The translations under genes and the position numbers were made by a program. DNA of 64,000 bases from Pyrinomonadaceae bacterium (GTDB taxonomy: Bacteria; Acidobacteriota; Blastocatellia; Pyrinomonadales; Pyrinomonadaceae), in NCBI GenBank assembly GCA_021228405.1, contig JAJQRF010000007.1, positions 124,794-188,793 on the forward strand. Direction: 5' to 3'. The notes beneath the pieces were generated by a model. It saw only the letters and a list, made by a program, of their open reading frames with translations. It did no database searches and was not told the DNA's origin. Of this stretch, positions 1 to 64,000 are shown one piece after another (the first letter of the stretch is position 1; the number at the start of each line of letters is the position of its first letter).

Positions 1-1135
1 TCATCGCTTCGTTTTCGGACATTTTCCGTATCTTTTCCAGATTCAGGCGAAGCGATGTCAATTTCTGTCCGAGTTCGTCGTGCAGATCGCGGGCGATTCG
101 CCGCCGTTCGTCTTCCAACGCGCCGACGAGTTTCTGGAGCATTTCCTTATCGCGAATGGCTTTTTCGGCTTCCAACCGTTCGGTCAGATCGCGGGCGATC
201 TTAACAAATCCCTGCAATTTTCCGTTTGCGTCCCGCAAAAGCGTCACCACGCCGGAAACATAAAAACGGACTCCATCCTTGCGAATGTGAAAGCGTTCGT
301 CGGGCGCGCGCCCTTTCCGCAGTGCGGTTTTCAATTCCTTTGCGGGAACGCCTTTGGCGCGGTCTTCGGCAGTAAAAATAATTTCGCTCGGCTTTCCGAT
401 TATTTCCGCTTCCGTCCAGCCGAAAATCTTTTCCGCGCCCGCATTCCACGAATTGATGATGCCGTCGGGAGTGAGGGTAAAGATCGCGTAATCCTTTGCG
501 CTTTCGATCAAAAAACGAAAGCGTTCTTCGGATTCAAGCAGAACATCTTCCGATTTACGCCGCTCGGCAGCATCGCGGACAATTTCCAGGACCAGGCGTT
601 CGCCGTCAAGGTCCGCGCCGCTTGCATTTACTTCGACGTAAAGGTTGCCGCCGCGTTCCCTGACCCGCTTCAATCTCATCGAACCGTTTGCCCCCGTGCC
701 CGACAAAATGACTGCAACCGCACGGGCGGCGGACGGCTCTGCCAGCGTCCGAAACAATCTATCGACCGGAGCGCGGAGGTCTTCGGTTTCCGAGTTCGCG
801 GTAAGCTCGATCACGCCGTCGTTCATCGTCAGATGTCTGTTCGGCGGAATGAAATATATGTGATCCGGTTTCACCCTGACCCGTTTTTTTACCTGCGTCA
901 CGGGAATTGGCGCAACCGCCTGCAAAACTTCCGCCGGAGAACTTTCGTAACCAGGCGAAAGATGAAGGATAACGACAAATGCCAATCCCGAATCCGGCGA
1001 AACATTCCTGAAAAACTCCTTGAGAAACTGCACGTCTTCGACAGACGCACCGATGCCGACGATCAAAAAGTCTTCGCGTGAAGCAGATTGAGATTTTTTC
1101 TTCGGTTTATTTTTTCCGCCTTCGTTTTTTTTCAT
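1..1135 (-). CDS. CheB-PAS-histidine kinase fusion (partial, C-terminus beyond left edge)
   Basis: Hybrid signalling protein read from the ATG at 1135; a stop lies in frame a little upstream and no good ribosome site is visible. Residues 20-163 resemble a CheB methylesterase domain: Ser31 in GIGAS, His58 in VILHLS, and Asn150 in GTGANG where CheB enzymes normally have the catalytic Asp. The last part of CheB is missing and the chain passes directly into the tail of a PAS domain (165-200), then a complete PAS domain (about 205-325) and a HisKA_3 phosphoacceptor with RDLHDELGQ, the NarL-type kinase signature. The ATPase domain lies outside the window. The family methylates or senses in chemotaxis-like two-component signalling; here the CheB part is probably not catalytic (inference). 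Domain order confident, function not. Confidence 0.85.
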   Translation of the reverse strand, partial: MKKNEGGKNKPKKKSQSASREDFLIVGIGASVEDVQFLKEFFRNVSPDSGLAFVVILHLSPGYESSPAEVLQAVAPIPVTQVKKRVRVKPDHIYFIPPNRHLTMNDGVIELTANSETEDLRAPVDRLFRTLAEPSAARAVAVILSGTGANGSMRLKRVRERGGNLYVEVNASGADLDGERLVLEIVRDAAERRKSEDVLLESEERFRFLIESAKDYAIFTLTPDGIINSWNAGAEKIFGWTEAEIIGKPSEIIFTAEDRAKGVPAKELKTALRKGRAPDERFHIRKDGVRFYVSGVVTLLRDANGKLQGFVKIARDLTERLEAEKAIRDKEMLQKLVGALEDERRRIARDLHDELGQKLTSLRLNLEKIRKMSENEAM

Positions 1136-1241
1136 AACGGCGTTGTGTTTCGATTTTTTAAGTTTGCCAAATTACGCCGTAAAAAGAAACCGAAAAATGA
1201 TGCGCCGAAAGCAATCGGGCGGGATGCAGATTTTAATAAAA

Positions 1242-1607
1242 TTAAAAGAGAAAATGTCCGAGAATCAGGTCGAGCCGTTCGAGGTCGAGCGGGGCGATAT
1301 AAAATGAACCGCCGCCGACCTCGAACGCCCGTTTACGAAAAACACGGTTAGTTTCGGCACATAAAAAAATGATCGTCATTTTTTCGAGCGACTCGATGTT
1401 GCTGATTACCTGAGCGACTTCGTAACCGTCAATTTTAAGCAGTTCGGTATCGAGCAAAATCAGATCGGGACGTTTCTGCAAAGTCAGTTCAATCGCTTCT
1501 TCACCGTTTTCAGCTTCCAGAACGCGGAAGTCGTATAATTCTGAAAGTTCCCTCAGATCGTCACGGATTTGATCGTCTTTTTGAGCGATCAGCAGGGGAA
1601 AAATCTT
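1242..1607 (-). pseudogene. Response-regulator receiver domain without a recognisable start codon
   Basis: The frame encodes a CheY-like receiver of about 120 residues: an acidic pair in QKDDQ, the phosphoacceptor Asp in LILLDTEL, and the usual beta-alpha alternation. The conserved Thr/Ser is Cys (FLCAE) and the conserved Lys before Pro is Ala (YIAPLD), so the switch residues are degenerate. The frame is open from a stop near 1703, but no ATG, GTG or TTG occurs before the domain; the first TTG, at 1481, would remove the first 40 residues. It is either a decayed gene or one using a rare start such as ATT or CTG. It lies head-to-head with the cyanophycinase gene and behind the CheB-kinase, as a partner regulator would. 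Confidence 0.6.
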
Positions 1608-1697
1608 ACCCGAAACCGGGGAATTTCCCGATTTCCCGCGCCGGTGTTTGTTGCGACAATTGAAGATTGATTTTTTTGCGGAAAAGGGGATAAATTT

Positions 1698-2567
1698 GTG
1701 GAATTACTCGATGCACGCGGAAGGCTGATGGCAATCGGCGGCGGTGAGGATAAGGAAAACGATTGCCTGATCCTCAAGGAATTTGTGCGGCTTGCGGGCG
1801 GCGCGAAAGCAAATATCGCCGTCATCACGACCGCGACGGATTTGCCCGCCGAAGTAGGAAACGAATATCACGAGGTTTTCAAAAAACTGGGCGCAAAAGA
1901 AACTTTTGCCGTTCAGGTCGCGACCCGGAGCGACGCGATGCAGTTACAATGCTGTAAATTGATCGAAAAAGCTTCGGGGATTTTTTTTACGGGCGGCGAT
2001 CAGCTTCACATCACCAGTCTAATGGGTGGCACGGAACTGCAAAAAGCGATCTTGAAGTCTTATGAAAACGGAGTGATCGTGGCGGGCACAAGTGCTGGAG
2101 CGGCAGTGATGGGAAATTCGATGATAATCTCGGGCGAATCGGATGAAAATCCGCGGATGGGCGGAGTGGAAATCGCGGCGGGAACGGACTTTATCGTCGG
2201 ATGTATCATCGATACGCATTTTTCACAGCGCGGGCGGCACGGCAGATTACTGGCGGCGGTCGCGCATCATCCGCAGGATGTCGGTTTCGGAATTGACGAA
2301 AACACGGCAATGGTTGTCGATAAACATAAATTTAAAGTGATCGGCGAAGGTTCGGTTACGGTGATCGACGGCTCTATGATGTCCTATAGCGATATTCCTT
2401 ATGTCACGCGCGGTCAGAGCATTGCGCTCGCGGACGTAAAAATTCACGTCATTCCGAACGATTACGAATTTCATCTGACAAAGCGTCAGATGATCGTTCC
2501 CAAACGTCCCAAACAAAAGGCGAAAGCGGCGAATGAAAGCGGTAAAAAAAACAAAAGTAAAGGTTAA
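1698..2567 (+). CDS. cphB: Cyanophycinase (peptidase family S51)
   Basis: Exopeptidase that releases beta-Asp-Arg dipeptides from the storage polymer cyanophycin. The GTG start at 1698 is preceded by a good AAAAGGGGA ribosome site. The protein has 289 residues with MAIGGGEDK near the N-terminus, FFTGGDQ at about 96-102 and the nucleophile Ser132 in GTSAGA. His174 (DTHFSQRG) and Glu201 (FGIDENTA) complete the likely catalytic triad, at the same numbers as I recall for the Synechocystis enzyme. The C-terminal 35 residues are Lys-rich and outside the core fold. No cyanophycin synthetase is in the window, so the enzyme may act on imported polymer or the synthetase is elsewhere. There is no signal peptide, so it is probably cytoplasmic. 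Confidence 0.93.
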   Translation: MELLDARGRLMAIGGGEDKENDCLILKEFVRLAGGAKANIAVITTATDLPAEVGNEYHEVFKKLGAKETFAVQVATRSDAMQLQCCKLIEKASGIFFTGGDQLHITSLMGGTELQKAILKSYENGVIVAGTSAGAAVMGNSMIISGESDENPRMGGVEIAAGTDFIVGCIIDTHFSQRGRHGRLLAAVAHHPQDVGFGIDENTAMVVDKHKFKVIGEGSVTVIDGSMMSYSDIPYVTRGQSIALADVKIHVIPNDYEFHLTKRQMIVPKRPKQKAKAANESGKKNKSKG

Positions 2568-2667
2568 TTTTCCATTTGTCGCAAAGCAGATAGAAAAATA
2601 ATTTCCTGGAAGCATATTTTCAAAATAGTTATAAAACTGGTTTTTGAGGAAATAATTATATGCTTGC

Positions 2668-3001
2668 AATGAATTTTCGCTGACCGCGCCGGGTTCGCAT
2701 CGACGAAAAACCCGAACCGAAAATACAGCATCCGTAAGACGCAATCGTGCGCGTTTTGCGTTCGTGCATTTGCGGTTCGGACTTACATTTACACAACGGT
2801 TCGGTTCCCGATACGCGGGTCGGAACGACCTTCGGACACGAAGTTTGCGGCGAAGTCGTCGAAATCGGCGCGGAAGCGGCGGGCAGATTTATGCAGACAT
2901 TTTTAGGCAAATATCATTTTATGGGCGGCACGGCAGTCGGCGGCGTTGCAGTTGCCTTGTTGCGCCGAAAAAATGTCGATCTTTATGAAGAGGCGAATTA
3001 A
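2668..3001 (+). pseudogene. Remnant of zinc-dependent alcohol dehydrogenase
   Basis: Reading from ATG 2668 gives MNFR-stop-PRR followed by VRIDEKPEPKIQHP, a TAA at 2735, then DAIVRVLRSCICGSDLHLH and GHEVCGEVVEIGAEA. These match the N-terminal zinc-binding part of medium-chain alcohol dehydrogenases (CGSD catalytic-zinc Cys, GHE motif). Two in-frame stops (near 2680 and at 2735) disable it. After about residue 65 of the family the similarity ends abruptly and a different 40-residue tail (KYHFMGGTAV..., ending at 3001) follows, so most of the enzyme is deleted. An alternative short gene from GTG 2747 cannot be excluded but would lack any catalytic domain. Confidence 0.75.
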
Positions 3002-3185
3002 TTTTCCTCGCCTTTTAACCTGATTTCGCAAAAACTCTGTTTCAAAAACTTTTCTTTGAAAGAGAGTTTTCCATTTTTCATCAGACGCAAGCGCGGAGAT
3101 TTGCAGAACTTTTGCTCGAATGAATGATCGATCATCATTTTCGGCATCTATTTTTTAACTCCGACGATCAACGGCGATCTGTAAA

Positions 3186-6100
3186 TTATTTCCGGATAGC
3201 TGTAAAAGCGTCCGCCAAACGGTCGCGCCACGCCGTCCAGTTATGCCCGGCTTCTTTTTCGTTGTAAGTTACATCAAAGTTTTTATTTTTCAAGATTCCG
3301 ACGGCTTTGCGCGAATCTTCGACACCTTTGAGCGTTCCGTCGTCGATATAGAACTTAAACTTCGTTTTTCCGTCGAGCTTTGCAAGTTCCTTGATAACTC
3401 TTTCATCATCGACCCAAAACGAAGCCGACTGTGCGCCGATACTGCCGAAAACATCAGGATATTTCAACGCCGTGTGAATGCTCGTAATACCGCCGAGGCT
3501 TGCACCGATGATCGCGCGCCCATCACGCGATTTGACGGTTTTATAGTTGGCATCGATCATTGGAACGACTTCTTCGGCAATAAACTTCGCGTAATCGTCA
3601 TTTGCCCAATATTCCTTCATACGGTCTTTCGGGTCGAGAAAAACCATTATGAAAGGTTTGATTTTATTTGCTTTGACAAGATTTTCCATCTGAACGGAGG
3701 CTTTTGCCCTTTGCAGATAATCACTTCCGTCCTGCAAATATAAAACGGGAAAAGATTCTTTCGATTTTTCATAGCCGTAAGGCAAATAAACCTTGATTTT
3801 CTTCGTTCCGTAATCTTTTGTTTGAATTTCTAATTCCTTAATTTCAATATCGATTACATAAGGTTCCGGGTCGCCTTCGATCTTAAATGATTCTTGTTCA
3901 TCCCAAGTTGTCGGTTTATAATCCGGCATTTCAAAAAACGAATTTTCCCCGCCGACACCGTTATCGATCTTATTCGGATTCAGCGGATCGTTTATCCATT
4001 TGCCGTCAACAATGAGTTTATATTCGACCCTTGCAGTATTCGGAAACTTTAATGTAATCGGATGAACATTCGGCAAACCGTTTATGTTGCTAAATTTTAT
4101 TCCGCAGGGTTTCCAATCGGTAAAATCACCGACAATTTCAATGTCTTTTTCCATTCCGAAATAAGCAAACCGCATTGCGCTTTCTTTTTCTCCTTTGCTG
4201 CCGAAAACAGTCGGGTATTTTTCGCTTTTCTGCGGAATTGTCTGCAAAATTTTGCTGTCGTCGAAAACGTATGTTTGTGCTTTTTCACAACCCGCAATTT
4301 TGAGTGAACGCGTTGCCGAAGTCTGTAAAGGCAGATTAGAAAAAGACGGATTCGGTTGACTTACTAAACCCGCATTTTCATTCTTTTTCCCTAAAACATA
4401 TCTTTCATAAACGACATCGGGCGTGTCGAGATTTTTGCCAGCCTGTAAATTGACGGCAAGGCGGATGAATTGCGCCATCGACCACGCGAGCGGAGTTGCC
4501 GAGCCGGTTCCTTCGCCGAATTTGAGTTCGGGAACGAATTGACGGTCAATATTTTTCGGCGGTTGCGGTTTATCCCAAACCTGTTCGGCGATCATCAAAC
4601 CTTCGTTTGCAAAGCCGAGCATTGAATCCAATCTCGCTTGCGGATTTAGGACTTTGGACTTCGGACTTTGCACTTTGGACTTGAGCGCAAGTTCATATTG
4701 TCCGCGTTCGCCCGAAAGCAACGCCCAGAGTCTTCCTTTGCCCGTGTATTTTCCGTCCCAATTCCAACGTCTGCCGTCGTCCATTTCGCCGTAGCCGTCG
4801 TTGTTGTAGCGGTAAAACGAATCGCCGTGCGGAGTTTTGACGCGGATCACGTCGTCAACGACCTTGAGCGATTTGACGATCAAAGGATCGTCGGGCGATT
4901 TGATGCCTAATCTGACCAATTCCAAAAATCCCGCGTCAACGATTTCGTTTTCATAAAAACTTCCCGCGTTGTTGTTTAGTTCGATCTTTTCGCCCGCGTC
5001 GGGTTTGCCGTTGGCGGTCAGACGCACGTAATAATTGCCGTCGCCGTATTTTCCGTTCGTCGTCGCCGTCCATTTTTCGACGTTCGCCTGCCAGTCGTCC
5101 GCCGTTTTCAGCCAAAGATTCGCGCTTTCCGTGTCGCCGTTTTTCTTCGCGACTTCCGCCGCACAAACCAGACCCGCGATTTCCGCCGCGATTGTCGAAG
5201 GCGAATAACCGCCTTTTTCCTCCCAGCGTTCCTGCGGTGTAACGGGACCGTTTTTGACGATAAAATCGGCGGCTTTTTTGACGTGATTTTCGTAAGTTTC
5301 CTTGTCGAAACGCTTCAACTGATACGCCATAATCAGCGGATAACCGACTTCATCCATTTGCAGTCCGCCCCAGCCGTTGCGCCCGTCGAGCCACGAATTT
5401 TGCGGAAAACTTCCGTCCGGCTTCTGCTGAATCTTGAACAAAAAATCGAGTGCACGTTCCGCCGCCGCCGTGTCGCCGAGCGCGAGATAAGCCGTAAAAA
5501 CCTGATAAAGATCGCGCGACCAAACCAGATGATAACCGCCGCCGACATCTTCGTTAGCCGTCAAACCGCCGCCCCACGGAATCGTCAAACTCGCCACATT
5601 TGCACCGCGCACGGTTTTGTCTTCGTAAGCCTTTAAAACCATCGCCGCCATATTAAACTGCGCCTGATATTTCGGCTCGACCTTGCGGACGGTTTTCACA
5701 TAATCCGACCAGCCTTTTTCATATTCGGCAAGACATTTCGCAAAACCTTTTTCGTTCGATTTTGCCGCGACGGTCGAAGCTTTCAAAATATCTTCGCCGA
5801 ACGAAATGATCGTCGTAAATTGCTGCGGCTTCATAATGCGCGCCATCTGCACGACGTTTCCGTTCGTCGCTTCGGCATAAGTTTCCGTGATCTTGCCGAA
5901 CTTTCTCAACTGTTCCAAACCGTCGTTTTTGCCGAGATAATTGTTCGTATATTCTTCGATGTCCGACGAAAAAAAGACCGCCGAAGCATATTTGCCTTCT
6001 TCCGCACCCATTCCGCCGCTGACGGTCGCCGAACCTGCTTTTTTAATTGTTTTTACGCCGTCTTTGGTGATCGTTCCTTTTTCATACTCGTAATTGCCGA

Positions 6101-6698
6101 CAAGCTGAAGCAAAGGAGAATAAGCGCGGTCGTGCATTCCCGTGTTGGCGAGCGAAGGATCGTAATAAACATACAGATTCAGATTTTTATTTTTCGCTTC
6201 AAACTTTACATCGATCAAAACCGAAGCGCGTTCGGTGTCGGTCGTGTAGGTTTTCGTGATCTTCCACGCGCCGTTTTTGGCGGTGTTTATCTGCTGAAAA
6301 CTGAGCGAATCCGAATGCAAAGGTTTGATCCGATGAACCGCGTCGTCGCGTTCGGTTTCGACCTTTTTCGTCTTCGGATCGACCACGACAAACTGCAAGA
6401 CGTGAACGTTCGCGATCGTCACATCGGGATAATAAACTTCGGTCAAAACGCCCTGCGCCAACGTAAACCAAATCTTACTTTCCAAACTCGCGCTCGTTCC
6501 GATCGCCTGTTTTCCGGCGGTTGCCCATTGCGCATCGTTTCCCGGCGCACCGGGCGCAAGCGTTTGCGCTGTCGTTGAAAAACAAAGAAAAATTAGCCAC
6601 AGACAAACACAGATCGACACAGATATTTTTTGGAATATCCTTTTACCTTTAAATCTTTTGACTGCTCTTTCCTTCACAAAATCGAAATCTTTTTTCAT
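3186..6698 (-). CDS. Secreted GH15 glucoamylase-CBM48-esterase fusion
   Basis: A 1170-residue exported enzyme. Signal peptide about 1-45 ending TTAQ; glucodextranase-type N domain about 50-330; GH15 (alpha/alpha)6 domain about 340-750 with WSRDLYQVF, QMDEVGYP (Glu450, likely acid) and AEQVWD (Glu705, likely base); a CBM48-like beta-sandwich at about 838-925 (VGDFTDW); and an enterochelin-esterase-like alpha/beta hydrolase at about 950-1170 with Ser1067 in GASLGG and His1152 in GHNW. GH15 enzymes release glucose or isomaltose-type units from chain ends. The appended esterase may remove acyl groups from the glucan or from a linked substrate (inference). Residues 673-687 are an insertion encoded by a dispersed repeat. 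It is the last gene of the starch locus, after the small secreted protein upstream. Confidence 0.92.
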   Translation of the reverse strand: MKKDFDFVKERAVKRFKGKRIFQKISVSICVCLWLIFLCFSTTAQTLAPGAPGNDAQWATAGKQAIGTSASLESKIWFTLAQGVLTEVYYPDVTIANVHVLQFVVVDPKTKKVETERDDAVHRIKPLHSDSLSFQQINTAKNGAWKITKTYTTDTERASVLIDVKFEAKNKNLNLYVYYDPSLANTGMHDRAYSPLLQLVGNYEYEKGTITKDGVKTIKKAGSATVSGGMGAEEGKYASAVFFSSDIEEYTNNYLGKNDGLEQLRKFGKITETYAEATNGNVVQMARIMKPQQFTTIISFGEDILKASTVAAKSNEKGFAKCLAEYEKGWSDYVKTVRKVEPKYQAQFNMAAMVLKAYEDKTVRGANVASLTIPWGGGLTANEDVGGGYHLVWSRDLYQVFTAYLALGDTAAAERALDFLFKIQQKPDGSFPQNSWLDGRNGWGGLQMDEVGYPLIMAYQLKRFDKETYENHVKKAADFIVKNGPVTPQERWEEKGGYSPSTIAAEIAGLVCAAEVAKKNGDTESANLWLKTADDWQANVEKWTATTNGKYGDGNYYVRLTANGKPDAGEKIELNNNAGSFYENEIVDAGFLELVRLGIKSPDDPLIVKSLKVVDDVIRVKTPHGDSFYRYNNDGYGEMDDGRRWNWDGKYTGKGRLWALLSGERGQYELALKSKVQSPKSKVLNPQARLDSMLGFANEGLMIAEQVWDKPQPPKNIDRQFVPELKFGEGTGSATPLAWSMAQFIRLAVNLQAGKNLDTPDVVYERYVLGKKNENAGLVSQPNPSFSNLPLQTSATRSLKIAGCEKAQTYVFDDSKILQTIPQKSEKYPTVFGSKGEKESAMRFAYFGMEKDIEIVGDFTDWKPCGIKFSNINGLPNVHPITLKFPNTARVEYKLIVDGKWINDPLNPNKIDNGVGGENSFFEMPDYKPTTWDEQESFKIEGDPEPYVIDIEIKELEIQTKDYGTKKIKVYLPYGYEKSKESFPVLYLQDGSDYLQRAKASVQMENLVKANKIKPFIMVFLDPKDRMKEYWANDDYAKFIAEEVVPMIDANYKTVKSRDGRAIIGASLGGITSIHTALKYPDVFGSIGAQSASFWVDDERVIKELAKLDGKTKFKFYIDDGTLKGVEDSRKAVGILKNKNFDVTYNEKEAGHNWTAWRDRLADAFTAIRK
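4645..4686 (-). repeat. Low-complexity repeat inside the GH15 gene
   Basis: The plus strand reads as repeated GGACTTTGGACTTCGGACTTTGC-type steps about 9 nt apart; on the coding strand it gives SKVQSPKSKV. GH15 relatives pass directly from the GERGQYEL element to the following helix, so this is an in-frame insertion in a surface loop of the catalytic domain. The same AGTC/GGACT word style recurs in the hairpin at 30432-30468. Confidence 0.7.
6593..6628 (-). repeat. CACAGA dispersed repeat, copy 1 (within a signal peptide)
   Basis: The plus strand has ATTAGCCACAGACAAACACA followed by GATCGACACAGATA. On the coding strand it is the hydrophobic core of the GH15-esterase signal peptide (ISVSICVCLWLIFL). 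A near copy at 7253-7290 does the same for the next gene upstream, and a third, inverted copy is intergenic at 6713-6740. Confidence 0.75.
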
Positions 6699-6712
6699 AT
6701 CTTTCTTATCAG

Positions 6713-6740
6713 TATTTATCCGTGTTCATCTGTGGATAAA
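6713..6740 (+). repeat. CACAGA dispersed repeat, copy 2 (intergenic, inverted)
   Basis: AGTATTTATCCGTGTTCATC then TGTGGATAAA: the reverse-complement orientation of the copies at 6593 and 7253. It fills most of the short gap between the two secreted-protein genes and could pair with either flanking copy in the transcript. Confidence 0.7.
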
Positions 6741-7304
6741 TCATTTCTGCACGGTAAATTTTCCGTTTTTCCAGATCAGATCGTAAAGCTTCGCACCGCG
6801 TTCGGTGATGTCGGTGTCAACCGTTTTTCTCCTGTAAACTTCGACGGTCGTGCCGATGCGGGGCAGTTCATAGAGATTGTTTTTGGAAAACTGCGGAATC
6901 ACTTTTGCCGAAATGTCGAACCACTTTCCGCCCTTGTATTCGAGAAAATAATTTTCGCTTCCCATCTCGAATTCGGTCTTTAACGCAACGATATAACTCG
7001 CGTCGGGACGTTTGAAAAGTGCCATCGTCAGACAGCTTTGCGCGCCGTCGCAACCCGATTTCCAAAAGCCGTTCGCGGTGTCTTCGGTTTCCAGAAACGT
7101 GTCGATATATTCGCGCCGCGCCTTATCGCAATTTTTATCTTTGGCAGGTTCACAGCCTTCGAGCGTGAAATATTTCGCAGGCAGAAGATTGAAAAAATCG
7201 CGCACCGTTTTCGGATGTTTCGTCTGCGCGTTGATCGAAAGACAAAGCAGAATTAACCACAGATTTACACAGATAAACGCAGATACTTTTTTGATATTTT
7301 TCAT
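6741..7304 (-). CDS. Secreted protein of unknown function
   Basis: A 187-residue exported protein: signal peptide of about 27 residues (ICVNLWLILLCLSINAQ) followed by a soluble domain. Features seen are Cys pairs in LEGCEP...KNCD and SGCDGAQSC, which could form disulphides, and a mixed alpha/beta pattern with many aromatic residues. I do not recognise the family. It lies between the GH13 gene and the GH15-esterase on the same strand, with 42 nt to the GH15 start, so it probably shares their transcript. Its signal-peptide core is encoded by a dispersed repeat shared with the GH15 gene. Confidence 0.8.
   Translation of the reverse strand: MKNIKKVSAFICVNLWLILLCLSINAQTKHPKTVRDFFNLLPAKYFTLEGCEPAKDKNCDKARREYIDTFLETEDTANGFWKSGCDGAQSCLTMALFKRPDASYIVALKTEFEMGSENYFLEYKGGKWFDISAKVIPQFSKNNLYELPRIGTTVEVYRRKTVDTDITERGAKLYDLIWKNGKFTVQK
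7253..7290 (-). repeat. CACAGA dispersed repeat, copy 3 (within a signal peptide)
   Basis: The plus strand reads AATTAACCACAGATTTACAC then AGATAAACGCAGATAC, very like copy 1. On the coding strand it supplies VSAFICVNLWLILL, the membrane-inserting core of the small secreted protein. Confidence 0.75.
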
Positions 7305-7388
7305 AGTTTTTTCTCAAAAAATCCGAAACTTTTTGCGAATCAAAACTGCTGAATTCCTTGATTTATCCTTTCAGATTCTTCAAAAATA

Positions 7389-7745
7389 CTGTCAATTGCT
7401 CAATTTATGCTGTCAGTCGGTCAATTTAGACTGTCAGCCGCTTAATTTACTGTGTCAGTCACTAAATTTATGATGTCAGCCGCTTAATTTATTATGTCTG
7501 ACAGTCAATTTAACGTGTCAGCCGCTCTGCGGAACGTGTCAGCAGGTCTGCGGAACGTGTCAGCAGGTCTGCGAGATGTGTCAGACGCTTTGCGGAGCGT
7601 GTCAGCGACCTTGCGGAACGTGTCAGTGACTCTGCGGACACTGTCAGTGACCTTGCGGAGCGTGTCACTCGGTTTGCGGAACGTGTCAGACGGTCTGTGA
7701 AACGTGTCAGCATATTTGCGGAGCGTGTCAGAAAACTTCCGCAAG
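7389..7745. repeat. 17-unit 21-bp tandem repeat array
   Basis: Seventeen consecutive units of exactly 21 bp. Units 1-6 follow NTGTCAGNNNNTNAATTTAN; units 7-17 follow GTGTCAGNNNNTNTGCGGAA plus C. Bases 8-11 vary freely while both flanks are conserved. One or two weaker units may precede (from about 7347). The array ends 4 nt from the stop codon of the GH13 gene. Several frames through it are open because a 21-bp unit keeps a heptapeptide in phase (for example VSAGLRN on plus), but the AT-rich half has stops and no ribosome site is seen, so I treat it as DNA-level repeat. The spacing equals two helical turns. Confidence 0.9.
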
Positions 7746-7749
7746 TTTT

Positions 7750-9114
7750 TTACCGCTTTCTGAATATCCGAAATCCGAACGCGTCCAAACTCAAAGACGG
7801 CAAGCCGTTCGCTTTTTTCTCGACATTCGGCGTGATTTCTTCAAAATTTCCCGCCGTTTCGACCGCCCCGAAAAACGGTTCGTTCGACATATTTATCGCT
7901 ACTAAAACTTCCTCGTTGCCGCTTTTGCGCGAAAAGGTCAAAACTCGTGTTTCGTCCGAATTTTTCAGCCAAGTCAGATTTCCGCGCCGTAAGGCTTCGG
8001 AATTTTTGCGAAGCTCGATCATTCCTTTATAAAACTTCGGAAATTCGGGACGGCGTTCGGCAAACTGCCAGAAGATCGGCAATTTTTCAAACAGCGCAGG
8101 TGCACCCGATTCGGTCGTGTCGCCCGCTTCCATTCCGTTGTAAAACATCGGAACGCCGTCCAACGTAAACGCCAGAGCCTGTGCCGCCAACGCGCCTTTT
8201 TCGCCGAAACGCGCGATCGCGCGGCGTTCGTCGTGATTGTCGGAAAAACGCATCCGCAGTGCACCTTTCGGATTTTTCGCGTTGTCCGCTTCCCACGTTT
8301 TACGAATTTCGGAAGCAGGTTTGTTGCCGAACAAAACTTCCGCCAAAACCGCGTGATTTGCCCACGAATAATCCAAATTAAACGCTTTCACGAGCAGATC
8401 GGGCGATTCCCACTCGGCAAGCCAGATCGTGTCGGGCTTGATCTTATCGACTTCGGCACGCGCCGTTTCCCAGAAATCGGTCGGCACAAATCCCGCGACA
8501 TCGCACCGGAAACCGTCGAGATCGTAATCGCGCACCCACGACTTTAGCATCTCGATCATATATTTCCGCAATTCGGGATTGTCGTAATTCAAATCGGCAA
8601 CGTCCGCCCAATCGGGCACGGGCGGAATGATTTCGCCTTTGTCGTTCGTCGTGTGAAAACCCTTCGTTTTCATCATCACCGAATCCCAGCTCGTATGATT
8701 TGCGACAATATCGATGATGACTTTCAGCCCGCGTTTATGTGATTCGGAAACAAGCCGTTTCAGATCGTCCTTCGTGCCGTAATCGGGATTGATCGCGTAA
8801 AAATCCTGCACCGCATACGGCGAACCGACCGAACCTTTTGCCTTGAGTTTTCCGACGGGATGAATCGGCATCAGCCACAAAACCGTCACGCCGAGATTTT
8901 TCAAACGGTCTAAATCAGCCGTAATCGAATTAAAATCGCCTTTTTGGGAATATTGACGCGGATAAATCTCATAGATCACCGCATCCTTGACCCAATCCTG
9001 CGACGGTCGCGCCGTTTCCTTTGAAAAATCGCGCGGCGGCGCAGTTTGGGCAAAAACGAAGCTCGTAAACAGAAGCGTTATCAGCGTTAGATTGGTTATT
9101 AATTTTTTCATCAC
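7750..9114 (-). CDS. Secreted alpha-amylase family glycosidase (GH13)
   Basis: A 454-residue exported alpha-amylase-fold enzyme. Signal peptide 1-23 ending FVFAQ; the (beta/alpha)8 barrel begins at VIYEIYPRQYS. Conserved regions visible: IDIVANHTS (137-142), nucleophile Asp205 in GFRCDVAG, acid/base Glu234 in WLAEWES, and Asp295 in SDNHDE. A short C-terminal beta domain follows. The compact form without domain insertions is like small maltogenic amylases or oligosaccharide hydrolases, so maltodextrin cleavage in the periplasm is likely; the exact product is not predictable. The gene lies 89 nt downstream of GH97 with a palindrome between them. Confidence 0.92.
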   Translation of the reverse strand: MMKKLITNLTLITLLFTSFVFAQTAPPRDFSKETARPSQDWVKDAVIYEIYPRQYSQKGDFNSITADLDRLKNLGVTVLWLMPIHPVGKLKAKGSVGSPYAVQDFYAINPDYGTKDDLKRLVSESHKRGLKVIIDIVANHTSWDSVMMKTKGFHTTNDKGEIIPPVPDWADVADLNYDNPELRKYMIEMLKSWVRDYDLDGFRCDVAGFVPTDFWETARAEVDKIKPDTIWLAEWESPDLLVKAFNLDYSWANHAVLAEVLFGNKPASEIRKTWEADNAKNPKGALRMRFSDNHDERRAIARFGEKGALAAQALAFTLDGVPMFYNGMEAGDTTESGAPALFEKLPIFWQFAERRPEFPKFYKGMIELRKNSEALRRGNLTWLKNSDETRVLTFSRKSGNEEVLVAINMSNEPFFGAVETAGNFEEITPNVEKKANGLPSLSLDAFGFRIFRKR

Positions 9115-9143
9115 TTTATAATTTTGGTTTAATCTGTCTGGCG

Positions 9144-9183
9144 AACTTCAGTTTGCCAAACGCATCGGCAACAAACTGAAGTT
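9144..9183. repeat. Intergenic palindrome between GH97 and GH13 genes
   Basis: Perfect 12-bp arms AACTTCAGTTTG (9144-9155) and CAAACTGAAGTT (9172-9183) around a 16-nt loop. It sits alone in the 53-nt gap before the GH97 stop and after the GH13 start. No strong U-tract follows, so it looks more like a processing or stability hairpin than an intrinsic terminator. Confidence 0.7.
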
Positions 9184-9203
9184 TGTTGAACAATCAACCG
9201 TTT

Positions 9204-11150
9204 TTATTTCTTCAAATGTGCCGCAAAACCGCCGCCCGATGCCATTTTGATGATTAATTTATCGCCTTTTTTGAGCGGCTGTTTCGTCAGTTTGAAATCG
9301 GACGCGAAACGGTCGGCGTTGATACCGTCTTGATAAATCGACGCGCTGTAATTTCCGTTTTCGAGAAATGAAAGATCGATCGTAATCTCGCGCGGTGTCC
9401 AGTCGTTCATCGCGCCGATAAACCAATCGCCGTTTTCCTTCTGCCGTGCGACGACCAGATATTCGCCGATCTTGCCGTCAAGCGGAATAGTTTCGTTCCA
9501 GATTGACGGCACCGCCGCGAGAAACTCCATTGCTTCGGGTTCGCGCAGATAATTTGAAGGATTGTCCGCGAGCATCTGCAAAGGACTTTCGTAAATGACA
9601 TACATCCCAAGCTGATGACAGCGCGTGCCCTGACTCATCGGGCGGTTGAAATCGATCTTGAAATCCTTTTCGCCCGCGTTGAGCATTGCACCGGGCGTGA
9701 AATCCATCGGTCCCGCCACCATTCGGATAAAAGGCAGATCGAGGTCGTGTTGCGGTGTAATATCCTTTGACCATTTGCTGTTTTCCAAACCTTTCACGCC
9801 TTCGCGCGAAACGGCGTTCGGATATTTGCGCTCCATTCCCGTCGGTTTGTATGACCCGTGGAAATCGACCAGCATTTTGCGTTTTGCCGCTTCGTTTGCA
9901 GTTCTTTCATAGAAATCGACCATTTTCTGATCGTCGCGCTGCATAAAATCGACCTTAATTCCCTTCACGCCCCATTTTTCAAATTGATCGAGCGCGGGAA
10001 TCATCTGTTTATCGAGCGAAGTCCACAAAACCCACAAAATGATGCCGACATTTTTCCGTTTGGCATAGGCAAGCAGTTCGGGCAAATCAACGTTCGGATT
10101 CAGGGTTAATAAATCGTCGGTTTTCGACCAGCCTTCATCGAGGATCAGATATTCCAAACCGTATTTCGCGGCAAAATCGAGGTAGTATTTGTAAGTTTCG
10201 GTATTTACGCCCGACTTGAAATCGACCCCGTAAATGTTGTTCGCATTCCACCAATCCCACGGAACTTTACCCGCTTTCACCCACGAGAAATCTTCGTTCG
10301 TTCCTTCGGAAAGCAGGTAAACGAGCTGATTATCGATGAGTTCGGAATCCTTTTCCGCTAAACCGAAAATGCGCCAAGGAAAAGACTTTTTGCCGTCCGT
10401 TTTCGCAATAAAATCGGCGCGTTCCGTAACTTTGATGTCGCGGTCTTTGACGGCTTCTTCCTTCGCCGGATAATTCGGGAAAACTGCTTTCAAACCGTTT
10501 CCGTTCGCGCCTTCGAGCCACATTCCCGCGTAGCCGTAAAGATCGGCTTCGGAAATCCAGAGTTTCGCCCCCGTCTGGGTCGCAACAAGCGCGGGCAAAC
10601 TCGCCAATTGATTTTTCAATTCGCCCGATTTATAACGCACATAAAGCCGTTCGTTATGCGAGTAAAAACTTTCTTCCTGCGGGTAAAAAATCGTATCCTG
10701 CGGAGCGAGATTAATCGCCGCTTGCTCGGCTGAAACGGTGATTTCGCCATTCAGTTCGGTTTTCCAACGATACGCCGCGCCATTGTCGTAAACGCGCCAA
10801 ACAAGAGCGTAACCGCCGTTAAAATTGAGCGTCAATTCATTGAAAACATCTTTTATTTTCCGTCTTTTCTGCGGCACGATCGCCGTCACGACCTGCTCCA
10901 CACTACGCTCTTTTTTGCCGGCAACTTTCGGATTGACCGCAACGGCGGGATTTTCCTTGAGGCTCAAACCGATTGCCGATTCGGAAACGATCGTTTGCCC
11001 GTTGAAAAGAAGCGAATAATAAACTTTATCCGCGACTTTCAAGCGAACTTCCGCTTTCCCGTTCGGCGACCGCAGAGAATAATTCTGCGCCGAAACGCTG
11101 AGGGCGGAGCAAACTGCGATCAGAACGATCAAAAAGAATGTTTTCTTCAT
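9204..11150 (-). CDS. Secreted GH97 alpha-glycosidase
   Basis: GH97 enzyme of 648 residues. I place the start at ATG 11150, giving MKKTFFLIV and a signal peptide ending VSAQ; the frame is open 32 codons further but would overlap the upstream permease gene. Seen: N-terminal beta-sandwich (about 22-285), barrel with WDWWNANN and YLILDEGW, KVDFMQRDDQ at about 400-408, and GPMDFTPGAM. The family acts on alpha-glucosides (SusB) or alpha-galactosides. The Asp401 in KVDF occupies the place where, as I recall, retaining GH97 enzymes carry the nucleophile and inverting SusB does not, so substrate and mechanism should not be assumed from the starch context. It follows the MFS transporter by 40 nt. Confidence 0.9.
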   Translation of the reverse strand: MKKTFFLIVLIAVCSALSVSAQNYSLRSPNGKAEVRLKVADKVYYSLLFNGQTIVSESAIGLSLKENPAVAVNPKVAGKKERSVEQVVTAIVPQKRRKIKDVFNELTLNFNGGYALVWRVYDNGAAYRWKTELNGEITVSAEQAAINLAPQDTIFYPQEESFYSHNERLYVRYKSGELKNQLASLPALVATQTGAKLWISEADLYGYAGMWLEGANGNGLKAVFPNYPAKEEAVKDRDIKVTERADFIAKTDGKKSFPWRIFGLAEKDSELIDNQLVYLLSEGTNEDFSWVKAGKVPWDWWNANNIYGVDFKSGVNTETYKYYLDFAAKYGLEYLILDEGWSKTDDLLTLNPNVDLPELLAYAKRKNVGIILWVLWTSLDKQMIPALDQFEKWGVKGIKVDFMQRDDQKMVDFYERTANEAAKRKMLVDFHGSYKPTGMERKYPNAVSREGVKGLENSKWSKDITPQHDLDLPFIRMVAGPMDFTPGAMLNAGEKDFKIDFNRPMSQGTRCHQLGMYVIYESPLQMLADNPSNYLREPEAMEFLAAVPSIWNETIPLDGKIGEYLVVARQKENGDWFIGAMNDWTPREITIDLSFLENGNYSASIYQDGINADRFASDFKLTKQPLKKGDKLIIKMASGGGFAAHLKK

Positions 11151-11190
11151 AATTTTTGAACCGGAGCCATCAAAATCCGCTGATAAAAAA

Positions 11191-12531
11191 TCAATGTCCG
11201 CCACTGCCGCCGACTTCGCCTTCGACCAGTTTGCTTGCGCCGACATCTTTCACGATCAAGACGCTGATCGCCGCAACGATCAGCGAAACACCGCCGAGCA
11301 TCACGGCATTTAACGGATTATCGCCGAGCAACGGTTTGTAGATTTGCGGTGTCAGAAATGATTGGACGACTTGCGGAATGACGATAAAAAGATTGAAAAC
11401 GCCCATATAAACGCCCATTCTTTCAGGCTTGATCGCGCCCGCCAAAATCACATACGGCATTGAAAGAATCGAAGCCCAGGCGATGCCGACCCCGACCATT
11501 CCGATCCACAGAAAATAAGGATTCGTCGCCGCAAATGTCGAAAGCAAACCAAACCCTCCGCACAGCAAACAAAGAATGTGAACTCCTTTGCGCCCGATCG
11601 CATTTGCCAGCGGCGGAATCGCAAAAGCGACGAGAAAACAAACCAGATTGTAGAGCGCAAAACAAACTCCGCCCCATTCCGTTCCCTGTTTGAAAAGATC
11701 GGATTTGTCGTCAACCGCGCCGAAAACGTGCCGCGCCACCGTCAGCCCGTAAAACTGCCACATAAACGGCAAGGCGAACCACGTAAAAAACTGGACGATT
11801 GCCAATTGTTTCATCGTCGAAGGCATTTCCTTTAACGCGTCGGCGATTTCCGTCACGATCGTCGAAACGATATTTCCTTCCGCCTGCTTGCGCCGAAATT
11901 CTTCCATATCTTCGGGCGGGTATTCTCCGGTCGTGAAAACCGTCCACAAAACCGCGCTGATAAACGCGATCGCGCCGACGATAAAAGCGATCAGGGTCGA
12001 ATAAGGAATGCCGCTTTTCATCACGCCGACCACGCCGAAAAACGTCAGAATATACGGCAAGGCATTTGCCAGCGTCGAACCGATGCCGATAAAGAACGAC
12101 TGCATCACGAAACCGAGCGTTCGCTGTTCTTCGGGCAATTTATCGCCGACAAAAGCGCGAAACGGCTCCATCGTGATATTGATCGAAGCATCCATGATCC
12201 ATAAAAGACTCGCCGCCATCCAAACTGCTGAAGAATTCGGCATCAGGATCAGACAGATGCTCGCAATGATCGCGCCGACCAGAAAATAAGGACGGCGGCG
12301 ACCGAGTTTGTTCCAGGTGCGGTCGCTCATTGCGCCGACGATCGGCTGAATCAGCAAACCCGTGAGCGGTCCGGCAAGCCACAAATACGGCAAATTCGCT
12401 TCGTCCGCGCCGAGATATTTATAGATCGGCGACATATTCGCCATCTGCAAGCCCCAGCCGAATTGGATTCCGAGGAATCCGAAACTCATATTCCAGATTT
12501 GCCAAAAACTTAATTTCGGTTTGTTTTGCAT
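11191..12531 (-). CDS. MFS sugar transporter (SLC45/GPH type, maltose or maltodextrin import)
   Basis: A 446-residue inner-membrane carrier with twelve predicted membrane segments. Motifs include SFGFLGIQFGWGLQMANM at the N-terminus and the loop 2-3 signature SDRTWNKLGRRRPY. This subgroup, related to plant sucrose carriers and bacterial maltose transporters, is commonly a proton symporter for disaccharides. It lies between the secreted cyclomaltodextrinase and GH97, so it is the likely entry route for maltose or short maltodextrins released in the periplasm; no ABC or PTS importer is present in the locus. The ATG at 12531 lies 18 nt after the previous stop. Confidence 0.9.
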   Translation of the reverse strand: MQNKPKLSFWQIWNMSFGFLGIQFGWGLQMANMSPIYKYLGADEANLPYLWLAGPLTGLLIQPIVGAMSDRTWNKLGRRRPYFLVGAIIASICLILMPNSSAVWMAASLLWIMDASINITMEPFRAFVGDKLPEEQRTLGFVMQSFFIGIGSTLANALPYILTFFGVVGVMKSGIPYSTLIAFIVGAIAFISAVLWTVFTTGEYPPEDMEEFRRKQAEGNIVSTIVTEIADALKEMPSTMKQLAIVQFFTWFALPFMWQFYGLTVARHVFGAVDDKSDLFKQGTEWGGVCFALYNLVCFLVAFAIPPLANAIGRKGVHILCLLCGGFGLLSTFAATNPYFLWIGMVGVGIAWASILSMPYVILAGAIKPERMGVYMGVFNLFIVIPQVVQSFLTPQIYKPLLGDNPLNAVMLGGVSLIVAAISVLIVKDVGASKLVEGEVGGSGGH

Positions 12532-12548
12532 AGATTTTCCTTCGATTT

Positions 12549-14441
12549 TTATTTAATTGTAAAAATTCCCGCCGAACGCGCCGGCATTGTAAAGCTGACT
12601 TTTCCGTTTTGGATTTTGACATCCGAAATCTTGCCGAGTCTGTCCGTCAAAGTCGAATTCGCGCCGAATTGCTTTATCATCGAAACGTCGAATCTCACTT
12701 CGGCAGTTTTTGTGTCGTTATTAAAAACTACCAAAACAGCCTGATCCGGCGACACCCGCGCATAAACCGACTGCTGTTCTTCGTCCAACAAATCGAGCGA
12801 TTTCCCGTTTCGTAAAGGCTCGAGTTCCTTTCTGAGCGAGCCGAGTTTGGCGAGATGATTCCACACGTCGTTTTGCTCCGGCGTGCGTCCCGAAGCATTG
12901 AAAGCGTTGGCGGCATCGCCCGCGAAACCGCCCGGGAAATCGCGGCGGTTGTCGGGATCACTGCCGCCGGGCATCGCGATCTCGTCGCCGTAATAAAGAA
13001 GCGGCGTGCCGCGTGTCGTCATTATAAAAGTTTGCGCGAGCTTCAGACCTTCGGTGGTCGCGCCCTCTTCGTTCATAAAACGCTCCATATCGTGAACGCC
13101 TAAGAATGTCGTCAAAACATTCGGATTCGGATAAATCCAATCACGCGCCAACATCTGCGAAACGCCGCGAATCGAGCCGCCTTTCGCAAACGCGTTGCGG
13201 ATTTGATAAAAAAGCGCGAAATCGTAAAGCGTGTCGATTTTCGTGTCAACTCCGTCGTGTCCTTTCCTGCCGGCTTGGAAATACGAGATCAAAACGGGAT
13301 CGCCGTCGAAAAGCTCGCCGAGAACGTTCACTTTCGGAAATTCCTTTTTAATTGCGCTTCCCCATTTCCCCCAGAAAGTGCGCGGAACGTGCGGCAGAGT
13401 ATCCATTCTAATCGCGTCGAAACCGACCGTTTCAACCCACCAGAGCGTGTTTTGAATCAGATATTTTTCAACTTCGATGTCGTTTTGGTTAAAATCGGGC
13501 AGAATGTCGATAAACCAACCGTCAATGTTGCGCGATTGCGTTTGATAAGTCGCACGCGGATTCATCGCCGTCCATTTCTGCCAGTTGTTGTTCGGATGAT
13601 TTTTGACCGTTCCGTTCCACCACGTCGGTGTCGGCGGGTCGTCCGCCCAACGGTGATAAGGTCCCGTGTGATTCGCAACCTGATCCTGAATCACCTTAAA
13701 ACCCATCGCTTGCGCCTTTTGAACAAATTCCCTGAGCTTTGCCATATCGCCGAGATGCTCGTCAACGGCATACATATCTGTCGCGCCGTAACCGTGATAA
13801 CCCGTCGTAAACGGCATTCCTTCATACGTTTCCTTGTAATCGGGCTTGTCGTTGTTGTCGTAGATCGGCGTTGTCCAGATCGCCGTCACGCCCAACGATT
13901 TCAGATACGGCAGTTTGTCTATCAAGCCTTGCAGATCGCCGCCGTGATAATGACGACCGAATTTGCGGTCATATAAACCTTTCGATTTCGCGGGATCGTT
14001 GTTAGACGTATCGCCGTCGGCAAAACGGTCGGGAATGACAAAGTAGATCACGTCGTCGGGCGTGTAGCCGCGATGCGTCGTGGCGGAAGTCTTTTTCGGC
14101 ACAATTTCAAAATCGAATGCAGCGACATTATGCTTGTTGCCGACGTTTATTTTATATTTTCCCGCTTTGGCGTTTTTGGTGATCATCAGATCGAAAAATA
14201 AATAATTTCCGTTTTCGCTCGCCTTTATATTGCTTGCCTTCAACGCGCTGTCATTTGTCCAGACGGTTTCGCCTTTCAAATTTTTACCCGTCAGCAAAAC
14301 ACGCACGGGATTGATGCTCGAATTCGTCCACCAGCTCGGCGGTTCGACCTTTTCAACCGTCGGCGATTGCCCGTTGACGCTAAATAATAAACAGAAAAAA
14401 GTAAGCAGTAAAAAACCGGCATATTGCAATTTAATTTTCAT
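12549..14441 (-). CDS. Secreted cyclomaltodextrinase/neopullulanase-like GH13 enzyme
   Basis: A 630-residue exported protein: signal peptide 1-25 ending VNGQ, cyclomaltodextrinase N-terminal beta domain about 28-115 (VEPPSWWTNSS), then a GH13 barrel with IPDRFADGD, QDQVANHTG, nucleophile Asp347 in FDAIRMDT, Glu376 in LGELFDGD and Asp451 in GVHDMERF, and a C-terminal beta domain. Enzymes with this layout open cyclodextrins and cut pullulan and short maltodextrins. It is a paralogue of the enzyme at 21430-23343 with the same domain order, so the locus holds two related activities. Upstream lies a small membrane protein gene. Confidence 0.92.
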   Translation of the reverse strand: MKIKLQYAGFLLLTFFCLLFSVNGQSPTVEKVEPPSWWTNSSINPVRVLLTGKNLKGETVWTNDSALKASNIKASENGNYLFFDLMITKNAKAGKYKINVGNKHNVAAFDFEIVPKKTSATTHRGYTPDDVIYFVIPDRFADGDTSNNDPAKSKGLYDRKFGRHYHGGDLQGLIDKLPYLKSLGVTAIWTTPIYDNNDKPDYKETYEGMPFTTGYHGYGATDMYAVDEHLGDMAKLREFVQKAQAMGFKVIQDQVANHTGPYHRWADDPPTPTWWNGTVKNHPNNNWQKWTAMNPRATYQTQSRNIDGWFIDILPDFNQNDIEVEKYLIQNTLWWVETVGFDAIRMDTLPHVPRTFWGKWGSAIKKEFPKVNVLGELFDGDPVLISYFQAGRKGHDGVDTKIDTLYDFALFYQIRNAFAKGGSIRGVSQMLARDWIYPNPNVLTTFLGVHDMERFMNEEGATTEGLKLAQTFIMTTRGTPLLYYGDEIAMPGGSDPDNRRDFPGGFAGDAANAFNASGRTPEQNDVWNHLAKLGSLRKELEPLRNGKSLDLLDEEQQSVYARVSPDQAVLVVFNNDTKTAEVRFDVSMIKQFGANSTLTDRLGKISDVKIQNGKVSFTMPARSAGIFTIK

Positions 14442-14456
14442 AAAATCAATAAAGTT

Positions 14457-14978
14457 TTAAGTCTTTTTCGATGTTTTCAAGTTTGAAAGAACCCGATAAA
14501 AAACGACGAAAACCGCTCCCAGAAAGATATATTCCAAAAATCTGATGCCGAGCGTTTTCCAGCGCGGGATTTCGTAAACGATTTTGTTTTCCGCGCTTGA
14601 AAAACAACTGAACTGATGCAGGATCGAATCTTCGCCGTCGTAATTTTCGACGTATTTCACGTCGCGCGCCAATTCGTTTTGCGGCGGACAGAGATTTTCG
14701 ATCGGCTTGTTATAAAGAAAATTTCCCGCGCCGTCGAAAATCAATCCCAGAAAAGCAAACAAAATGATAAACCCGACAGCAAAACGATAATCTTCAACGA
14801 CCAGTTTTCTCTGGCTCGTTTTGTAAAAAGCGGCTCCGGCGATCAAAAAAAGAATCGACGCAATGCCTTCGTATTCGGTCGTAAAATAAATGAAAACCGC
14901 CGGAACGAGAATCACGAGCAAAATCACGCCGCCGACCTGAATCCATTCGGGAATTTTGTCCAGCATTCTTTCAAACAT
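14457..14978 (-). CDS. Small integral membrane protein of unknown function
   Basis: A 173-residue protein with about four hydrophobic segments (around 17-33, 35-50, 66-86 and 143-163) and a polar loop containing a Cys pair (NLCPPQNE and HQFSCFSS). I do not recognise the family. It lies between malQ (57 nt) and a GH13 gene (16 nt), on the same strand, and probably travels in the same transcript. A role in the envelope is all that can be said. Confidence 0.75.
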   Translation of the reverse strand: MFERMLDKIPEWIQVGGVILLVILVPAVFIYFTTEYEGIASILFLIAGAAFYKTSQRKLVVEDYRFAVGFIILFAFLGLIFDGAGNFLYNKPIENLCPPQNELARDVKYVENYDGEDSILHQFSCFSSAENKIVYEIPRWKTLGIRFLEYIFLGAVFVVFYRVLSNLKTSKKT

Positions 14979-15034
14979 AACTTTTTCGAGCTTCGTTCGC
15001 GCTCATTAAATCCGTGATCGGCAATTTTTATGAG

Positions 15035-16555
15035 CTATCGTCCGTAAAGTTCGACCAGATCGCTCAATCTTTCGGCGATTTCGTCCGAAATTTCCGCCTT
15101 TTTACATCGCCATTGCCAGTTTCCCGAAGTCGAAGCGGGCAGATTCATCCGCGCATCGTTGCCGAGTCCGAGCAAATCCTGCATCGGCACGATCGCCGTA
15201 TCAGCAACCGAGGCAAGCACGGTGCGGATGAAATCCCAGTGAATCTCCTTCCCGTCGGATTGCAGATATTTCAGGCAAAATGCGCGTTCCTTTTCGATTT
15301 GTTCTTCGTCGCGGCTCGAACCTTTTCCGGCTTGCGATTCAAACCAGCCAACGGTCGTATCGTTGTCGTGCGTTCCCGTGTAAACACAGCAGTTTTGAAT
15401 GTAATTGTGCGGCAGATCGATGTTTTTCGTGTCGCCGCCCCAGGCAAACTGCAAAATCCGCATTCCCGGAAAACCGAAACCGTCGCGCAATTCTTCAACA
15501 TCGGGCGTGATAACCCCCAAATCTTCCGCGAGAATCGGCAGATCGCCGAAAACCCAGCGCAGAGTGTTGAACAAATCCTTACCCGGCACGTTGACCCATT
15601 GCCCGCGCTCGGCTGTTTTATCGCCGCCCGGAACTTCCCAACTCGCCGCGAAACCGCGAAAATGATCGACCCTGACGACATCGACCAATTTCAAAGTGTG
15701 GCGCACGCGGTCAACCCACCATTTGAAACCTTCGGCGCGCATCGCGTCCCAATTGTAGATCGGATTTCCCCAAAGTTGTCCTGTTTTCGAGAAATAATCG
15801 GGCGGAACGCCCGCAACCGTTTTCGGCGAACCGTCTTCATTAAGTTTGAACTGCGTCGGATTGCACCAAACGTCCGCCGAATCGAGCGCGACAAAGATCG
15901 GAATATCGCCGATAATTTTCACGCCGTTCTTGTTCGCATATTTTTTAACGGCTTGCCATTGTTTGAAAAACGCGAATTGGTAAAACTTCTGCGCAAAAGC
16001 TTCCTCGTCAAATTCGACCCGCGCTTCGGCTAAAGCTTCGGGCTCGCGGAGCTTTAATCCTTCGTCCCATTCCTGCCACGATACCTGATTTTGCGCAAAT
16101 TTAATCGCCCGAAACAGCGCGTAATCTTCGAGCCAAAAAGCGTTTTCGTCGCAAAAAAGATGAAATGCTTCGACCAGTTTGATGTCGGAAGTTTTGCGAA
16201 ATTTTTCAAATGCCTTTTCGAGTAAAGGCATTTTGTATTCGATCACGCCGCCGAAATCGACCTTCGTTTCGGAAAAATCCGGCACATTCGCCAGATCGTT
16301 GCCGGTCAAAAACCCGTCTTCGACCAATTTTTCGGGCGAGATCATAAAAATATTTCCCGCAAACGCCGAAAAACATTGATAAGGCGAATCGCCGTAACCT
16401 GTCTGTCCAAGCGGTAAAACCTGCCAATATGTCTGTTTCGATTTCACCAGAAAATCGACAAAATCAAACGCTTCCGTCCCGAAATCACCGATGCCGAATT
16501 TTGACGGCAACGATGTCGGATGAAGTAAAACTCCTGCTGCTCTCGGAAATTTCAT
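15035..16555 (-). CDS. malQ: 4-alpha-glucanotransferase (amylomaltase, GH77)
   Basis: Cytoplasmic disproportionating enzyme that transfers glucan chains between maltodextrins and frees glucose. 506 residues, no signal peptide, usual family length. Visible GH77 signatures: GVLLHPTSLPS at the N-terminus, the VVRVDHFRGF motif with the nucleophile Asp, AEDLGVITP with the acid Glu, and GTHDNDTT with the third Asp. It is the last member of a tightly packed group M14-PhyH-esterase-malQ, with only 2 nt between the esterase stop and its start. It processes maltodextrins brought in by the MFS carrier. Confidence 0.97.
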   Translation of the reverse strand: MKFPRAAGVLLHPTSLPSKFGIGDFGTEAFDFVDFLVKSKQTYWQVLPLGQTGYGDSPYQCFSAFAGNIFMISPEKLVEDGFLTGNDLANVPDFSETKVDFGGVIEYKMPLLEKAFEKFRKTSDIKLVEAFHLFCDENAFWLEDYALFRAIKFAQNQVSWQEWDEGLKLREPEALAEARVEFDEEAFAQKFYQFAFFKQWQAVKKYANKNGVKIIGDIPIFVALDSADVWCNPTQFKLNEDGSPKTVAGVPPDYFSKTGQLWGNPIYNWDAMRAEGFKWWVDRVRHTLKLVDVVRVDHFRGFAASWEVPGGDKTAERGQWVNVPGKDLFNTLRWVFGDLPILAEDLGVITPDVEELRDGFGFPGMRILQFAWGGDTKNIDLPHNYIQNCCVYTGTHDNDTTVGWFESQAGKGSSRDEEQIEKERAFCLKYLQSDGKEIHWDFIRTVLASVADTAIVPMQDLLGLGNDARMNLPASTSGNWQWRCKKAEISDEIAERLSDLVELYGR

Positions 16556-16557
16556 AA

Positions 16558-17463
16558 TTATTTTTTCAGTAAAAATTCTAAAGGTTCGTTAAATCTTTTC
16601 GCCCAAGCCGTTTCCGAATGATTTTCGCCCGCAAAAAAGCGCGTCGTCCACATTTTTGCAGTCCAGCCTTTTTCTTTCATCAATTCGTCAACCTTTTTCT
16701 GCAACGGCGGGTAATACGCGTCCAAAGTCTGATCGCCGTAATCGAAATAGATTTTCCGCGAATCGGCTTTCGGCAGATTTTGTTGCAAATATGCTCGAAA
16801 CGAAGGAGGGACGCTTTCAATATTCGGAACTTTGTCGCTCAAAACGAGCGGCAAATGCGTCGAAATCCCCGCCGCGCCGCCGAAAATGTTCGGATATTCG
16901 CAAATCGCGTAGATCGAAATCAGTCCGCCCATACTCGAACCCGCGATAAAAGTATTTTTTGCGTCTTTGCGCGTCGAGTAATTTTTGTCGATAAACGGTT
17001 TCAATTCCCCGGTCAGAAATTTCAAATAATTATCGGCTTGCGGTTTGCCTTTGAGCCATTTTTCGACGATCCATTCGCGCGTTTCTTCCGATAAAAACTG
17101 TAAACTTTTCTGCGGATAATACTCCGCCGCGCGATGGTCGCCGTTGTTCCAAACGCCGACGACGATCAAATCTTTAATTTTCTTTTCCTTCAGCAATTTC
17201 CCGGCGGTTTCATCGATCTGCCATTCCTGTTTGTTCCACGTCGTCGAACCGTCAAAAAGCATCTGCCCGTCGTGCATATACAAGACCGCGTATTTCTTTT
17301 TCGGCGAGTAATCGTCGGGCAGCCAAACGTCGACATTTCGTGCATCGACATATTTCGACGCAAACTTTTCGAGCCGTTTCACTGTTCCGCTCGAAACATT
17401 GACCTGCCCGCAAACGCTCACCGCAAAAATCGCAAATGTGATAAAGAAAATTAATCCTTTCAT
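16558..17463 (-). CDS. Secreted esterase of the enterochelin-esterase (Fes) type
   Basis: A 301-residue alpha/beta hydrolase. I choose ATG 17463 (MKGLIFFITFAIFAVSVCGQ, a signal peptide) rather than a start 22 codons upstream inside the PhyH gene. Core motifs: RNVDVWLPDDY, YMHDGQMLFD, nucleophile Ser in GSSMGG and a C-terminal GENHSE His. The family hydrolyses acyl or siderophore esters. It resembles the esterase domain fused to the GH15 enzyme of the same locus, which suggests the locus handles an acylated glucan or a released ester (inference). Spacing to PhyH and malQ is 2 nt on both sides. Confidence 0.87.
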   Translation of the reverse strand: MKGLIFFITFAIFAVSVCGQVNVSSGTVKRLEKFASKYVDARNVDVWLPDDYSPKKKYAVLYMHDGQMLFDGSTTWNKQEWQIDETAGKLLKEKKIKDLIVVGVWNNGDHRAAEYYPQKSLQFLSEETREWIVEKWLKGKPQADNYLKFLTGELKPFIDKNYSTRKDAKNTFIAGSSMGGLISIYAICEYPNIFGGAAGISTHLPLVLSDKVPNIESVPPSFRAYLQQNLPKADSRKIYFDYGDQTLDAYYPPLQKKVDELMKEKGWTAKMWTTRFFAGENHSETAWAKRFNEPLEFLLKK

Positions 17464-17465
17464 TG

Positions 17466-18275
17466 TTAATTCAAGATCGGATTCAGTTCGGAATCCGCCG
17501 GTTCTCCAACCGTTTTTCCGCCCATCCACGCTTCGATGTCATTAATTTGATTTTGATTTTCGGGCGGTGTAATCCGTGCGCCGTCGGCGTAATAAATGAC
17601 CGTCATCACTTCGCGCGTTTTCGTTTTTGAAAGATTCGCGCCCGCCGAATGAATCGTCCAGCCGAGATGAAAAGTCGCATCGCCCGCCCTCATCGAACCG
17701 GCTTTAGCAATCGGAAAATCGTTTTCCGCGATGTATTTCGCATAGGTTTGCTCGCTTTCGTCCGAGATCGCCAGGCTTCCGAGCGCGCCTTTTTCGTGCG
17801 ATCCCGAAGCAAACGTCAGCATTCCCGTTTCGTCGGAAATATCGACGAGCGGCATCCACATTGTGATCGTTTTTTCCGTGTCTAAAGCCCAATAATACTG
17901 ATCCTGATGCCAGGGCGTATGACCGCCGTCCGGCTCCTTGAAAAGTGCCTGATCGTGATAAAGCCGGACTTTTTCAACGCCCAGAAGATCGGCGGCGGCT
18001 TGCGCAAATTTCTTTGCAAAAACGAATCTTTTCACTTCCTCGTCCACGCGCCAGAGATTCATTATTTGCAGAAACGCTTTGCCGTAAGTGTCGCGCTCGG
18101 CAAGTTTGCGCGTTTCGGTCGAATATTTTTCAGCCGCATTTTTGATCGCCGGCTGAAAGCGTTCTATCTCTTCCGCATCAGCCAAACCGCGCAGTAAAAT
18201 ATGACCGTCGCGCCAAAATTTCGCACTTTGCGATTCTGAAATTTCGTATTCGTTTTTCTTTAATTCGGCGATCAT
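17466..18275 (-). CDS. Phytanoyl-CoA dioxygenase (PhyH) family protein
   Basis: A 269-residue Fe(II)/2-oxoglutarate dioxygenase-like protein. The iron-binding HxD appears as WHQDQYYWALD near residue 120, and a second His in HLGWTIHSAGAN near 205; a double-stranded beta-helix pattern lies between. Members hydroxylate diverse small molecules, so the substrate cannot be read from sequence. Its start overlaps the M14 peptidase stop by four bases (ATGA), so the two are translationally coupled, and it is followed after 2 nt by the esterase. Its presence in a starch locus is unexplained. Confidence 0.85.
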   Translation of the reverse strand: MIAELKKNEYEISESQSAKFWRDGHILLRGLADAEEIERFQPAIKNAAEKYSTETRKLAERDTYGKAFLQIMNLWRVDEEVKRFVFAKKFAQAAADLLGVEKVRLYHDQALFKEPDGGHTPWHQDQYYWALDTEKTITMWMPLVDISDETGMLTFASGSHEKGALGSLAISDESEQTYAKYIAENDFPIAKAGSMRAGDATFHLGWTIHSAGANLSKTKTREVMTVIYYADGARITPPENQNQINDIEAWMGGKTVGEPADSELNPILN

Positions 18276-20059
18276 TTTCTGAATTCCTTCATAATCCGCC
18301 CGACCGGATAAACACCGATACGCTTGTCGGCATAAGGCGAACGCTGATAGAAAAATTGCAGACGCGCGCGCGGATTTTTGGCGAACGTTTCGTCTTTTAA
18401 TTTCTCTTCAAATTCCTTGCGCAATTCCGCGTCTTTCGCCAGCATTTCGGCGGCGATCTTTTCCATTACGTAATCGCTGAAATATTCCTTCATCTCGAAA
18501 ATCGAGTTGAAAAATCCCCAGTAAACGAACGAATCGTTCGACGCGGGTTCAAGCAGATGAATCGCGACATTTGCCGTTTCCTGATTCAGGGAAACGAGAA
18601 CCGAATTTGCGGGAAATGTGCGAACTTCCTTGATCGGCGTAATTTTATACGAAACCGGAAGACGGTTTTCAAACGGACTCTGCGCCCATTTCGGTTCGGT
18701 CAAACGATAGCTTTCGACCTCGATCCCGAATTCGTTTTTCATACGCTCAAACCTGATCCCGTGCGCTTCCAATCGTTCGATGACTTCCGTGTATTGCGGC
18801 GGAATAACGTAAAAAAGCGGCGGCGTAACCGATGCGTTGACCTTGCCTTCGTCGTATTTTTCGACCGTGATTTCGAGCGGTTTCGTGCCGTAAACCAATT
18901 TTTTTCCACCCGAAATCCGGCTGTCTTCAAACTTATATTCGACCGCTTTCAGTTGAAACGGTTCGCTTTTGTCCGTCAAACCGATCTGCAAAGGAAATTG
19001 GCGGTTCGCATCGGACGTTTTGCCGCGCATCAGCGTTTCTTCGTCGGCTTTTTTATTTGCTTCAAAAAGACTCGCTTTCGATCGGTTGATCTCTTCGAGC
19101 GTTTTCCACATCACGTCGTAAGTTCCGCGAACCCGCGATCTATACGGTTTCAAACTATGCGTTTCGATCAATAAACCGGGACGATTTCTGAGCGCGGCAT
19201 AGCCTGTCGCGTAGCGCGGCGTGGCGATGAACGTAAAAATCCCGCTCGTCACTTCGCGCCCGCCGAATTCGAGATAATGCGTCAAAAGATTTCCTTCCTT
19301 TTCGGCTTCGGCTTTGATTTTCCCGTCAAAATGCGCGTTCATCCAATCTTTGATGAACGGCGAAACTTCCTGAAAATGCGCGTATTCGTAAGTGATATTA
19401 TATTGAAAATCCGCGCCGTCCGTAACGTGCAGATCAAAGAAAAAATCCGGTTTCCACTCGTTCCACAATTTCAAAAAAGCACGCGTTTCGGGCGCGTCGG
19501 CTTTCATATAATCGCGGTTCAGATTCAATCCCGCGCTCGTCGCACGCCAGCCCATTTCGTCGGGACCGTTCTGGTTGATGCGGTTGTAGGCGGAAGACAT
19601 TTCGTGCCCGTCAACGTTGTAAATCGGGACGAAAAGCAGAATATTCTCCTTCAAAAGACCGGCGCGCGTTTTAGTAATGACAATGTCGCGAACCAGCGCG
19701 AAACCTGCGTCTTTGCCGTCGATCTCGCCCGAATGGATTCCTGCCTGAATCAAAATTACCGCTTTGCCCGATTTTTTTGCTTGTTCGGGCGTTGAGATTT
19801 TCCCGTCCGAAACGATCAGAAGCGGTAAATCGCGACCTTCGCCCGATTTGCCGAAAGATTTGTAAAAAACCTTGTCCGAAGCCTTGTCGAGCCTTTGTGC
19901 AAACGCGATCGTGTCCGCATAATTCCACGTTTTGCGGTAATCGGTCTGTTCCGCCAGAGTTTTCCACTCCTGCGGAACATTCGCCGATTCGCTCTGTGCG
20001 TTAGCCTTCATAACAACCAGTAAAATTAAGAAAATGATTGCCGAAATTTTTATATTCAA
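18272..20059 (-). CDS. Secreted M14 zinc carboxypeptidase
   Basis: A 595-residue exported metallopeptidase: signal peptide 1-21 (VVMKANAQ), then an M14 domain. Zinc ligands are visible as HSGEIDGKD (HxxE, near 109-112) and the His of FDLHVTDGAD near 210; the catalytic Glu is probably that of GLLIETHS. A long C-terminal region of about 250 residues beyond the catalytic domain is typical of the Acidobacteriota/Bacteroidota versions. The family trims C-terminal residues from peptides in the periplasm. It heads the coupled group M14-PhyH-esterase-malQ and lies behind a repeat-rich gap. Confidence 0.9.
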   Translation of the reverse strand: MNIKISAIIFLILLVVMKANAQSESANVPQEWKTLAEQTDYRKTWNYADTIAFAQRLDKASDKVFYKSFGKSGEGRDLPLLIVSDGKISTPEQAKKSGKAVILIQAGIHSGEIDGKDAGFALVRDIVITKTRAGLLKENILLFVPIYNVDGHEMSSAYNRINQNGPDEMGWRATSAGLNLNRDYMKADAPETRAFLKLWNEWKPDFFFDLHVTDGADFQYNITYEYAHFQEVSPFIKDWMNAHFDGKIKAEAEKEGNLLTHYLEFGGREVTSGIFTFIATPRYATGYAALRNRPGLLIETHSLKPYRSRVRGTYDVMWKTLEEINRSKASLFEANKKADEETLMRGKTSDANRQFPLQIGLTDKSEPFQLKAVEYKFEDSRISGGKKLVYGTKPLEITVEKYDEGKVNASVTPPLFYVIPPQYTEVIERLEAHGIRFERMKNEFGIEVESYRLTEPKWAQSPFENRLPVSYKITPIKEVRTFPANSVLVSLNQETANVAIHLLEPASNDSFVYWGFFNSIFEMKEYFSDYVMEKIAAEMLAKDAELRKEFEEKLKDETFAKNPRARLQFFYQRSPYADKRIGVYPVGRIMKEFRK

Positions 20060-20138
20060 CGTAAAAAATACCCCTTGTTTTCTAATCTATAAATGATTTA
20101 TCAAGCCGCTCACCGTTTCTAAAGTCAATTTTGACCGC

Positions 20139-20223
20139 TCTATTATCAAAATTTAATAGTTCAGCTACTAAATTTAATAGCAGAGCTGGTCTTTTTGGAT
20201 AGCACAGCTATTAAATTTAATAG
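20139..20223. repeat. Four-unit AT-rich 21/22-bp tandem repeat
   Basis: Units 20139-20159, 20160-20180, 20181-20202 and 20203-20223 each end in AATTTAATAG or a variant; three share CAGCTA/CTATT followed by AAATTTAATAG. Unit length and the AATTTA core recall the AT-rich half of the array at 7389-7745. It fills the gap upstream of the M14 gene, so it could affect that promoter. Confidence 0.75.
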
Positions 20224-20252
20224 AACTTCATCTCTTAAATGATTTTTAAGCG

Positions 20253-20314
20253 TTGAGAGTCCCGCCTTCAGGCGGCAAATCCCCGGCGAAAAGACTTCTA
20301 AAGAAGGAACTCTT
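20253..20314. repeat. Three-stem structured intergenic element
   Basis: Outer arms TGAGAGT/ACTCTT (about 20254-20260 and 20309-20314) enclose a CCGCC-TTCA-GGCGG hairpin (20262-20275) and a CTTC-TAAA-GAAG hairpin (20295-20306). It lies just after the stop of the MBL-fold gene. A shorter hairpin with a CTGCC-TTC-GGCAG stem occurs near 33309, so it may belong to a dispersed family. Confidence 0.5.
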
Positions 20315-20317
20315 GCT

Positions 20318-21412
20318 TTATTCAAAATAAAAACTTTCGTTCAGCACGAGCGGTTTCAGTTTGTCGGTCAAACCTTGCTTCTTCGCTTCCTCTTTTAATA
20401 ATTTCAACGGCTCGCTCGGCGGTTCGTCCGCCATATCGAAACGCCCGTAGTGCATCGGGACGAGCGTTTTCGCTTTTGCGTCGGTAAACGCTTTCACGGC
20501 TTCGTCGGGCGCGTTATGGTTTTCTTCCATCATAAAACGCGGTTTGTATGCACCGATCCCGATCAGAAAATAATCGATGTTCGGGAAAACTTCCGCCGCT
20601 TCCTTGTAATGCGAACCGAAACCCGAATCGCCGCTGAAATAGATGGTTTTTCCCGCGCCTTCGATCACGTAACCGCCCCACAAGATATGATTCGTGTCGA
20701 AAAGCCCGCGCCGACACCAATGACGAACGGGCAAAAACGTGACTTTTACGTTTTCGTCCGAAAGATTAAACTGCTGATACCAGCCCGCCGACTGCAATTC
20801 GTTCGATTGCTGAACCCAATCCTTCAAAAGTTCTTCCATCCGCAGACCGCCGAAAAATTTCGCGTCCGGAAACTTCTGCGCGATGGCGCGAATCGTGTTT
20901 TCGTCCGTGTGATCGCGGTGATCGTGCGACAGAAAAACGTAATCGACGCGTTTTATCAGGTCAATCGGCGACGGTATCGTAACCAACGGTGTCAAAAAGC
21001 GCGGTTCGCCGAAAATCGGGTCGAGCATAATATTCTTGCCGTTCAGACGAATAAAAAACGATGCGTGACCGAGCCACAAAACGCCGTCCTTTTCGCCCTG
21101 TAAAAATTCCGTCGGGTCTAAAACAGGAAGCCGCGCCGTGTCGTTCAGCTTTTCTTCCCTCTGCGGATTCGTGCTCAAAGCCCACCGCAACATTTTGGTT
21201 ATGCGCGGCAGATACGGAAATTCGTGGTTCACGAACCGCCCTTTTTCATCGAGCGGCGTTCCCTTCCAGTCCGCTTTAACGGTTTTCAAATTTTCGTTGC
21301 TTGTATAATTGACGATCACTGCCCTGTCGTTCGCATCGATCAAAACAAATCCTGCGATTAGGATGAAAATTAATATCAAAACCGCACCGATTATTTTGAG
21401 AAGTTTTTTCAT
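20318..21412 (-). CDS. Metallo-beta-lactamase-fold hydrolase, NAPE-PLD/UlaG-like
   Basis: A 364-residue MBL-fold enzyme anchored by one N-terminal membrane segment (about 5-25). Metal ligands: LSHDHRDHTD (HxHxDH, near 162-167), His in PVRHWCRRG, Asp in FSGDSG and His in PMHYGRF. The HWCRRGLFD block is typical of the N-acylphosphatidylethanolamine phospholipase D-like branch, so a phosphodiesterase acting on lipids or on phosphorylated sugars is possible. It sits between the cyclomaltodextrinase (18 nt) and the repeat-rich gap on the same strand. Substrate unknown. Confidence 0.85.
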   Translation of the reverse strand: MKKLLKIIGAVLILIFILIAGFVLIDANDRAVIVNYTSNENLKTVKADWKGTPLDEKGRFVNHEFPYLPRITKMLRWALSTNPQREEKLNDTARLPVLDPTEFLQGEKDGVLWLGHASFFIRLNGKNIMLDPIFGEPRFLTPLVTIPSPIDLIKRVDYVFLSHDHRDHTDENTIRAIAQKFPDAKFFGGLRMEELLKDWVQQSNELQSAGWYQQFNLSDENVKVTFLPVRHWCRRGLFDTNHILWGGYVIEGAGKTIYFSGDSGFGSHYKEAAEVFPNIDYFLIGIGAYKPRFMMEENHNAPDEAVKAFTDAKAKTLVPMHYGRFDMADEPPSEPLKLLKEEAKKQGLTDKLKPLVLNESFYFE

Positions 21413-21429
21413 TAAATTATTAAACCGAT

Positions 21430-23343
21430 CTATTTCGGATTTATTAAAACATTATAGATTACCGCGTTTTTTGGCGGAATAATCAGTTTCACGGAACCAT
21501 TTACAGCACTTTGGTTGCTGATGTTTTTCGCCGCGCCGAAACCGTTCGGGCTGTAAATTATTCGATTTGCCTTAAAGTTCAAAGTGCTTTCATGAAATTC
21601 AATATATTTGACTTCATCCGAGCGATTGATTCCGACGATAACCGTTTCATTTTCATATTGACGCACAAATGAGTAAATATCTTCATTATATGAAAGATCG
21701 ATTGTCTTTCCCGACTGCAATGCCTTACTGTTTCGTCTGATTTCGATCCACGTCTTTTGAAAATCAAACATTTTTTGCTCGTCCGCCGTGCGACCCGCTT
21801 TCGTAAATTTATCGGCTTTGTCGTCGGCAAAACCGCCCGAAAAATCTTTGCGGTTGTCGGGATCGTGTCCGCCCGTCATTGCCAGTTCTTCACCGTAATA
21901 AAGTTGCGGAATGCCGCGGGCGGAAAGCAGAAACGCCGTGTGAAGCATCGCGCCTTCGAGCGTCGCGTTCGGCAAAGACATAAAACGGTCGGTGTCGTGA
22001 TTGTTCTGCAAGGTCGTCACGCGGTTGATGTTGCCGTAAAATCCGTCGTATTTCAGAACGTCGCGAAGTGCGCGGACGGGTTTACGTCCTGTGAAAACTT
22101 CCTGCGAAGTTTCCCATAATTTGAAATCGAAAACCGACGGCAGTTTTGTGTCGATATTGTCCCAACCGGTTTTTCCGCCCTGAAAAAATGCCGTGTGGAT
22201 CGAGTCGCGCTCGAAAACTTCGCCGACCAGATAGAAATCCGGGTATTGTTTCAAGATCGCTTCCGACCAGTCGCGAATAAACATACGAGGAACGTATTGG
22301 ATCGTGTCCTGACGGATGCCGTCAACGCCCGTCATTCCGACCCACCAGAGCGCATTTTGAAGCTCGTAGCGGGCGACTTCCGGCTCGTCGTAATTCATAT
22401 CGGGAAGCGAAAAATCGAACCAGCCTTTTAAAGTATTGTCGATCTCCGACTTTGGCGAATTAGGCGAGAGAAGCGCGGAATTATTAAAACGCGTCTGCTC
22501 GAACGGTGTAAACCAGTTTTCGAGCGGCGGATTTTTCATCCACGAATGTTTGAATCCGACGTGATTGAAAACCTGATCCTGAATGACCTTGATGCCGTTT
22601 CGGTGCGCCGTTTCGATCATCTCGCGCAAATCCTGCATCGTGCCGAAATGATTTTCCACACCGTAATGATCGATCGAACCGTAACCGTGATAACTCGCCA
22701 TCGGACACCAGGGCTTGTCGCACGTCGTTACCTCATCAGAATTGTCATACCAGGGAGTCAGCCAGATCGCCGTGATGCCCAACTCCTTCAGATAGGACAT
22801 TTTCGACGTGATTCCCTTAAAATCGCCGCCGTGCCACATACGCGGATTCGCGCGGTCGACATTGACGTTGTTCGACGCATCGCCGTCGGCAAAACGGTCG
22901 GTCATTATCAAATAAACGATGTCGTCGTTCGTGATCGTTTGCTCGTCTTTTTTGACGGGCGCGGCGATTTCAAACGGGACTTTCGCATTTCCCTTTCCGG
23001 TTGAAACATCGAAATCGTATTTGCCGGTCTTCGCATTTTTCGCAATTTCGACATCGAAAAATAAATAATCGCCGCGATTGTTTATTCTGACGTTGGAAAC
23101 CTTCAGTTGTTTATCTTTTGAAACAACCTTTGCGTTCTGAAAATTTTCGCCGCGCACGAGCACGCGCACCGTCGAGATCGAATGATCTGCCCACCAATTC
23201 GGCGGTTCAACCTTTGATACCTTCGGATTTAACGCATCGCTCGGTTCCGTTTTGTTTTGCGCCGCGGTCATATTTGCAATCGATAAAAGACTGCAAATCA
23301 GCAATAAAGTTTGAAATATTTTTTCTTTCCGCTCGAATAACAT
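21430..23343 (-). CDS. Secreted cyclomaltodextrinase-like GH13 enzyme, second paralogue
   Basis: A 637-residue exported enzyme: signal peptide to about residue 29 (MTAAQ), cyclomaltodextrinase N domain about 42-128 (VEPPNWWADHS), and a GH13 barrel with MTDRFADGD, QDQVFNHVG, nucleophile Asp346 in DGIRQDT, Glu375 in VGEVFERD and Asp450 in NNHDTDRF. It is the paralogue of 12549-14441. It lies directly after the receptor gene, separated by a strong terminator, so it probably depends on read-through or a promoter of its own in the 90-nt gap. Confidence 0.92.
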   Translation of the reverse strand: MLFERKEKIFQTLLLICSLLSIANMTAAQNKTEPSDALNPKVSKVEPPNWWADHSISTVRVLVRGENFQNAKVVSKDKQLKVSNVRINNRGDYLFFDVEIAKNAKTGKYDFDVSTGKGNAKVPFEIAAPVKKDEQTITNDDIVYLIMTDRFADGDASNNVNVDRANPRMWHGGDFKGITSKMSYLKELGITAIWLTPWYDNSDEVTTCDKPWCPMASYHGYGSIDHYGVENHFGTMQDLREMIETAHRNGIKVIQDQVFNHVGFKHSWMKNPPLENWFTPFEQTRFNNSALLSPNSPKSEIDNTLKGWFDFSLPDMNYDEPEVARYELQNALWWVGMTGVDGIRQDTIQYVPRMFIRDWSEAILKQYPDFYLVGEVFERDSIHTAFFQGGKTGWDNIDTKLPSVFDFKLWETSQEVFTGRKPVRALRDVLKYDGFYGNINRVTTLQNNHDTDRFMSLPNATLEGAMLHTAFLLSARGIPQLYYGEELAMTGGHDPDNRKDFSGGFADDKADKFTKAGRTADEQKMFDFQKTWIEIRRNSKALQSGKTIDLSYNEDIYSFVRQYENETVIVGINRSDEVKYIEFHESTLNFKANRIIYSPNGFGAAKNISNQSAVNGSVKLIIPPKNAVIYNVLINPK

Positions 23344-23353
23344 CTCAATAAAA

Positions 23354-23389
23354 ATTAAAAAGGCGTGAAAACATTATGTTTCACGCCTT
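23354..23389 (-). terminator. Intrinsic terminator of the TonB-dependent receptor gene
   Basis: An 11-bp stem AAGGCGTGAAA/TTTCACGCCTT (23360-23370 and 23379-23389) with an 8-nt loop, followed on the minus strand by TTTTTAATTTTTATT. It lies 45 nt past the receptor stop. It would attenuate transcription from the receptor into the rest of the locus. Confidence 0.9.
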
Positions 23390-23433
23390 GAAAAAGAACA
23401 AGATGTCAGCCGTCAAAGCCGACATCTTATGTT

Positions 23434-26400
23434 TTAGAATTCCAGACGAGCACCAAATTGAATTTGACGATTGCTGAAAGGTTGAGTTCCGCGAATCGTT
23501 CCAAAACCGAAGACGGGATCAGTGTTGCCGAGGTCGGTGTTCGGCACACCCAACTGCGGTGTATTGAAAAGATTGAAAAACTCGGCACGGAATTGTGCCT
23601 TGATACGTTCGGTGATCGCAAAATTCTTTGTTGCACCGAGATTCAGGATGTAAGTCGACGGTGAACGCAGACTGTTTCTTTCCAGATTTCCGAATCGGTT
23701 CGCCGGCGCATCGGCAAATGCCGCACGATTCAAATATGCGGAACCCGTTGTTCCCGAATAAGGATCGCCGATCAAATCAACTCTGACACCGTTTCTTCTG
23801 ACATCGAACGGAAGTCCGCTCTGGGCACGGAAAATAGCATTGACCTGCCATCCGCCCGCGACCACGTCAAGGGCTTTCGGAATATCCGAACCGAACTGTC
23901 TGCCGCGTCCGAACGGAAGATCGTAAACGGTTTCAGCCGAAAATACGTGCGGGAAATCGATTCTCGAAGTCGTGAACGGTTCGATAAAGTTGATGTTCGT
24001 GTCGGCGACCGCATCGAAAGCACCTTCGCCGTTATCTTTCGTGTTTGAAAACGTGTAAGCGAGGCGATACTGCCAGCCTTTCGAGAAACGTCTTTCAAGC
24101 TGAACCTGAAGCGAATCATACTGCGATTTGCCGATGTCGTCACGAACGCGCACCGGATTTCCCGCTAAGGTCGGGTAACACGGTGACGTAGTTCCGCCGC
24201 GCGGACACGCAACGCTTGTTCCCGGTTCGACAACTCTGCCGTTCAGGTTGTAATACAAGATCAAATTACGACCGCGTGTGCCGACATAGGCGACGCTGAG
24301 TGCCATGTCATTGTTCAATTGATATTGATACTGCACGTTGAACTGATGAACCATCGAAACTTCGTTGTCGGGTTTAACGGCTAAAACAGTAACATTGCGC
24401 GGGTCGTTCAAGTTGACATCGTTTACGCTTCCGATCGGCAACGCACCGGTCGCCAAACGTGAATCGAGCGAATTGTTAGGTGCACGTCCTGAGAGCGTGA
24501 TACGGACTCCGTCGGTGTAGTTGAATTGTGAAAATCCGCTAAACGGCGGGTTTTGCGCCAATTGGTTGTCGATACCGCCTCTGTCGAGGAAGTAAAACAG
24601 CCCGTAACCGCCGCGAATAACCGATTTGCTGTCGCCTTTCAAGTCGTATGCAAAGCCGATACGCGGACTGAAATTATTTTTATCGGTTTCGGTCAATGAA
24701 TCGTCATTGCCCGAAGCCACGATCAAGCGACCTGTCTGAAGATCGTAGTTTGCCTGTCGTCCATACATTTCCGTCGGATTTGTAAATACTTCATAACGCA
24801 AACCAAGATTCAACGTGAGTTTGTTACTTACACGCCAGTCGTCCTGAGCGAACACGGCATTTTCCCAGTTTCTGGTTCCGACGGTTCCGAACGGAGGTCC
24901 GATCTGGTAATTACAAACAAAACCGATCAAAAGGTCTGATTGCTCGAACCCTGTCGAAGCCGCGCCGCCGCACTGTGTCGGGTCGCCGTTACCGATCAGG
25001 AAAAAGTAGCCTTTTCCGCGATTAGGACGATAAAGTGCCACATCGCGGCGAAGAATTGTTCCGCCGAATTTGAAAATATGTTTTCCGGTCGTATAGCTGA
25101 TGCTGTCAACGATCTGATAGGTATCTTGCGGAACGATGTAGGGACCGAAATCACCCGTGTATTCGAGTTGACCGTTGTAACCGCCGATCAAGGCTCCGCC
25201 GCCCAATGAATCATCGCGGTTCGCGTTGGGAATTCCGAGATTAGCCGAAACGGGCGTATCGAAAAACGGCGGCGTGTAACCGTATTTGATGCGGTTCGCC
25301 TGAACACGCAATTCGTTAAATAAAGTCGGGCTAAAGACCGTGCTCAAACCGACAACCAAACCTTTAACGCGGGTCGGGTTGGTTCCCGAACCGAATCCGG
25401 CGGGAAGGTCGGGCAATCTCGATGATGTCGTCTGATCGTAACGTCCCCAGCTGTAACGACCAAAGAGTTGATTGTTGGTGTTCAAAACACTGTCAAGTCT
25501 GATGTCGTAAGTATCCGAGTTGGTCGTTTGATTTCGGGTCGTCACATAGTTATTGAAAACGCCCGGACGAGTCGGTGCGGGAAATGCTTGCAAATATTTC
25601 AGTCCGACCGTGTTGAGGCGGCTTCCCGGAATTAGATCAAGACGGTTGTAGGGAGTTCCGTTTCCGTTTACACAAAGGATGCCGTTGGTCGTCGTTCCGG
25701 TGACGCATACGTTTTGTCCCGTCAAAGGATCGCGTAACTGCGTGGACAAACCCGAAAAGTTACCGGTGCGAAACTCGGCAGTCGGGACGGTCGCAGTTTC
25801 CTGTCCGAACGGCAAATATTGACGTAATCCTTCGTAATCGCCGAAATAAAATAAACGGTCGCTGATGATCGAACCGCCGAGCGTGCCCCCGAATTGTCCG
25901 CGGCGAAACTCTGTTTTCGTATCATTGAAGGTCGGGCGGGCATCAAAGTTATCGTTTCTAAAGAATGCGAATGCGCTTCCGAAAACTCCGTTTTTACCCG
26001 ATTTGACAACCGAGTTGATGATACCGCCGCCGCCGCGACCGAATTCAGCCGTAGCGACACTCGTTTGAACACGAAATTCCTGAACCGCTTCTGCGGGCGG
26101 GAAAATGTTGATCGTATTTACGAGAGATTCGTTGTTATCAACGCCATCCAGCAAAAAGTTATTTGCCTGTGTTCTTTGTCCGTTGATCGACAATGCCGCA
26201 CCGCCGGTATTTCCACCGCGATACGTTTCCGCATTGTTTCCCGCGCCGGAAGCAAATCCGCCCGGAATTCCCTGCGTGACACCCGGCGTTAAGCGTGCCA
26301 ATTCCAATACGTTACGCCCGTTAAGCGGTAATTCGACGGCTTCTTTTCCTTGAATTACTTCACCGACTGCGGAAGTTGCGGTTTCAACCAACGGTGCATC

Positions 26401-26778
26401 GTTGGTAACTGTGACAACTTCGCTAACCACACCCGGCTCTAAATTGAAGTTCAAATTGGCAACTTGTTGAACCTCGAGGGTGATTTCCTGCTTAACTGTT
26501 TTGAAACTATTTTGTGTTATTTCTATTCCATATCTTCCGGGCGACAAGGAAAGCGCCGAAAAGCTTCCGTCTTCACCCGTTTGAACTTTAATTGCTCGGT
26601 TTGTGGCTAATTCCGTAATTGTTACGGTTGCGCCACTTACCACTGCACCTGCCTGATCCGTGACCGTTCCCTGAATACGAGCTGATTCCGTTTGAGCCAG
26701 GATTGGTAAAACCAATCCGAGCATTGCAAATGTTATTACCAGCAACCGTTTCACAAAGAAACCTTTTATCTCAAACAT
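23434..26778 (-). CDS. TonB-dependent receptor with carboxypeptidase-like N domain (Oar type)
   Basis: A 1114-residue outer-membrane protein. Signal peptide to about residue 29 (LVLPILAQ), a carboxypeptidase regulatory-like beta-sandwich (about 31-112, GTVTDQAGAVVSGATV), a plug domain (about 118-250, with ELPLNGRNVLELARLTPGV), then a long beta-barrel ending in Phe (FGARLEF), as needed for outer-membrane assembly. No SusD-like lipoprotein is adjacent, as is usual for Acidobacteriota receptors. In this locus it probably imports maltodextrins across the outer membrane (inference). A palindrome lies about 190 nt upstream and a strong terminator follows. Confidence 0.95.
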   Translation of the reverse strand: MFEIKGFFVKRLLVITFAMLGLVLPILAQTESARIQGTVTDQAGAVVSGATVTITELATNRAIKVQTGEDGSFSALSLSPGRYGIEITQNSFKTVKQEITLEVQQVANLNFNLEPGVVSEVVTVTNDAPLVETATSAVGEVIQGKEAVELPLNGRNVLELARLTPGVTQGIPGGFASGAGNNAETYRGGNTGGAALSINGQRTQANNFLLDGVDNNESLVNTINIFPPAEAVQEFRVQTSVATAEFGRGGGGIINSVVKSGKNGVFGSAFAFFRNDNFDARPTFNDTKTEFRRGQFGGTLGGSIISDRLFYFGDYEGLRQYLPFGQETATVPTAEFRTGNFSGLSTQLRDPLTGQNVCVTGTTTNGILCVNGNGTPYNRLDLIPGSRLNTVGLKYLQAFPAPTRPGVFNNYVTTRNQTTNSDTYDIRLDSVLNTNNQLFGRYSWGRYDQTTSSRLPDLPAGFGSGTNPTRVKGLVVGLSTVFSPTLFNELRVQANRIKYGYTPPFFDTPVSANLGIPNANRDDSLGGGALIGGYNGQLEYTGDFGPYIVPQDTYQIVDSISYTTGKHIFKFGGTILRRDVALYRPNRGKGYFFLIGNGDPTQCGGAASTGFEQSDLLIGFVCNYQIGPPFGTVGTRNWENAVFAQDDWRVSNKLTLNLGLRYEVFTNPTEMYGRQANYDLQTGRLIVASGNDDSLTETDKNNFSPRIGFAYDLKGDSKSVIRGGYGLFYFLDRGGIDNQLAQNPPFSGFSQFNYTDGVRITLSGRAPNNSLDSRLATGALPIGSVNDVNLNDPRNVTVLAVKPDNEVSMVHQFNVQYQYQLNNDMALSVAYVGTRGRNLILYYNLNGRVVEPGTSVACPRGGTTSPCYPTLAGNPVRVRDDIGKSQYDSLQVQLERRFSKGWQYRLAYTFSNTKDNGEGAFDAVADTNINFIEPFTTSRIDFPHVFSAETVYDLPFGRGRQFGSDIPKALDVVAGGWQVNAIFRAQSGLPFDVRRNGVRVDLIGDPYSGTTGSAYLNRAAFADAPANRFGNLERNSLRSPSTYILNLGATKNFAITERIKAQFRAEFFNLFNTPQLGVPNTDLGNTDPVFGFGTIRGTQPFSNRQIQFGARLEF

Positions 26779-27043
26779 TTGTTTATTTCCTCACCTAATT
26801 TTTATAGAACTTTATTTTTATAGAACTTTAAAGATTCTCCGTGATTCTAACCATTATAGATTTACTGTTGAAAACAATATTCTAAAGCCATTTTAAGTAA
26901 TTCAAACTGTTAAATTCACTTAAATATTAGATTTAGTTACCCTGGTTATAATTCTTTAGATAGCTTACTTTGTTTATTTACCCAACAAAGTTTTAATATA
27001 AATGTAATAGCAATGTCAAGAAATCTTCGTATTTTTTTTAATT
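26779..27043. promoter_or_regulatory. AT-rich leader/promoter region of the receptor gene
   Basis: This 265-nt gene-free stretch separates the ROK gene stop from the receptor start. It is much more AT-rich than the genes. It holds the ACTTTGTT palindrome at 26967 and a direct repeat TTTTTATAGAACTTTA occurring twice near 26800-26830. The promoter of the receptor must lie here or upstream; no single -35/-10 pair is clear enough to call. Confidence 0.5.
26967..26991. promoter_or_regulatory. Putative ROK operator before the receptor gene
   Basis: Perfect 8-bp inverted repeat ACTTTGTT (26967-26974) and AACAAAGT (26984-26991) with a 9-nt spacer. The TTTGT...ACAAA core is shared with the palindrome before the ROK gene itself. 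ROK repressors of the NagC/Mlc kind bind extended AT-rich palindromes, so this is a reasonable operator candidate. Confidence 0.45.
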
Positions 27044-28243
27044 TTAACTTGCCGAGGCGAAAATTCTTGCCAAAACCAAGCTCAAAGCCCCGATCAGAGT
27101 CGGGCTGTCGCCAAGTGTGGAAGCGGTGATAATTGTCTTGGGTAAGCGGCTCCGAACGCTCCGCTCAACGACCAGACTGACCTCGTCTGCAATCAATCCC
27201 CAAACGTTCGTGATGCTTCCGCTCACGACGATTGCCTGCGGGCTTAATCCGACGATCAGGTTGGAAATACCGATTCCGAGATATTTTGCCGTTTCCTTGA
27301 GCGACCCGATGGCTTGAGGTTCGCCGTTATTGGCTAAACCAATTAAATAATTGAAGTTAATGTCGTGCGATTTCGACCCGTTATGCGGAAACGATTTTTT
27401 ATAACGGGCAACGGTCGCCTTTTCGGAAGAAAGAGCTTCCCAGCAATCCCGGCTTCCGCAGGAACATTGCACGGGTGCATTTTCGCCGACGATCATATGT
27501 CCGAATTCACCTGCCGCGCCTTTTTCGCCGTGATAAACCTGTCCGTCGAAAACAACTCCGGTTCCGATGCCTTCGGAAACGAGAACGGTAATAAAATTTT
27601 TGATCTTTCGGATTTGCTCCTGTCCGAACCAGAGTTCGGCAAGAGCGATCGCGTTCGCGTCGTTTTCCATTGTTACGGAAAGCCCGGTTTTTTCGGTAAG
27701 CTGGCGGGCAATATCCCAGTCGCGCCAGCCGAAATATGGTATATAAAGGACTTTTCCGCGCGATTGATCGACGATTCCGGGCAGGCTCATCCCGATTTCG
27801 AGCTGTTCATTTTTATATTTTTCGGCGATTCTCGAAACTCTTTCGATAATTTGCCGATTCATATATTCAATATCCTGTGAAGTCGTAAATTTTTCGAGTT
27901 CGATGACCTTGCCTTCGAGATCAGCGACCGCAATGGTCGTTTCGCGCGGTGTCAGGTCGATCCCGATCGCGCACGGACTGCCTGTTTTCAGTTTGAGCAG
28001 AGTCGGTTTTCTGCCGCCTGTCGAATCGCCCATTCCGATCTCTTCGATCAGTCCGAGTTCCTGCAAAGCGTCAACGATTGCTGAAACGGTTGACCGCTGT
28101 AAAGCAGTTTCACGGGCTATTTCGGCGCGTGAAATCGGTGCGCGGTCCCTGACATAATTCAAAACGATCTGTTTATTTATGTCACGAATAGTTGTGGGAC
28201 GCGCGATCTGGTTTTTTGCTTTTTGCAAATATATTCTTTTCAT
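27044..28243 (-). CDS. ROK family transcriptional repressor
   Basis: A 399-residue NagC/Mlc-like regulator. An N-terminal winged helix-turn-helix (about 33-80, ISRAEIARETALQRSTVSAIV) is followed by a sugar-kinase-like ROK fold with the two halves EGIGTGVVFDGQVYHGEKGAAGEFGH and a zinc site CSCGSRDCWE (about 258-267). Such proteins release DNA on binding a sugar or sugar phosphate. It is the first gene of the starch locus in transcription order and is therefore the likely local regulator. A palindrome 38 nt before its start suggests autoregulation. Confidence 0.92.
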   Translation of the reverse strand: MKRIYLQKAKNQIARPTTIRDINKQIVLNYVRDRAPISRAEIARETALQRSTVSAIVDALQELGLIEEIGMGDSTGGRKPTLLKLKTGSPCAIGIDLTPRETTIAVADLEGKVIELEKFTTSQDIEYMNRQIIERVSRIAEKYKNEQLEIGMSLPGIVDQSRGKVLYIPYFGWRDWDIARQLTEKTGLSVTMENDANAIALAELWFGQEQIRKIKNFITVLVSEGIGTGVVFDGQVYHGEKGAAGEFGHMIVGENAPVQCSCGSRDCWEALSSEKATVARYKKSFPHNGSKSHDINFNYLIGLANNGEPQAIGSLKETAKYLGIGISNLIVGLSPQAIVVSGSITNVWGLIADEVSLVVERSVRSRLPKTIITASTLGDSPTLIGALSLVLARIFASAS

Positions 28244-28556
28244 TGATTCAAAACACTTTTGAAATCACTATCAGCCGAAAGTTTGTAGTGTTCACAAACA
28301 AACCTTATTCATAAACTTTTTTTCGATTTTTTTCAATACTTGTTAACAAAAAAGTGGCTTTCGGTAAAAATTTTCTACTTAATTTCTCATCGACGGTGCG
28401 ATCAGGTTCGGGTTCTAACTGTCCATATCCGTGAGATTTTACAAGATTCCCGCAAATTTCGGCGGATTCAAAACGGTCAGGTTCGTTCTTGCAATTCAAA
28501 TGTTCTTCTACTCTCGCAACAATTAAGTTATATTGAATATTGCACTAAAAAATTGA
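28244..28556. promoter_or_regulatory. Divergent intergenic region, ROK gene / helicase gene
   Basis: A gap of 313 nt, AT-rich, without a coding frame of its own. It carries the palindrome at 28281-28299. Upstream of the helicase ATG there is no ribosome site and an in-frame stop directly abuts the start codon. No remnant of a missing helicase N-terminus was seen in any frame. Confidence 0.5.
28281..28299. promoter_or_regulatory. Putative ROK operator before the ROK gene
   Basis: Inverted repeat GTTTGT (28281-28286) and ACAAAC (28294-28299) with a 7-nt spacer, 38 nt upstream of the ROK start codon. The core resembles the palindrome before the receptor gene (TTTGT/ACAAA). Position fits autorepression. 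Confidence 0.45.
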
Positions 28557-30422
28557 ATGAATCACAAATTTACCGAAATTCCGCCGCCGAAACTTATCAA
28601 GGCTCTGCGCAATAACAATCTGCTTCCGGCAATCGTTTTTCTTCCGACGCGCCGCAAATGCGACGAAGCGGCGACTGAGGTCGCACTTGATAAATCGCAG
28701 AAAACCGACAGCGAAAAACAACTCGTCCGTGAACAGATTTTTGAAGAATTTGCCGCTGAAAACCCTGAGATCAAACGTCACAAACACCGCAAAGTTTTGA
28801 TCCGCGGCGGCGTTGCGGCGCATCACGCGGGACATATCCCGGCTTGGAAATTGCTGATCGAAAAAATGATGTCGAAAGGTTTGCTCAACGCGATCTTTGC
28901 GACCTCGACCGTTGCCGCCGGAGTCGATTTTCCTGCACGAACGGTCGTCATCACCAACGCCGACGCGCGCGGAAACGACGGTTGGCGAACGCTTCGCGCA
29001 TCCGAATTACAGCAAATGACCGGACGTGCAGGACGGCGAGGTAAAGACAACGTCGGTTTCGCGGTGCTCGCGCCGGGACAATTTCAAAATCCGAAAAAGA
29101 TCGCCGAACTTCTCAAATCGCCGCCTGACGAACTGCAAAGCAAGTTTCGTTCGACCTACACGAGTCTTTTGAATTTGCTCGATGCTTTCAAAAGTTTCGG
29201 ACAAGTCCGCGATATTGCCGAGCGAAGTTTTGCCTTCCGCGAAACCGCACATCAGATCGACAAGCTCGAAAAATTGCGGACGCGTGTTGCGAATAAGATC
29301 GAGGAAAAAGCAAGAAAAAGCGGTTTCGATTTAACGCTTGCGGACATACGCGGTTTTGAAAGATTGACGAGCGCGCGGCTTCGGCTCCAGGAAAAACTGC
29401 CGAATTCGCGTTTGGAGATGCGGCGCAGTTGGCTGACCGAAAATGTCCGTTCAGGCAGGATCGTAACGACGGGCAGAAGCGGGAAAAGATTTTTTATGGT
29501 TTTGACCGTCAACGGCGAAAAAGTCACTGCGATGCGCGAAGACGGACAAGGCACGAATTTCGCTCTCGACCGTGTCACACGCGTTTACGAAAACACTTAT
29601 CCGCTGAAAGATGCGGCAATTGAAAAGGCTTTTTTCGACGTTTACGAAGGCAAAAATCCCGCCTTGGACGAGCCGAAACTTTCGCAGAAAAAAGACGATT
29701 CGGACGACACGATGGAGATTTTCAATTCGCTGATCGAAAAATTCTATTCGGAAAATTTAAGCGAAGACGGCAAGCGGAATCAGTTGAGTTTTTTGTGGGA
29801 AATGTGGAACGACGCGGAATATCTGGAAAAATCTGCCCGCGACATTGAATATTTGAAATCCGACATCTGGCTTCCGTTTGAACGCCGCGCAAAGGTTTTG
29901 GATCATTTCGGCTATCTCGATTTTGCGGAGGAAAAAGTGACCGAGCGCGGAAAATGGCTTGCCGATCTGCGCGTTGACCGCCCGTTATTGGTCGGTGAAG
30001 CGTTGCGTCACGGCATTTTTGAAGATTTAAAGCCGACTGTCACCGCCGGATTGATGGCTTCGATCGCGGCGGATTCAGACCGAAATTACGGCGAACTTTA
30101 TTTTTCCGACGATTTGCAGAACGTCCTGTCATCTTTTGAATCGATCATTTATGAAGTTTCGGGCGTGGAATGGAAAAACGGCGTTCAGCCGACCGAAGAA
30201 ATAAATTTTTCCGCCGCCGCCGCCGCCGAACATTGGGTCGATGGAATGGATTGGAATGATCTCGTTTTCAAGACCAACGCCGAAGAAGGCGATCTGGTAA
30301 GGCTTCTATCGAGAACCGGCGAAGCCTTACTGCAAATCGCGAATCTTCGTGAATCAAATCCGCAAGCCGCCCAAATCGCCCGCGAAACGGCGGACGTTAT
30401 CTTGCGCGAACCGATCAAATAG
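28557..30422 (+). CDS. Ski2-like helicase C-terminal part lacking the first RecA domain
   Basis: A 621-residue protein that begins within helicase domain 2. LLPAIVFLPTRRKCDEA (about 22-38) is motif IV, VAAHHAGHIP and FATSTVAAGVDFPA are motifs IVa and V, and QMTGRAGRRG is motif VI. The Walker A and DExH motifs of domain 1 are absent. The rest (about 200-621) resembles the winged-helix and helical-bundle tail of Ski2/Mtr4-type RNA helicases. A TGA immediately precedes the ATG and there is no ribosome site. It is either a truncated gene or a helicase-derived protein that no longer hydrolyses ATP on its own. Confidence 0.8.
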   Translation: MNHKFTEIPPPKLIKALRNNNLLPAIVFLPTRRKCDEAATEVALDKSQKTDSEKQLVREQIFEEFAAENPEIKRHKHRKVLIRGGVAAHHAGHIPAWKLLIEKMMSKGLLNAIFATSTVAAGVDFPARTVVITNADARGNDGWRTLRASELQQMTGRAGRRGKDNVGFAVLAPGQFQNPKKIAELLKSPPDELQSKFRSTYTSLLNLLDAFKSFGQVRDIAERSFAFRETAHQIDKLEKLRTRVANKIEEKARKSGFDLTLADIRGFERLTSARLRLQEKLPNSRLEMRRSWLTENVRSGRIVTTGRSGKRFFMVLTVNGEKVTAMREDGQGTNFALDRVTRVYENTYPLKDAAIEKAFFDVYEGKNPALDEPKLSQKKDDSDDTMEIFNSLIEKFYSENLSEDGKRNQLSFLWEMWNDAEYLEKSARDIEYLKSDIWLPFERRAKVLDHFGYLDFAEEKVTERGKWLADLRVDRPLLVGEALRHGIFEDLKPTVTAGLMASIAADSDRNYGELYFSDDLQNVLSSFESIIYEVSGVEWKNGVQPTEEINFSAAAAAEHWVDGMDWNDLVFKTNAEEGDLVRLLSRTGEALLQIANLRESNPQAAQIARETADVILREPIK

Positions 30423-30431
30423 AGTGGAAAA

Positions 30432-30468
30432 AGTCTGGAGTCAAAAATAAATCTTACGACTCCGGACT
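30432..30468. terminator. Hairpin between convergent helicase and acetyltransferase genes
   Basis: Arms AGTCTGGAGTC (30432-30442) and GACTCCGGACT (30458-30468) pair with one G-T wobble. It is followed by CAAGACTTTTGACTT on plus and AAAAGTC-type sequence on both sides. The AGTC/GGACT wording is the same low-complexity style as the repeat inside the GH15 gene. It probably ends transcription from both directions, though the U-tract is weak. Confidence 0.6.
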
Positions 30469-30496
30469 CAAGACTTTTGACTTATAATTGCACCGA

Positions 30497-31351
30497 TTAC
30501 AGAGTTCTGACCATTTCAAACTGTGAAATGAATTCCTTGAAACCGCATTTTTGCATAAATTCGCCGATACCGTCGAGGTTTTCGTCAACATTGCTGAAAC
30601 GCAATTTCGTATTTCCGGCAACTCTCTTTCTTATCTCGCTCAAAATGTTTGAAGCGATTCCACAGCGGCGGTATTTTTTATCAACGCCAAGCTGAACAAT
30701 CGTTCCCGAACGCGGAAAAACAACCCCGTAACCGACGAGGCTTTCGTGCAAAAATGCGCCGAGAACGACTTTTGCCGAAATCATTCGCTCGATCGATTCG
30801 TTTGAATTTTGCCAAGAAGGTTGGCGGTCGCGAAAAGCCCTCAAAAAATTCCAATCTGGTTTTTCGATTTCGCGGATTTCGAGATTTTCCGTGATTCTTT
30901 CGACAAAATCTTCCTTCTGCTCAAAAAAGATCAAGCGGCGCGTTTCTTGAAAGCCGAGTTTTTTGTAAAGACGGACGGCTTTGTCGTTGACCGAGATCAC
31001 TTCGAGCAAGAGTTGTTTGATGCCTTTTTCTTTAAAGATCGGCATCATAAAATCAAACATCGCTTTGCCTGCGCCTTTTTTTCTGAAATCGGGAATCACG
31101 CCTGTTCCCGCGTCATAGACAGTTTCCTTCCCGTCCCAAAACCCGACACCGTTCAGTGTCACGCCGATCATTTTTTCTCCGGCAAACGCGCCGATGCTTT
31201 CTTCCAATCGAACGGCATTTTGGGCAATGTGGTTTTCAAGCTGTTTTTCGGTCAGTTGAAACTTAATTATATAGTCCGAATATGCTTCCAAAAATGTTTT
31301 GTGAATCTCGGAAAAATCTTCCCTTCGCAAAAACCTAAGGTCTATTTTCAT
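30497..31351 (-). CDS. Tandem GNAT N-acetyltransferase
   Basis: A 284-residue protein with two GNAT folds. The first (about 1-145) has GTGVIPDFRKKGAGKAM, the acetyl-CoA pyrophosphate loop; the second (about 160-284) has QLGVDKKYRRCGIASNIL in the same place. Double-GNAT proteins of this kind acetylate small molecules or antibiotics, and often only one half is active; substrate unknown. It is convergent with the helicase gene, with a hairpin between, and divergent from ispH. Confidence 0.88.
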   Translation of the reverse strand: MKIDLRFLRREDFSEIHKTFLEAYSDYIIKFQLTEKQLENHIAQNAVRLEESIGAFAGEKMIGVTLNGVGFWDGKETVYDAGTGVIPDFRKKGAGKAMFDFMMPIFKEKGIKQLLLEVISVNDKAVRLYKKLGFQETRRLIFFEQKEDFVERITENLEIREIEKPDWNFLRAFRDRQPSWQNSNESIERMISAKVVLGAFLHESLVGYGVVFPRSGTIVQLGVDKKYRRCGIASNILSEIRKRVAGNTKLRFSNVDENLDGIGEFMQKCGFKEFISQFEMVRTL

Positions 31352-31466
31352 CTGAATATTTTTATATTTATTCTTGTATTTAATTGATTCGATTGGGGTT
31401 TTATCTTATTTATTTGAAGTAATATATATTATTTCCGCTCTTTTTCAAAATTTTCCGGGCAGATTA

Positions 31467-31495
31467 TTGACTTTATTTTCAAGATTAATTTATTT
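31467..31495 (+). promoter_or_regulatory. Candidate sigma70-type promoter for ispH
   Basis: TTGACT (31467-31472), a 17-nt spacer and TTATTT (31490-31495), in an AT-rich stretch 72 nt before the ispH start. The -35 is close to consensus while the -10 is weak. Called only by eye. Confidence 0.3.
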
Positions 31496-31566
31496 TTTGT
31501 GACGGCTTTGTTAAAATTTTCTCAAGTCATTTGTAAATTCGATTTTCAAATGACAGACTAAAAATT

Positions 31567-32436
31567 ATGAAAGTTTTGCTGGCAGACGAATACGGTTTTT
31601 GTTTCGGTGTCGAACGCGCCGTCGAGATGGTTGAAGAATCGCTTGAAGAAGGCGATACGGTTCGCACGCTCGGTCCTTTGATTCACAACGAACAGGAAAT
31701 GGACAGGCTCGGAAAGTTCGGAGTTTCGACCATTAGCGAACCCGTGCAGATTAAACGCGGCGAAACCGCCGTCATTCGTGCACACGGCGTTACGCCGCAG
31801 GTTCAGAAAGAACTGGAAGAAAAAGCGTCGAAAGTAGTTGATGCGACTTGCCCGTTCGTAACGCGTGTGCAAAAGCTCGCGGCGCGGGCGGCGGCTGAAA
31901 ATCGCCATGTCGTCGTGGTCGGAAATCCCGATCATCCCGAAATGATCGGCGTAAAAGGCTATGCCCCCGAACACGCTTTCGTGATTAAAGACGAAACGGA
32001 AGTTGCGGGGCTTCCGAGATTGACGAAACCTTTGGTCGTTTCGCAAACGACCATCAAGGCAAAAACTTTTTACGATACGGCTGAAGCGATCAAAAGCAAA
32101 ACCGATGACGAAGTGCAAATCGTCAATACGATCTGCTCGGCAACCCGCGACAGACAGGACGCGGCACGCGCGCTGGCGGGCGAAGTCGATGCTTTTTACA
32201 TTATCGGCGGTCGCCATTCGTCGAACAGCCGCAAACTCTTAGCGGTTTGCCAGGAACAATGTCCGAAGAGTTTTCTGATCGAAACCGAAGAAGAGATCAA
32301 CGAAGCGGATTTGGTCGGTGTGAAACAGATCGGCGTGACGGCAGGCGCATCAACGCCCGAATGGTTAATTAAAAAAGTAGTTGCGCATCTCGAACAGATC
32401 GGCGAAAAACTCGAAAATGAATTGCCTTTGAATTGA
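31567..32436 (+). CDS. ispH: 4-hydroxy-3-methylbut-2-enyl diphosphate reductase
   Basis: Last enzyme of the MEP isoprenoid pathway: reduces HMBPP to IPP and DMAPP with a [4Fe-4S] cluster. 289 residues, normal length. The three cluster cysteines are in GFCFGVERA (Cys13 region), DATCPFVTRV (about 97) and NTICSATRDRQ (about 193). HGVTP, GNPDHPE and the SSNS block (RHSSNSRK) for diphosphate binding are also present. It stands alone with a strong bidirectional terminator after it. Confidence 0.97.
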   Translation: MKVLLADEYGFCFGVERAVEMVEESLEEGDTVRTLGPLIHNEQEMDRLGKFGVSTISEPVQIKRGETAVIRAHGVTPQVQKELEEKASKVVDATCPFVTRVQKLAARAAAENRHVVVVGNPDHPEMIGVKGYAPEHAFVIKDETEVAGLPRLTKPLVVSQTTIKAKTFYDTAEAIKSKTDDEVQIVNTICSATRDRQDAARALAGEVDAFYIIGGRHSSNSRKLLAVCQEQCPKSFLIETEEEINEADLVGVKQIGVTAGASTPEWLIKKVVAHLEQIGEKLENELPLN

Positions 32437-32456
32437 TTTTCCAAATAAACAAAAAA

Positions 32457-32495
32457 ATACGGACAAGCCTGAAAGACTTGTCCGTATTTTTTTTT
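32457..32495. terminator. Bidirectional intrinsic terminator after ispH
   Basis: An 11-bp stem ATACGGACAAG/CTTGTCCGTAT (32457-32467 and 32477-32487), 9-nt loop, preceded by A7 and followed by T8. It serves ispH on plus and the glycine-zipper gene on minus. Confidence 0.93.
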
Positions 32496-32504
32496 GTAAA
32501 ACTT

Positions 32505-33221
32505 TTAATTGACGGGTTCCGTCCATTTCGGCATCGAAATCGACTGATTCAGATAAACGCCGAATTCCGTGCCCGATTTGACCTGCGCTTCTTCGCCTTT
32601 CGTCAATCTTTCGCCGAGCAAACCTGCGCCCGCGCCGATAATGCCGCCGATAACCGCGCCTTTTCCGCCGCCGATCGCCGCGCCGAGAAGGGCACCGCCC
32701 GCGCCGCCGCCGCCGATAAATACGATCTTATCGTTTTTGCGGTCGTCGCCCGAAGCCGTTCCTTCATTGTCGCTTTTCGCGCTCTTCGTGTTCAGATCGG
32801 TCAGTGAGCCGTTGATCGTGCGCGATTTTCCGTCGGGCGTTCTGACCGAAACGAAGCTGACGCTGATCTGTCCCGGGTCGCCGCCTTTTTTCGCGGGAAC
32901 TACCGAATCGACATTACCCGTGACGGTGCTTCCGGTCGGAATCACGACCTGTCCCGTGCTCGAATAAACAGGTTCGGTCACGGTCGTCGTAAATCTGTCG
33001 CCGACCTTTGCGTTTGCCGAGCTGATGTCGCCGCTCATTCTGACACGAAAAACAGTTCCTCTATCAACCTGATAAAGTTTCGGAGCGACTGAAACAGGCT
33101 TTTTCGCGACCGGCTTTTTCACGACCGGTTTGCGTTTTTGCGCGAACGAATCGGTCGCGCCGACCGTCAACATCATTCCTAACACAACTGCTAAAATACT
33201 GTAATTAAATATTTTTTTCAT
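32505..33221 (-). CDS. Exported glycine-zipper envelope protein
   Basis: A 238-residue exported protein. Signal peptide about 1-27 (ATDSFAQ), a Lys/Pro/Val linker (PVVKKPVAKKPVSV), a beta-rich domain about 50-150 (GTVFRVRMSGDISSANAKVGDRF), and a glycine-zipper hairpin about 172-205 (GGGGAGGALLGAAIGG) that could insert in or associate with a membrane. The middle domain resembles those that Acidobacteriota proteins use for surface or peptidoglycan contact, but I cannot name it. It is transcribed towards ispH and ends in the shared terminator. Confidence 0.82.
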   Translation of the reverse strand: MKKIFNYSILAVVLGMMLTVGATDSFAQKRKPVVKKPVAKKPVSVAPKLYQVDRGTVFRVRMSGDISSANAKVGDRFTTTVTEPVYSSTGQVVIPTGSTVTGNVDSVVPAKKGGDPGQISVSFVSVRTPDGKSRTINGSLTDLNTKSAKSDNEGTASGDDRKNDKIVFIGGGGAGGALLGAAIGGGKGAVIGGIIGAGAGLLGERLTKGEEAQVKSGTEFGVYLNQSISMPKWTEPVN

Positions 33222-33565
33222 TTTTTCACCTCTTTTTCCGTTTTATCGTATGAATTAAAAATCAACTCAAAAAATCTTTTTCCAAAGCCGACATTTTGAC
33301 GTTCTCCTGCCTTCGGCAGTTGTCTGAAAACTGCTTCGGAAACATTTATTCATTAGACCTAAGTGTAGCATTTTCAGCAGGAAAAATAAAAATTTCTTTT
33401 TTTCGATAATTTTCTTGAAAACCGTTTCTATTAGTCGTATATTCAGAGCATTAATTCATTTCGTTTCTCTGGTGACAACCTAGCCCTTGGTATTTTTTGC
33501 TGAGGGTTTTGTTTCATAAAGGGAAAATTGCAGAAAATATTTTGAACGAGGGTTTACTTTAAATT
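33222..33565. other. Gene-free divergent intergenic region
   Basis: 344 nt between divergent genes. It contains a hairpin with CTGCC-TTC-GGCAG (near 33309-33321) and an AT-rich stretch likely to hold promoters for both neighbours. I see no open frame of note, no tRNA and no convincing riboswitch fold. Confidence 0.5.
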
Positions 33566-33931
33566 ATGCCATTATCACGACAAACTTTTCTTCTTTTTTC
33601 ACTGAATCTGATCGATGCTCTTTTAACTATTTACTGGGTTAGAAACGGTTTTGCGACGGAAGGAAATCATTTAATGGCAACACTTTTGGACATCGGCGAT
33701 CTGCCTTTTCTCGCGGTCAAAGTCGCCATCGGCGCGGTTGCCGTAACGGTTCTGTGGCGATGGCGAACTCTGCGTATGGCAAAATACGGTTTGAGCGTTG
33801 CGCTCGGCATTTACATTGGTTTGATGGGAATTCATTTATTCACGGGACTTTCGGCGGTCGGTTTGATCTCGGAAAATATGGTCAATGAATTCACCGCTCT
33901 TTCGCATCAATACGTCGCGTTTTTTGTCTGA
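33566..33931 (+). CDS. DUF5658-like small membrane protein
   Basis: A 121-residue integral membrane protein with about three or four hydrophobic helices. The LNLIDALLTIYWVRNGFATEGN opening and the later LPFLAVKVAIGA are typical of the DUF5658 family of short membrane proteins with unknown role. It is followed by a strong terminator, so it is monocistronic. Confidence 0.75.
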   Translation: MPLSRQTFLLFSLNLIDALLTIYWVRNGFATEGNHLMATLLDIGDLPFLAVKVAIGAVAVTVLWRWRTLRMAKYGLSVALGIYIGLMGIHLFTGLSAVGLISENMVNEFTALSHQYVAFFV

Positions 33932-33952
33932 ATTAATTTTCCATTTATAATT

Positions 33953-33994
33953 AACGGTTTGCTGATTTTTACGAAACAGCGAACCGTTTTTTTT
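33953..33994 (+). terminator. Intrinsic terminator after the DUF5658-like gene
   Basis: Stem AACGGTTTGCTG (33953-33964) with CAGCGAACCGTT (33977-33988), one T-G pair, 12-nt loop, followed by T6. Clear stem plus U-tract on the plus strand. Confidence 0.9.
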
Positions 33995-34076
33995 CGTAAT
34001 TATAAAGCACAACGCATTAACAAAATTTCTGCATCAAAAGCGTTAGAAAAAATTATCAGATTAGGAAAAGATTATT

Positions 34077-35249
34077 ATGGCAAGAAAAGCAGTTTACCAA
34101 TTATCGGCAAAACAGATTTTATTTTTGGCTTTCGCATCGGCATTGATCGCGGTCGGAACGATGGCTTGTTTTTCTAATTTCGGCAGTATCTTGAAAGCGG
34201 ACAACAACAATAATTCGACTGTCGCTTTTGCCGAAGATGCGCCGCGCGGCATTTCCGATCCGTCTGCCGTGACGGACGAGCAAAACAGCATCGAGGTTTA
34301 CAAAACCCTCTCGCCGGGCGTGGCTTTTATCACGACGAGCGCACAGGTTGAAAACTTTTTCGGCGAACAGTTCGAGCAGGAAAGCGGTAACGGTTCGGGT
34401 TCGGTGATCGACAATCAAGGTCATATTTTGACGAACAGCCACGTTGTCGAAGGGGCATCGAAATTGACGGTCAGCTTTGGCGGCGGAAAAACTTATCCCG
34501 CGAAATTGATCGGACGCGATCCCGACACGGATTTGGCAGTTATCAAGATCGAACCGCCCGCCGAAGGTCTGACCGTTGTTCCGCTCGGCGATTCGGATAA
34601 ATTGAACGTCGGGCAAAAAGTTCTGGCAATCGGAAATCCCTTCGGTTTGGACAGAACCTTAACGACAGGCGTGATTTCAGGTTTACAGCGTCCGATTCGC
34701 GCCAGCAACGGTCGCCCGATCGATGCGGCGATTCAGACCGATGCCTCGATCAATCCGGGAAATTCGGGCGGACCTTTGCTCGACAAATTCGGCAAAATGA
34801 TCGGCATCAATTCGCAGATTCTTTCACGTTCGGGCGGTTCGGTCGGTGTCGGATTTGCGGTTCCCGTCAATACTGCCAAACGCGTTATTCCGCAGTTGAT
34901 TCAAAACGGAGTGGTCAGCCGTCCGAAACTCGGCGCATCGCTTCCGAGCGTGAAGGATTTGATTCAGAGAGGTTATCCTGTTCCGGTCGAAAATGGTGTG
35001 GTGGTTTACCAGGTCATTCCCGGCGGTTCGGCACAACGTGCCGGCATTCGCGGGGTGACGGCGCAAGGCGAACTCGGCGACATTATTACAGCGATTGACG
35101 GTCAAAAAGTCAGCGATCTGGACGACGTTTTCCGAATTCTCGATAAAAAACAGATCGGCGACACGGTTCAGGTCGAAGTTTACCGCGGCGGAAAAACTCA
35201 GACGATTCCCGTGAAACTTTTGCCTTCTTCTCCACAAACGACTCGTTAA
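34077..35249 (+). CDS. HtrA/DegP-type serine protease with PDZ domain
   Basis: A 390-residue periplasmic quality-control protease. One N-terminal membrane segment or uncleaved signal (about 10-32), a trypsin-like domain with His122 (TNSHVVEG), Asp152 (DPDTDLAVIKI) and Ser230 (NPGNSGGPLLD), and one PDZ domain (about 275-385). This is the DegS/HtrA layout with a single PDZ domain. AGGAAAAG lies 7 nt before the ATG. A terminator follows, so it is a single-gene unit. Confidence 0.95.
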   Translation: MARKAVYQLSAKQILFLAFASALIAVGTMACFSNFGSILKADNNNNSTVAFAEDAPRGISDPSAVTDEQNSIEVYKTLSPGVAFITTSAQVENFFGEQFEQESGNGSGSVIDNQGHILTNSHVVEGASKLTVSFGGGKTYPAKLIGRDPDTDLAVIKIEPPAEGLTVVPLGDSDKLNVGQKVLAIGNPFGLDRTLTTGVISGLQRPIRASNGRPIDAAIQTDASINPGNSGGPLLDKFGKMIGINSQILSRSGGSVGVGFAVPVNTAKRVIPQLIQNGVVSRPKLGASLPSVKDLIQRGYPVPVENGVVVYQVIPGGSAQRAGIRGVTAQGELGDIITAIDGQKVSDLDDVFRILDKKQIGDTVQVEVYRGGKTQTIPVKLLPSSPQTTR

Positions 35250-35277
35250 ATAATCAATAATTTACGAATCAAACCCG

Positions 35278-35312
35278 AAAAGCGCGGACTCTAAAAAAAG
35301 TTCGCGCTTTTT
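35278..35312 (+). terminator. Intrinsic terminator after the HtrA gene
   Basis: AAAAGCGCGGAC (about 35278-35289) pairs with GTTCGCGCTTTT (35299-35310) around a TCTAAAAAAA loop and is followed by T residues. It lies 29 nt past the protease stop. Confidence 0.85.
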
Positions 35313-35326
35313 GTTATGCTTTTGAT

Positions 35327-35575
35327 ATGACTTCATATTTTGAATTGAACGATTTTTACAACGACGGCTTCGGCTGGATTTGCAAACACTGCGAACGCGA
35401 ACTCAAAGAAAACCAAACTGAAGAAAAAAAATATTCACGCCTGATGCGCGAAGGCGAAGCCGAAAGCAAAAGCCCGACTTTCTCAAATCAAGCGATGGCA
35501 AAATGGACGGATAAAACGCAAAGATATTTGATGTGTCCGCGCTGCGGAATCACCGAATTAGCCGATAAATCCTAA
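35327..35575 (+). CDS. Small zinc-ribbon protein of unknown function
   Basis: An 82-residue protein with two CxxC knuckles, WICKHCERE near residue 20 and LMCPRCGITE near 70, which together would bind one zinc. The region between is charged and probably helical. I do not recognise the family. It starts 15 nt after the HtrA terminator and is transcribed with the same polarity, followed by a repeat-rich gap before the phosphatase. Confidence 0.75.
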   Translation: MTSYFELNDFYNDGFGWICKHCERELKENQTEEKKYSRLMREGEAESKSPTFSNQAMAKWTDKTQRYLMCPRCGITELADKS

Positions 35576-35620
35576 AAACTATTTTCAAAGCGGAAATACA
35601 GCCAAACCTCTCTAATTTTT

Positions 35621-35709
35621 GAACGCGGATTTGGCTGATTAGGCAGATTTATGCAGATATTTTTTATACAAATCCGTTCTCATTCGCCTGATCCGCCAAA
35701 TCCGCGTTC
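35621..35709. repeat. Long imperfect inverted repeat (89 bp)
   Basis: Arms of 24 bp at 35621-35644 and 35686-35709 differ at two positions (GAACGCGGATTTGGC is the exact core). The loop contains GGCAGATTTATGCAGATATT, similar to a segment inside the alcohol dehydrogenase remnant near 2881. It is a snapback element between two plus-strand genes with no U-tract, and appears to be a dispersed repeat rather than a terminator. Confidence 0.75.
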
Positions 35710-35778
35710 AGTTAGAGTTGGTTTCTGCTCTGCTTAAGAGTTTTTAAACGACTTCCGAGAAATGGTAAAATTCAGATA

Positions 35779-36636
35779 ATGTTGGAAAAAGAATTGGAAA
35801 CCGCTATCGAGCTTGCGCGAAAAGCAGGCGATTTGATTTTGGATTATTACGAAAACGGCTTTGTCATCGAAGAAAAATTTTCACACGACAATTTCAGCGA
35901 ACCCGTCACCGAAGCCGACCGCAAATCGAGCGAGCTGATCGTTTCGCATCTGCGCGCCGCATTCCCTTTCGACGGAATTTTATCGGAAGAAGAGATCGAC
36001 ACGGACGAACGTTTATTTACCAAACGCGTCTGGATGATCGACCCGATCGACGGCACGAAAGGTTTCGTTGAAAAGAAGGGCGATTTTGCCGTGCAGATCG
36101 GCTTGGCGGAAGACGGCGAGGCGATTCTCGGCGTTGTTTTCCAGCCGATCAATGACCGTCTTTATTACGCTTCAAAAAACGGCGGCGCGTTTTTAGTTGA
36201 AAAATCGGGCGAACCGCAAAAATTGCAGGTTTCGGATAAAACCGAGTTCAGCGAAATGACTTTAGCCGTCAGCCGTTCGCATCGGAGTCCGCGAATGACA
36301 AAACTCGTCGATCATTTCGGCTTCAAAAACGAATATCAGCACGGCTCGGTCGGTTTAAAGGTCGGAATCATCGCCCGGCAAAAAGCCGATCTGTATATTC
36401 ATCTTTCACCGCGCACGAAATTTTGGGACACTTGCGCGCCGCAGATAATCATTGAAGAAGCGGGCGGAAAATTGACCGACCTTTTCGGCGAAAAAATAAT
36501 TTACCAATTTCAGGACGTGCAGAATCACAACGGAATCATCGCCTCGAACGGCGCGTCGCACGAAAAAGCCGTCGCAACTTTAAAACCTTTGCTCAACAAT
36601 TTCAGCAGACTCCGCGTAATTCCGAAAAAAGTTTAG
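35779..36636 (+). CDS. CysQ/inositol monophosphatase-family phosphatase
   Basis: A 285-residue Mg-dependent phosphatase. Metal and substrate motifs of the superfamily are visible: DNFSEPVTEADRKS near 38-50, LSEEE near 72-76, WMIDPIDGTKGFVE near 89-102, and FWDTCAPQIIIEEAGG near 214-229. The GFV after DGTK and the general layout favour 3'(2'),5'-bisphosphate nucleotidase (CysQ/HAL2-like) over a true inositol monophosphatase, but the two are hard to separate by eye. It is bounded by repeats on both sides. Confidence 0.88.
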   Translation: MLEKELETAIELARKAGDLILDYYENGFVIEEKFSHDNFSEPVTEADRKSSELIVSHLRAAFPFDGILSEEEIDTDERLFTKRVWMIDPIDGTKGFVEKKGDFAVQIGLAEDGEAILGVVFQPINDRLYYASKNGGAFLVEKSGEPQKLQVSDKTEFSEMTLAVSRSHRSPRMTKLVDHFGFKNEYQHGSVGLKVGIIARQKADLYIHLSPRTKFWDTCAPQIIIEEAGGKLTDLFGEKIIYQFQDVQNHNGIIASNGASHEKAVATLKPLLNNFSRLRVIPKKV

Positions 36637-36656
36637 GAAAATATGAATGAAAGAAA

Positions 36657-36782
36657 ATTTGCCCACGAAATACACGAAAGGACACGAAAGAAAGCAAAAT
36701 CAATTAAAGAAGCAGTTCAGATAAAAATTTATCTGAACTGCTTCTTTTTCGTATTTTTCGTGTATTTCGTGGGCAAATCTTC
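36657..36782. terminator. Nested hairpin between convergent genes (dispersed CACGAAA repeat plus terminator)
   Basis: The inner stem of 17 bp (36708-36724 with 36728-36744, core GAAGCAGTTCAGATAAA) followed by T5 and preceded by A's is a strong bidirectional terminator. The outer arms TTTGCCCACGAAATACACGA and its complement near 36755-36778 consist of CACGAAA-type repeats. They separate the phosphatase gene and the radical SAM gene. Confidence 0.85.
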
Positions 36783-38354
36783 TTAAACATTCGGCACGAT
36801 TTCAGTTTCGACTTCGGGTTCGATTTTGTTTTTCTTGTTGCGTTTATGTTTGCGCCAGAGCGAATAGCCTTCTTTTGAAAGGCTTAGAACGGATTTCCGG
36901 TTGTCGAAAATCAGTTTCAGCCACGCGGTTTTACTCATTTGCGGAAAATAGATTCCGCGAAAGAACAGCCTTGCAACGAGATGCGAGATTCGCACGTCGA
37001 TCGGCGTATCTTTGATCGAATTGATCGCTTCCCAATTTCTTTCTGGCGAATACGAACGCGACCACGCATTGAAAGTTTCGTCTTTTGCCTCTTCAATCGA
37101 CATTTTCAGGGGATTGTGAGCCATCACGAACGGCGCGAATTCGAGCCAATGTTTCGGGCGGTGCAATCTTCCCGCTTTTTCGAGCCGTTCGTAAAGCGGC
37201 GTTGACGGAAAAGGCGTTAATTGTCCGAATACGGGCAATCCGGGCGACCATCTTTCGATCTCGTCAACGGTTCGGTCGGAAACGCCCACGGTGTCGTTGT
37301 CCATTCCGAAAATAAACGACGTGATCGCAAAAATATTGCGGCGTTTCAAGCCTTCGAGAACGTCTTTGTAATTCGCCGGTTTTGAAAAAGTCTTGTTCAC
37401 GTCCGCCATATTTGCCGGATCGATCGATTCCATCCCGATAAAAATCCATTTGCCGCCCGCGTCGGCGATCAGATCGACGAGTTCTTCGTCCGCCAGCAGA
37501 TTCGCGCTGATCTGGGCAACCCAGGGAAGCTGTGCACCCGCCGCGATAATATCTCTGAGCAAAGATTTCAGACGTTTTTTGTTGATGGCGAGATTGTCGT
37601 CGATAAAGAAAACGGCGATCTGTCCTTTTTCTTCCTTCGCACGCTTTTTTAAACGCAAAAGTTCTTCGATGACGCTTTCGTTCGTGCGAAAACGGATTGA
37701 ATCGCCGAAGAATCCCGTGACGGTGCAAAATTCGCAACCGTATGGACAGCCGCGTCCCGTTTCGATCGGCACGACGAAAAATTTGCCCCAGCCTTCACCC
37801 ATTTTTGAAAGCGTCGGCTGTAAAAACTTCGGCACTAACGAAAATTGTTCCAAATCCAAAGTTTCCCAAGGAATGTGCGGATAAGGCTGTAAAGACGGCT
37901 TCACGTCGTTGCCTTTCGCGTCGGTTTCGGGCTGATAAGTTTCCTTTAAACGATCGTTCGCCGCGTCTTCAACGATTGTTGCCCAATACGAATCCGCTTC
38001 GCCGAGCGCGACGGCATCGGCGTGACGTTTTCCGCCGTCTTTGCCGAGTGCTTCGGCGGGACATTCGGTGACGTGCGGACCGCCCATTACAACCTTGATT
38101 CCGGCTTCGCGCAGAGAATCCGCCACTTTATAAGCCCGCGCAACCATTCGCGTCATTGCGCCGATGCCGACCAGACCGATGTTTTCGCTTTTGCAAAACT
38201 GTACGAGTTCGCTCCGCGTCATCGCTTTTGCGTTTCCGTCGATCAGCACGACTTCGTGTTCTTTTGGCGTGAGCGATTGCAGTAAAAACATCCAAAGATG
38301 CGGCATAAAGTTGCGGGTGATCCCGTTGTCGGGGTTATAAAGCAGAATTTTCAT
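36783..38354 (-). CDS. B12-binding-domain radical SAM enzyme
   Basis: A 523-residue protein starting at ATG 38354 (MKILLYNPDNG). An N-terminal Rossmann-like B12-binding fold (about 1-150) without a clear DxHxxG cobalamin motif is followed by a radical SAM domain with the cluster motif CPYGCEFC near 200-207, then a C-terminal region of about 180 residues. Relatives include HpnJ/HpnP-type and other methyltransferases or ring-forming enzymes; the substrate is unknown. It is convergent with the phosphatase gene and has a terminator between it and the SDR gene upstream. Confidence 0.88.
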   Translation of the reverse strand: MKILLYNPDNGITRNFMPHLWMFLLQSLTPKEHEVVLIDGNAKAMTRSELVQFCKSENIGLVGIGAMTRMVARAYKVADSLREAGIKVVMGGPHVTECPAEALGKDGGKRHADAVALGEADSYWATIVEDAANDRLKETYQPETDAKGNDVKPSLQPYPHIPWETLDLEQFSLVPKFLQPTLSKMGEGWGKFFVVPIETGRGCPYGCEFCTVTGFFGDSIRFRTNESVIEELLRLKKRAKEEKGQIAVFFIDDNLAINKKRLKSLLRDIIAAGAQLPWVAQISANLLADEELVDLIADAGGKWIFIGMESIDPANMADVNKTFSKPANYKDVLEGLKRRNIFAITSFIFGMDNDTVGVSDRTVDEIERWSPGLPVFGQLTPFPSTPLYERLEKAGRLHRPKHWLEFAPFVMAHNPLKMSIEEAKDETFNAWSRSYSPERNWEAINSIKDTPIDVRISHLVARLFFRGIYFPQMSKTAWLKLIFDNRKSVLSLSKEGYSLWRKHKRNKKNKIEPEVETEIVPNV

Positions 38355-38357
38355 AAG

Positions 38358-38391
38358 CAAAAATAAAAGCCGAAGTAATTACACTTTCGGC
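38358..38391 (-). terminator. Intrinsic terminator of the SDR gene
   Basis: Stem GCCGAA/TTCGGC (38369-38374 and 38386-38391) with an 11-nt loop, followed on the minus strand by TTTTATTTTT. It lies about 84 nt after the SDR stop and just before the radical SAM start. Confidence 0.75.
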
Positions 38392-38474
38392 TGTCGTGGT
38401 TGGGGAATTTGTTGAAATGGACAGATATTGAAAAAGCGAATTGTGTTTATCATCGCACCTTTCGCCTAAATAAG

Positions 38475-39284
38475 CTATTTCATCACAACGGTTTTTATTA
38501 TCCTGAAAAATGCCCAATCGGGAAGAAATCTTCTGAGTGCTAAAAGACCTTTTGTGTTTACGCCGTAGCGCAATTTTTTGGAATTGTCAGTCACGGCATC
38601 ATAGATCGTTTGCGCGACGACCGTTCCGTCCGGCGCGATTTCGCCCGTTTTCTGCATATTTGCCATTGCTTTTTCAAACCAATAATCATACGCCGTCAAA
38701 CCTTCTTTGCGCGTCAGGTCTTGTGAGCGGTCGTAAAAATCCGTCTTGATCGGTCCGGGTTCGATGATCTTTACGCGAATGTTGAACTGTTCGAGTTCGT
38801 AATGCAAACCTTCCGAAAAACCTTCGACCGCCCATTTTGTCGAATTGTAAAGACTGTAAAAAGGAAACGTGAGTCTGCCGCCGATCGAGGCGATATTGAC
38901 GATCGTTCCGCGTTTTTGTTCACGAAAATACGGGAGAATTTCGCGGCAGACGTTCATCAGACCGAAAACGTTCGTTTGAAACTGCCGTTCGATCTGTTCC
39001 GCGCCGGCGGCTTCAAATGCGCCGACGAGTCCGTAACCCGCATTGTTCATAACCGCGTCGATACGTCCGAATTTTTCCAAAACGTCCGCGATCGCCTGTC
39101 TGATCGAATCAACGTCCGTGACATCCAACTTAAAACATTCGATGTCGGCTATTTTCTGCAAATCTCCCGCTTTTTCTGGCGAACGCATCGTCGCCGCCAC
39201 CTTCCAATTCTTCGCCTGGAAAAGTTTCGTCGTTTCCTTGCCGATGCCGCTCGATGCGCCTGTTATCAAGATGACTTTGTTCAT
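38475..39284 (-). CDS. Short-chain dehydrogenase/reductase
   Basis: A 269-residue cytosolic NAD(P)-dependent oxidoreductase. Seen: TGASSGIG at 8-15 for the cofactor, NNAGYG near 80, the active-site Ser and YNSTK near 155, and PGPIKTDF near 186. Classical SDR length. The Arg in TMRSPE after the second strand suggests NADPH preference. Substrate unknown. It lies downstream of rpiA by 41 nt on the same strand and may be cotranscribed with it. Confidence 0.92.
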   Translation of the reverse strand: MNKVILITGASSGIGKETTKLFQAKNWKVAATMRSPEKAGDLQKIADIECFKLDVTDVDSIRQAIADVLEKFGRIDAVMNNAGYGLVGAFEAAGAEQIERQFQTNVFGLMNVCREILPYFREQKRGTIVNIASIGGRLTFPFYSLYNSTKWAVEGFSEGLHYELEQFNIRVKIIEPGPIKTDFYDRSQDLTRKEGLTAYDYWFEKAMANMQKTGEIAPDGTVVAQTIYDAVTDNSKKLRYGVNTKGLLALRRFLPDWAFFRIIKTVVMK

Positions 39285-39325
39285 AAAATTAATTTAGCAG
39301 ATTTTGCTCCGATAAATAAAAATAA

Positions 39326-40000
39326 TTAACGCGTAAACTCCTTAATTTCGTTTTCAAAAGCGACGATCGCGCGTTTCGCCATACCGAGAAAAAGTCCCGT
39401 TTCGACTACGCCCGAAAGCTGTTTCAATTCTGCCGCCGGTTTTTCAGGATCGCCATTTTCAAACTTCAGATCAGCAATAAAATTTCCGTTGTCGGTCAAA
39501 ATTATTTCATTATTTTTTCGGCGCAAGACAGGTTTGCCGAAACTTTCCAACCGCTTCATTGTCGCTTCAAAACCGAATCTGACCATTTCGACCGGAACGG
39601 GCATTTTTTCGCCTAAATGATTGACCAACTTCGTTTCGTCGGCGACAACGATGAATTCGTTTGCCTGCAATTCGACGAGCTTTTCGCGCAAAAATGCTCC
39701 TCCTGCGCCTTTTATCAGGTCGAGATTCGGCGCGATCTCGTCCGCGCCGTCGATCGCAACGTCCAATTTTCTTTCGTCCAAATCTTCCGTCTTAATTCCA
39801 TTTTCACGCGCCAGATTTTCGCTTTCGATGCTCGTGGCAACGCCGACGATGTTTTCGAGCTCGCCCGCTTTTATCTTTCGCGCCAATTCCAAGATCACGT
39901 ATTTCACGGTCGAGCCCGTTCCGATGCCGACACGCATTCCGCTTTTTACATATTCGACCGCGCGTTTCGCCGCTTTTTCTTTTAACGATTCCCGGTTCAT
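39326..40000 (-). CDS. rpiA: Ribose-5-phosphate isomerase A
   Basis: Interconverts ribose 5-phosphate and ribulose 5-phosphate in the non-oxidative pentose phosphate pathway. 224 residues, as usual. Motifs: GIGTGSTVKYVI (about 26-37) for phosphate binding, DGADEIAPNLDLIKGAGGAFLREK (about 85-108) with the catalytic Asp and Lys, and VPVEMVRFG. The start at 40000 is an ATG; the opposite-strand sbcD gene begins 77 nt away, so the two share a promoter region. Confidence 0.96.
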   Translation of the reverse strand: MNRESLKEKAAKRAVEYVKSGMRVGIGTGSTVKYVILELARKIKAGELENIVGVATSIESENLARENGIKTEDLDERKLDVAIDGADEIAPNLDLIKGAGGAFLREKLVELQANEFIVVADETKLVNHLGEKMPVPVEMVRFGFEATMKRLESFGKPVLRRKNNEIILTDNGNFIADLKFENGDPEKPAAELKQLSGVVETGLFLGMAKRAIVAFENEIKEFTR

Positions 40001-40076
40001 AAAGTTTGCGTTAATTTAACGATAAACGAGGCGAAAAGAAAAGAGAAAACGGCGTGATTTTGGTATAATTTTACTT

Positions 40077-41333
40077 ATGAAATTCCTGCATATTTCCGAC
40101 GTGCATCTCGGATGCACGCGTTATCAATTGGAAGAAAGCCCGAAGGATTTTTATCTGGCTTGGGTCGACGTTTTGCGCAAGTATGCGGTCGAGGAAAAGG
40201 TTGATTTCGTCATTATGGCGGGCGATTTTTTTCATAAACGCAATGTTCCGCCCGAAACGATGAATCACGCTTTTGCGGGTTTGTCTTTGCTCAAAGACGC
40301 GGGAATTCCGGTTTTGACCATCGAAGGAAACCACGATCAGAAACACAACGACACGGAATACAGTTGGCTTCGTTCACTCGAAAACTGGCATCTTCTGCAC
40401 ATTCTCGAACCGCGCAACGTCGAGGGCAAATTCGTTTACGAACCTTGGGATTACGACAACGAAAACTACATTCGCGGCGGCTTTATCGACATCGGGCGCG
40501 CGCGGATTTTCGGTTCGGCGTGGTATGGCGCGTCGGCAAACTGGGCGATTCCGATGCTCACCGAAGCGATCAAACAGAATCAGCGCGAGGGCGCGTTCAA
40601 CATTTTACTGCTTCACACCGACGTTGAAGGACATCAAACGCACCCGATTCCCGCGCTTTCAATTGCAAATTTGAAGGAATTGAAAGCCGTCACCAATTAC
40701 GTCGCGCTCGGTCACACGCACAAATGCTATGAGATCGACAATTGGGCGTTCAATCCGGGCAGTCTGGAAATTACGAGCATCGACGAATACCGCGAAACTC
40801 GCGGCGCGTGGCTCGTCGAGATCGCTGAAAACAACGAGGTCGTCGCCCGTCATATCCGCGATTACCGCCAGCGTCCGTTTCAGCGCATCGGCTTTGACGT
40901 GACGGGCATTGCCGAACCGAAAGCCGTCACCGAAGGCGTTCTGGCGAAAGTTTCGGGCGAAGCGCGTGAAGCCGAATCGAACGAATCACAGCCGATCATT
41001 GAAGTTACCTTGCGCGGACATCTCGGCTTTCCCAATTCATTGCTCGAGCTTGCAAAAATACGCGAGGAAGCGCAGAAAATGACCGACGCTCTGCACGTCC
41101 GCATCAAAAATCACTCTGCGCCCGTCGAATATGCCGTCGCCGCCGATCTGGAAGAAGACGCATCGCGCGAAAAGCTCGAACGCCGCGTCATCGAAGATTT
41201 GATCGTCCGCGACAACCGCTACAAAAACCGCGTCGAAGACATCTCCGAAGCCGTCATCGGCGCGAAACGAATGGCTCTCAGCGACGAAGAACCCGAAAAG
41301 ATTCTCGATTTCATTTCGCTGAAAACCGTTTAA
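40077..41333 (+). CDS. sbcD: SbcD-type metallophosphoesterase (nuclease subunit)
   Basis: A 418-residue calcineurin-like nuclease. Metal motifs: ISDVHLGC (7-14), MAGDFFHKRNV (50-60), IEGNHDQKHND (84-94), LLHTDVEGH and LGHTHKC. This is the Mre11/SbcD layout with a C-terminal capping domain. In other bacteria SbcD works with the SbcC ATPase on DNA ends and hairpins. SbcC is not adjacent: the next gene is a LON-domain protein. The ATG at 40077 is the only sensible start. Confidence 0.9.
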   Translation: MKFLHISDVHLGCTRYQLEESPKDFYLAWVDVLRKYAVEEKVDFVIMAGDFFHKRNVPPETMNHAFAGLSLLKDAGIPVLTIEGNHDQKHNDTEYSWLRSLENWHLLHILEPRNVEGKFVYEPWDYDNENYIRGGFIDIGRARIFGSAWYGASANWAIPMLTEAIKQNQREGAFNILLLHTDVEGHQTHPIPALSIANLKELKAVTNYVALGHTHKCYEIDNWAFNPGSLEITSIDEYRETRGAWLVEIAENNEVVARHIRDYRQRPFQRIGFDVTGIAEPKAVTEGVLAKVSGEAREAESNESQPIIEVTLRGHLGFPNSLLELAKIREEAQKMTDALHVRIKNHSAPVEYAVAADLEEDASREKLERRVIEDLIVRDNRYKNRVEDISEAVIGAKRMALSDEEPEKILDFISLKTV

Positions 41334-41337
41334 ATTT

Positions 41338-41414
41338 CGGGAAATTTTGAAAGTCCGTAAAGTCAGCATAGAATGAATTTCTTCACTGACTTCCTAGACT
41401 TCCAAAACTTCCCG
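41338..41414. repeat. Long imperfect palindrome between sbcD and the LON-domain gene
   Basis: Arms 41338-41366 and 41386-41414 of 29 bp pair nearly throughout, with most differences being G-T or A-C at positions that alternate, for example GGGAAATTTTGAAAGTCC against GGACTTCCAAAACTTCCC-like sequence. It has AGTC/GACTTCC words in steps of about 9 nt, the same style as other intergenic elements here. There is no U-tract. Confidence 0.7.
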
Positions 41415-41429
41415 GACTAATCTATTGCT

Positions 41430-42128
41430 ATGTCTGAAGCATCCGAAAAAGTTCTTGGGATCAAACATTTGCCGTTGTTTCCGTTGCCGCTCGTGCTTTT
41501 GCCGAACGAGATGTTGCCGCTTCATATTTTCGAGCCGCGTTACCGGCAGATGCTCGCGGATATTGCACTGAAAAAGAATCTCTTCGGCATTTCGTTTTTT
41601 GACCCGAATGTTTCCGACGACGACAAACCGCCCGTCGGTTCGGTCGGTTGCGTCGCGGAAGTGCGCGAGATCAACAGGCTCGAAGACGGGCGGGCAAATA
41701 TTTTAACGCTCGGCATCATTCGCTATCGTCTGCTCGATTATGTCGATGCGGGCGACCCGTATTATGTCGGCGAAGTCGAATTTTTCGAGGACGAAGAGGA
41801 AAATGAATCTCTGCTGATGGAAGCCTCCGACGAAGTTTTCGTGCTCTTTTCGCGCATTGCCGAAGCCGCACACAAACTCAGCAATCAGCAGGGCGAACTG
41901 CCGCAAATCCCGCCGGCACCGCCCGAAATGCTTTCTTTTCTTGTCACTGCGGCATTTAACCTCGACAATGAAATGAAATACGAACTGCTCGAAACGCGTT
42001 CGACCGTCGAAAGATTGAAAAAACTGCGCGAAATCTTGCAAAAAGCCGTCGTCAAAATGGAAGAAAGTGCGGACATCCACAAGCTCGCTCAAACCAACGG
42101 TCACGGCAAGAAAAAAATAGATATTTAA
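41430..42128 (+). CDS. LON N-terminal domain protein
   Basis: A 232-residue protein consisting of the substrate-binding domain of Lon protease (LPLFPLPLVLLPNEMLPLHIFEPRYRQML at residues 15-43) and a helical C-terminal part, without the ATPase or Ser-Lys protease domains. Stand-alone LON-domain proteins are widespread; they may be adaptors, but their role is not settled. It is encoded 97 nt after sbcD with a palindrome between and may be separately transcribed. Confidence 0.88.
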   Translation: MSEASEKVLGIKHLPLFPLPLVLLPNEMLPLHIFEPRYRQMLADIALKKNLFGISFFDPNVSDDDKPPVGSVGCVAEVREINRLEDGRANILTLGIIRYRLLDYVDAGDPYYVGEVEFFEDEEENESLLMEASDEVFVLFSRIAEAAHKLSNQQGELPQIPPAPPEMLSFLVTAAFNLDNEMKYELLETRSTVERLKKLREILQKAVVKMEESADIHKLAQTNGHGKKKIDI

Positions 42129-42207
42129 GTGATAACTGATAACTGATAAAAAAATGGATAGTAAGAGAAATTTCCTCCACTATCCACTATCCACTATCCA
42201 CTATCCG
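42129..42207. repeat. Short tandem repeats and hairpin between convergent genes
   Basis: Two tandem blocks: TGATAAC repeated three times near 42131-42150 and TATCCAC repeated four times near 42180-42205. GGATAGT (42155-42161) can pair with ACTATCC copies to give a hairpin. It lies between the LON-domain gene and the hydrolase gene, which converge, so it may terminate transcription both ways. The 7-nt period is unusual. Confidence 0.75.
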
Positions 42208-43170
42208 TTAATTCACCAGATTTGCTCTGAAAAATTCGATCACGCGCTGGTCGTAAACTTCGGTTTGTTCGAGCGAGGCGTTGATGACGTTGTAGCCGGA
42301 AGGACTGAGATCGGTTTTGGTTTCGGTTTTGGTCGTATTGGGAAAACAATTTGCGATCTTCTGGGTCGATTCCTGAAACTGCGGCGCGTCCGAACCGCCG
42401 AGCAGTAAAACCTGCCGATTATCCGCCGTTTTTGCCGCCGCACAAGCCGAATCGCGTTTGTAACAACCGTCGAAATAGTAAAAATATGTGCCGAGTTTGG
42501 CAAATTCCGAGGTAACATTGCTCATAAACGGAAAACGTTTGCCGATGGACGATGCCAGCAGATGATCCGAATCGAACGGAACGGAATCGAGCACGAGCGT
42601 CTTGATCGTCGGGTCGTGTCCGGCGGCGTTGACGGCGGCAAGCGCGCCGAGTTCGACTCCGTAAAGCCCAATATGCTTTCCGACCAGCGGCGATTGCAAG
42701 GGAGTTTTCAAACCGCGCAAATATTCGACCGCCGAAGCAATATCTTCCGCTTCACAACCGCCAAAGGTAGTATTTCGCACCATCGCGCTTTCGCCGTGTC
42801 CGCGCTGGTCGGGCATCAAAACCGTGAAATTTGTCGCTTCGCTCAACTTTACGCCGAGATTCAAAACGTGCGAACGGTCGGCACCGTAACGATGAAGCAG
42901 AATGACCGCCGGAGCGTTTTCCGAACCGCGCAGAAGCCAGCCGCGCCCGTTCGAGCCGTCTTTGTTGCCCCACGTTTCAGCCGTCACCTGTGCCGCCCGC
43001 GCACTGAGCTGACCGTATTTTTCGGGCGTGACGAGGTAAGCCGCCTTCATCGGTTCGGCGGTTTTATGCACGAGCCACACGGCGGAACCCATAATTGCGG
43101 AAACGATCAAAAAAACGACGGGCAATAAAAGTCTGGAAAAACTCTTAAAAAGACGCTTTACTTTTGCCAT
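42208..43170 (-). CDS. Membrane-anchored alpha/beta hydrolase
   Basis: A 320-residue protein with one N-terminal membrane segment (about 12-33) and an alpha/beta hydrolase domain outside the cytoplasm. LLHRYGADRSH near 93 (oxyanion region), PDQRGHGES near 119, and LYGVELGALA near 170 correspond to the usual strand-nucleophile layout, but the nucleophile elbow is G-V-E-L-G rather than G-x-S-x-G, so a catalytic Ser is not seen. A catalytic Glu or loss of activity is possible. Convergent with the LON-domain gene. Confidence 0.78.
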   Translation of the reverse strand: MAKVKRLFKSFSRLLLPVVFLIVSAIMGSAVWLVHKTAEPMKAAYLVTPEKYGQLSARAAQVTAETWGNKDGSNGRGWLLRGSENAPAVILLHRYGADRSHVLNLGVKLSEATNFTVLMPDQRGHGESAMVRNTTFGGCEAEDIASAVEYLRGLKTPLQSPLVGKHIGLYGVELGALAAVNAAGHDPTIKTLVLDSVPFDSDHLLASSIGKRFPFMSNVTSEFAKLGTYFYYFDGCYKRDSACAAAKTADNRQVLLLGGSDAPQFQESTQKIANCFPNTTKTETKTDLSPSGYNVINASLEQTEVYDQRVIEFFRANLVN

Positions 43171-43310
43171 AATAAAAAATTCCCGGAAATGAAATACAAC
43201 TGATAATTAAATTCTGTAGTCTTAAATGATAGCCCAAAAGAAAAAGGCTTTCGGTATGCTGTTTAAAATGTTACCATATTCGGCAGATAGAAAGGAAGAT
43301 GTTTTTAAAT

Positions 43311-45188
43311 ATGAAAAGAGCAAAGTTTTTCGCCCTGTTAGCAGTAGTTTCAGCCTTTTGTTTCAATACTTTCGGACAAACGAAGGCGGTTAAGATTTCC
43401 GATCCCGACACGACTCAAAAAACCAGAACACAATTTTTTCCGCTTTCCGAACTCAAGGAAGGAATGCGCGGAACGGCGCGCACCGTTTTTCGCGGCAGTG
43501 AACCCGAAGAGTTCAACGTCGAAATTCTCGGCATCGTGCCGGGCGGAATCGGTCCGAAACAGGATATGATCGTCGGTCGCATCTCGGGCGGCGGTGCCGA
43601 CCGAACGGCGGTTTTCGCGGGAATGTCAGGCTCGCCCGTTTATATCGACGGAAAACTGGTCGGCGCGATTTCATACAGTTTTCCGTTCTCGAAAGAACCG
43701 ATCTGCGGCATCACGCCGATCGAACAAATGCTCTCGATCTTCGAGCATAATCAGAATACGAAAACCAAAGCGAGCGAACCGCGTGCCGTTTCATTCGCCG
43801 AATTAGCCGCAACGACCTGGAAACCCGAATTACCGAAAAACACGGTCATTACGAATTCGATTCTTTCAAACGTTTCGGCAAATTCGCCGTTGATGTCGGT
43901 TGTCGGTCAATCGTTTCAGCCGATTGCTACGCCCGTCACGTTTTCGGGCTTTTCGCAGGAAACATTGAACGCCTTTGCACCGCAATTGATGTCGGTCGGT
44001 CTGCTTCCCGTTTCGGCGGTCGGCGGCGCGGCAAAAATTTCACCGATGAAAACGGCTGACGAAACAACGCTCGTCGGCGGCGATTCGGTTTCGATGCAGT
44101 TGACGCGCGGCGATTACTCTTTGGCGGCGGCGGGAACGGTGACTTTCCGCGACGGCGAAAAGATTTACGCCTTCGGGCATCCGTTTTTGAGCCTCGGAAC
44201 TTCCGATCTGCCGATGAGCGAATCGCACGTTGTAACGGTCATCCCGAACGTCAACAATTCTTTCAAAATGGCGGTTCCCGATGCGATGGTCGGAACGATG
44301 ACGCAAGACCGCGCGACGGGCGTTTACGGAAAGCTCGGTCAGGCACCGAAGATGATTCCCGTTAAGATCAACTTTGAAACGAGCAGAGGACAGCAGGAAA
44401 CTTTGAATTTTGAAGTGGCGAAAGACGATTTTCTCACGCCGATCTTAATAAACATTGGGATTTATAACACATTCGTCGCCAACGAACGCGGGATGGGCGA
44501 TTCGATGATAACGATCGACGGCGAGATCAAGGTAAAAAATCAACCTTCGATCACAATCGCCAATCGTTTCGCCGGAGCGCAAGCGTCACAGCTTGCTTCA
44601 TATTCGGTCGCCGCGCCCGTCAATACGCTTTTGAAAAGCCGTTTTGACGATCTCGAAATCAGTGAAGTAAATGTTAATCTGACGACCAGCGACGACAGCA
44701 AAACGGCTGCGATCGAACGCATCGCGCTCGACCGCACGCAAGTCCGCGCCGGAGAAACTTTTGAAGTTCAGGCGTTTGTCAGAACCGATTCGGGCAAGGT
44801 TTTCGTCCAGAAAATTCCCGTCAAAGTTCCGCTCGACACGCCCGAAGGCGCACTCTCGGTGCTTATCGCCGACGGCAACGCAATTCAGCAAAATTCGCTG
44901 ACACAGCAATTCGTCCCGAAAAATTTAAGCGATCTGATCGGCACGATCAACAAGGTCAAAAAATCGGACAGACTTTACGTTCAGCTTTCGCGCACGACCA
45001 ACGGTGCGATCATCGGCTCGAACGAAATGCCGAATCTGCCGCCGTCAATGCTGGCGACATTAAACAATGATCGAACCGCCGGCGGCGTAAAACCGACCGT
45101 CCAAACCGTTGTCACCGAACAGGAGATCGCGCCCGCCGATTTCATTATTTACGGACAGCAAACGCTGGCGATTCAAGTTGTGAAATAA
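43311..45188 (+). CDS. Exported SpoIVB-type S55 peptidase domain protein
   Basis: A 625-residue exported protein. I prefer ATG 43311 (MKRAKFFALLAVV, signal peptide ending FGQ) because AAAGGAAG directly abuts the alternative ATG at 43299. The S55 domain is seen at about 40-250: LKEGMRGTARTVFRG, a Ser in FAGMSGSPVYIDGKLVGAI, and KIYAFGHPFL. In Bacillus, SpoIVB cleaves SpoIVFA during sporulation; in Gram-negative bacteria the relatives have no known target. The C-terminal 300 residues are beta-rich and unassigned. A giant hairpin follows. Confidence 0.85.
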   Translation: MKRAKFFALLAVVSAFCFNTFGQTKAVKISDPDTTQKTRTQFFPLSELKEGMRGTARTVFRGSEPEEFNVEILGIVPGGIGPKQDMIVGRISGGGADRTAVFAGMSGSPVYIDGKLVGAISYSFPFSKEPICGITPIEQMLSIFEHNQNTKTKASEPRAVSFAELAATTWKPELPKNTVITNSILSNVSANSPLMSVVGQSFQPIATPVTFSGFSQETLNAFAPQLMSVGLLPVSAVGGAAKISPMKTADETTLVGGDSVSMQLTRGDYSLAAAGTVTFRDGEKIYAFGHPFLSLGTSDLPMSESHVVTVIPNVNNSFKMAVPDAMVGTMTQDRATGVYGKLGQAPKMIPVKINFETSRGQQETLNFEVAKDDFLTPILINIGIYNTFVANERGMGDSMITIDGEIKVKNQPSITIANRFAGAQASQLASYSVAAPVNTLLKSRFDDLEISEVNVNLTTSDDSKTAAIERIALDRTQVRAGETFEVQAFVRTDSGKVFVQKIPVKVPLDTPEGALSVLIADGNAIQQNSLTQQFVPKNLSDLIGTINKVKKSDRLYVQLSRTTNGAIIGSNEMPNLPPSMLATLNNDRTAGGVKPTVQTVVTEQEIAPADFIIYGQQTLAIQVVK

Positions 45189-45207
45189 TTTTCACTGCAA
45201 ATTTAAG

Positions 45208-45300
45208 AAAATCATTTGCCTGCGAAAGTAACGAAATAAGCGAAAAATAAACAGATAATTTTTTTCGTTCTTTTCGTTACTTTCGCAGGCAAATTTTCTT
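45208..45300. terminator. Long inverted repeat after the S55 gene
   Basis: Arms of about 27 bp, the left beginning TTTGCCTGCGAAAGTAACGA near 45217 and its complement ending near 45292, enclose an AT-rich loop with T7. The stem is far longer than a normal terminator and is built from GAAAGTAACGAAA-type words. It is followed by TTTCCGTGTTTCCGTGG, another common dispersed word. Confidence 0.75.
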
Positions 45301-45344
45301 TCGCTTTCTCTCGTGTTTCCGTGTTTCCGTGGTAAAATTTTCCT

Positions 45345-45893
45345 ATGAATACAATGTCAAAATTTATCGAAGCCGCATATTTTTCGGCGAAGAAACATCG
45401 TGACCAGAAGCGTAAAGGAAACGACGCTTCGCCGTATATCAATCATCCTTTGGAAGTCGCAAATCTGCTTGCGAATGTCGGAAAAGTCGAAGATTACGAC
45501 GTTCTGATCGGCGCGATTCTGCACGACACGGTCGAAGACACGGAAACCACAAAGGAAGAGATCACCGAACTTTTCGGCGCGACGGTGTGCGGCTATGTTC
45601 TGGAAGTGACGGACGACAAATCTCTGCCGAAAGCCGAACGCAAACAACTTCAGATCGAACACGCGCCGCATCTTTCAAACGGTGCGAAATTGATAAAATT
45701 GTGCGATAAAATCTCGAATATCCGCGACGTGATGGAAAATCCGCCCGATTTCTGGGATGACGAAAGACGTTTGCAATACGTCGAATGGGGCAGAAAGGTC
45801 GTCGCAGGACTTCGCGGTGTGAACGAAAATCTCGAAAAACATTTCGACGAACTGACCGAAAAAGCGATTCAGGAAATAAATAAAAAAGTCTGA
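45345..45893 (+). CDS. MESH1-like HD-domain hydrolase (small alarmone hydrolase family)
   Basis: A 182-residue stand-alone HD phosphohydrolase. Motifs of the SpoT/MESH1 hydrolase: [20 protein letters not shown] near 23-42, [11 protein letters not shown] near 57-67 and [13 protein letters not shown] near 110-122. Domains of this size without a synthetase domain hydrolyse (p)ppGpp in several bacteria, and MESH1 also removes phosphate from NADPH. The ATG at 45345 and one three codons later are both possible starts. The terminator stem overlaps the stop codon. Confidence 0.87.
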
Positions 45894-45919
45894 CAATATT
45901 CGTTGTGTCAGACTTTTTT
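45887..45919. terminator. Bidirectional terminator overlapping the HD gene stop
   Basis: Stem AGTCTGACA/TGTCAGACT (45887-45895 and 45905-45913) with a 9-nt loop, A6 before and T6 after. It serves the HD gene on plus and the PreT-like gene on minus. The TGA of the HD gene lies inside the left arm. Confidence 0.9.
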
Positions 45920-45940
45920 CATTTTAGGTTTGGAGTTCGT

Positions 45941-47320
45941 TTATTCCGAACCTGCAAATTTTACCGCTTCGCCTGTCAGCGAAAAATGGATTCCCTGCGC
46001 GGCGAGTTTGCCCGCTTGCGAAGCATCGACCGCTTCCGCGCCGCCGTTGACGCAATCGCCGCCCGCGAAGATTTTCGGATTTGAAGTTTGCTTTAATTCA
46101 TTCACGACCACGCGACCTTTTTCGTCGGTTTCGATGCCGACCGCTTGAAAAAATCCCGTTTGCTTCGTTTGCCCGATGGCTTTGATGACCATATCGCAGG
46201 CAATTTCGACTTCGCTTCCGTCAGCTTTTCTGCATTTCAAGCCCGAAACTTTGCCATTTCCGACGATTTCGAGCGGCGCGGTTTGCCAGACAAATTCGAT
46301 GCCGTCTTTTTTCGCCAGTTCGATCTCGTAATCGTAAGCCGGAGCGTCTTTTTCGGTGCGGCGGTAAACGAGCAGAACGCGTTCCGCGCCGAGTCTTTTC
46401 GCCTGCGTCACGGCATCGATCGCGGTGTTTCCCGCACCGATCACGGCAACCGTGTTTCCGAGCGGAACCGATTGCCAATCGCGCGTTTTGATCTGTTCGA
46501 TAAAATGGAGCGCGTCCATCACGCCTTCGAGGTTTTCGCCCGCAAGATTTAATTTATTCGTTTCGCCGAGCCCGACCGCGAGGAAAACCGCGTCGTGTTT
46601 TTTCAGCAGATCGTTGTCGTTTTCTTCCTTTGCGGGAAATGCTTCGAGTTTTGCCGCGCTTTCGTCCAACATTTCAGCCAACGCGGGCGGTTGCGGAATG
46701 ACGGCGATCTCGCAGTTCAGACGAAATTTCACGCCCAAAGATTCGACCAATTTCACTTCATCGAGCGATGTTTTCTGCGGCATTTTATATTCCGCCATTC
46801 CGTAAGTATCGAGTCCTCCCGCAAGCGGTTTGCGTTCGTAAATCGTCACGTCATAACCGAGCCGCGCCAGATACGCCGCGCAGGAAAGCCCTGCCGGACC
46901 CGAACCGATAATGCCGACCGACCTTCCGTTTGCCGCGCCTTTTTGAAAGATTTGCTTATTATTTTCAACCGCAAAATCGGTCGCGTATCTTTGCAAACGT
47001 CCGATCTCGATCGGTTTCGCCATCAGCGTTTTTTCGACGCACGCGCCTTCGCACAAAACTTCGACCGGACAAACCCGCGCACAGCTCGCGCCGATCGGAT
47101 TTGCGTCGAAAATGACGCGCGCCGAACCGAGCAGATTCCCCGAAGCGATCTTTTTGATGAAGGAAGGCACGTCGATATGTGTCGGACAAGCCCGCGCACA
47201 CGGCGCATCATAGCAATAAAGACAACGATTCGCCTCAAAAACCGCTTCGGCTTGTGAAAGGCGCGGATTGATTTCCGCAAAATTTTGTTCGATTTGTTCG
47301 ATTGAAAGTTCTGTGTTCAT
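45941..47320 (-). CDS. preT: PreT-like NAD(P)-dependent dihydropyrimidine dehydrogenase subunit
   Basis: A 459-residue flavoprotein. The N-terminus has two cysteine clusters for [4Fe-4S] centres (CLYCYDAPCARACPTHID near 33-50 and CARVCPVEVLCEGAC near 78-92). FAD binding is at IGSGPAGLSCAAYL near 135 and NAD(P)H binding at IGAGNTAIDA near 285. It matches PreT, which feeds electrons to the PreA subunit for uracil/thymine reduction, and also resembles the glutamate synthase small subunit. The pyrimidine context favours PreT. PreA is not in the window. It ends in the shared terminator at 45887-45919. Confidence 0.82.
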   Translation of the reverse strand: MNTELSIEQIEQNFAEINPRLSQAEAVFEANRCLYCYDAPCARACPTHIDVPSFIKKIASGNLLGSARVIFDANPIGASCARVCPVEVLCEGACVEKTLMAKPIEIGRLQRYATDFAVENNKQIFQKGAANGRSVGIIGSGPAGLSCAAYLARLGYDVTIYERKPLAGGLDTYGMAEYKMPQKTSLDEVKLVESLGVKFRLNCEIAVIPQPPALAEMLDESAAKLEAFPAKEENDNDLLKKHDAVFLAVGLGETNKLNLAGENLEGVMDALHFIEQIKTRDWQSVPLGNTVAVIGAGNTAIDAVTQAKRLGAERVLLVYRRTEKDAPAYDYEIELAKKDGIEFVWQTAPLEIVGNGKVSGLKCRKADGSEVEIACDMVIKAIGQTKQTGFFQAVGIETDEKGRVVVNELKQTSNPKIFAGGDCVNGGAEAVDASQAGKLAAQGIHFSLTGEAVKFAGSE

Positions 47321-47393
47321 TTATCATTTATCATTTATCATTTATCACTGAATATCAAAAATTGACAAATGTTCAATGATAAATGATAAATGC
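47321..47393. repeat. TTTATCA tandem repeats forming a hairpin
   Basis: TTTATCA repeated four times (47322-47347) and the complementary TGATAAA repeated twice (about 47375-47391), giving a hairpin between the RidA and PreT-like genes. The period is 7 nt, as in the repeat at 42129. It separates two minus-strand genes that otherwise look like one operon. Confidence 0.75.
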
Positions 47394-47780
47394 CTAAAGT
47401 TCTGCGTCGGCTTCGATCTCGATGAGCATTTCGGGGTCGATCAGTTTAGAAACCTCGACCATTGTCGTGGCGGGCATAATCTCGCCGAAAAATTCGCCGT
47501 GCGCCTTTCCGTATTCTTCCCAAAGCGAAATGTCGGTTACAAACATTCGCGTCCGCACGACGTTTTCAAGTGTTGCACCTAATGCTTTCAAGGCTTTTTC
47601 GATGTTTTTGATCGTTTGCACCGTCTGTGCATAAGCATCGCCAACGCCGACTACTTCGCTGTTTTCGCCCGTCGCCGTCGTTCCCGTCACATAAATGCGT
47701 TCGCCGACCTTGACCGCCCGCGAATAGCCGACAATCGATTCCCATTTTGCACCTGACGAATATTTTTCCCGTTTCTGCAT
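47394..47780 (-). CDS. RidA family enamine/imine deaminase
   Basis: A 128-residue YjgF/YER057c/UK114-fold protein. GYSRAVKVGERIYVTGTT near 18-35 and the conserved Arg in NVVRTRMFVTDIS near 95-107 identify it. Members hydrolyse reactive enamines such as 2-aminoacrylate; those in pyrimidine clusters (compare RutC) are thought to handle aminoacrylate-type intermediates. Its position with PreT and beta-ureidopropionase supports such a role. Short gap to the TPR gene upstream (8 nt). Confidence 0.88.
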   Translation of the reverse strand: MQKREKYSSGAKWESIVGYSRAVKVGERIYVTGTTATGENSEVVGVGDAYAQTVQTIKNIEKALKALGATLENVVRTRMFVTDISLWEEYGKAHGEFFGEIMPATTMVEVSKLIDPEMLIEIEADAEL

Positions 47781-47788
47781 CCGTTTTT

Positions 47789-49150
47789 CTAATTATGATT
47801 ACTGCAATAATCAGACGGCATATAACCTTTCTGCTTTTGCAAAACTTCCGACGCTTTCGCTTCATCGGCTTTCGCGGCGGCTTCGTTTCCAACCAGCCGA
47901 TAAGCTTTCGCCCGCCATTGATAATCTTTTTCGCAAAGCGTGGAATAGCCGATTGCCTTCGTAAAATCATCGACGGCTTTTTCGTATTCGCCCGATTCGA
48001 TAAAAAGTTTTCCGCGTTTGAGATAAACCGCCTTACAAATGTATTCGCAGTCGTCTTTTATTCTGAGCGAATAATCGGCAATGGCGTTTTGCGGTTCGCC
48101 GTTTGCCAGTTTTGCGTCGCCGCGTGAAATATATAATTCTTTGCAAGATTCGGGCTTGGCATCGAGCGCAAATGTATATTCCTGAATTGCGCCGTCAAAA
48201 TCTTTTGCCTTTGCTTTCAAATCTCCGCGCAGTTTATAAATACTGCAAAAGCCGAAACTGTCGCTTTTGACAAGCCCGGCGGCTTTTCCCGAACTTGTCA
48301 ACGCGATTTCGTCATCGCCGAAATTTGCGGCGGCTTTGGCTTTCTCGAAATAAGTCCAGGTCGCAAAACTATCTTCTTTGTAAGCAACTTTTCCTCTTTC
48401 CCAAAGACGCGTGTGATAGTCGATCATCCAATCGAAATCTTTGTAAACGATTTCTTTGAGATTATTCGACGCAACGCTTTTTGCCCATCCTTTTTTCTGC
48501 GACAAATCGGAAGCACGTCGGCTATAAAGATTTGCCAGGTAATCAAAAGCCGTCATCGAAGACTTCGGATCGGGAACAAAGTCTTGCGCTTTTAGAAAAT
48601 CTCCTTCCGCCGCCAGAAAATTTTCGTTTTCGATGTAGAATTTTTCAATCTGTTCAAACGTCGGCACATAATCAAACGGATAGATAAAATCTTTGATCGA
48701 TTCTTCCCAGCGTTTCCGGTAGATTTCGCCGCGTCGGATGTAAACATCGACACCCGGCGCAAGCTCGATCGCTTTGTTAAGATCGGAAATCGCTTTTTCA
48801 CTTATATCGCGGTAATAAGTATATCCTTCAAATTTGTAAACGTCGCCGTAACGGTAATACATCATCGTATAAATCTCGGCGCGTTTGAGGTATAAGGCAA
48901 CATTTTTCGGCTCGCGCAAAATCTGACGGTCGAGCTTTTTCATTTCGACAATGCCGAAAAGTATCATCTTTCGGCGGTATTCGCTGCAACCCTTCGGTTT
49001 TCGCGCATATTCGGGCGGACAATCCCGACCGGGTTGACTTTCAAAAGCGGAATTCATCGCTTGCACTGAAATCAATGAAAACAAAAATCCAAAGCAAACA
49101 AAAAGAATCGATTTTACTAAAATCTTCGGTTCAAAATAAATTTTTCGCAT
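47789..49150 (-). CDS. Exported TPR-repeat protein
   Basis: A 453-residue exported protein with an N-terminal signal or anchor (LVKSILFVCFGFLFSLISVQA, about 11-31), Cys residues in RDCPPEY and KGCSEY, and several tetratricopeptide repeats of 34 residues (for example ISDLNKAIELAPGVDVYIRRGEIY, GAIQEYTFALDAKPESCKELYISRGD and KAVDDFTKAIG). TPRs mediate protein-protein contact; no enzymatic domain is seen. It lies between beta-ureidopropionase and RidA on the same strand, 8 nt before RidA, but a link with pyrimidine breakdown is not evident. Confidence 0.85.
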   Translation of the reverse strand: MRKIYFEPKILVKSILFVCFGFLFSLISVQAMNSAFESQPGRDCPPEYARKPKGCSEYRRKMILFGIVEMKKLDRQILREPKNVALYLKRAEIYTMMYYRYGDVYKFEGYTYYRDISEKAISDLNKAIELAPGVDVYIRRGEIYRKRWEESIKDFIYPFDYVPTFEQIEKFYIENENFLAAEGDFLKAQDFVPDPKSSMTAFDYLANLYSRRASDLSQKKGWAKSVASNNLKEIVYKDFDWMIDYHTRLWERGKVAYKEDSFATWTYFEKAKAAANFGDDEIALTSSGKAAGLVKSDSFGFCSIYKLRGDLKAKAKDFDGAIQEYTFALDAKPESCKELYISRGDAKLANGEPQNAIADYSLRIKDDCEYICKAVYLKRGKLFIESGEYEKAVDDFTKAIGYSTLCEKDYQWRAKAYRLVGNEAAAKADEAKASEVLQKQKGYMPSDYCSNHN

Positions 49151-49197
49151 AACTTTCTCCGAAACTTTAAATGAACTAAAAACCGCTCGATTGCAAA

Positions 49198-50067
49198 CTA
49201 ATCCGCAACGATCGCACCGTAAGCATCGGGTCGGCGGTCGCGGTAAAACTGCCAGGTGTTGCGGACTTCCTTGATCTTGTCCATCTCAAGATCGGCGACG
49301 ATTAATTCGTCCTGATCGCGCGTTCCGACGGCGAGCATCTGCCCGCGCGGGTCGCAAAAATAGCTTTGCCCGTAAAATTCGCCGATGTTCCACGGTGCTT
49401 CCGTTCCGACACGGTTGATCGCGCCGACGAAATAGCCGTTTGCCACGGCGTGTGCGGGCTGTTCCAATTTCCAGAGATATTCCGAAAGTCCCGCAACCGT
49501 CGCCGAAGGATTAAAGATGATTTCCGCACCGTTCAAACCCAAACAGCGTGCGCCTTCGGGAAAATGGCGGTCGTAGCAGATGTAAACGCCGATTCGCGCG
49601 AATGCCGTATCGAAACACGGATAGCCGAGATTGCCCGGACGAAAATAAAATTTCTCCCAAAATCCGGGCGCGACGTGCGGAATGTGCGTCTTGCGATATT
49701 TTCCGAGATATTTACCGTCCGCATCGATGACCGCCGCCGTGTTGTAATAAACGCCCGAAATTTCTTCCTCGTAGATCGGCACGATCAGAACCATTCCCTT
49801 TTCTTTTGCGACCGACTGCATCATCTGCACGGTCGAACCGTCGGGAACTTTTTCGACGGCTTCATACCAACGCGTTTGTTGCTCGGCGCAAAAATACGGC
49901 GTGGTAAAAATCTCCTGAAAACAAAGCATCTGAACGCCCTGCGCCGCCGCATCTTCGACCATTTTCATCTGGTGTTCGATGTTTGCTTTTTTAATTTCCC
50001 CGATCGACGCGTTCACATCTCCGACATTGTGCGCCTGAATCAATCCGCATTTTATTATTCTCGACAT
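49198..50067 (-). CDS. Nitrilase-superfamily amidohydrolase, beta-ureidopropionase type
   Basis: A 289-residue C-N hydrolase. The Glu-Lys-Cys triad is seen in CFQEIFTTPYF (Glu about 52), GKYRKTHIPH (Lys about 125) and VYICYDRHFPEG (Cys about 158). The closest groups are N-carbamoylputrescine amidase and beta-ureidopropionase (N-carbamoyl-beta-alanine amidohydrolase). With PreT, dihydropyrimidinase tail and MmsA nearby the second is more likely, releasing beta-alanine, CO2 and ammonia. A short dispersed repeat with CCACGAAGTTACACGAAA lies just upstream (50087-50118). Confidence 0.87.
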   Translation of the reverse strand: MSRIIKCGLIQAHNVGDVNASIGEIKKANIEHQMKMVEDAAAQGVQMLCFQEIFTTPYFCAEQQTRWYEAVEKVPDGSTVQMMQSVAKEKGMVLIVPIYEEEISGVYYNTAAVIDADGKYLGKYRKTHIPHVAPGFWEKFYFRPGNLGYPCFDTAFARIGVYICYDRHFPEGARCLGLNGAEIIFNPSATVAGLSEYLWKLEQPAHAVANGYFVGAINRVGTEAPWNIGEFYGQSYFCDPRGQMLAVGTRDQDELIVADLEMDKIKEVRNTWQFYRDRRPDAYGAIVAD

Positions 50068-50086
50068 ATTTTTATCCTCAATCTTT

Positions 50087-50118
50087 AACCACGAAGTTAC
50101 ACGAAATTTTCACAAAGG
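50087..50118. repeat. CACGAA dispersed repeat
   Basis: AACCACGAAGTTACACGAAA followed by TTTTCACAAAGG. It shares the CACGAA word and rhythm with the outer arms at 36657-36782 and with the GTGTTTCCGTGG stretch near 45320. It sits in the gap before the nitrilase gene. Confidence 0.55.
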
Positions 50119-50169
50119 TAAATAAAATCCATTAAAAAATTCGTATTCACTCAAGTGTGTTTTCGCGGT

Positions 50170-51249
50170 TCATTTCTTAAATTTTTCATCGTCAATCGAA
50201 ACATTAATTTTCACGTCGAAAACCTTGCGCGTCCAGCGAATGTTCGGAACGGCAAATTTTATCACGGTCGGCAGTTTTACGCCGCCGAAATCTTTGTGTT
50301 CGGTGTAATCGACCTGAAACTGAAACGCGCCTAAAACCGTCGGTGTTGAAGCGATCCGGCGGACGAGCAAGCCTGTCTGCACGTCGAAATACAATCTTTC
50401 ACGCGCATTGTCGGCGGTCGAGGCAGTCAAGACATAAACCTCGCGCCCGTCGATCTTATCGACAAAACGAAATTCCATTTTTGCATAGACAGCTTTCAGA
50501 TCGGCATTCGCAAAAATCTGCGCTTCGCGCTTTATCTGCTCGGTTTCATCCGTTTTCAATTCGATCTTTGCGCCGTTCCCGAATTTTGCCGCCGTGCTTC
50601 CGTCAAAGACTTCCCTGACGGTATAATCGCCGTATTGTTTCGACGGGTAAACGGTCGTCACCGACGTTTTCGAGCCTTTCTGCAAAATTTCTTCCGCTTC
50701 AAAAGTTTTTCCGTCGGGTTCGACACGCTGTGCCTTGATCTCGCGCGAAGTAACTTTTGCAAGATTCGCTTTTCCGCCTAAAGCCGTTTCATATTTCGCT
50801 AAAATCTCATCAACCGTCGGTTTCTTTTCGGGTTGAACCGCTCGCGGTTCCTGCGCGACAGGCATCAGCGGAATCGAAGACTGCGGATGCGCTTTGCCCT
50901 GATGACACGAATTGCAGTTTATTTCGGGACGATTTTCAAAATAGTTTTTGTTGAGATCGAAAGTCATCTTGAGCATCTGCCGCGCAATGTCTTTATGCTC
51001 GAAACCTTCCTTTTCATAATCGCCGTCATTGGAAGCGTGACAGAACGCGCAATTCACACCCAAACTCGCCGACATCATATTCATAATTTTGCCCATCTGA
51101 TCGGCAGGTATATCATTCAAAACCTTGATGCTTTTGAATCTCTGTCCGGCAGTTTCCGTTTTAGTTTGTGTATTTCCTTGAGTTGTAAAAAATACGCAAG
51201 CGGAAATCGCAAAAGCAAAAATAGTAGTAATTTTAAGTTTCGTTTTCAT
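50170..51249 (-). CDS. Exported c-type cytochrome with reaction-centre-cytochrome-like domain
   Basis: A 359-residue exported protein. Signal peptide about 1-28, two CxxCH haem sites (NCAFCHA near 62-66 and NCNSCHQGK near 96-100), with a Met-rich ADQMGKIMNMMSASLGV helix before the first, the pattern of photosynthetic reaction centre cytochrome c subunits. Acidobacteriota carry many such domains without photosynthesis. The C-terminal 200 residues are beta-rich (ETALGGKANLAKVTSREI) and resemble an outer-membrane lipoprotein carrier-like sheet. Role in periplasmic electron transfer is likely; partner unknown. Confidence 0.87.
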   Translation of the reverse strand: MKTKLKITTIFAFAISACVFFTTQGNTQTKTETAGQRFKSIKVLNDIPADQMGKIMNMMSASLGVNCAFCHASNDGDYEKEGFEHKDIARQMLKMTFDLNKNYFENRPEINCNSCHQGKAHPQSSIPLMPVAQEPRAVQPEKKPTVDEILAKYETALGGKANLAKVTSREIKAQRVEPDGKTFEAEEILQKGSKTSVTTVYPSKQYGDYTVREVFDGSTAAKFGNGAKIELKTDETEQIKREAQIFANADLKAVYAKMEFRFVDKIDGREVYVLTASTADNARERLYFDVQTGLLVRRIASTPTVLGAFQFQVDYTEHKDFGGVKLPTVIKFAVPNIRWTRKVFDVKINVSIDDEKFKK

Positions 51250-51252
51250 ATT

Positions 51253-52020
51253 TTATTCAAACGGATCATAAATATTTCCGGTTTCCAGATGAAAAGTTTG
51301 TATAGTCTTTATTTTTACAAACATCTTGTAATTTCCCGATTCTTCAAAGTAACCCGATAAACTTATTGCGTCCTTTAAACTTACATTATCTGAAAGTTCG
51401 ATATAGCCGAATCTTTCTTCACGCTTTAGAATTCCTTTCTCAACCTCTGATAAATCCAAATACTGAATTTTCCAACTGCTGTCGTCGCCCCAAATACATC
51501 CTGCGACAAAACCAAAAGGATAATAATTTAATGGTGACAATGGACGATTGATTGTTGTAATTTTACATAATTCATCCGTCCCTTGATAAAGAAATTCTCC
51601 GGCTTCAATGTTTTCCGTTAAATCTTCTTCTTCAGGATTATTTAATCTTCTATTTGATACATTGCCGCCGATTTTTCCTTTGGCACCAATCGTTTCCCAA
51701 GAAATTTCCTGCTCGATGTAAGCCGGAACAAAAAAATCCGTCGGACAAAATCCGCCCGCACTAGGTTCTTCGCCGCCAATATCCTTACACGAAGGCAATT
51801 CCATTATTCTGGTTCCCGTATAATCAGGCGAATAAAGCGCGAAATCTTTTCCGTCTTTTTGAAAATGGAAAAATGTATTGTAAAACGAGGAATAATTTCT
51901 GTTATATTCTCCGACTTGTTCTTCAGCATTATTTTCTGTCTTGAAAACACCGATATTCAAATATTTCCAATAATTTTTCCCGTTATCAATTTCATTTAAA
52001 ACTTTTGCAATGAATTTCAT
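51253..52020 (-). CDS. Unrecognised 255-residue protein
   Basis: A soluble protein of 255 residues without signal peptide or membrane segment. It is rich in aromatic and acidic residues (NYWKYLNIGVF, YNRNYSSFYNTFFHF) with beta-strand-like patches and Cys at LPSCKDIGG, GGFCPTDFF, ELCKITT and GCIWGDD. The gene is more AT-rich than its neighbours, a sign of possible recent transfer. It is packed against the cytochrome gene with a 3-nt gap. Its look recalls immunity-type proteins of polymorphic toxin systems, but I have no motif to prove that. Confidence 0.7.
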   Translation of the reverse strand: MKFIAKVLNEIDNGKNYWKYLNIGVFKTENNAEEQVGEYNRNYSSFYNTFFHFQKDGKDFALYSPDYTGTRIMELPSCKDIGGEEPSAGGFCPTDFFVPAYIEQEISWETIGAKGKIGGNVSNRRLNNPEEEDLTENIEAGEFLYQGTDELCKITTINRPLSPLNYYPFGFVAGCIWGDDSSWKIQYLDLSEVEKGILKREERFGYIELSDNVSLKDAISLSGYFEESGNYKMFVKIKTIQTFHLETGNIYDPFE

Positions 52021-52102
52021 TTCGCCTGACCAAATTTGAGTTTACTACCAAGGAAAAATCCAAAATCAAATTAACTCATCGAATAAATTTGGCTTTGTTT
52101 TT

Positions 52103-52735
52103 CTAAAAATTCTTTGATTTGATAAAAATATAACCGCTCTTGACCGCGCCCCAAACCTGTTTATCTTCGGCGTTCCACCCGCGATCCCAACTGATTAGTT
52201 TGTCTTTGTATATCGTCACTTCCGAAGTCGCATAAGTTGCACCGCGCAAATTGCTCAAACATTCTTTGCCCGGAGTTGCACCGCTGAAAGTGTCGTCTGT
52301 ATTTTTGTGCAGGAAGATCGCACAACCTTGTCGGTCAACAAGTGTATCTTTCGATAAGTTTTTCAATTTCGCCGCGTCTTGCCAACCGCCGATGTAATTT
52401 TCCGCGCCGTTGATTTCGTAAACTTTGCTGACGATTGTTTTTTCGTCCTGTTTGTAAAGATGGTAAACGCGCTGGCGATACGGCTTGTTTTCCGAATCGG
52501 CGGCGGCTTGCTCGACATAAAACCAAAATCCGTCTTTTTTGTCCGTCCAGATCGGTTTCATCCGCAATTTGATATGAAAAAAAGATGAATCCGCCTTCGA
52601 TTGCTCTTCACTGCTGAATTCGCCCGCCATAAAACCGGCAAGCTTTTTCAAATCTTTTTTGCCTACTTTCTGACTTTGCCCAAAGCACAATCCCGCACCG
52701 AGTAATAAAAGAACAATAACAAAAATTTTTCTCAT
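52103..52735 (-). CDS. Exported CpcT/CpeT chromophore-lyase homologue
   Basis: A 210-residue protein with a signal peptide (LLLLGAGLCFGQ). It carries the CpcT/CpeT pattern: FMAGEFSSEEQS near 35-46, IWTDKKDGFWFYVEQA near 62-77, YRQRVYHLYK, a conserved GC in RQGCAIFLHKNTDDTFSG, and SWDRGWNAEDKQVWGAVKSGYIF at the end. In cyanobacteria the family attaches bilins to phycobiliproteins. In this organism a bilin target is not expected, so it probably has another small-molecule-binding role in the periplasm. It lies between MmsA and an unknown gene. Confidence 0.85.
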   Translation of the reverse strand: MRKIFVIVLLLLGAGLCFGQSQKVGKKDLKKLAGFMAGEFSSEEQSKADSSFFHIKLRMKPIWTDKKDGFWFYVEQAAADSENKPYRQRVYHLYKQDEKTIVSKVYEINGAENYIGGWQDAAKLKNLSKDTLVDRQGCAIFLHKNTDDTFSGATPGKECLSNLRGATYATSEVTIYKDKLISWDRGWNAEDKQVWGAVKSGYIFIKSKNF

Positions 52736-52756
52736 AAATTCTCAATCTCGAATTGC

Positions 52757-54214
52757 TTAACTCATCCAATTGATTCCGGCTTCGGGATTCCATTTGGTCG
52801 TGGTTTTCTTCAATTTCGTCCAAAATTCGATTGACGATTTGCCCGTGATGTCGTTCGCGCCGAAGCGTGAATCGTTCCAGCCGCCGAAGGAAAAAGGTTC
52901 GCGCGGGACGGGAACACCAATGTTTACGCCGATCATTCCTGCCGAAGCGTGTTCCATCACGTAACGCGCCGCACCGCCCGATTGCGTAAAGACCGAAGCC
53001 GCGTTGCCGTATGGATTGGCATTTTCGATTCTGAGAGCTTCATCCAGATTTTCCGTCCGCATAATCGAGATCACGGGTCCGAAAATTTCTTCCGTCGCGA
53101 CAGACATTTCGGGTTTCACATAATCGATCACGGTCGGACCGACATAAGTTCCGTTTTCCTTTCCTTCGACAATTGCGCCGCGTCCGTCAACGAGAATTTT
53201 CGCGCCGTCTTTTTCGGCTTCCGTGATGTAATTTTCGATGCGTTCCTTTGCCGCTTTGGAAATCACCGCACCGAGATTTTTGCCCGGAACTATCTTTCGC
53301 GCTTCGTCGCAAATCTGTGAAATTATCGAATCGACATTGCCGACCGCAAGCATCGCCGAAGCCGCCATACAACGCTGTCCGGCACAACCTGACATCGACG
53401 CGGTGACGTTTGAAGCCGTCATCGAAGGATTTGCGTCGGGCAAAACGAAGAGATGATTTTTCGCACCGCCGAGCGCGATACAGCGTTTCAAATTATGCGT
53501 CGCCTGTTGATAAACCAACTTTGCAACTTTGGTCGAACCGACAAAACTCACGGCTTCAATGTCTTCGTGCGCACAGATCGCTTCGACGATCTCACGACCG
53601 CCGTTGATGATATTGAAAACGCCGTCGGGCAAGCCCGATTCCTTCAAAAGTTGCGCCATTCGCAAACACGATAAGGGCACTAATTCCGAAGGCTTCATAA
53701 TCATCGTGTTGCCGAGCACGAGCGCGTTCGGCATCGTCCAATTCGGAACCATCAGCGGAAAATTGAACGGCACGATCGACGCGACAACACCGAGCGGAAA
53801 ATGTTCCGTGCGGCATTCAACGCCCTTTGAAACTTCCAGAATCTCGCCCGAAACCAATTGCGGCATCGAACATGCAAATTCCGTAAGTTCTATTGATTTC
53901 TCGACTTCCGCCTTTGCTTCATCCCACGTTTTGCCGTTCTCTTCCGACACGAGCGCAGTCAATTCTTCAAAATTCTTTTCGAGTAAATAGCGGTATTTAA
54001 AGAAAACCTGAACGCGTTCTTTGATCGGCGTGTTCGACCATTTCGGAAACGCATTTTTTGCCGATTCGACCGCTTTGTTCAACTCTTCAACGCCCGACAT
54101 CGGAACTTTCGACAAATGATTTCCGTCAATCGGCGAAACTACGTCCAGACTTTCCGTCGAAACGCTTTCATAAAAATTGCCGTCGTAATAATTTTTAACT
54201 GCTTCGTATTTCAT
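52757..54214 (-). CDS. mmsA: CoA-acylating methylmalonate/malonate-semialdehyde dehydrogenase
   Basis: A 485-residue aldehyde dehydrogenase of the MmsA/IolA group, converting (methyl)malonate semialdehyde to propionyl-CoA or acetyl-CoA. PFNFPLMVPNW near 150, the FVGSTKVAKLVY cofactor loop near 222-233 and the catalytic Cys in GQRCMAASAM near 275 are seen; the Glu general base of other ALDHs is replaced in this group, here by the GGAKNH block, which is its signature. In pyrimidine degradation it uses the semialdehyde from beta-alanine transamination. No aminotransferase is adjacent. Also possible: valine catabolism. Confidence 0.95.
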   Translation of the reverse strand: MKYEAVKNYYDGNFYESVSTESLDVVSPIDGNHLSKVPMSGVEELNKAVESAKNAFPKWSNTPIKERVQVFFKYRYLLEKNFEELTALVSEENGKTWDEAKAEVEKSIELTEFACSMPQLVSGEILEVSKGVECRTEHFPLGVVASIVPFNFPLMVPNWTMPNALVLGNTMIMKPSELVPLSCLRMAQLLKESGLPDGVFNIINGGREIVEAICAHEDIEAVSFVGSTKVAKLVYQQATHNLKRCIALGGAKNHLFVLPDANPSMTASNVTASMSGCAGQRCMAASAMLAVGNVDSIISQICDEARKIVPGKNLGAVISKAAKERIENYITEAEKDGAKILVDGRGAIVEGKENGTYVGPTVIDYVKPEMSVATEEIFGPVISIMRTENLDEALRIENANPYGNAASVFTQSGGAARYVMEHASAGMIGVNIGVPVPREPFSFGGWNDSRFGANDITGKSSIEFWTKLKKTTTKWNPEAGINWMS

Positions 54215-54373
54215 AAATTCTCTTTAATATAGCACTAAAACTAAAATAATCATTCCGTGAACCGGGCAAAGAATATTTCGATTTTGTTTTTAATTATAGG
54301 TCAAATGATCCGTGCTTTTGCAGAGTTCGGGCGTTTTGAAAATTTGTCTTGAAACTTTCCGGAAATCTTGAAT

Positions 54374-55225
54374 TTAGACCGCATTTTTCAGCACCGCTTT
54401 CGGCAAACGGCTAATGAAATCCGCAATTTCACCGTAATTTTTTATCCGGTGCGGAATGATCCAAACCGTTTCTCCGCCTGAAAAAGCCAATTCTTCGCGC
54501 CAAACGTATCTTTTCATATACCGGTTGAGAGCCGTCTGCGTGACGACACCGCAAAACTGTGTCCAGGGAAAATGCCGTCCATCGCTGCGCATCACGCCCG
54601 AATTATCGAAATATTCAATGCTGTTTCTTTTCGCACGAACCGTCAAAAAAACGATAAATAATATGACCGCCAAGGGGAAAAACGAAAACGCTCCTTTGAT
54701 GATGATTTCGCGCGCGGTCGAAAAAGGGCTGGTCAGCGTTTGATAAAAAACAAACCCGGGAACCAGCGTGAAAAACGCGATCACGCCGCCAAGCAGAACG
54801 CTTTGAAAATTTGAATATCTGACCTCGATCTTCGCAGTCGGTATCGGAAAAGATTGCGCGTTGATTTCTTCGTAAAAATTTTTCCTACGGCGCGCTTTAA
54901 AGGCTTTCGTAAAAAGCAAAGCGGAAATTCCCAGAAGCACTAATGCGCCCGCGCCGCTCAAAAGCATTTCGAGCCGATAACGGCTTGCGCGTGAACTGAA
55001 AGACGTGATTCGTTCCGCGTATTCCTGTCCGGCTTCGGGCGCGTCGGTTTTACGAGAATTTTCTTTTAACTGTTCGATAAAATCGGTTGCGTGGCGGTAT
55101 TCGCCGAAGTTGTAAAAAGCCCAATATGACGGAGCGAGCGCGAAAAGCAGAAAAAACACGCCCATCATCGCATTGAATAATGCTTTATCAGGTGGCTCGG
55201 CGCGCTTTATTTTGACATTTTTCAT
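54374..55225 (-). CDS. Membrane protein of unknown function
   Basis: A 283-residue protein with four membrane segments, two at about 18-38 and 87-107 and two at about 147-167 and 178-198, and short polar loops. The C-terminal part (about 205-283) looks like a PH-like bacterial domain (RNSIEYFDNSGVMRSDGRHFPW). I do not recognise the family. It overlaps the preceding zinc-knuckle gene by 4 bp (ATGA), so the two are translationally coupled. Confidence 0.7.
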   Translation of the reverse strand: MKNVKIKRAEPPDKALFNAMMGVFFLLFALAPSYWAFYNFGEYRHATDFIEQLKENSRKTDAPEAGQEYAERITSFSSRASRYRLEMLLSGAGALVLLGISALLFTKAFKARRRKNFYEEINAQSFPIPTAKIEVRYSNFQSVLLGGVIAFFTLVPGFVFYQTLTSPFSTAREIIIKGAFSFFPLAVILFIVFLTVRAKRNSIEYFDNSGVMRSDGRHFPWTQFCGVVTQTALNRYMKRYVWREELAFSGGETVWIIPHRIKNYGEIADFISRLPKAVLKNAV

Positions 55226-55461
55226 AATTTTTCGGATTCGTCAGGCATCCACGGAATCCCGGCGGTGCGCATCGGCGGCACATAAACGCATCTGCCTTTT
55301 TCCGCGTTCGAGTTTAATTCTTCGTCCGTTTGCACCGAAAAAACATCGTTCCCGCACTGTCCGCAATGACGAACTTTTTCATTGTCCGTTATCTTCAAAT
55401 CGTCCCAGTTCTGTGAACATTCAAATTTGAAAACATATTGTTTAGCGTCTTTTTCGTTCAT
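55222..55461 (-). CDS. Small CxxC zinc-knuckle-like protein
   Basis: A 79-residue protein. After FKFECSQNWDDLKITDNEKV it has HCGQCGNDVF and a further Cys in KGRCVYVPP, a pattern like small zinc-binding domains of the form C-W-W-L...C-x-x-C. It overlaps the start of the membrane-protein gene downstream by 4 bp and lies 32 nt after the next gene upstream. Function unknown; zinc or iron-sulphur binding is inference. Confidence 0.65.
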   Translation of the reverse strand: MNEKDAKQYVFKFECSQNWDDLKITDNEKVRHCGQCGNDVFSVQTDEELNSNAEKGRCVYVPPMRTAGIPWMPDESEKL

Positions 55462-55493
55462 TAATTTTATTTTCCTCTTCGAGTTTCAAACGC

Positions 55494-55724
55494 TTAATCG
55501 CGCGACGAAGGAAATTTCCAAGCCAAACCTTTTTCGTAAAGTCCGGCACAAGCGGCGCAAAATTTTTCGTTCGGCTTCCATTTCCGGCTCGAAATCCAGC
55601 CGAGAATATCCATTTCGTCTTCGGAAAATTTTTCGCATAAAGGCTGCAAAAAATTTCCGATTCCGCCGATGTGAAATTGCGAATCGGGATTTTTCATTTC
55701 CTTCAAAATTGCCGGTTCCAGCAT
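55494..55724 (-). CDS. Short protein of unknown function
   Basis: 76 residues, acidic to neutral, with Cys in PLCEKFS and KFCAACAGLYEKG, the last a CxxC pair. FHIGGIGNFLQPLCE opens the ordered part. No family recognised. It lies only 7 nt after the SseB-like gene and on the same strand, so it is likely cotranscribed. Confidence 0.6.
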   Translation of the reverse strand: MLEPAILKEMKNPDSQFHIGGIGNFLQPLCEKFSEDEMDILGWISSRKWKPNEKFCAACAGLYEKGLAWKFPSSRD

Positions 55725-55731
55725 AAAGATT

Positions 55732-58020
55732 TTACGAGGCGGATCGATAATTGACGCTTTCGAGAAGCGGCTGAATCGCAGCTTCCAATTTCAAAACGTC
55801 TTCGCGCGCGCCTTGAAAAGCGTGATAAAAAACGCCCGTTTGATTATCGAGATTCTTGCAAAGCTCGAAACTCACCTTCAACTCGCTCTGCGTTTGAACG
55901 TGACGCAAATGATTGCTATGGATAGTATTAACGCCGATTCGCACACCGTTGTTCGGGTTCAGATAAAGAAATCGGCGAATCTGCAAATATGCGCCGTGCG
56001 AATTTGATACGATATTTTCGACTTGGTCATTTTTTCCGCTTTCTTCAAATCTGAGCAAAGTCAGATATTCGCCCGTTCCCTGAAAATCTTGCAGAAGCGG
56101 CACGATCGCTTCGTAAAAAGGCGCAATCGATGTATCGAAATCGACCGTGCCGACTTTATTGACGGTCAAATTCAGATCGAAACCGCCGTCGGGCGTTTCG
56201 CTCACGCCAAAATTTGCTAAATTGTCCTGTTTACTTTGCGCTTCAGCCCGGTTTTGAGTTTGAAGATATGCGTCAATATATGTCTTAAATTCATCTACCG
56301 CAACGTTTTTGAACGCACCGTTTCCTTCACCGATGTAAAACCAATACTTATTAAGCTCGTTGTTTTGGACAACGCTCCAATCGGTTCCTTGTATTCTTTC
56401 GGGAGAAATCACGGACGAATTAGCTTCGAGAACGACGTAGCGCGAACCGTCGCTGTTCCCCGAACGCCAATCTGCGCCGTAAAACTGTTCGTAAAGTTTT
56501 TCGAGATATTCGTCTTTTATTTGCAGATTTTCCGTCCAACTGCGCGGAATCCAGCAGAAAAAATTGCAGTTGTAAGTGCTTTTTGAAACCGTCCCCGACG
56601 GAAACATCAGTCCGTCCGTGATGGTCAAAATCAATGTCGTGTAACCTGTTTCAGCGATCTTTTCAACCGGCGGATTCAACTTTGCAAGATGATCTTTGAT
56701 CGGCTGTAACTGTTTGATCGGAATGAAGAAATCAGCACTTCCCGAATCGGAATTGAACCATACGCCATACGTGCCGTGTTCGATAAAACCTTCGAGATAC
56801 GGAATTATCGTGTCAGTCGGCAGGGTCAAAATTTTTGCCGAACCGTCCGCTTCGGTCAGATTATTTTCACGCGCAAAACGCATTAATCTTTCCTCATCGG
56901 TAAAAACGCGAATCATCGGTTGATTGTCGGCTGTTGCCGGATTTGAAGCGACATACGGATAAATATCGGGAAGTTCGCCGCGAGCAATGAAATTCCATTT
57001 TTCAAGCGCGAATACTGCACCGAAGAGCGCGTTCAAATCTTCCATCGCGTTCGTTTCTATCGCTTTTCTCGACAACGCATCGAAATCGAATCGGCTTTCG
57101 GCAGGTTTTTCATCGACCGGTTCGACACGTTTTTGCGGTGTTTCGTCCATCGGCAGATCAGCATTCGGAATGACTTTTTTGATAAGAAATTTTGCCATCT
57201 CGTCCGCAAGTTCTGCGTCATCCTGAAGCTTTTTAATTCCGCTTTCCGACTGCTGAAAATAGGCAAATGCGAGCGTCGGCATCAAAAATTTTCGTTTCTC
57301 CAGACAAGTTTCGATATAAGCCCTGAACAGTTTTGGCGGCATATTTTGCTGAACGCGAACGCTTTCAAACATTTCCGCCGTGTTGGAAATTATCTGCTCT
57401 CCGGATTCATCGGAAACGCCGTCCATTGCCGACGCACTGCCCGCGATCATTGACGAAAACACTTCGTTTTCCCGTTCAAAATCGGCGATCACATCGGCGT
57501 TTTCTTCGATCAGTTTGTCTAAATTACCCGAAGCGTTTTCGGCAGACGGTTTCTCCAACAAACCTTTGTTTTTCAAATGATCGTGAATCGGGCGCATCAT
57601 TTTCAGGTCGTGATGAAAACCGTGCGAGTCGATGTTCGGATTAAAGAAAATCTTGGTGATCTTGAACGGCGCAAGGCGGTCGAAAAAATCCAGAATGCCG
57701 TCGGTCGAAATACGCATTACCAAATCTTCGGGCTTGTTCGGCGCGTTCGGATTTTCGTCCGTTGCACCGAATTTTATCCCTTGTTCGGCAATAAATTTCG
57801 TCGCACGTGCGCCGTCGGTAAAAACCGTCAGGGTAATTTCGTCGCCGAGCGATTTGAACGGCATACAGTAAGGCATCTTATATTGAAACTCCGCGTCGGC
57901 GATAAAATACCATTCGGGAAGCGAAAAAACGGCGGCGAAAAGATTTTCAAAATCGCTTTCGCCCGCATTCGGCGCGAAAGCATTACCCGCCAGTTCGTCA
58001 AAATTTACGTTGTTTGTCAT
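55732..58020 (-). CDS. Large soluble protein with duplicated SseB-like domains
   Basis: A 762-residue cytoplasmic protein with two clearly homologous domains, about 23-150 and 328-448. Shared features are DFENLFAAVFSL/DLNALFGAVFAL, W-F-A in the next strand, VFTDGARATKF/VFTDEERLMRFA and a closing PIHDHLK/PIKDHLA. The fold resembles the SseB N-terminal domain that occurs in secretion chaperones and enhanced-serine-sensitivity proteins; that assignment is tentative. The final 130 residues (DTSIAPFYEAIVPLLQ to LESVNYRSAS) are paralogous to the next upstream gene product. No catalytic motif is visible. Confidence 0.75.
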   Translation of the reverse strand: MTNNVNFDELAGNAFAPNAGESDFENLFAAVFSLPEWYFIADAEFQYKMPYCMPFKSLGDEITLTVFTDGARATKFIAEQGIKFGATDENPNAPNKPEDLVMRISTDGILDFFDRLAPFKITKIFFNPNIDSHGFHHDLKMMRPIHDHLKNKGLLEKPSAENASGNLDKLIEENADVIADFERENEVFSSMIAGSASAMDGVSDESGEQIISNTAEMFESVRVQQNMPPKLFRAYIETCLEKRKFLMPTLAFAYFQQSESGIKKLQDDAELADEMAKFLIKKVIPNADLPMDETPQKRVEPVDEKPAESRFDFDALSRKAIETNAMEDLNALFGAVFALEKWNFIARGELPDIYPYVASNPATADNQPMIRVFTDEERLMRFARENNLTEADGSAKILTLPTDTIIPYLEGFIEHGTYGVWFNSDSGSADFFIPIKQLQPIKDHLAKLNPPVEKIAETGYTTLILTITDGLMFPSGTVSKSTYNCNFFCWIPRSWTENLQIKDEYLEKLYEQFYGADWRSGNSDGSRYVVLEANSSVISPERIQGTDWSVVQNNELNKYWFYIGEGNGAFKNVAVDEFKTYIDAYLQTQNRAEAQSKQDNLANFGVSETPDGGFDLNLTVNKVGTVDFDTSIAPFYEAIVPLLQDFQGTGEYLTLLRFEESGKNDQVENIVSNSHGAYLQIRRFLYLNPNNGVRIGVNTIHSNHLRHVQTQSELKVSFELCKNLDNQTGVFYHAFQGAREDVLKLEAAIQPLLESVNYRSAS

Positions 58021-58060
58021 AAGTTTGGTGTTTGTATCCTGATTTGATTTTTCGACTAAA

Positions 58061-58543
58061 TTACTGCTGTAAATTGTTTATTTTCGCTTCGTGCGACCGG
58101 AAATTATATTTTTCCAGAACGGGTGCGATCTCTTTTCGCAACGTTTCGAGCTCGCTTTTTTCACCGCGAAATTTCAAGATCACGCTGAAATTTCCCGAAA
58201 TGTGTTTCAATCCTGAAATATAATCGCTGATAAAAATCTTGAAAGCCAATTTTTCGCCCGTTTTTTCGTGAATGAGCGCATCAGATGCAAGCGTCAATTC
58301 AAACGCGCCGTTGGCATACGGGCTTTCCTGCCATTTCAGATAACGCACGGCGTTCGGCACGCCGCCGATCAAAACATCGTGTTCGATTCCGTAAATGCTT
58401 TCGGCAAGCGAAGGTTTGTCCGCCGGAAACTGCGCCGTCACGCCGTAATTTTTAAGAAACGGCAACATCGCTTCGTAAAATGCTTCGAGCGGCGTTTCGC
58501 GGCTGATTTCGCCGTGTTCTTCATATTCAAAAACATCGTTCAT
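58061..58543 (-). CDS. Paralogue of the C-terminus of the SseB-like protein
   Basis: A 160-residue soluble protein. TPLEAFYEAMLPFLKN and the closing ELETLRKEIAPVLEKYNFRS match, in order, SIAPFYEAIVPLLQD and VLKLEAAIQPLLESVNYRS at the end of the 762-residue protein downstream. The two genes are 40 nt apart on the same strand. A gene-fusion or duplication event links them. No function known. Confidence 0.72.
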   Translation of the reverse strand: MNDVFEYEEHGEISRETPLEAFYEAMLPFLKNYGVTAQFPADKPSLAESIYGIEHDVLIGGVPNAVRYLKWQESPYANGAFELTLASDALIHEKTGEKLAFKIFISDYISGLKHISGNFSVILKFRGEKSELETLRKEIAPVLEKYNFRSHEAKINNLQQ

Positions 58544-58555
58544 TTCTTAAAAAAT

Positions 58556-59683
58556 CTAGGTTTTCTGAAGCCAATATTGTCTTTCCTCGGCGTAAGTCAT
58601 ACTGTAAATTTCCAGAAATTCGCAATGGTAATTTAAGATCGAATCAGCGTCTGGATTTGCTTCGGCATAAGCCGGATCGATCTCTTCGATCGCCCAGCTT
58701 TTCGGCGGCAGATTCCCGTCCTGAAATCGCAAAAACCACATTTTCGGCGAATAATAAAGCTCGTTCAGCTCAGTGCTTTCGACCAGATACAGTTCGCTTC
58801 CAAGCTCCGATCGGTCAATTAATTTCGGACTGAGCGCGAAAAAAGCGTCGGGATTGCACCAGATCGCCTGATGCCGTTGGGCGTTGTTCTTAATCTTCAA
58901 AATTTCGTTGAAAGTCATCCGCCCACTGACAACCGTTTTCCAAAAATCCTTTTCAAATTCAACGCCGTGGAGATAATAAAATCCGGTGTTATCGCTCCAC
59001 GCGACCGCCGCTTTTTGTGTCGAATGAAGAACGTCCGAATTCGCCGAAACTTGCGGTTTTTCGCAGACAAAAACGGTATTCCCGACGAAAAAGGTGATCG
59101 GCAAATTAAGCAAAACGTCGAAATATTTCTGCGGACTCAAACCGTCGAACATTTCGCCCATCAGCGTCGCGTAATACAAATATCTGGTTTGCGAATAAAA
59201 AAGATATAAAACGTGGCTGTCGTAACTGTTTTTTGCAAGCAGCCGACTTGAAAGCCGTCGTCCAAATAATTGATAAAGTTCCGAATCGATCGCAGATTTA
59301 AAGTGCTCCGTGTGTTGTTTATAAGTCAGCAAACCCGCTTTTAAGCGATGCCGTGAGCGAAGAGCCAAACTCGTCTGCGTCAGAAAACCGTGAAAATCCG
59401 CAGAATAGCGAAGAATGTCAGGCGGTGAATTATGCCATCTGCCGACTTCACGATTATTTTTGTCCAAATGTGCTTTGACCAAACCGACCAGATTTTCAAA
59501 CGATTCGGCAAAAATCACGGTTGGCGGTTCGCCTTTGGATGTGCAGATTTCATTCAAGAGCGCGACCGCCTTTTCGCGGTCAACCGGCTGTGCGGCTAAA
59601 TCTGCCCATTCTTTGAGGCACAAGGAAATTTGTGCCGCCTGTTCCGGCGTGAGTTTTTCGGCGTTTTTGTTTTGCATCTTCAT
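58556..59683 (-). CDS. Unrecognised 375-residue soluble protein
   Basis: Start taken as ATG 59683; a TTG at 59692 is alternative. The protein is soluble, without signal peptide, with many aromatic residues and helices (EQAAQISLCLKEWADLAAQP, LDKNNREVGRWHNSPPDILRYSADFHGFL), and Cys only at LCLK, ICTSK, VCEKP, IWCNP and HCEF. I find no conserved catalytic pattern. It is separated by 12 nt from the gene downstream and belongs to the contiguous minus-strand block of unknown genes. Confidence 0.68.
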   Translation of the reverse strand: MKMQNKNAEKLTPEQAAQISLCLKEWADLAAQPVDREKAVALLNEICTSKGEPPTVIFAESFENLVGLVKAHLDKNNREVGRWHNSPPDILRYSADFHGFLTQTSLALRSRHRLKAGLLTYKQHTEHFKSAIDSELYQLFGRRLSSRLLAKNSYDSHVLYLFYSQTRYLYYATLMGEMFDGLSPQKYFDVLLNLPITFFVGNTVFVCEKPQVSANSDVLHSTQKAAVAWSDNTGFYYLHGVEFEKDFWKTVVSGRMTFNEILKIKNNAQRHQAIWCNPDAFFALSPKLIDRSELGSELYLVESTELNELYYSPKMWFLRFQDGNLPPKSWAIEEIDPAYAEANPDADSILNYHCEFLEIYSMTYAEERQYWLQKT

Positions 59684-59696
59684 CGTCAGCAAAGGT

Positions 59697-60107
59697 TTAT
59701 TTTTCGATTAATTTTTCAAAAATCGCCCGCGCGTGCGGCGTTCGTGTGCGCCATTCAATATCGCCCGAAGAGTTTTCGAGAAAAAGCTGCGGCTCGAATT
59801 CAAACAATAAAGTGTCTTCTGTTTCGAGCGAAATTTTTATCTTTTGCAATCGCTCGTCGGTCAATAAAATATTGATGACGGGCTGTGAATATTGCTGTAA
59901 AATCAAACGCTTTTCCGTCAAAATGATCGCGCCTGCAAACCATCGCCGTTTCCAATTGGAATATCTTCCCGGCGCGCGGAAATTTTTGTAGGTCAGCGTA
60001 GATTTGATGCCTTCGTCCGACGCAATAATCCGTTCGTTTTTCAGTTCTTTTATGGTCGCTTTGCGGATTTTTCCGGCACCGAAAATCTTGTAGAGCCAAC
60101 TTTTCAT
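59697..60107 (-). CDS. Small protein of unknown function (136 aa)
   Basis: A basic N-terminus (MKSWLYKIFGAGKIRK) is followed by a beta-rich domain with SNWKRRWFAGAIILTEKRLIL, which resembles a PH-like fold strand pattern (WFAGAIILTEKRLIL). No signal peptide. It is 9 nt from the next gene upstream and 13 nt from the one downstream. Confidence 0.6.
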   Translation of the reverse strand: MKSWLYKIFGAGKIRKATIKELKNERIIASDEGIKSTLTYKNFRAPGRYSNWKRRWFAGAIILTEKRLILQQYSQPVINILLTDERLQKIKISLETEDTLLFEFEPQLFLENSSGDIEWRTRTPHARAIFEKLIEK

Positions 60108-60116
60108 AGATTTCTT

Positions 60117-60593
60117 TTAATAGCCCTGCTGATCCAAAATCTCCAAATACCGTTCGTGGTCGTCGTCGAGCATTTGATTGATTTCGTCATATACGACAAG
60201 AGCTTTTCGCGGCAAAAGCGGCTTGAAATTTCTTCGCGGCGGGTTTTGACTGATGAATTTTTCAAACAAAACTTTGAGCGTGTAAGCAAAATAGTCGCCC
60301 GTCGCTGATTCGCAGAAATCCACTAATTCAGCGAGCAGATTTTCGAGCATTACGTGATGCGATCTGTCGCTTACGAGGCTGTCAATATTCAAATACAAAT
60401 CCCAGCTAAAACTATTCCAGCTGAACGGCTTGTCGCGTTCTTTAACCGTTAAACCGTTGAGCGCGAAATGCTTTTTCAAAATTAAAAAAGCATATTCCGC
60501 CTGCTCTTTTTCGGTTCTTTCCGATTTCAGCCATTCATCGAGCGGCGGCGGTTCTTCCCAAATTTCAGAAGTTTGTTTGCTTTCATTTTCCAT
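60117..60593 (-). CDS. Small acidic protein of unknown function
   Basis: I choose ATG 60593 (MENESKQTSEIW) because AAGGAACGAG lies in front of it; a GTG at 60650 would add 19 residues. The protein of 158 residues is strongly acidic and helical, with IWEEPPPLDEWLKSER near the N-terminus and KALVVYDEINQMLDDDHERY at the C-terminus. No motif recognised. It resembles the small cytosolic partners seen in toxin-immunity clusters only in being acidic, which is not evidence. Confidence 0.6.
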   Translation of the reverse strand: MENESKQTSEIWEEPPPLDEWLKSERTEKEQAEYAFLILKKHFALNGLTVKERDKPFSWNSFSWDLYLNIDSLVSDRSHHVMLENLLAELVDFCESATGDYFAYTLKVLFEKFISQNPPRRNFKPLLPRKALVVYDEINQMLDDDHERYLEILDQQGY

Positions 60594-60655
60594 AAAAATT
60601 CTCGTTCCTTCATAGCCGAATTTCTTTGATTCTTCGACCGAAAAATGCACTCTTT

Positions 60656-61132
60656 CTACATAAAATATTTCCTTGTAAAATCTTTCACCGTCCGGTAAAT
60701 TTCAAGCGCGTGGCGATGCGGTTTTTTGTCTAAAATCTTTTGATACCGTTCGCGGCTCTCCGGCGTTTCGGCTTCATTCTCAATATATTCCTCGATCTGG
60801 TCAATAAACCATTCGTTTGAAAACGCTTTGAACACGCCCGAATTTCCGGTGTTGATAAAATCAATATTTCGCCATTCAACTTCGGCGTGATGACGCACAT
60901 TAGCGGAGCGCAAATCCGTTAAGATTTCTTCTTTTTCGATGATTTCAAAAATCTTTGTCAGAAAAGTTTCGACCACTGGACGGTCGAGAAAGATGTTTTT
61001 TTTCTTCAATCCTTCCGAAAAATCGCACGAGATTTTATCGCCGGAATCGAATTTGATTTCAACCGTTACCGCAGGTGAACCATAGCAAGTTCCGCGATAA
61101 ACCATACTGCGAAAAAAGGAATTTTCATTCAT
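60656..61132 (-). CDS. Soluble protein of unknown function (158 aa)
   Basis: Start at ATG 61132 (MNENSFFRSMVYRGTCYG), 2 nt after the NCS1 permease stop; a longer reading would run inside the permease gene. VTVEIKFDSGDKISCDFSEGL is beta-like and the C-terminus is helical (ESRERYQKILDKKPHRHALEIYRTVKDF). Two Cys, no motif recognised. The tight spacing to the permease suggests cotranscription. Confidence 0.65.
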   Translation of the reverse strand: MNENSFFRSMVYRGTCYGSPAVTVEIKFDSGDKISCDFSEGLKKKNIFLDRPVVETFLTKIFEIIEKEEILTDLRSANVRHHAEVEWRNIDFINTGNSGVFKAFSNEWFIDQIEEYIENEAETPESRERYQKILDKKPHRHALEIYRTVKDFTRKYFM

Positions 61133-61134
61133 TG

Positions 61135-62610
61135 TTAATTTTTTGAAGCGGTTTTCATCAAAATCAGATACAAAACAAACCCGATGGCAAAAGTCACGAA
61201 CCACGCGTAAATATAAAGCGTGTCGAAAAAATTCGGGTCGGCGACTTGTCCGTTCGGAGTCGTCGCGGCGCGTAGAAATCCGGGAACGACGGGCAGAATC
61301 GCAACGATCAACGCAATGATCGCACGCCAATTGAAACCGCCCGAATATGAATAAATTCCGTCGGTTTTAAAAAGTTCGGCGAGTTTTAAATTCCTGCTTC
61401 TTAAAATAAAATAATCGGCGATCATCACGCCGCCGATCGCGCCCATCAAGCCCGAATAACCGATCAGCCACGTGAAAATATACGCGCCCATCGAAGACAT
61501 CAATTGCCAGGGCATCATCAAAATTCCGATTGTTGCAGTAATCAAACCGCCCGCGACGTAGGAAATTCTCTTCGGACTCAGGTTGGAAAAATCGTTCGAC
61601 GGCGAAACGACGTTTGCCGCCATATTGGTCGAAAGCTGGGCGAGAAAAATTATGAGCATCGCAAATAAAATCACGACGACGCTATCGAATTTCTTCATCA
61701 GATCGACCGGGTTCGGAATCGCTTCGCCGTAGATTATGACGGTCGCGGAGGTGACGGCAACGCCGATAAAAGCGAACGCCGTCATCGTCGGCGGAAGCCC
61801 GAAAGCCTGTCCGAGCATCTGCGATTTTTGCGATTTCGCGTAACGCGTAAAATCGGGAATATTTAAACTTAAAGTCGCCCAATAACCGACCGAAGCCGTC
61901 AATGCGCCGGGAAATATCGACCAGAAATCGGCTCGGGTTTTCTGCAAAGCCGTCACGTTCGACAAAACATTTCCCAATCCGCCCGCGTTCGATGCCGCCC
62001 AATAAAGCAAAACCAGACCGCCCAAAAGCAACAAGGGCGCAGACCACGATTCGAGATATTTGATGCCTTCGATGCCCTTCAAAATGATAAAAACCTGAAT
62101 CGCCCAAAACGCCAGAAATGAAATCCAAAGATGCAGAGGATTTCCGCCGATTGAAGTGTCGAAATTCGCCCAACCCGACCAAACCGCCGACAAAAGCGCG
62201 TCGATCGCCTGTCCGCCGATCCAGGTCTGAATCCCGAACCAGCCGCAAGCGACAATTGCGCGAAGAACCGCCGGAATATTCGCGCCTTTTGTCCCAAACG
62301 AAGCGCGGCACAAAACGGGAAACGAAACGCCGTATTTCGTTCCGGCGTGTGCATTGAGAATCATCGGAATCAAAACGATACAGTTTCCCAGGAGAATCGT
62401 AATCATCGCCTGCCACCAATTCATTCCCGCTTCGATGAATCCGCCCGCGAGCGTGTAAGTCGTGATGACGACGCTCATCCCGATCCACAGCGCAGCAATG
62501 TTCCACGTAGACCAGGTGCGCTCTTTGATCGTCGTCGGCGCAAGATCGTGATTCCAAAGCGGCGAAGCGGAAACGTCTTCGGTCAGTTCGACAAAATCTT
62601 GATTGTTCAT
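61135..62610 (-). CDS. NCS1-family nucleobase permease
   Basis: A 491-residue inner-membrane transporter with twelve hydrophobic segments. LWNHDLAPTTIKERTWSTWNIAALWIGMSV at residues 18-47 is the NCS1 opening, followed by GGFIEAGMNWWQAMITILLGN and VLCRASFGTKGANIPAVLR. The family moves uracil, cytosine, allantoin or hydantoins with sodium or protons. Its start overlaps the stop of the cyclohydrolase-like gene by 4 bp (ATGA). The neighbouring pathway points to uracil or a related pyrimidine as substrate. Confidence 0.93.
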   Translation of the reverse strand: MNNQDFVELTEDVSASPLWNHDLAPTTIKERTWSTWNIAALWIGMSVVITTYTLAGGFIEAGMNWWQAMITILLGNCIVLIPMILNAHAGTKYGVSFPVLCRASFGTKGANIPAVLRAIVACGWFGIQTWIGGQAIDALLSAVWSGWANFDTSIGGNPLHLWISFLAFWAIQVFIILKGIEGIKYLESWSAPLLLLGGLVLLYWAASNAGGLGNVLSNVTALQKTRADFWSIFPGALTASVGYWATLSLNIPDFTRYAKSQKSQMLGQAFGLPPTMTAFAFIGVAVTSATVIIYGEAIPNPVDLMKKFDSVVVILFAMLIIFLAQLSTNMAANVVSPSNDFSNLSPKRISYVAGGLITATIGILMMPWQLMSSMGAYIFTWLIGYSGLMGAIGGVMIADYFILRSRNLKLAELFKTDGIYSYSGGFNWRAIIALIVAILPVVPGFLRAATTPNGQVADPNFFDTLYIYAWFVTFAIGFVLYLILMKTASKN

Positions 62611-63119
62611 ATTTTCAATTTTTTAATTTCTGAAACGCTGATCGAATATTGCCGTAAATCATCTGCTTTTTTGTCGTTGTCAGTCAGCAAAATAATCGAT
62701 TCGACCTTCAAATCCCGTAAAATTTCGGCGGCAGGTCTGAAGTTTCTCGCATCCTTTTCAAAACCTGCCTTTTCGTAGGCTTCCGCTTGTTTTATTCCCG
62801 CTTTTTTATACGGAATGCTTGCCATTAATGCCAGATGCCCGTTGCCTTTGCCCTCCTGTTCGAGATAGATTATCAAGCCTTTTCCCGCTTGCTCAATCGC
62901 GCTCTGCGCCCCTTCCATTTCCGCTTGGCATTCGCATTCGACGCTGTTAAAAACGTGTCCGGAAACACAAGCCGAATGAATGCGGCAAATCACGTTTTTT
63001 TCATTTTCAATGTTTCCCATCACGAGCGCGATGGATTCTCTCTGCCCGTCGTAAAAAAGAATTTCACGAAACGTGCCGTATTTTGTTTGTAAATCTCTCT
63101 CCGTTAACCTGAAAATCAT
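62607..63119 (-). CDS. Short GTP cyclohydrolase II-like protein in a pyrimidine cluster
   Basis: A 170-residue protein with the GCHII fold. The zinc site CVSGHVFNSVECEC (Cys51, Cys62 and Cys64) matches RibA's C-x10-C-x-C; YLEQEGKGNG replaces the usual YLRQEGRGIG, and GFEKDARNF corresponds to GFxADxRDF with the Asp-x-Arg catalytic pair kept. It is shorter than RibA and lacks a partner DHBP synthase domain. RibA makes the riboflavin precursor; a GCHII relative (URC1) works in yeast uracil breakdown. The gene is one base from the dihydropyrimidinase tail and overlaps the permease. Confidence 0.8.
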   Translation of the reverse strand: MIFRLTERDLQTKYGTFREILFYDGQRESIALVMGNIENEKNVICRIHSACVSGHVFNSVECECQAEMEGAQSAIEQAGKGLIIYLEQEGKGNGHLALMASIPYKKAGIKQAEAYEKAGFEKDARNFRPAAEILRDLKVESIILLTDNDKKADDLRQYSISVSEIKKLKI

Positions 63120-63120
63120 C

Positions 63121-64000
63121 TTAAATCTTCACGCACTCGCCGCGTTTGACGAATTGACCGCTTCCTTTTTCGACCAGACATTCGCCGTTTTCGATGACGA
63201 CGCGACCGCGTGAAAGGACGGTTTCGATTTTGGTTTTGATTTTATGTAGTTTGGGCTCAAACTCTTTGTCGTTTGATTGTTCCGCATAAAATGTAAAATC
63301 AACAATTAAATTGTGATTATTGTCTTCCAGTTTTTCGTAGGTTTCGGAATGGTCAAAAAGTCCAGTTTGATTTGTCTTTTTTTCAACAAAATCACCAAGT
63401 GCCGAAACACCGTCAAGGAAACGATCAAATATTGTGTTGATAGCTTGATTGCTACAATCAATTCCGATCCATTTTCTATTTAACTCATTAGCAACTGCTA
63501 AAGTCGTTCCTGAACCTGCAAAACAATCCAAAATCAAATCGCCTTCATCTGAGGAGGCTTTGATGATTCGTCTTAAAATTTCAGGATTTTTTTCGGTTGG
63601 ATAGCCTGTGCCTTTAGTGTTTTGGTTGTTGATGTCTAAATAATCTAGCCAAATATCCTGAACGGGAATTCCTTTGCTGTTTTCGAGATAAACTTTGCGG
63701 CGCGGATTACCATTTGACGACCAATAAATCTCGCCTCGTTTGTCCATTTCTTCCAAAGTAGCGGGAATAAATTGCCAATGTTTTCCGGCGGGCGGCATCA
63801 TTCCGCGCCAAGGTTTTCCAGATTCTCCGTTTCTTACGCCGGGAGCATGAATTGGAACTTTTTTGTAGCGTCTACCTGTCGTTTCTTCGATAAACGGATA
63901 TTCTTTCAAAACTTTTTCATCTGTCCATTCATCGTAAGGACGATTCCAAATCGGTTTATCGGTTTTTGTGTAAAATAAAATGTAGTCTGAAATATTGCCG
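63121..64000 (-). CDS. DNA methyltransferase fused in frame to a dihydropyrimidinase tail (partial)
   Basis: The frame is open from the right edge to the stop at 63121. From the edge it reads as a beta-class N6-adenine/N4-cytosine DNA methyltransferase, with TEKNPEILRRII and the SAM-binding motif CFAGSGTTLAVANELNRKWIGID; the DPPY motif must lie further right. About 34 codons before the stop the sequence changes to ETVLSRGRVVIENGECLVEK and GSGQFVKRGECVKI, the C-terminal strand of dihydropyrimidinase/hydantoinase. At 63226 the base composition also switches from AT-rich to the GC level of the operon. Either a recombination replaced the rest of the hydantoinase gene, or the sequence is chimeric. 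Confidence 0.8.
   Translation of the reverse strand, partial: GNISDYILFYTKTDKPIWNRPYDEWTDEKVLKEYPFIEETTGRRYKKVPIHAPGVRNGESGKPWRGMMPPAGKHWQFIPATLEEMDKRGEIYWSSNGNPRRKVYLENSKGIPVQDIWLDYLDINNQNTKGTGYPTEKNPEILRRIIKASSDEGDLILDCFAGSGTTLAVANELNRKWIGIDCSNQAINTIFDRFLDGVSALGDFVEKKTNQTGLFDHSETYEKLEDNNHNLIVDFTFYAEQSNDKEFEPKLHKIKTKIETVLSRGRVVIENGECLVEKGSGQFVKRGECVKI

Follow-up and report, generated by a model that had tools for sequence, protein, structure and literature searches.

A BstEII-type restriction-modification unit at the 3' end of a hydantoinase gene in a Pyrinomonadaceae genome, probably inserted with duplication of about 100 bp of its target

A hydantoinase operon that holds a restriction-modification unit

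The window analysed here, a stretch of 64,000 nucleotides from a Pyrinomonadaceae genome (contig JAJQRF010000007.1, positions 124,794 to 188,793), ends inside a DNA methyltransferase gene (M) whose reading frame runs into the end of a hydantoinase gene. To describe the whole locus, we also used a 19-kb region around that window edge (L004, corresponding to G000:C6:184000-203000, with G000 denoting the genome itself). Positions in this region become window numbering when 59206 is added, and those beyond 64000 are given below in this extended numbering. On the minus strand, the genes follow one another in the order hydantoinase (459 aa), R (286 aa), M (about 447 aa), GCHII-like gene (170 aa) and permease (491 aa).

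65327-66706 (extended numbering), minus strand: intact hydantoinase gene, 459 aa, whose 3' 103 bp form the upstream repeat copy
64470-65330 (extended numbering), minus strand: R gene, a BstEII homologue of 286 aa
to 64464 (extended numbering), minus strand: M gene beyond the window, starting with an ATG 5 nt past the R stop codon
64000, minus strand: window edge, inside M; the same contig continues
63228-64000, minus strand: 3' part of M within the window (PF01555; PADLOC MTase_II)
63125-63227, minus strand: downstream copy of the duplicated hydantoinase 3' end, a 103-bp repeat with 96% identity to the end of the intact gene
62607-63119, minus strand: GCHII-like gene (PF00925), its ATG 1 nt past the copy of the hydantoinase stop
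61135-62610, minus strand: permease gene of the same operon (open reading frame), kept beside GCHII in relatives and putatively of the NCS1 type, the name given in a preliminary description of the window

The hydantoinase, R and M genes all lie inside one 279-kb contig, of which about 188 kb extend on one side of the M/hydantoinase junction and 90 kb on the other. The operon is of the pyrimidine-degradation type. The 459-aa hydantoinase scores 612.7 bits against TIGR02033 (NCBIfam cut-off 393), is matched by D-hydantoinase structures over its full length and is the only hydantoinase match at E < 1e-100 in the genome. The GCHII-like neighbour, already recognized in the preliminary description, matches PF00925 with an E value of 2e-41 in an HMM search. 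GCHII, which was next to hydantoinase on the 3' side before the insert arrived, lies directly 3' of the hydantoinase gene in G032, G058 and G078, and this single-domain gene, so placed in several relatives, may have a role in pyrimidine breakdown like that of yeast URC1. The hydantoinase gene is immediately preceded by a gene for an IS200-like/REP-associated Y1 transposase (66713-67358 in extended numbering; L004 7507-8152), which is bounded by 29-bp near-perfect inverted repeats. Outside the window, at L004 18235-18560, an array of 21-bp units is followed by an inverted array (arms of 122 nt, 75% complementary).

The final 103 bp of the hydantoinase gene recur 2.2 kb away, at 63125-63227, as a direct repeat (96% identity, E 2e-44). 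A comparison over 33 codons shows 3 differences in 99 positions, and the stop codons differ too (TGA upstream, TAA downstream). The copies thus agree with each other at 96 of the 99 positions, whereas no relative matches them at more than 87, so the duplication is local. At all three internal differences the downstream copy has the majority base of the relatives. It also retains the native passage into the GCHII-like gene (GTGAAGATTTAAG...ATGATTTTCAG), as at the empty site of G032, and its TAA (63121-63123) is the original hydantoinase stop, now ending M. The upstream copy runs into R through an ATGA overlap between the hydantoinase stop and the R start ATG. Between the copies lie only R and M, and we found neither a transposase or integrase gene nor bounding inverted repeats in this insert. 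In G032, a genome of the same family (locus L050), the hydantoinase stop is followed after 9 nt by the GCHII start and then by the permease, with one repeat copy and no insert. When the flanks of our locus are joined through a single repeat copy, they yield a 459-codon hydantoinase gene, 1 nt and the GCHII-like gene, and align with G032 in one 2000-bp alignment, whereas the occupied sequence breaks into two pieces.

The R and M genes and the avoidance of GGTNACC

R matches the BstEII structure 9ibq full-length (residues 1-284, E 2.5e-85), with no PDB match other than BstEII. M is a beta-class N6/N4 DNA methyltransferase in which the DPPY ... FAGSGTT motifs are kept. The frame 63121-63999(-) is open, and matches to N6_N4_Mtase (PF01555, E 2.5e-48) and to PADLOC MTase_II (E 1.6e-130) bear out the identity proposed in the preliminary description. 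The pair resembles the BstEII restriction-modification (RM) system (R structure 9ibq/9ic8) in the full-length homology of R and in the adjoining beta-class methyltransferase, but differs from it in the 34 extra hydantoinase residues of M. Most BstEII-type homologues have about 25 residues near the M N terminus that are absent here. The GC content is 0.39 in R and 0.37 in M, compared with 0.49 in the hydantoinase gene.

The preliminary description had read the last 34 residues of M as a hydantoinase C-terminus. TIGR02033 (D-hydantoinase), which matches M residues 414-448 with an E value of 3e-5, and the 103-bp DNA repeat both uphold that reading. The junction lies at 63227/63228, within 2 bp of the position near 63226 suggested earlier, and coincides with the drop in GC content noted at the time (0.52 in the tail, 0.37 in the M body). 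The tail comprises these 34 residues only, without a complete amidohydrolase fold or active site, the full enzyme being encoded by the separate upstream gene. A homologous methyltransferase adjoins R in all 11 BstEII-like loci of a genome scan and in G429, the one in L040 being cut by the locus end. Homologues placed beside a BstEII-like R come from Chloroflexi/Anaerolineae MAGs, one cyanobacterium, one lentisphaeran, Saprospiraceae, Nonlabens, Thiomargarita, Paraliobacillus and one relative of the same class as our genome; the start of M was chosen from homologues beginning MATG(I/V)SK. Such R-M pairs are thus found in groups as distant as Chloroflexi, Cyanobacteria, Lentisphaerae, Bacteroidetes and Thiomargarita. 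The hydantoinase tail is present in none of 11 homologous methyltransferases that each stand beside a BstEII-like R, so that the tail of M reflects a fusion and does not belong to the family. Most homologues stop soon after a conserved F-x-(F/L)-(Y/A) stretch, approximately where M meets its tail, which argues that M lost little more than its stop codon; a few continue past that stretch with unrelated residues. An AlphaFold model of M (mean pLDDT only 64) has a moderately confident core and a tail (427-454) mostly below pLDDT 50, and in so tentative a model there is no sign of the tail joining the M fold.

The recognition site of BstEII is GGTNACC. In a 400-kb sample of the genome this sequence occurs once where its sub-words predict 29.7 occurrences, and none of the other NNN-N-NNN palindromes, of which 58 in all could be tested, is avoided so strongly; it occurs once in 483 kb (37.8 expected) and not at all in the window (5.0 expected). 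The whole genome contains 38 sites in 5.72 Mb, and six relatives (3.0-6.4 Mb) contain 212-551. The relative G056, in which no R was found, has 49 sites against 59.4 expected; for the hydantoinase loci of relatives taken together, the count is 117 and the expectation 142.7. In G429, the nearest genome to carry a related R (70% identity), the site is not obviously scarce, as judged without a model expectation. The genome-wide scarcity of GGTNACC suggests that the unit works with BstEII specificity, and offers indirect but specific evidence that such an enzyme has acted in this lineage. The unit is presumably still functional, since R is full length, M keeps its catalytic motifs and GGTNACC is avoided in the genome; the fused M would then be active. 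Loss of the site throughout the genome presumably implies a long residence of such an enzyme, in tension with the near-identity of the repeat copies, which points to a recent insertion. This discrepancy would be accounted for by gene conversion between the repeats, by previous residence of the unit elsewhere or by an older isospecific system, and we make no choice among the three. GCTNAGC (45 in 5.72 Mb; 1 versus 22.7 expected in 483 kb) and GGCNGCC (14 versus 86.9 expected) are also avoided in this genome, suggesting further RM systems, and other methyltransferase-like genes are located at C7:1128911, C19:74674 and C7:679938.

Gene-end copies at hydantoinase genes of the family

Partial copies of gene ends (scars), with the 3' end repeated downstream or the 5' end upstream, were sought at 65 hydantoinase loci of the same family, our own included. 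We counted terminal pieces of at most 35% of the protein, on the same strand, within 8.6 kb and with E values of at most 1e-4. In this test, which was prompted by our own case and whose weakest remnants span only 14-20 residues, scars accompany 12 of the 65 hydantoinase genes, compared with 11 of 1193 control ORFs, which were drawn from randomly chosen stretches of two genomes, from the window and from argG loci. The difference has a Fisher p of 1e-10, with several of the genomes congeneric and events possibly shared by descent; for argG alone, 1 gene in 37 has a gene-end copy. On these counts the hydantoinase gene appears to be a recurrent insertion hotspot in the family, a status that we infer would hold after correction for descent. 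Our own genome yielded one further candidate among 293 ORFs (400 kb), so the process is not rampant throughout that genome.

In DNA alignments the scars have sharp borders, and the first codon of the duplicated piece varies from genome to genome (about 401 to 444). In the genomes examined, the remnants almost always represent only the outermost 15-60 residues and lie beside an apparently intact cargo gene. Scars can be stacked, as in G011, where the order is hydantoinase, subtilase, tail, creatininase, tail, kinase, tail. Cargo or neighbouring genes encode AbiEii (G042 and G056), MazE with PIN (G066), PIN, NurA/HNH/DruA, PD-(D/E)XK, SnoaL-like, MOSC and beta-lactamase proteins. No integrase was found among the scanned cargo proteins of relatives, and a Pfam scan of two cargo genes in G034 returned no family.

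Gene-end scars are not confined to hydantoinase genes. The end of argG in G059 (L161; 20 residues, 95%) is repeated 1.5 kb downstream, at 10801-10860; a 552-aa gene in G056 (L149 13480-15138) has two stacked downstream copies of its C-terminal end; and in the window, the N-terminal 49 residues of a 1170-aa ORF (3186-6698, minus strand) have a diverged copy (43%) just upstream, at 7212-7340. In G030 (L051 6675-8021), an HNH_5 endonuclease gene lies between the hydantoinase and GCHII genes and overlaps the end of the former; no remnant copy was detected beside it.

Insertion with target duplication and its alternatives

We consider it highly probable (about 0.9), from the comparison of sequences, that a complete type II RM unit of the BstEII type was inserted at the 3' end of the hydantoinase gene with a target duplication of about 100 bp. 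Under this model, R followed by M (about 2.1 kb, without an integrase or transposase) would have entered at the very end of the hydantoinase gene while some 100 bp of target were doubled, one copy completing hydantoinase and the other sitting after M. R would begin in the hydantoinase stop (ATGA), where its translation by coupling is possible. In the insertion M would have been deprived of its original stop codon and of no more than a few residues; lacking that stop, M would read through the duplicate, acquire 34 extra hydantoinase residues and end at the old hydantoinase stop. The model presumes a single insertion event, and the duplication may have arisen, for example, from a long staggered break that was filled in or from repair that stepped back about 100 bp on the sister copy. 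Homologous recombination between the direct repeats would also be able to excise the unit precisely or to amplify it.

That RM genes can insert with target duplications of about 100 bp has already been described (PMC3874152, PMC3031569 and PMC1643837, in which Nobusato et al. 2000 and Furuta et al. 2010 are cited for insertion with long target duplication). The features shared with our locus are the absence of a transposase, a direct duplication of about 100 bp and a genome with the empty site, and the locus agrees with the published description on all testable points. It differs from the cases described there in the in-frame fusion of M to the duplicated end of the host gene, in the start of R inside the host stop codon and in the occurrence of similar scars with quite different cargo at the same host gene in other genera. 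A limited literature search returned no earlier description of an in-frame fusion of M to hydantoinase, of a hotspot at this gene or of non-RM cargo landing repeatedly at one host gene.

An identical final sequence would result if the hydantoinase gene had first been duplicated in tandem and R-M had then replaced codons 1-425 of the second copy. The downstream remnant in G059, which has an internal piece (residues 202-244) in addition to the end (401-459), looks as a decayed full copy would. This route, however, requires two events and a replacement that starts precisely at the stop codon of the first copy and reaches into the second, and remnants in the family are nearly always limited to the outermost residues beside apparently intact cargo; we regard it as improbable. 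Slightly less probable still is a site-specific integrative element with its att site at the hydantoinase 3' end. Our locus recalls islands in tRNA genes in that the gene is whole on one side of the insert and left as a 3' fragment on the other, and several genera share the use of this gene. The insert, however, measures only 2.1 kb and has no recombinase, there is no constant core, the scanned cargo proteins of relatives include no integrase, the start of the duplication varies and the 5' end of the gene serves as a site too.

The preliminary description, to which the complete hydantoinase and R genes were invisible because they lie just outside the window, had envisaged that a methyltransferase gene replaced most of the hydantoinase gene, by illegitimate recombination or island insertion, or else a wrong join in the assembly. 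The idea of insertion was right in spirit, but nothing was replaced. Displacement of the body of the only hydantoinase gene is supported solely by what shows inside the window and is refuted by the intact gene 2.1 kb upstream in the same operon and on the same contig, immediately upstream of R-M, so that we give it practically no credence. A misjoin at about 63226 is, judged from the assembled sequence, very unlikely: the repeat copies are not identical, the reading frames and the operon continue on both sides within one long contig, and the same type of scar recurs in independent assemblies.

Beyond the insertion of the RM unit itself, we see about even odds that the hydantoinase gene of this family is a recurrent landing site for small cassettes (RM, AbiEii, MazE/PIN, nucleases, creatininase and kinases). 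These would enter successively at its 3' or 5' end by a general mechanism that needs no recombinase, doubles 50-280 bp of target and does not disrupt the gene, the stacked scars recording the growth of the operon. The present case shows how a housekeeping operon can take up a defence unit and stay unbroken, and how target duplication can yield a protein fusion as a by-product. Stacked scars at one gene provide a natural record for studying the poorly understood insertion with long target duplication, and could extend its study beyond Helicobacter and RM genes to the gene ends that are hit, the lengths of the duplications and a possible host factor.

Among other BstEII-type RM units, at which flanking repeats were also sought, a long one was found only in Candidatus Thiomargarita nelsonii (L045), where a 197-bp direct repeat (79%) lies at -391..-202 upstream of R and at -17..+153 around the end of M and may reflect a further long target duplication.
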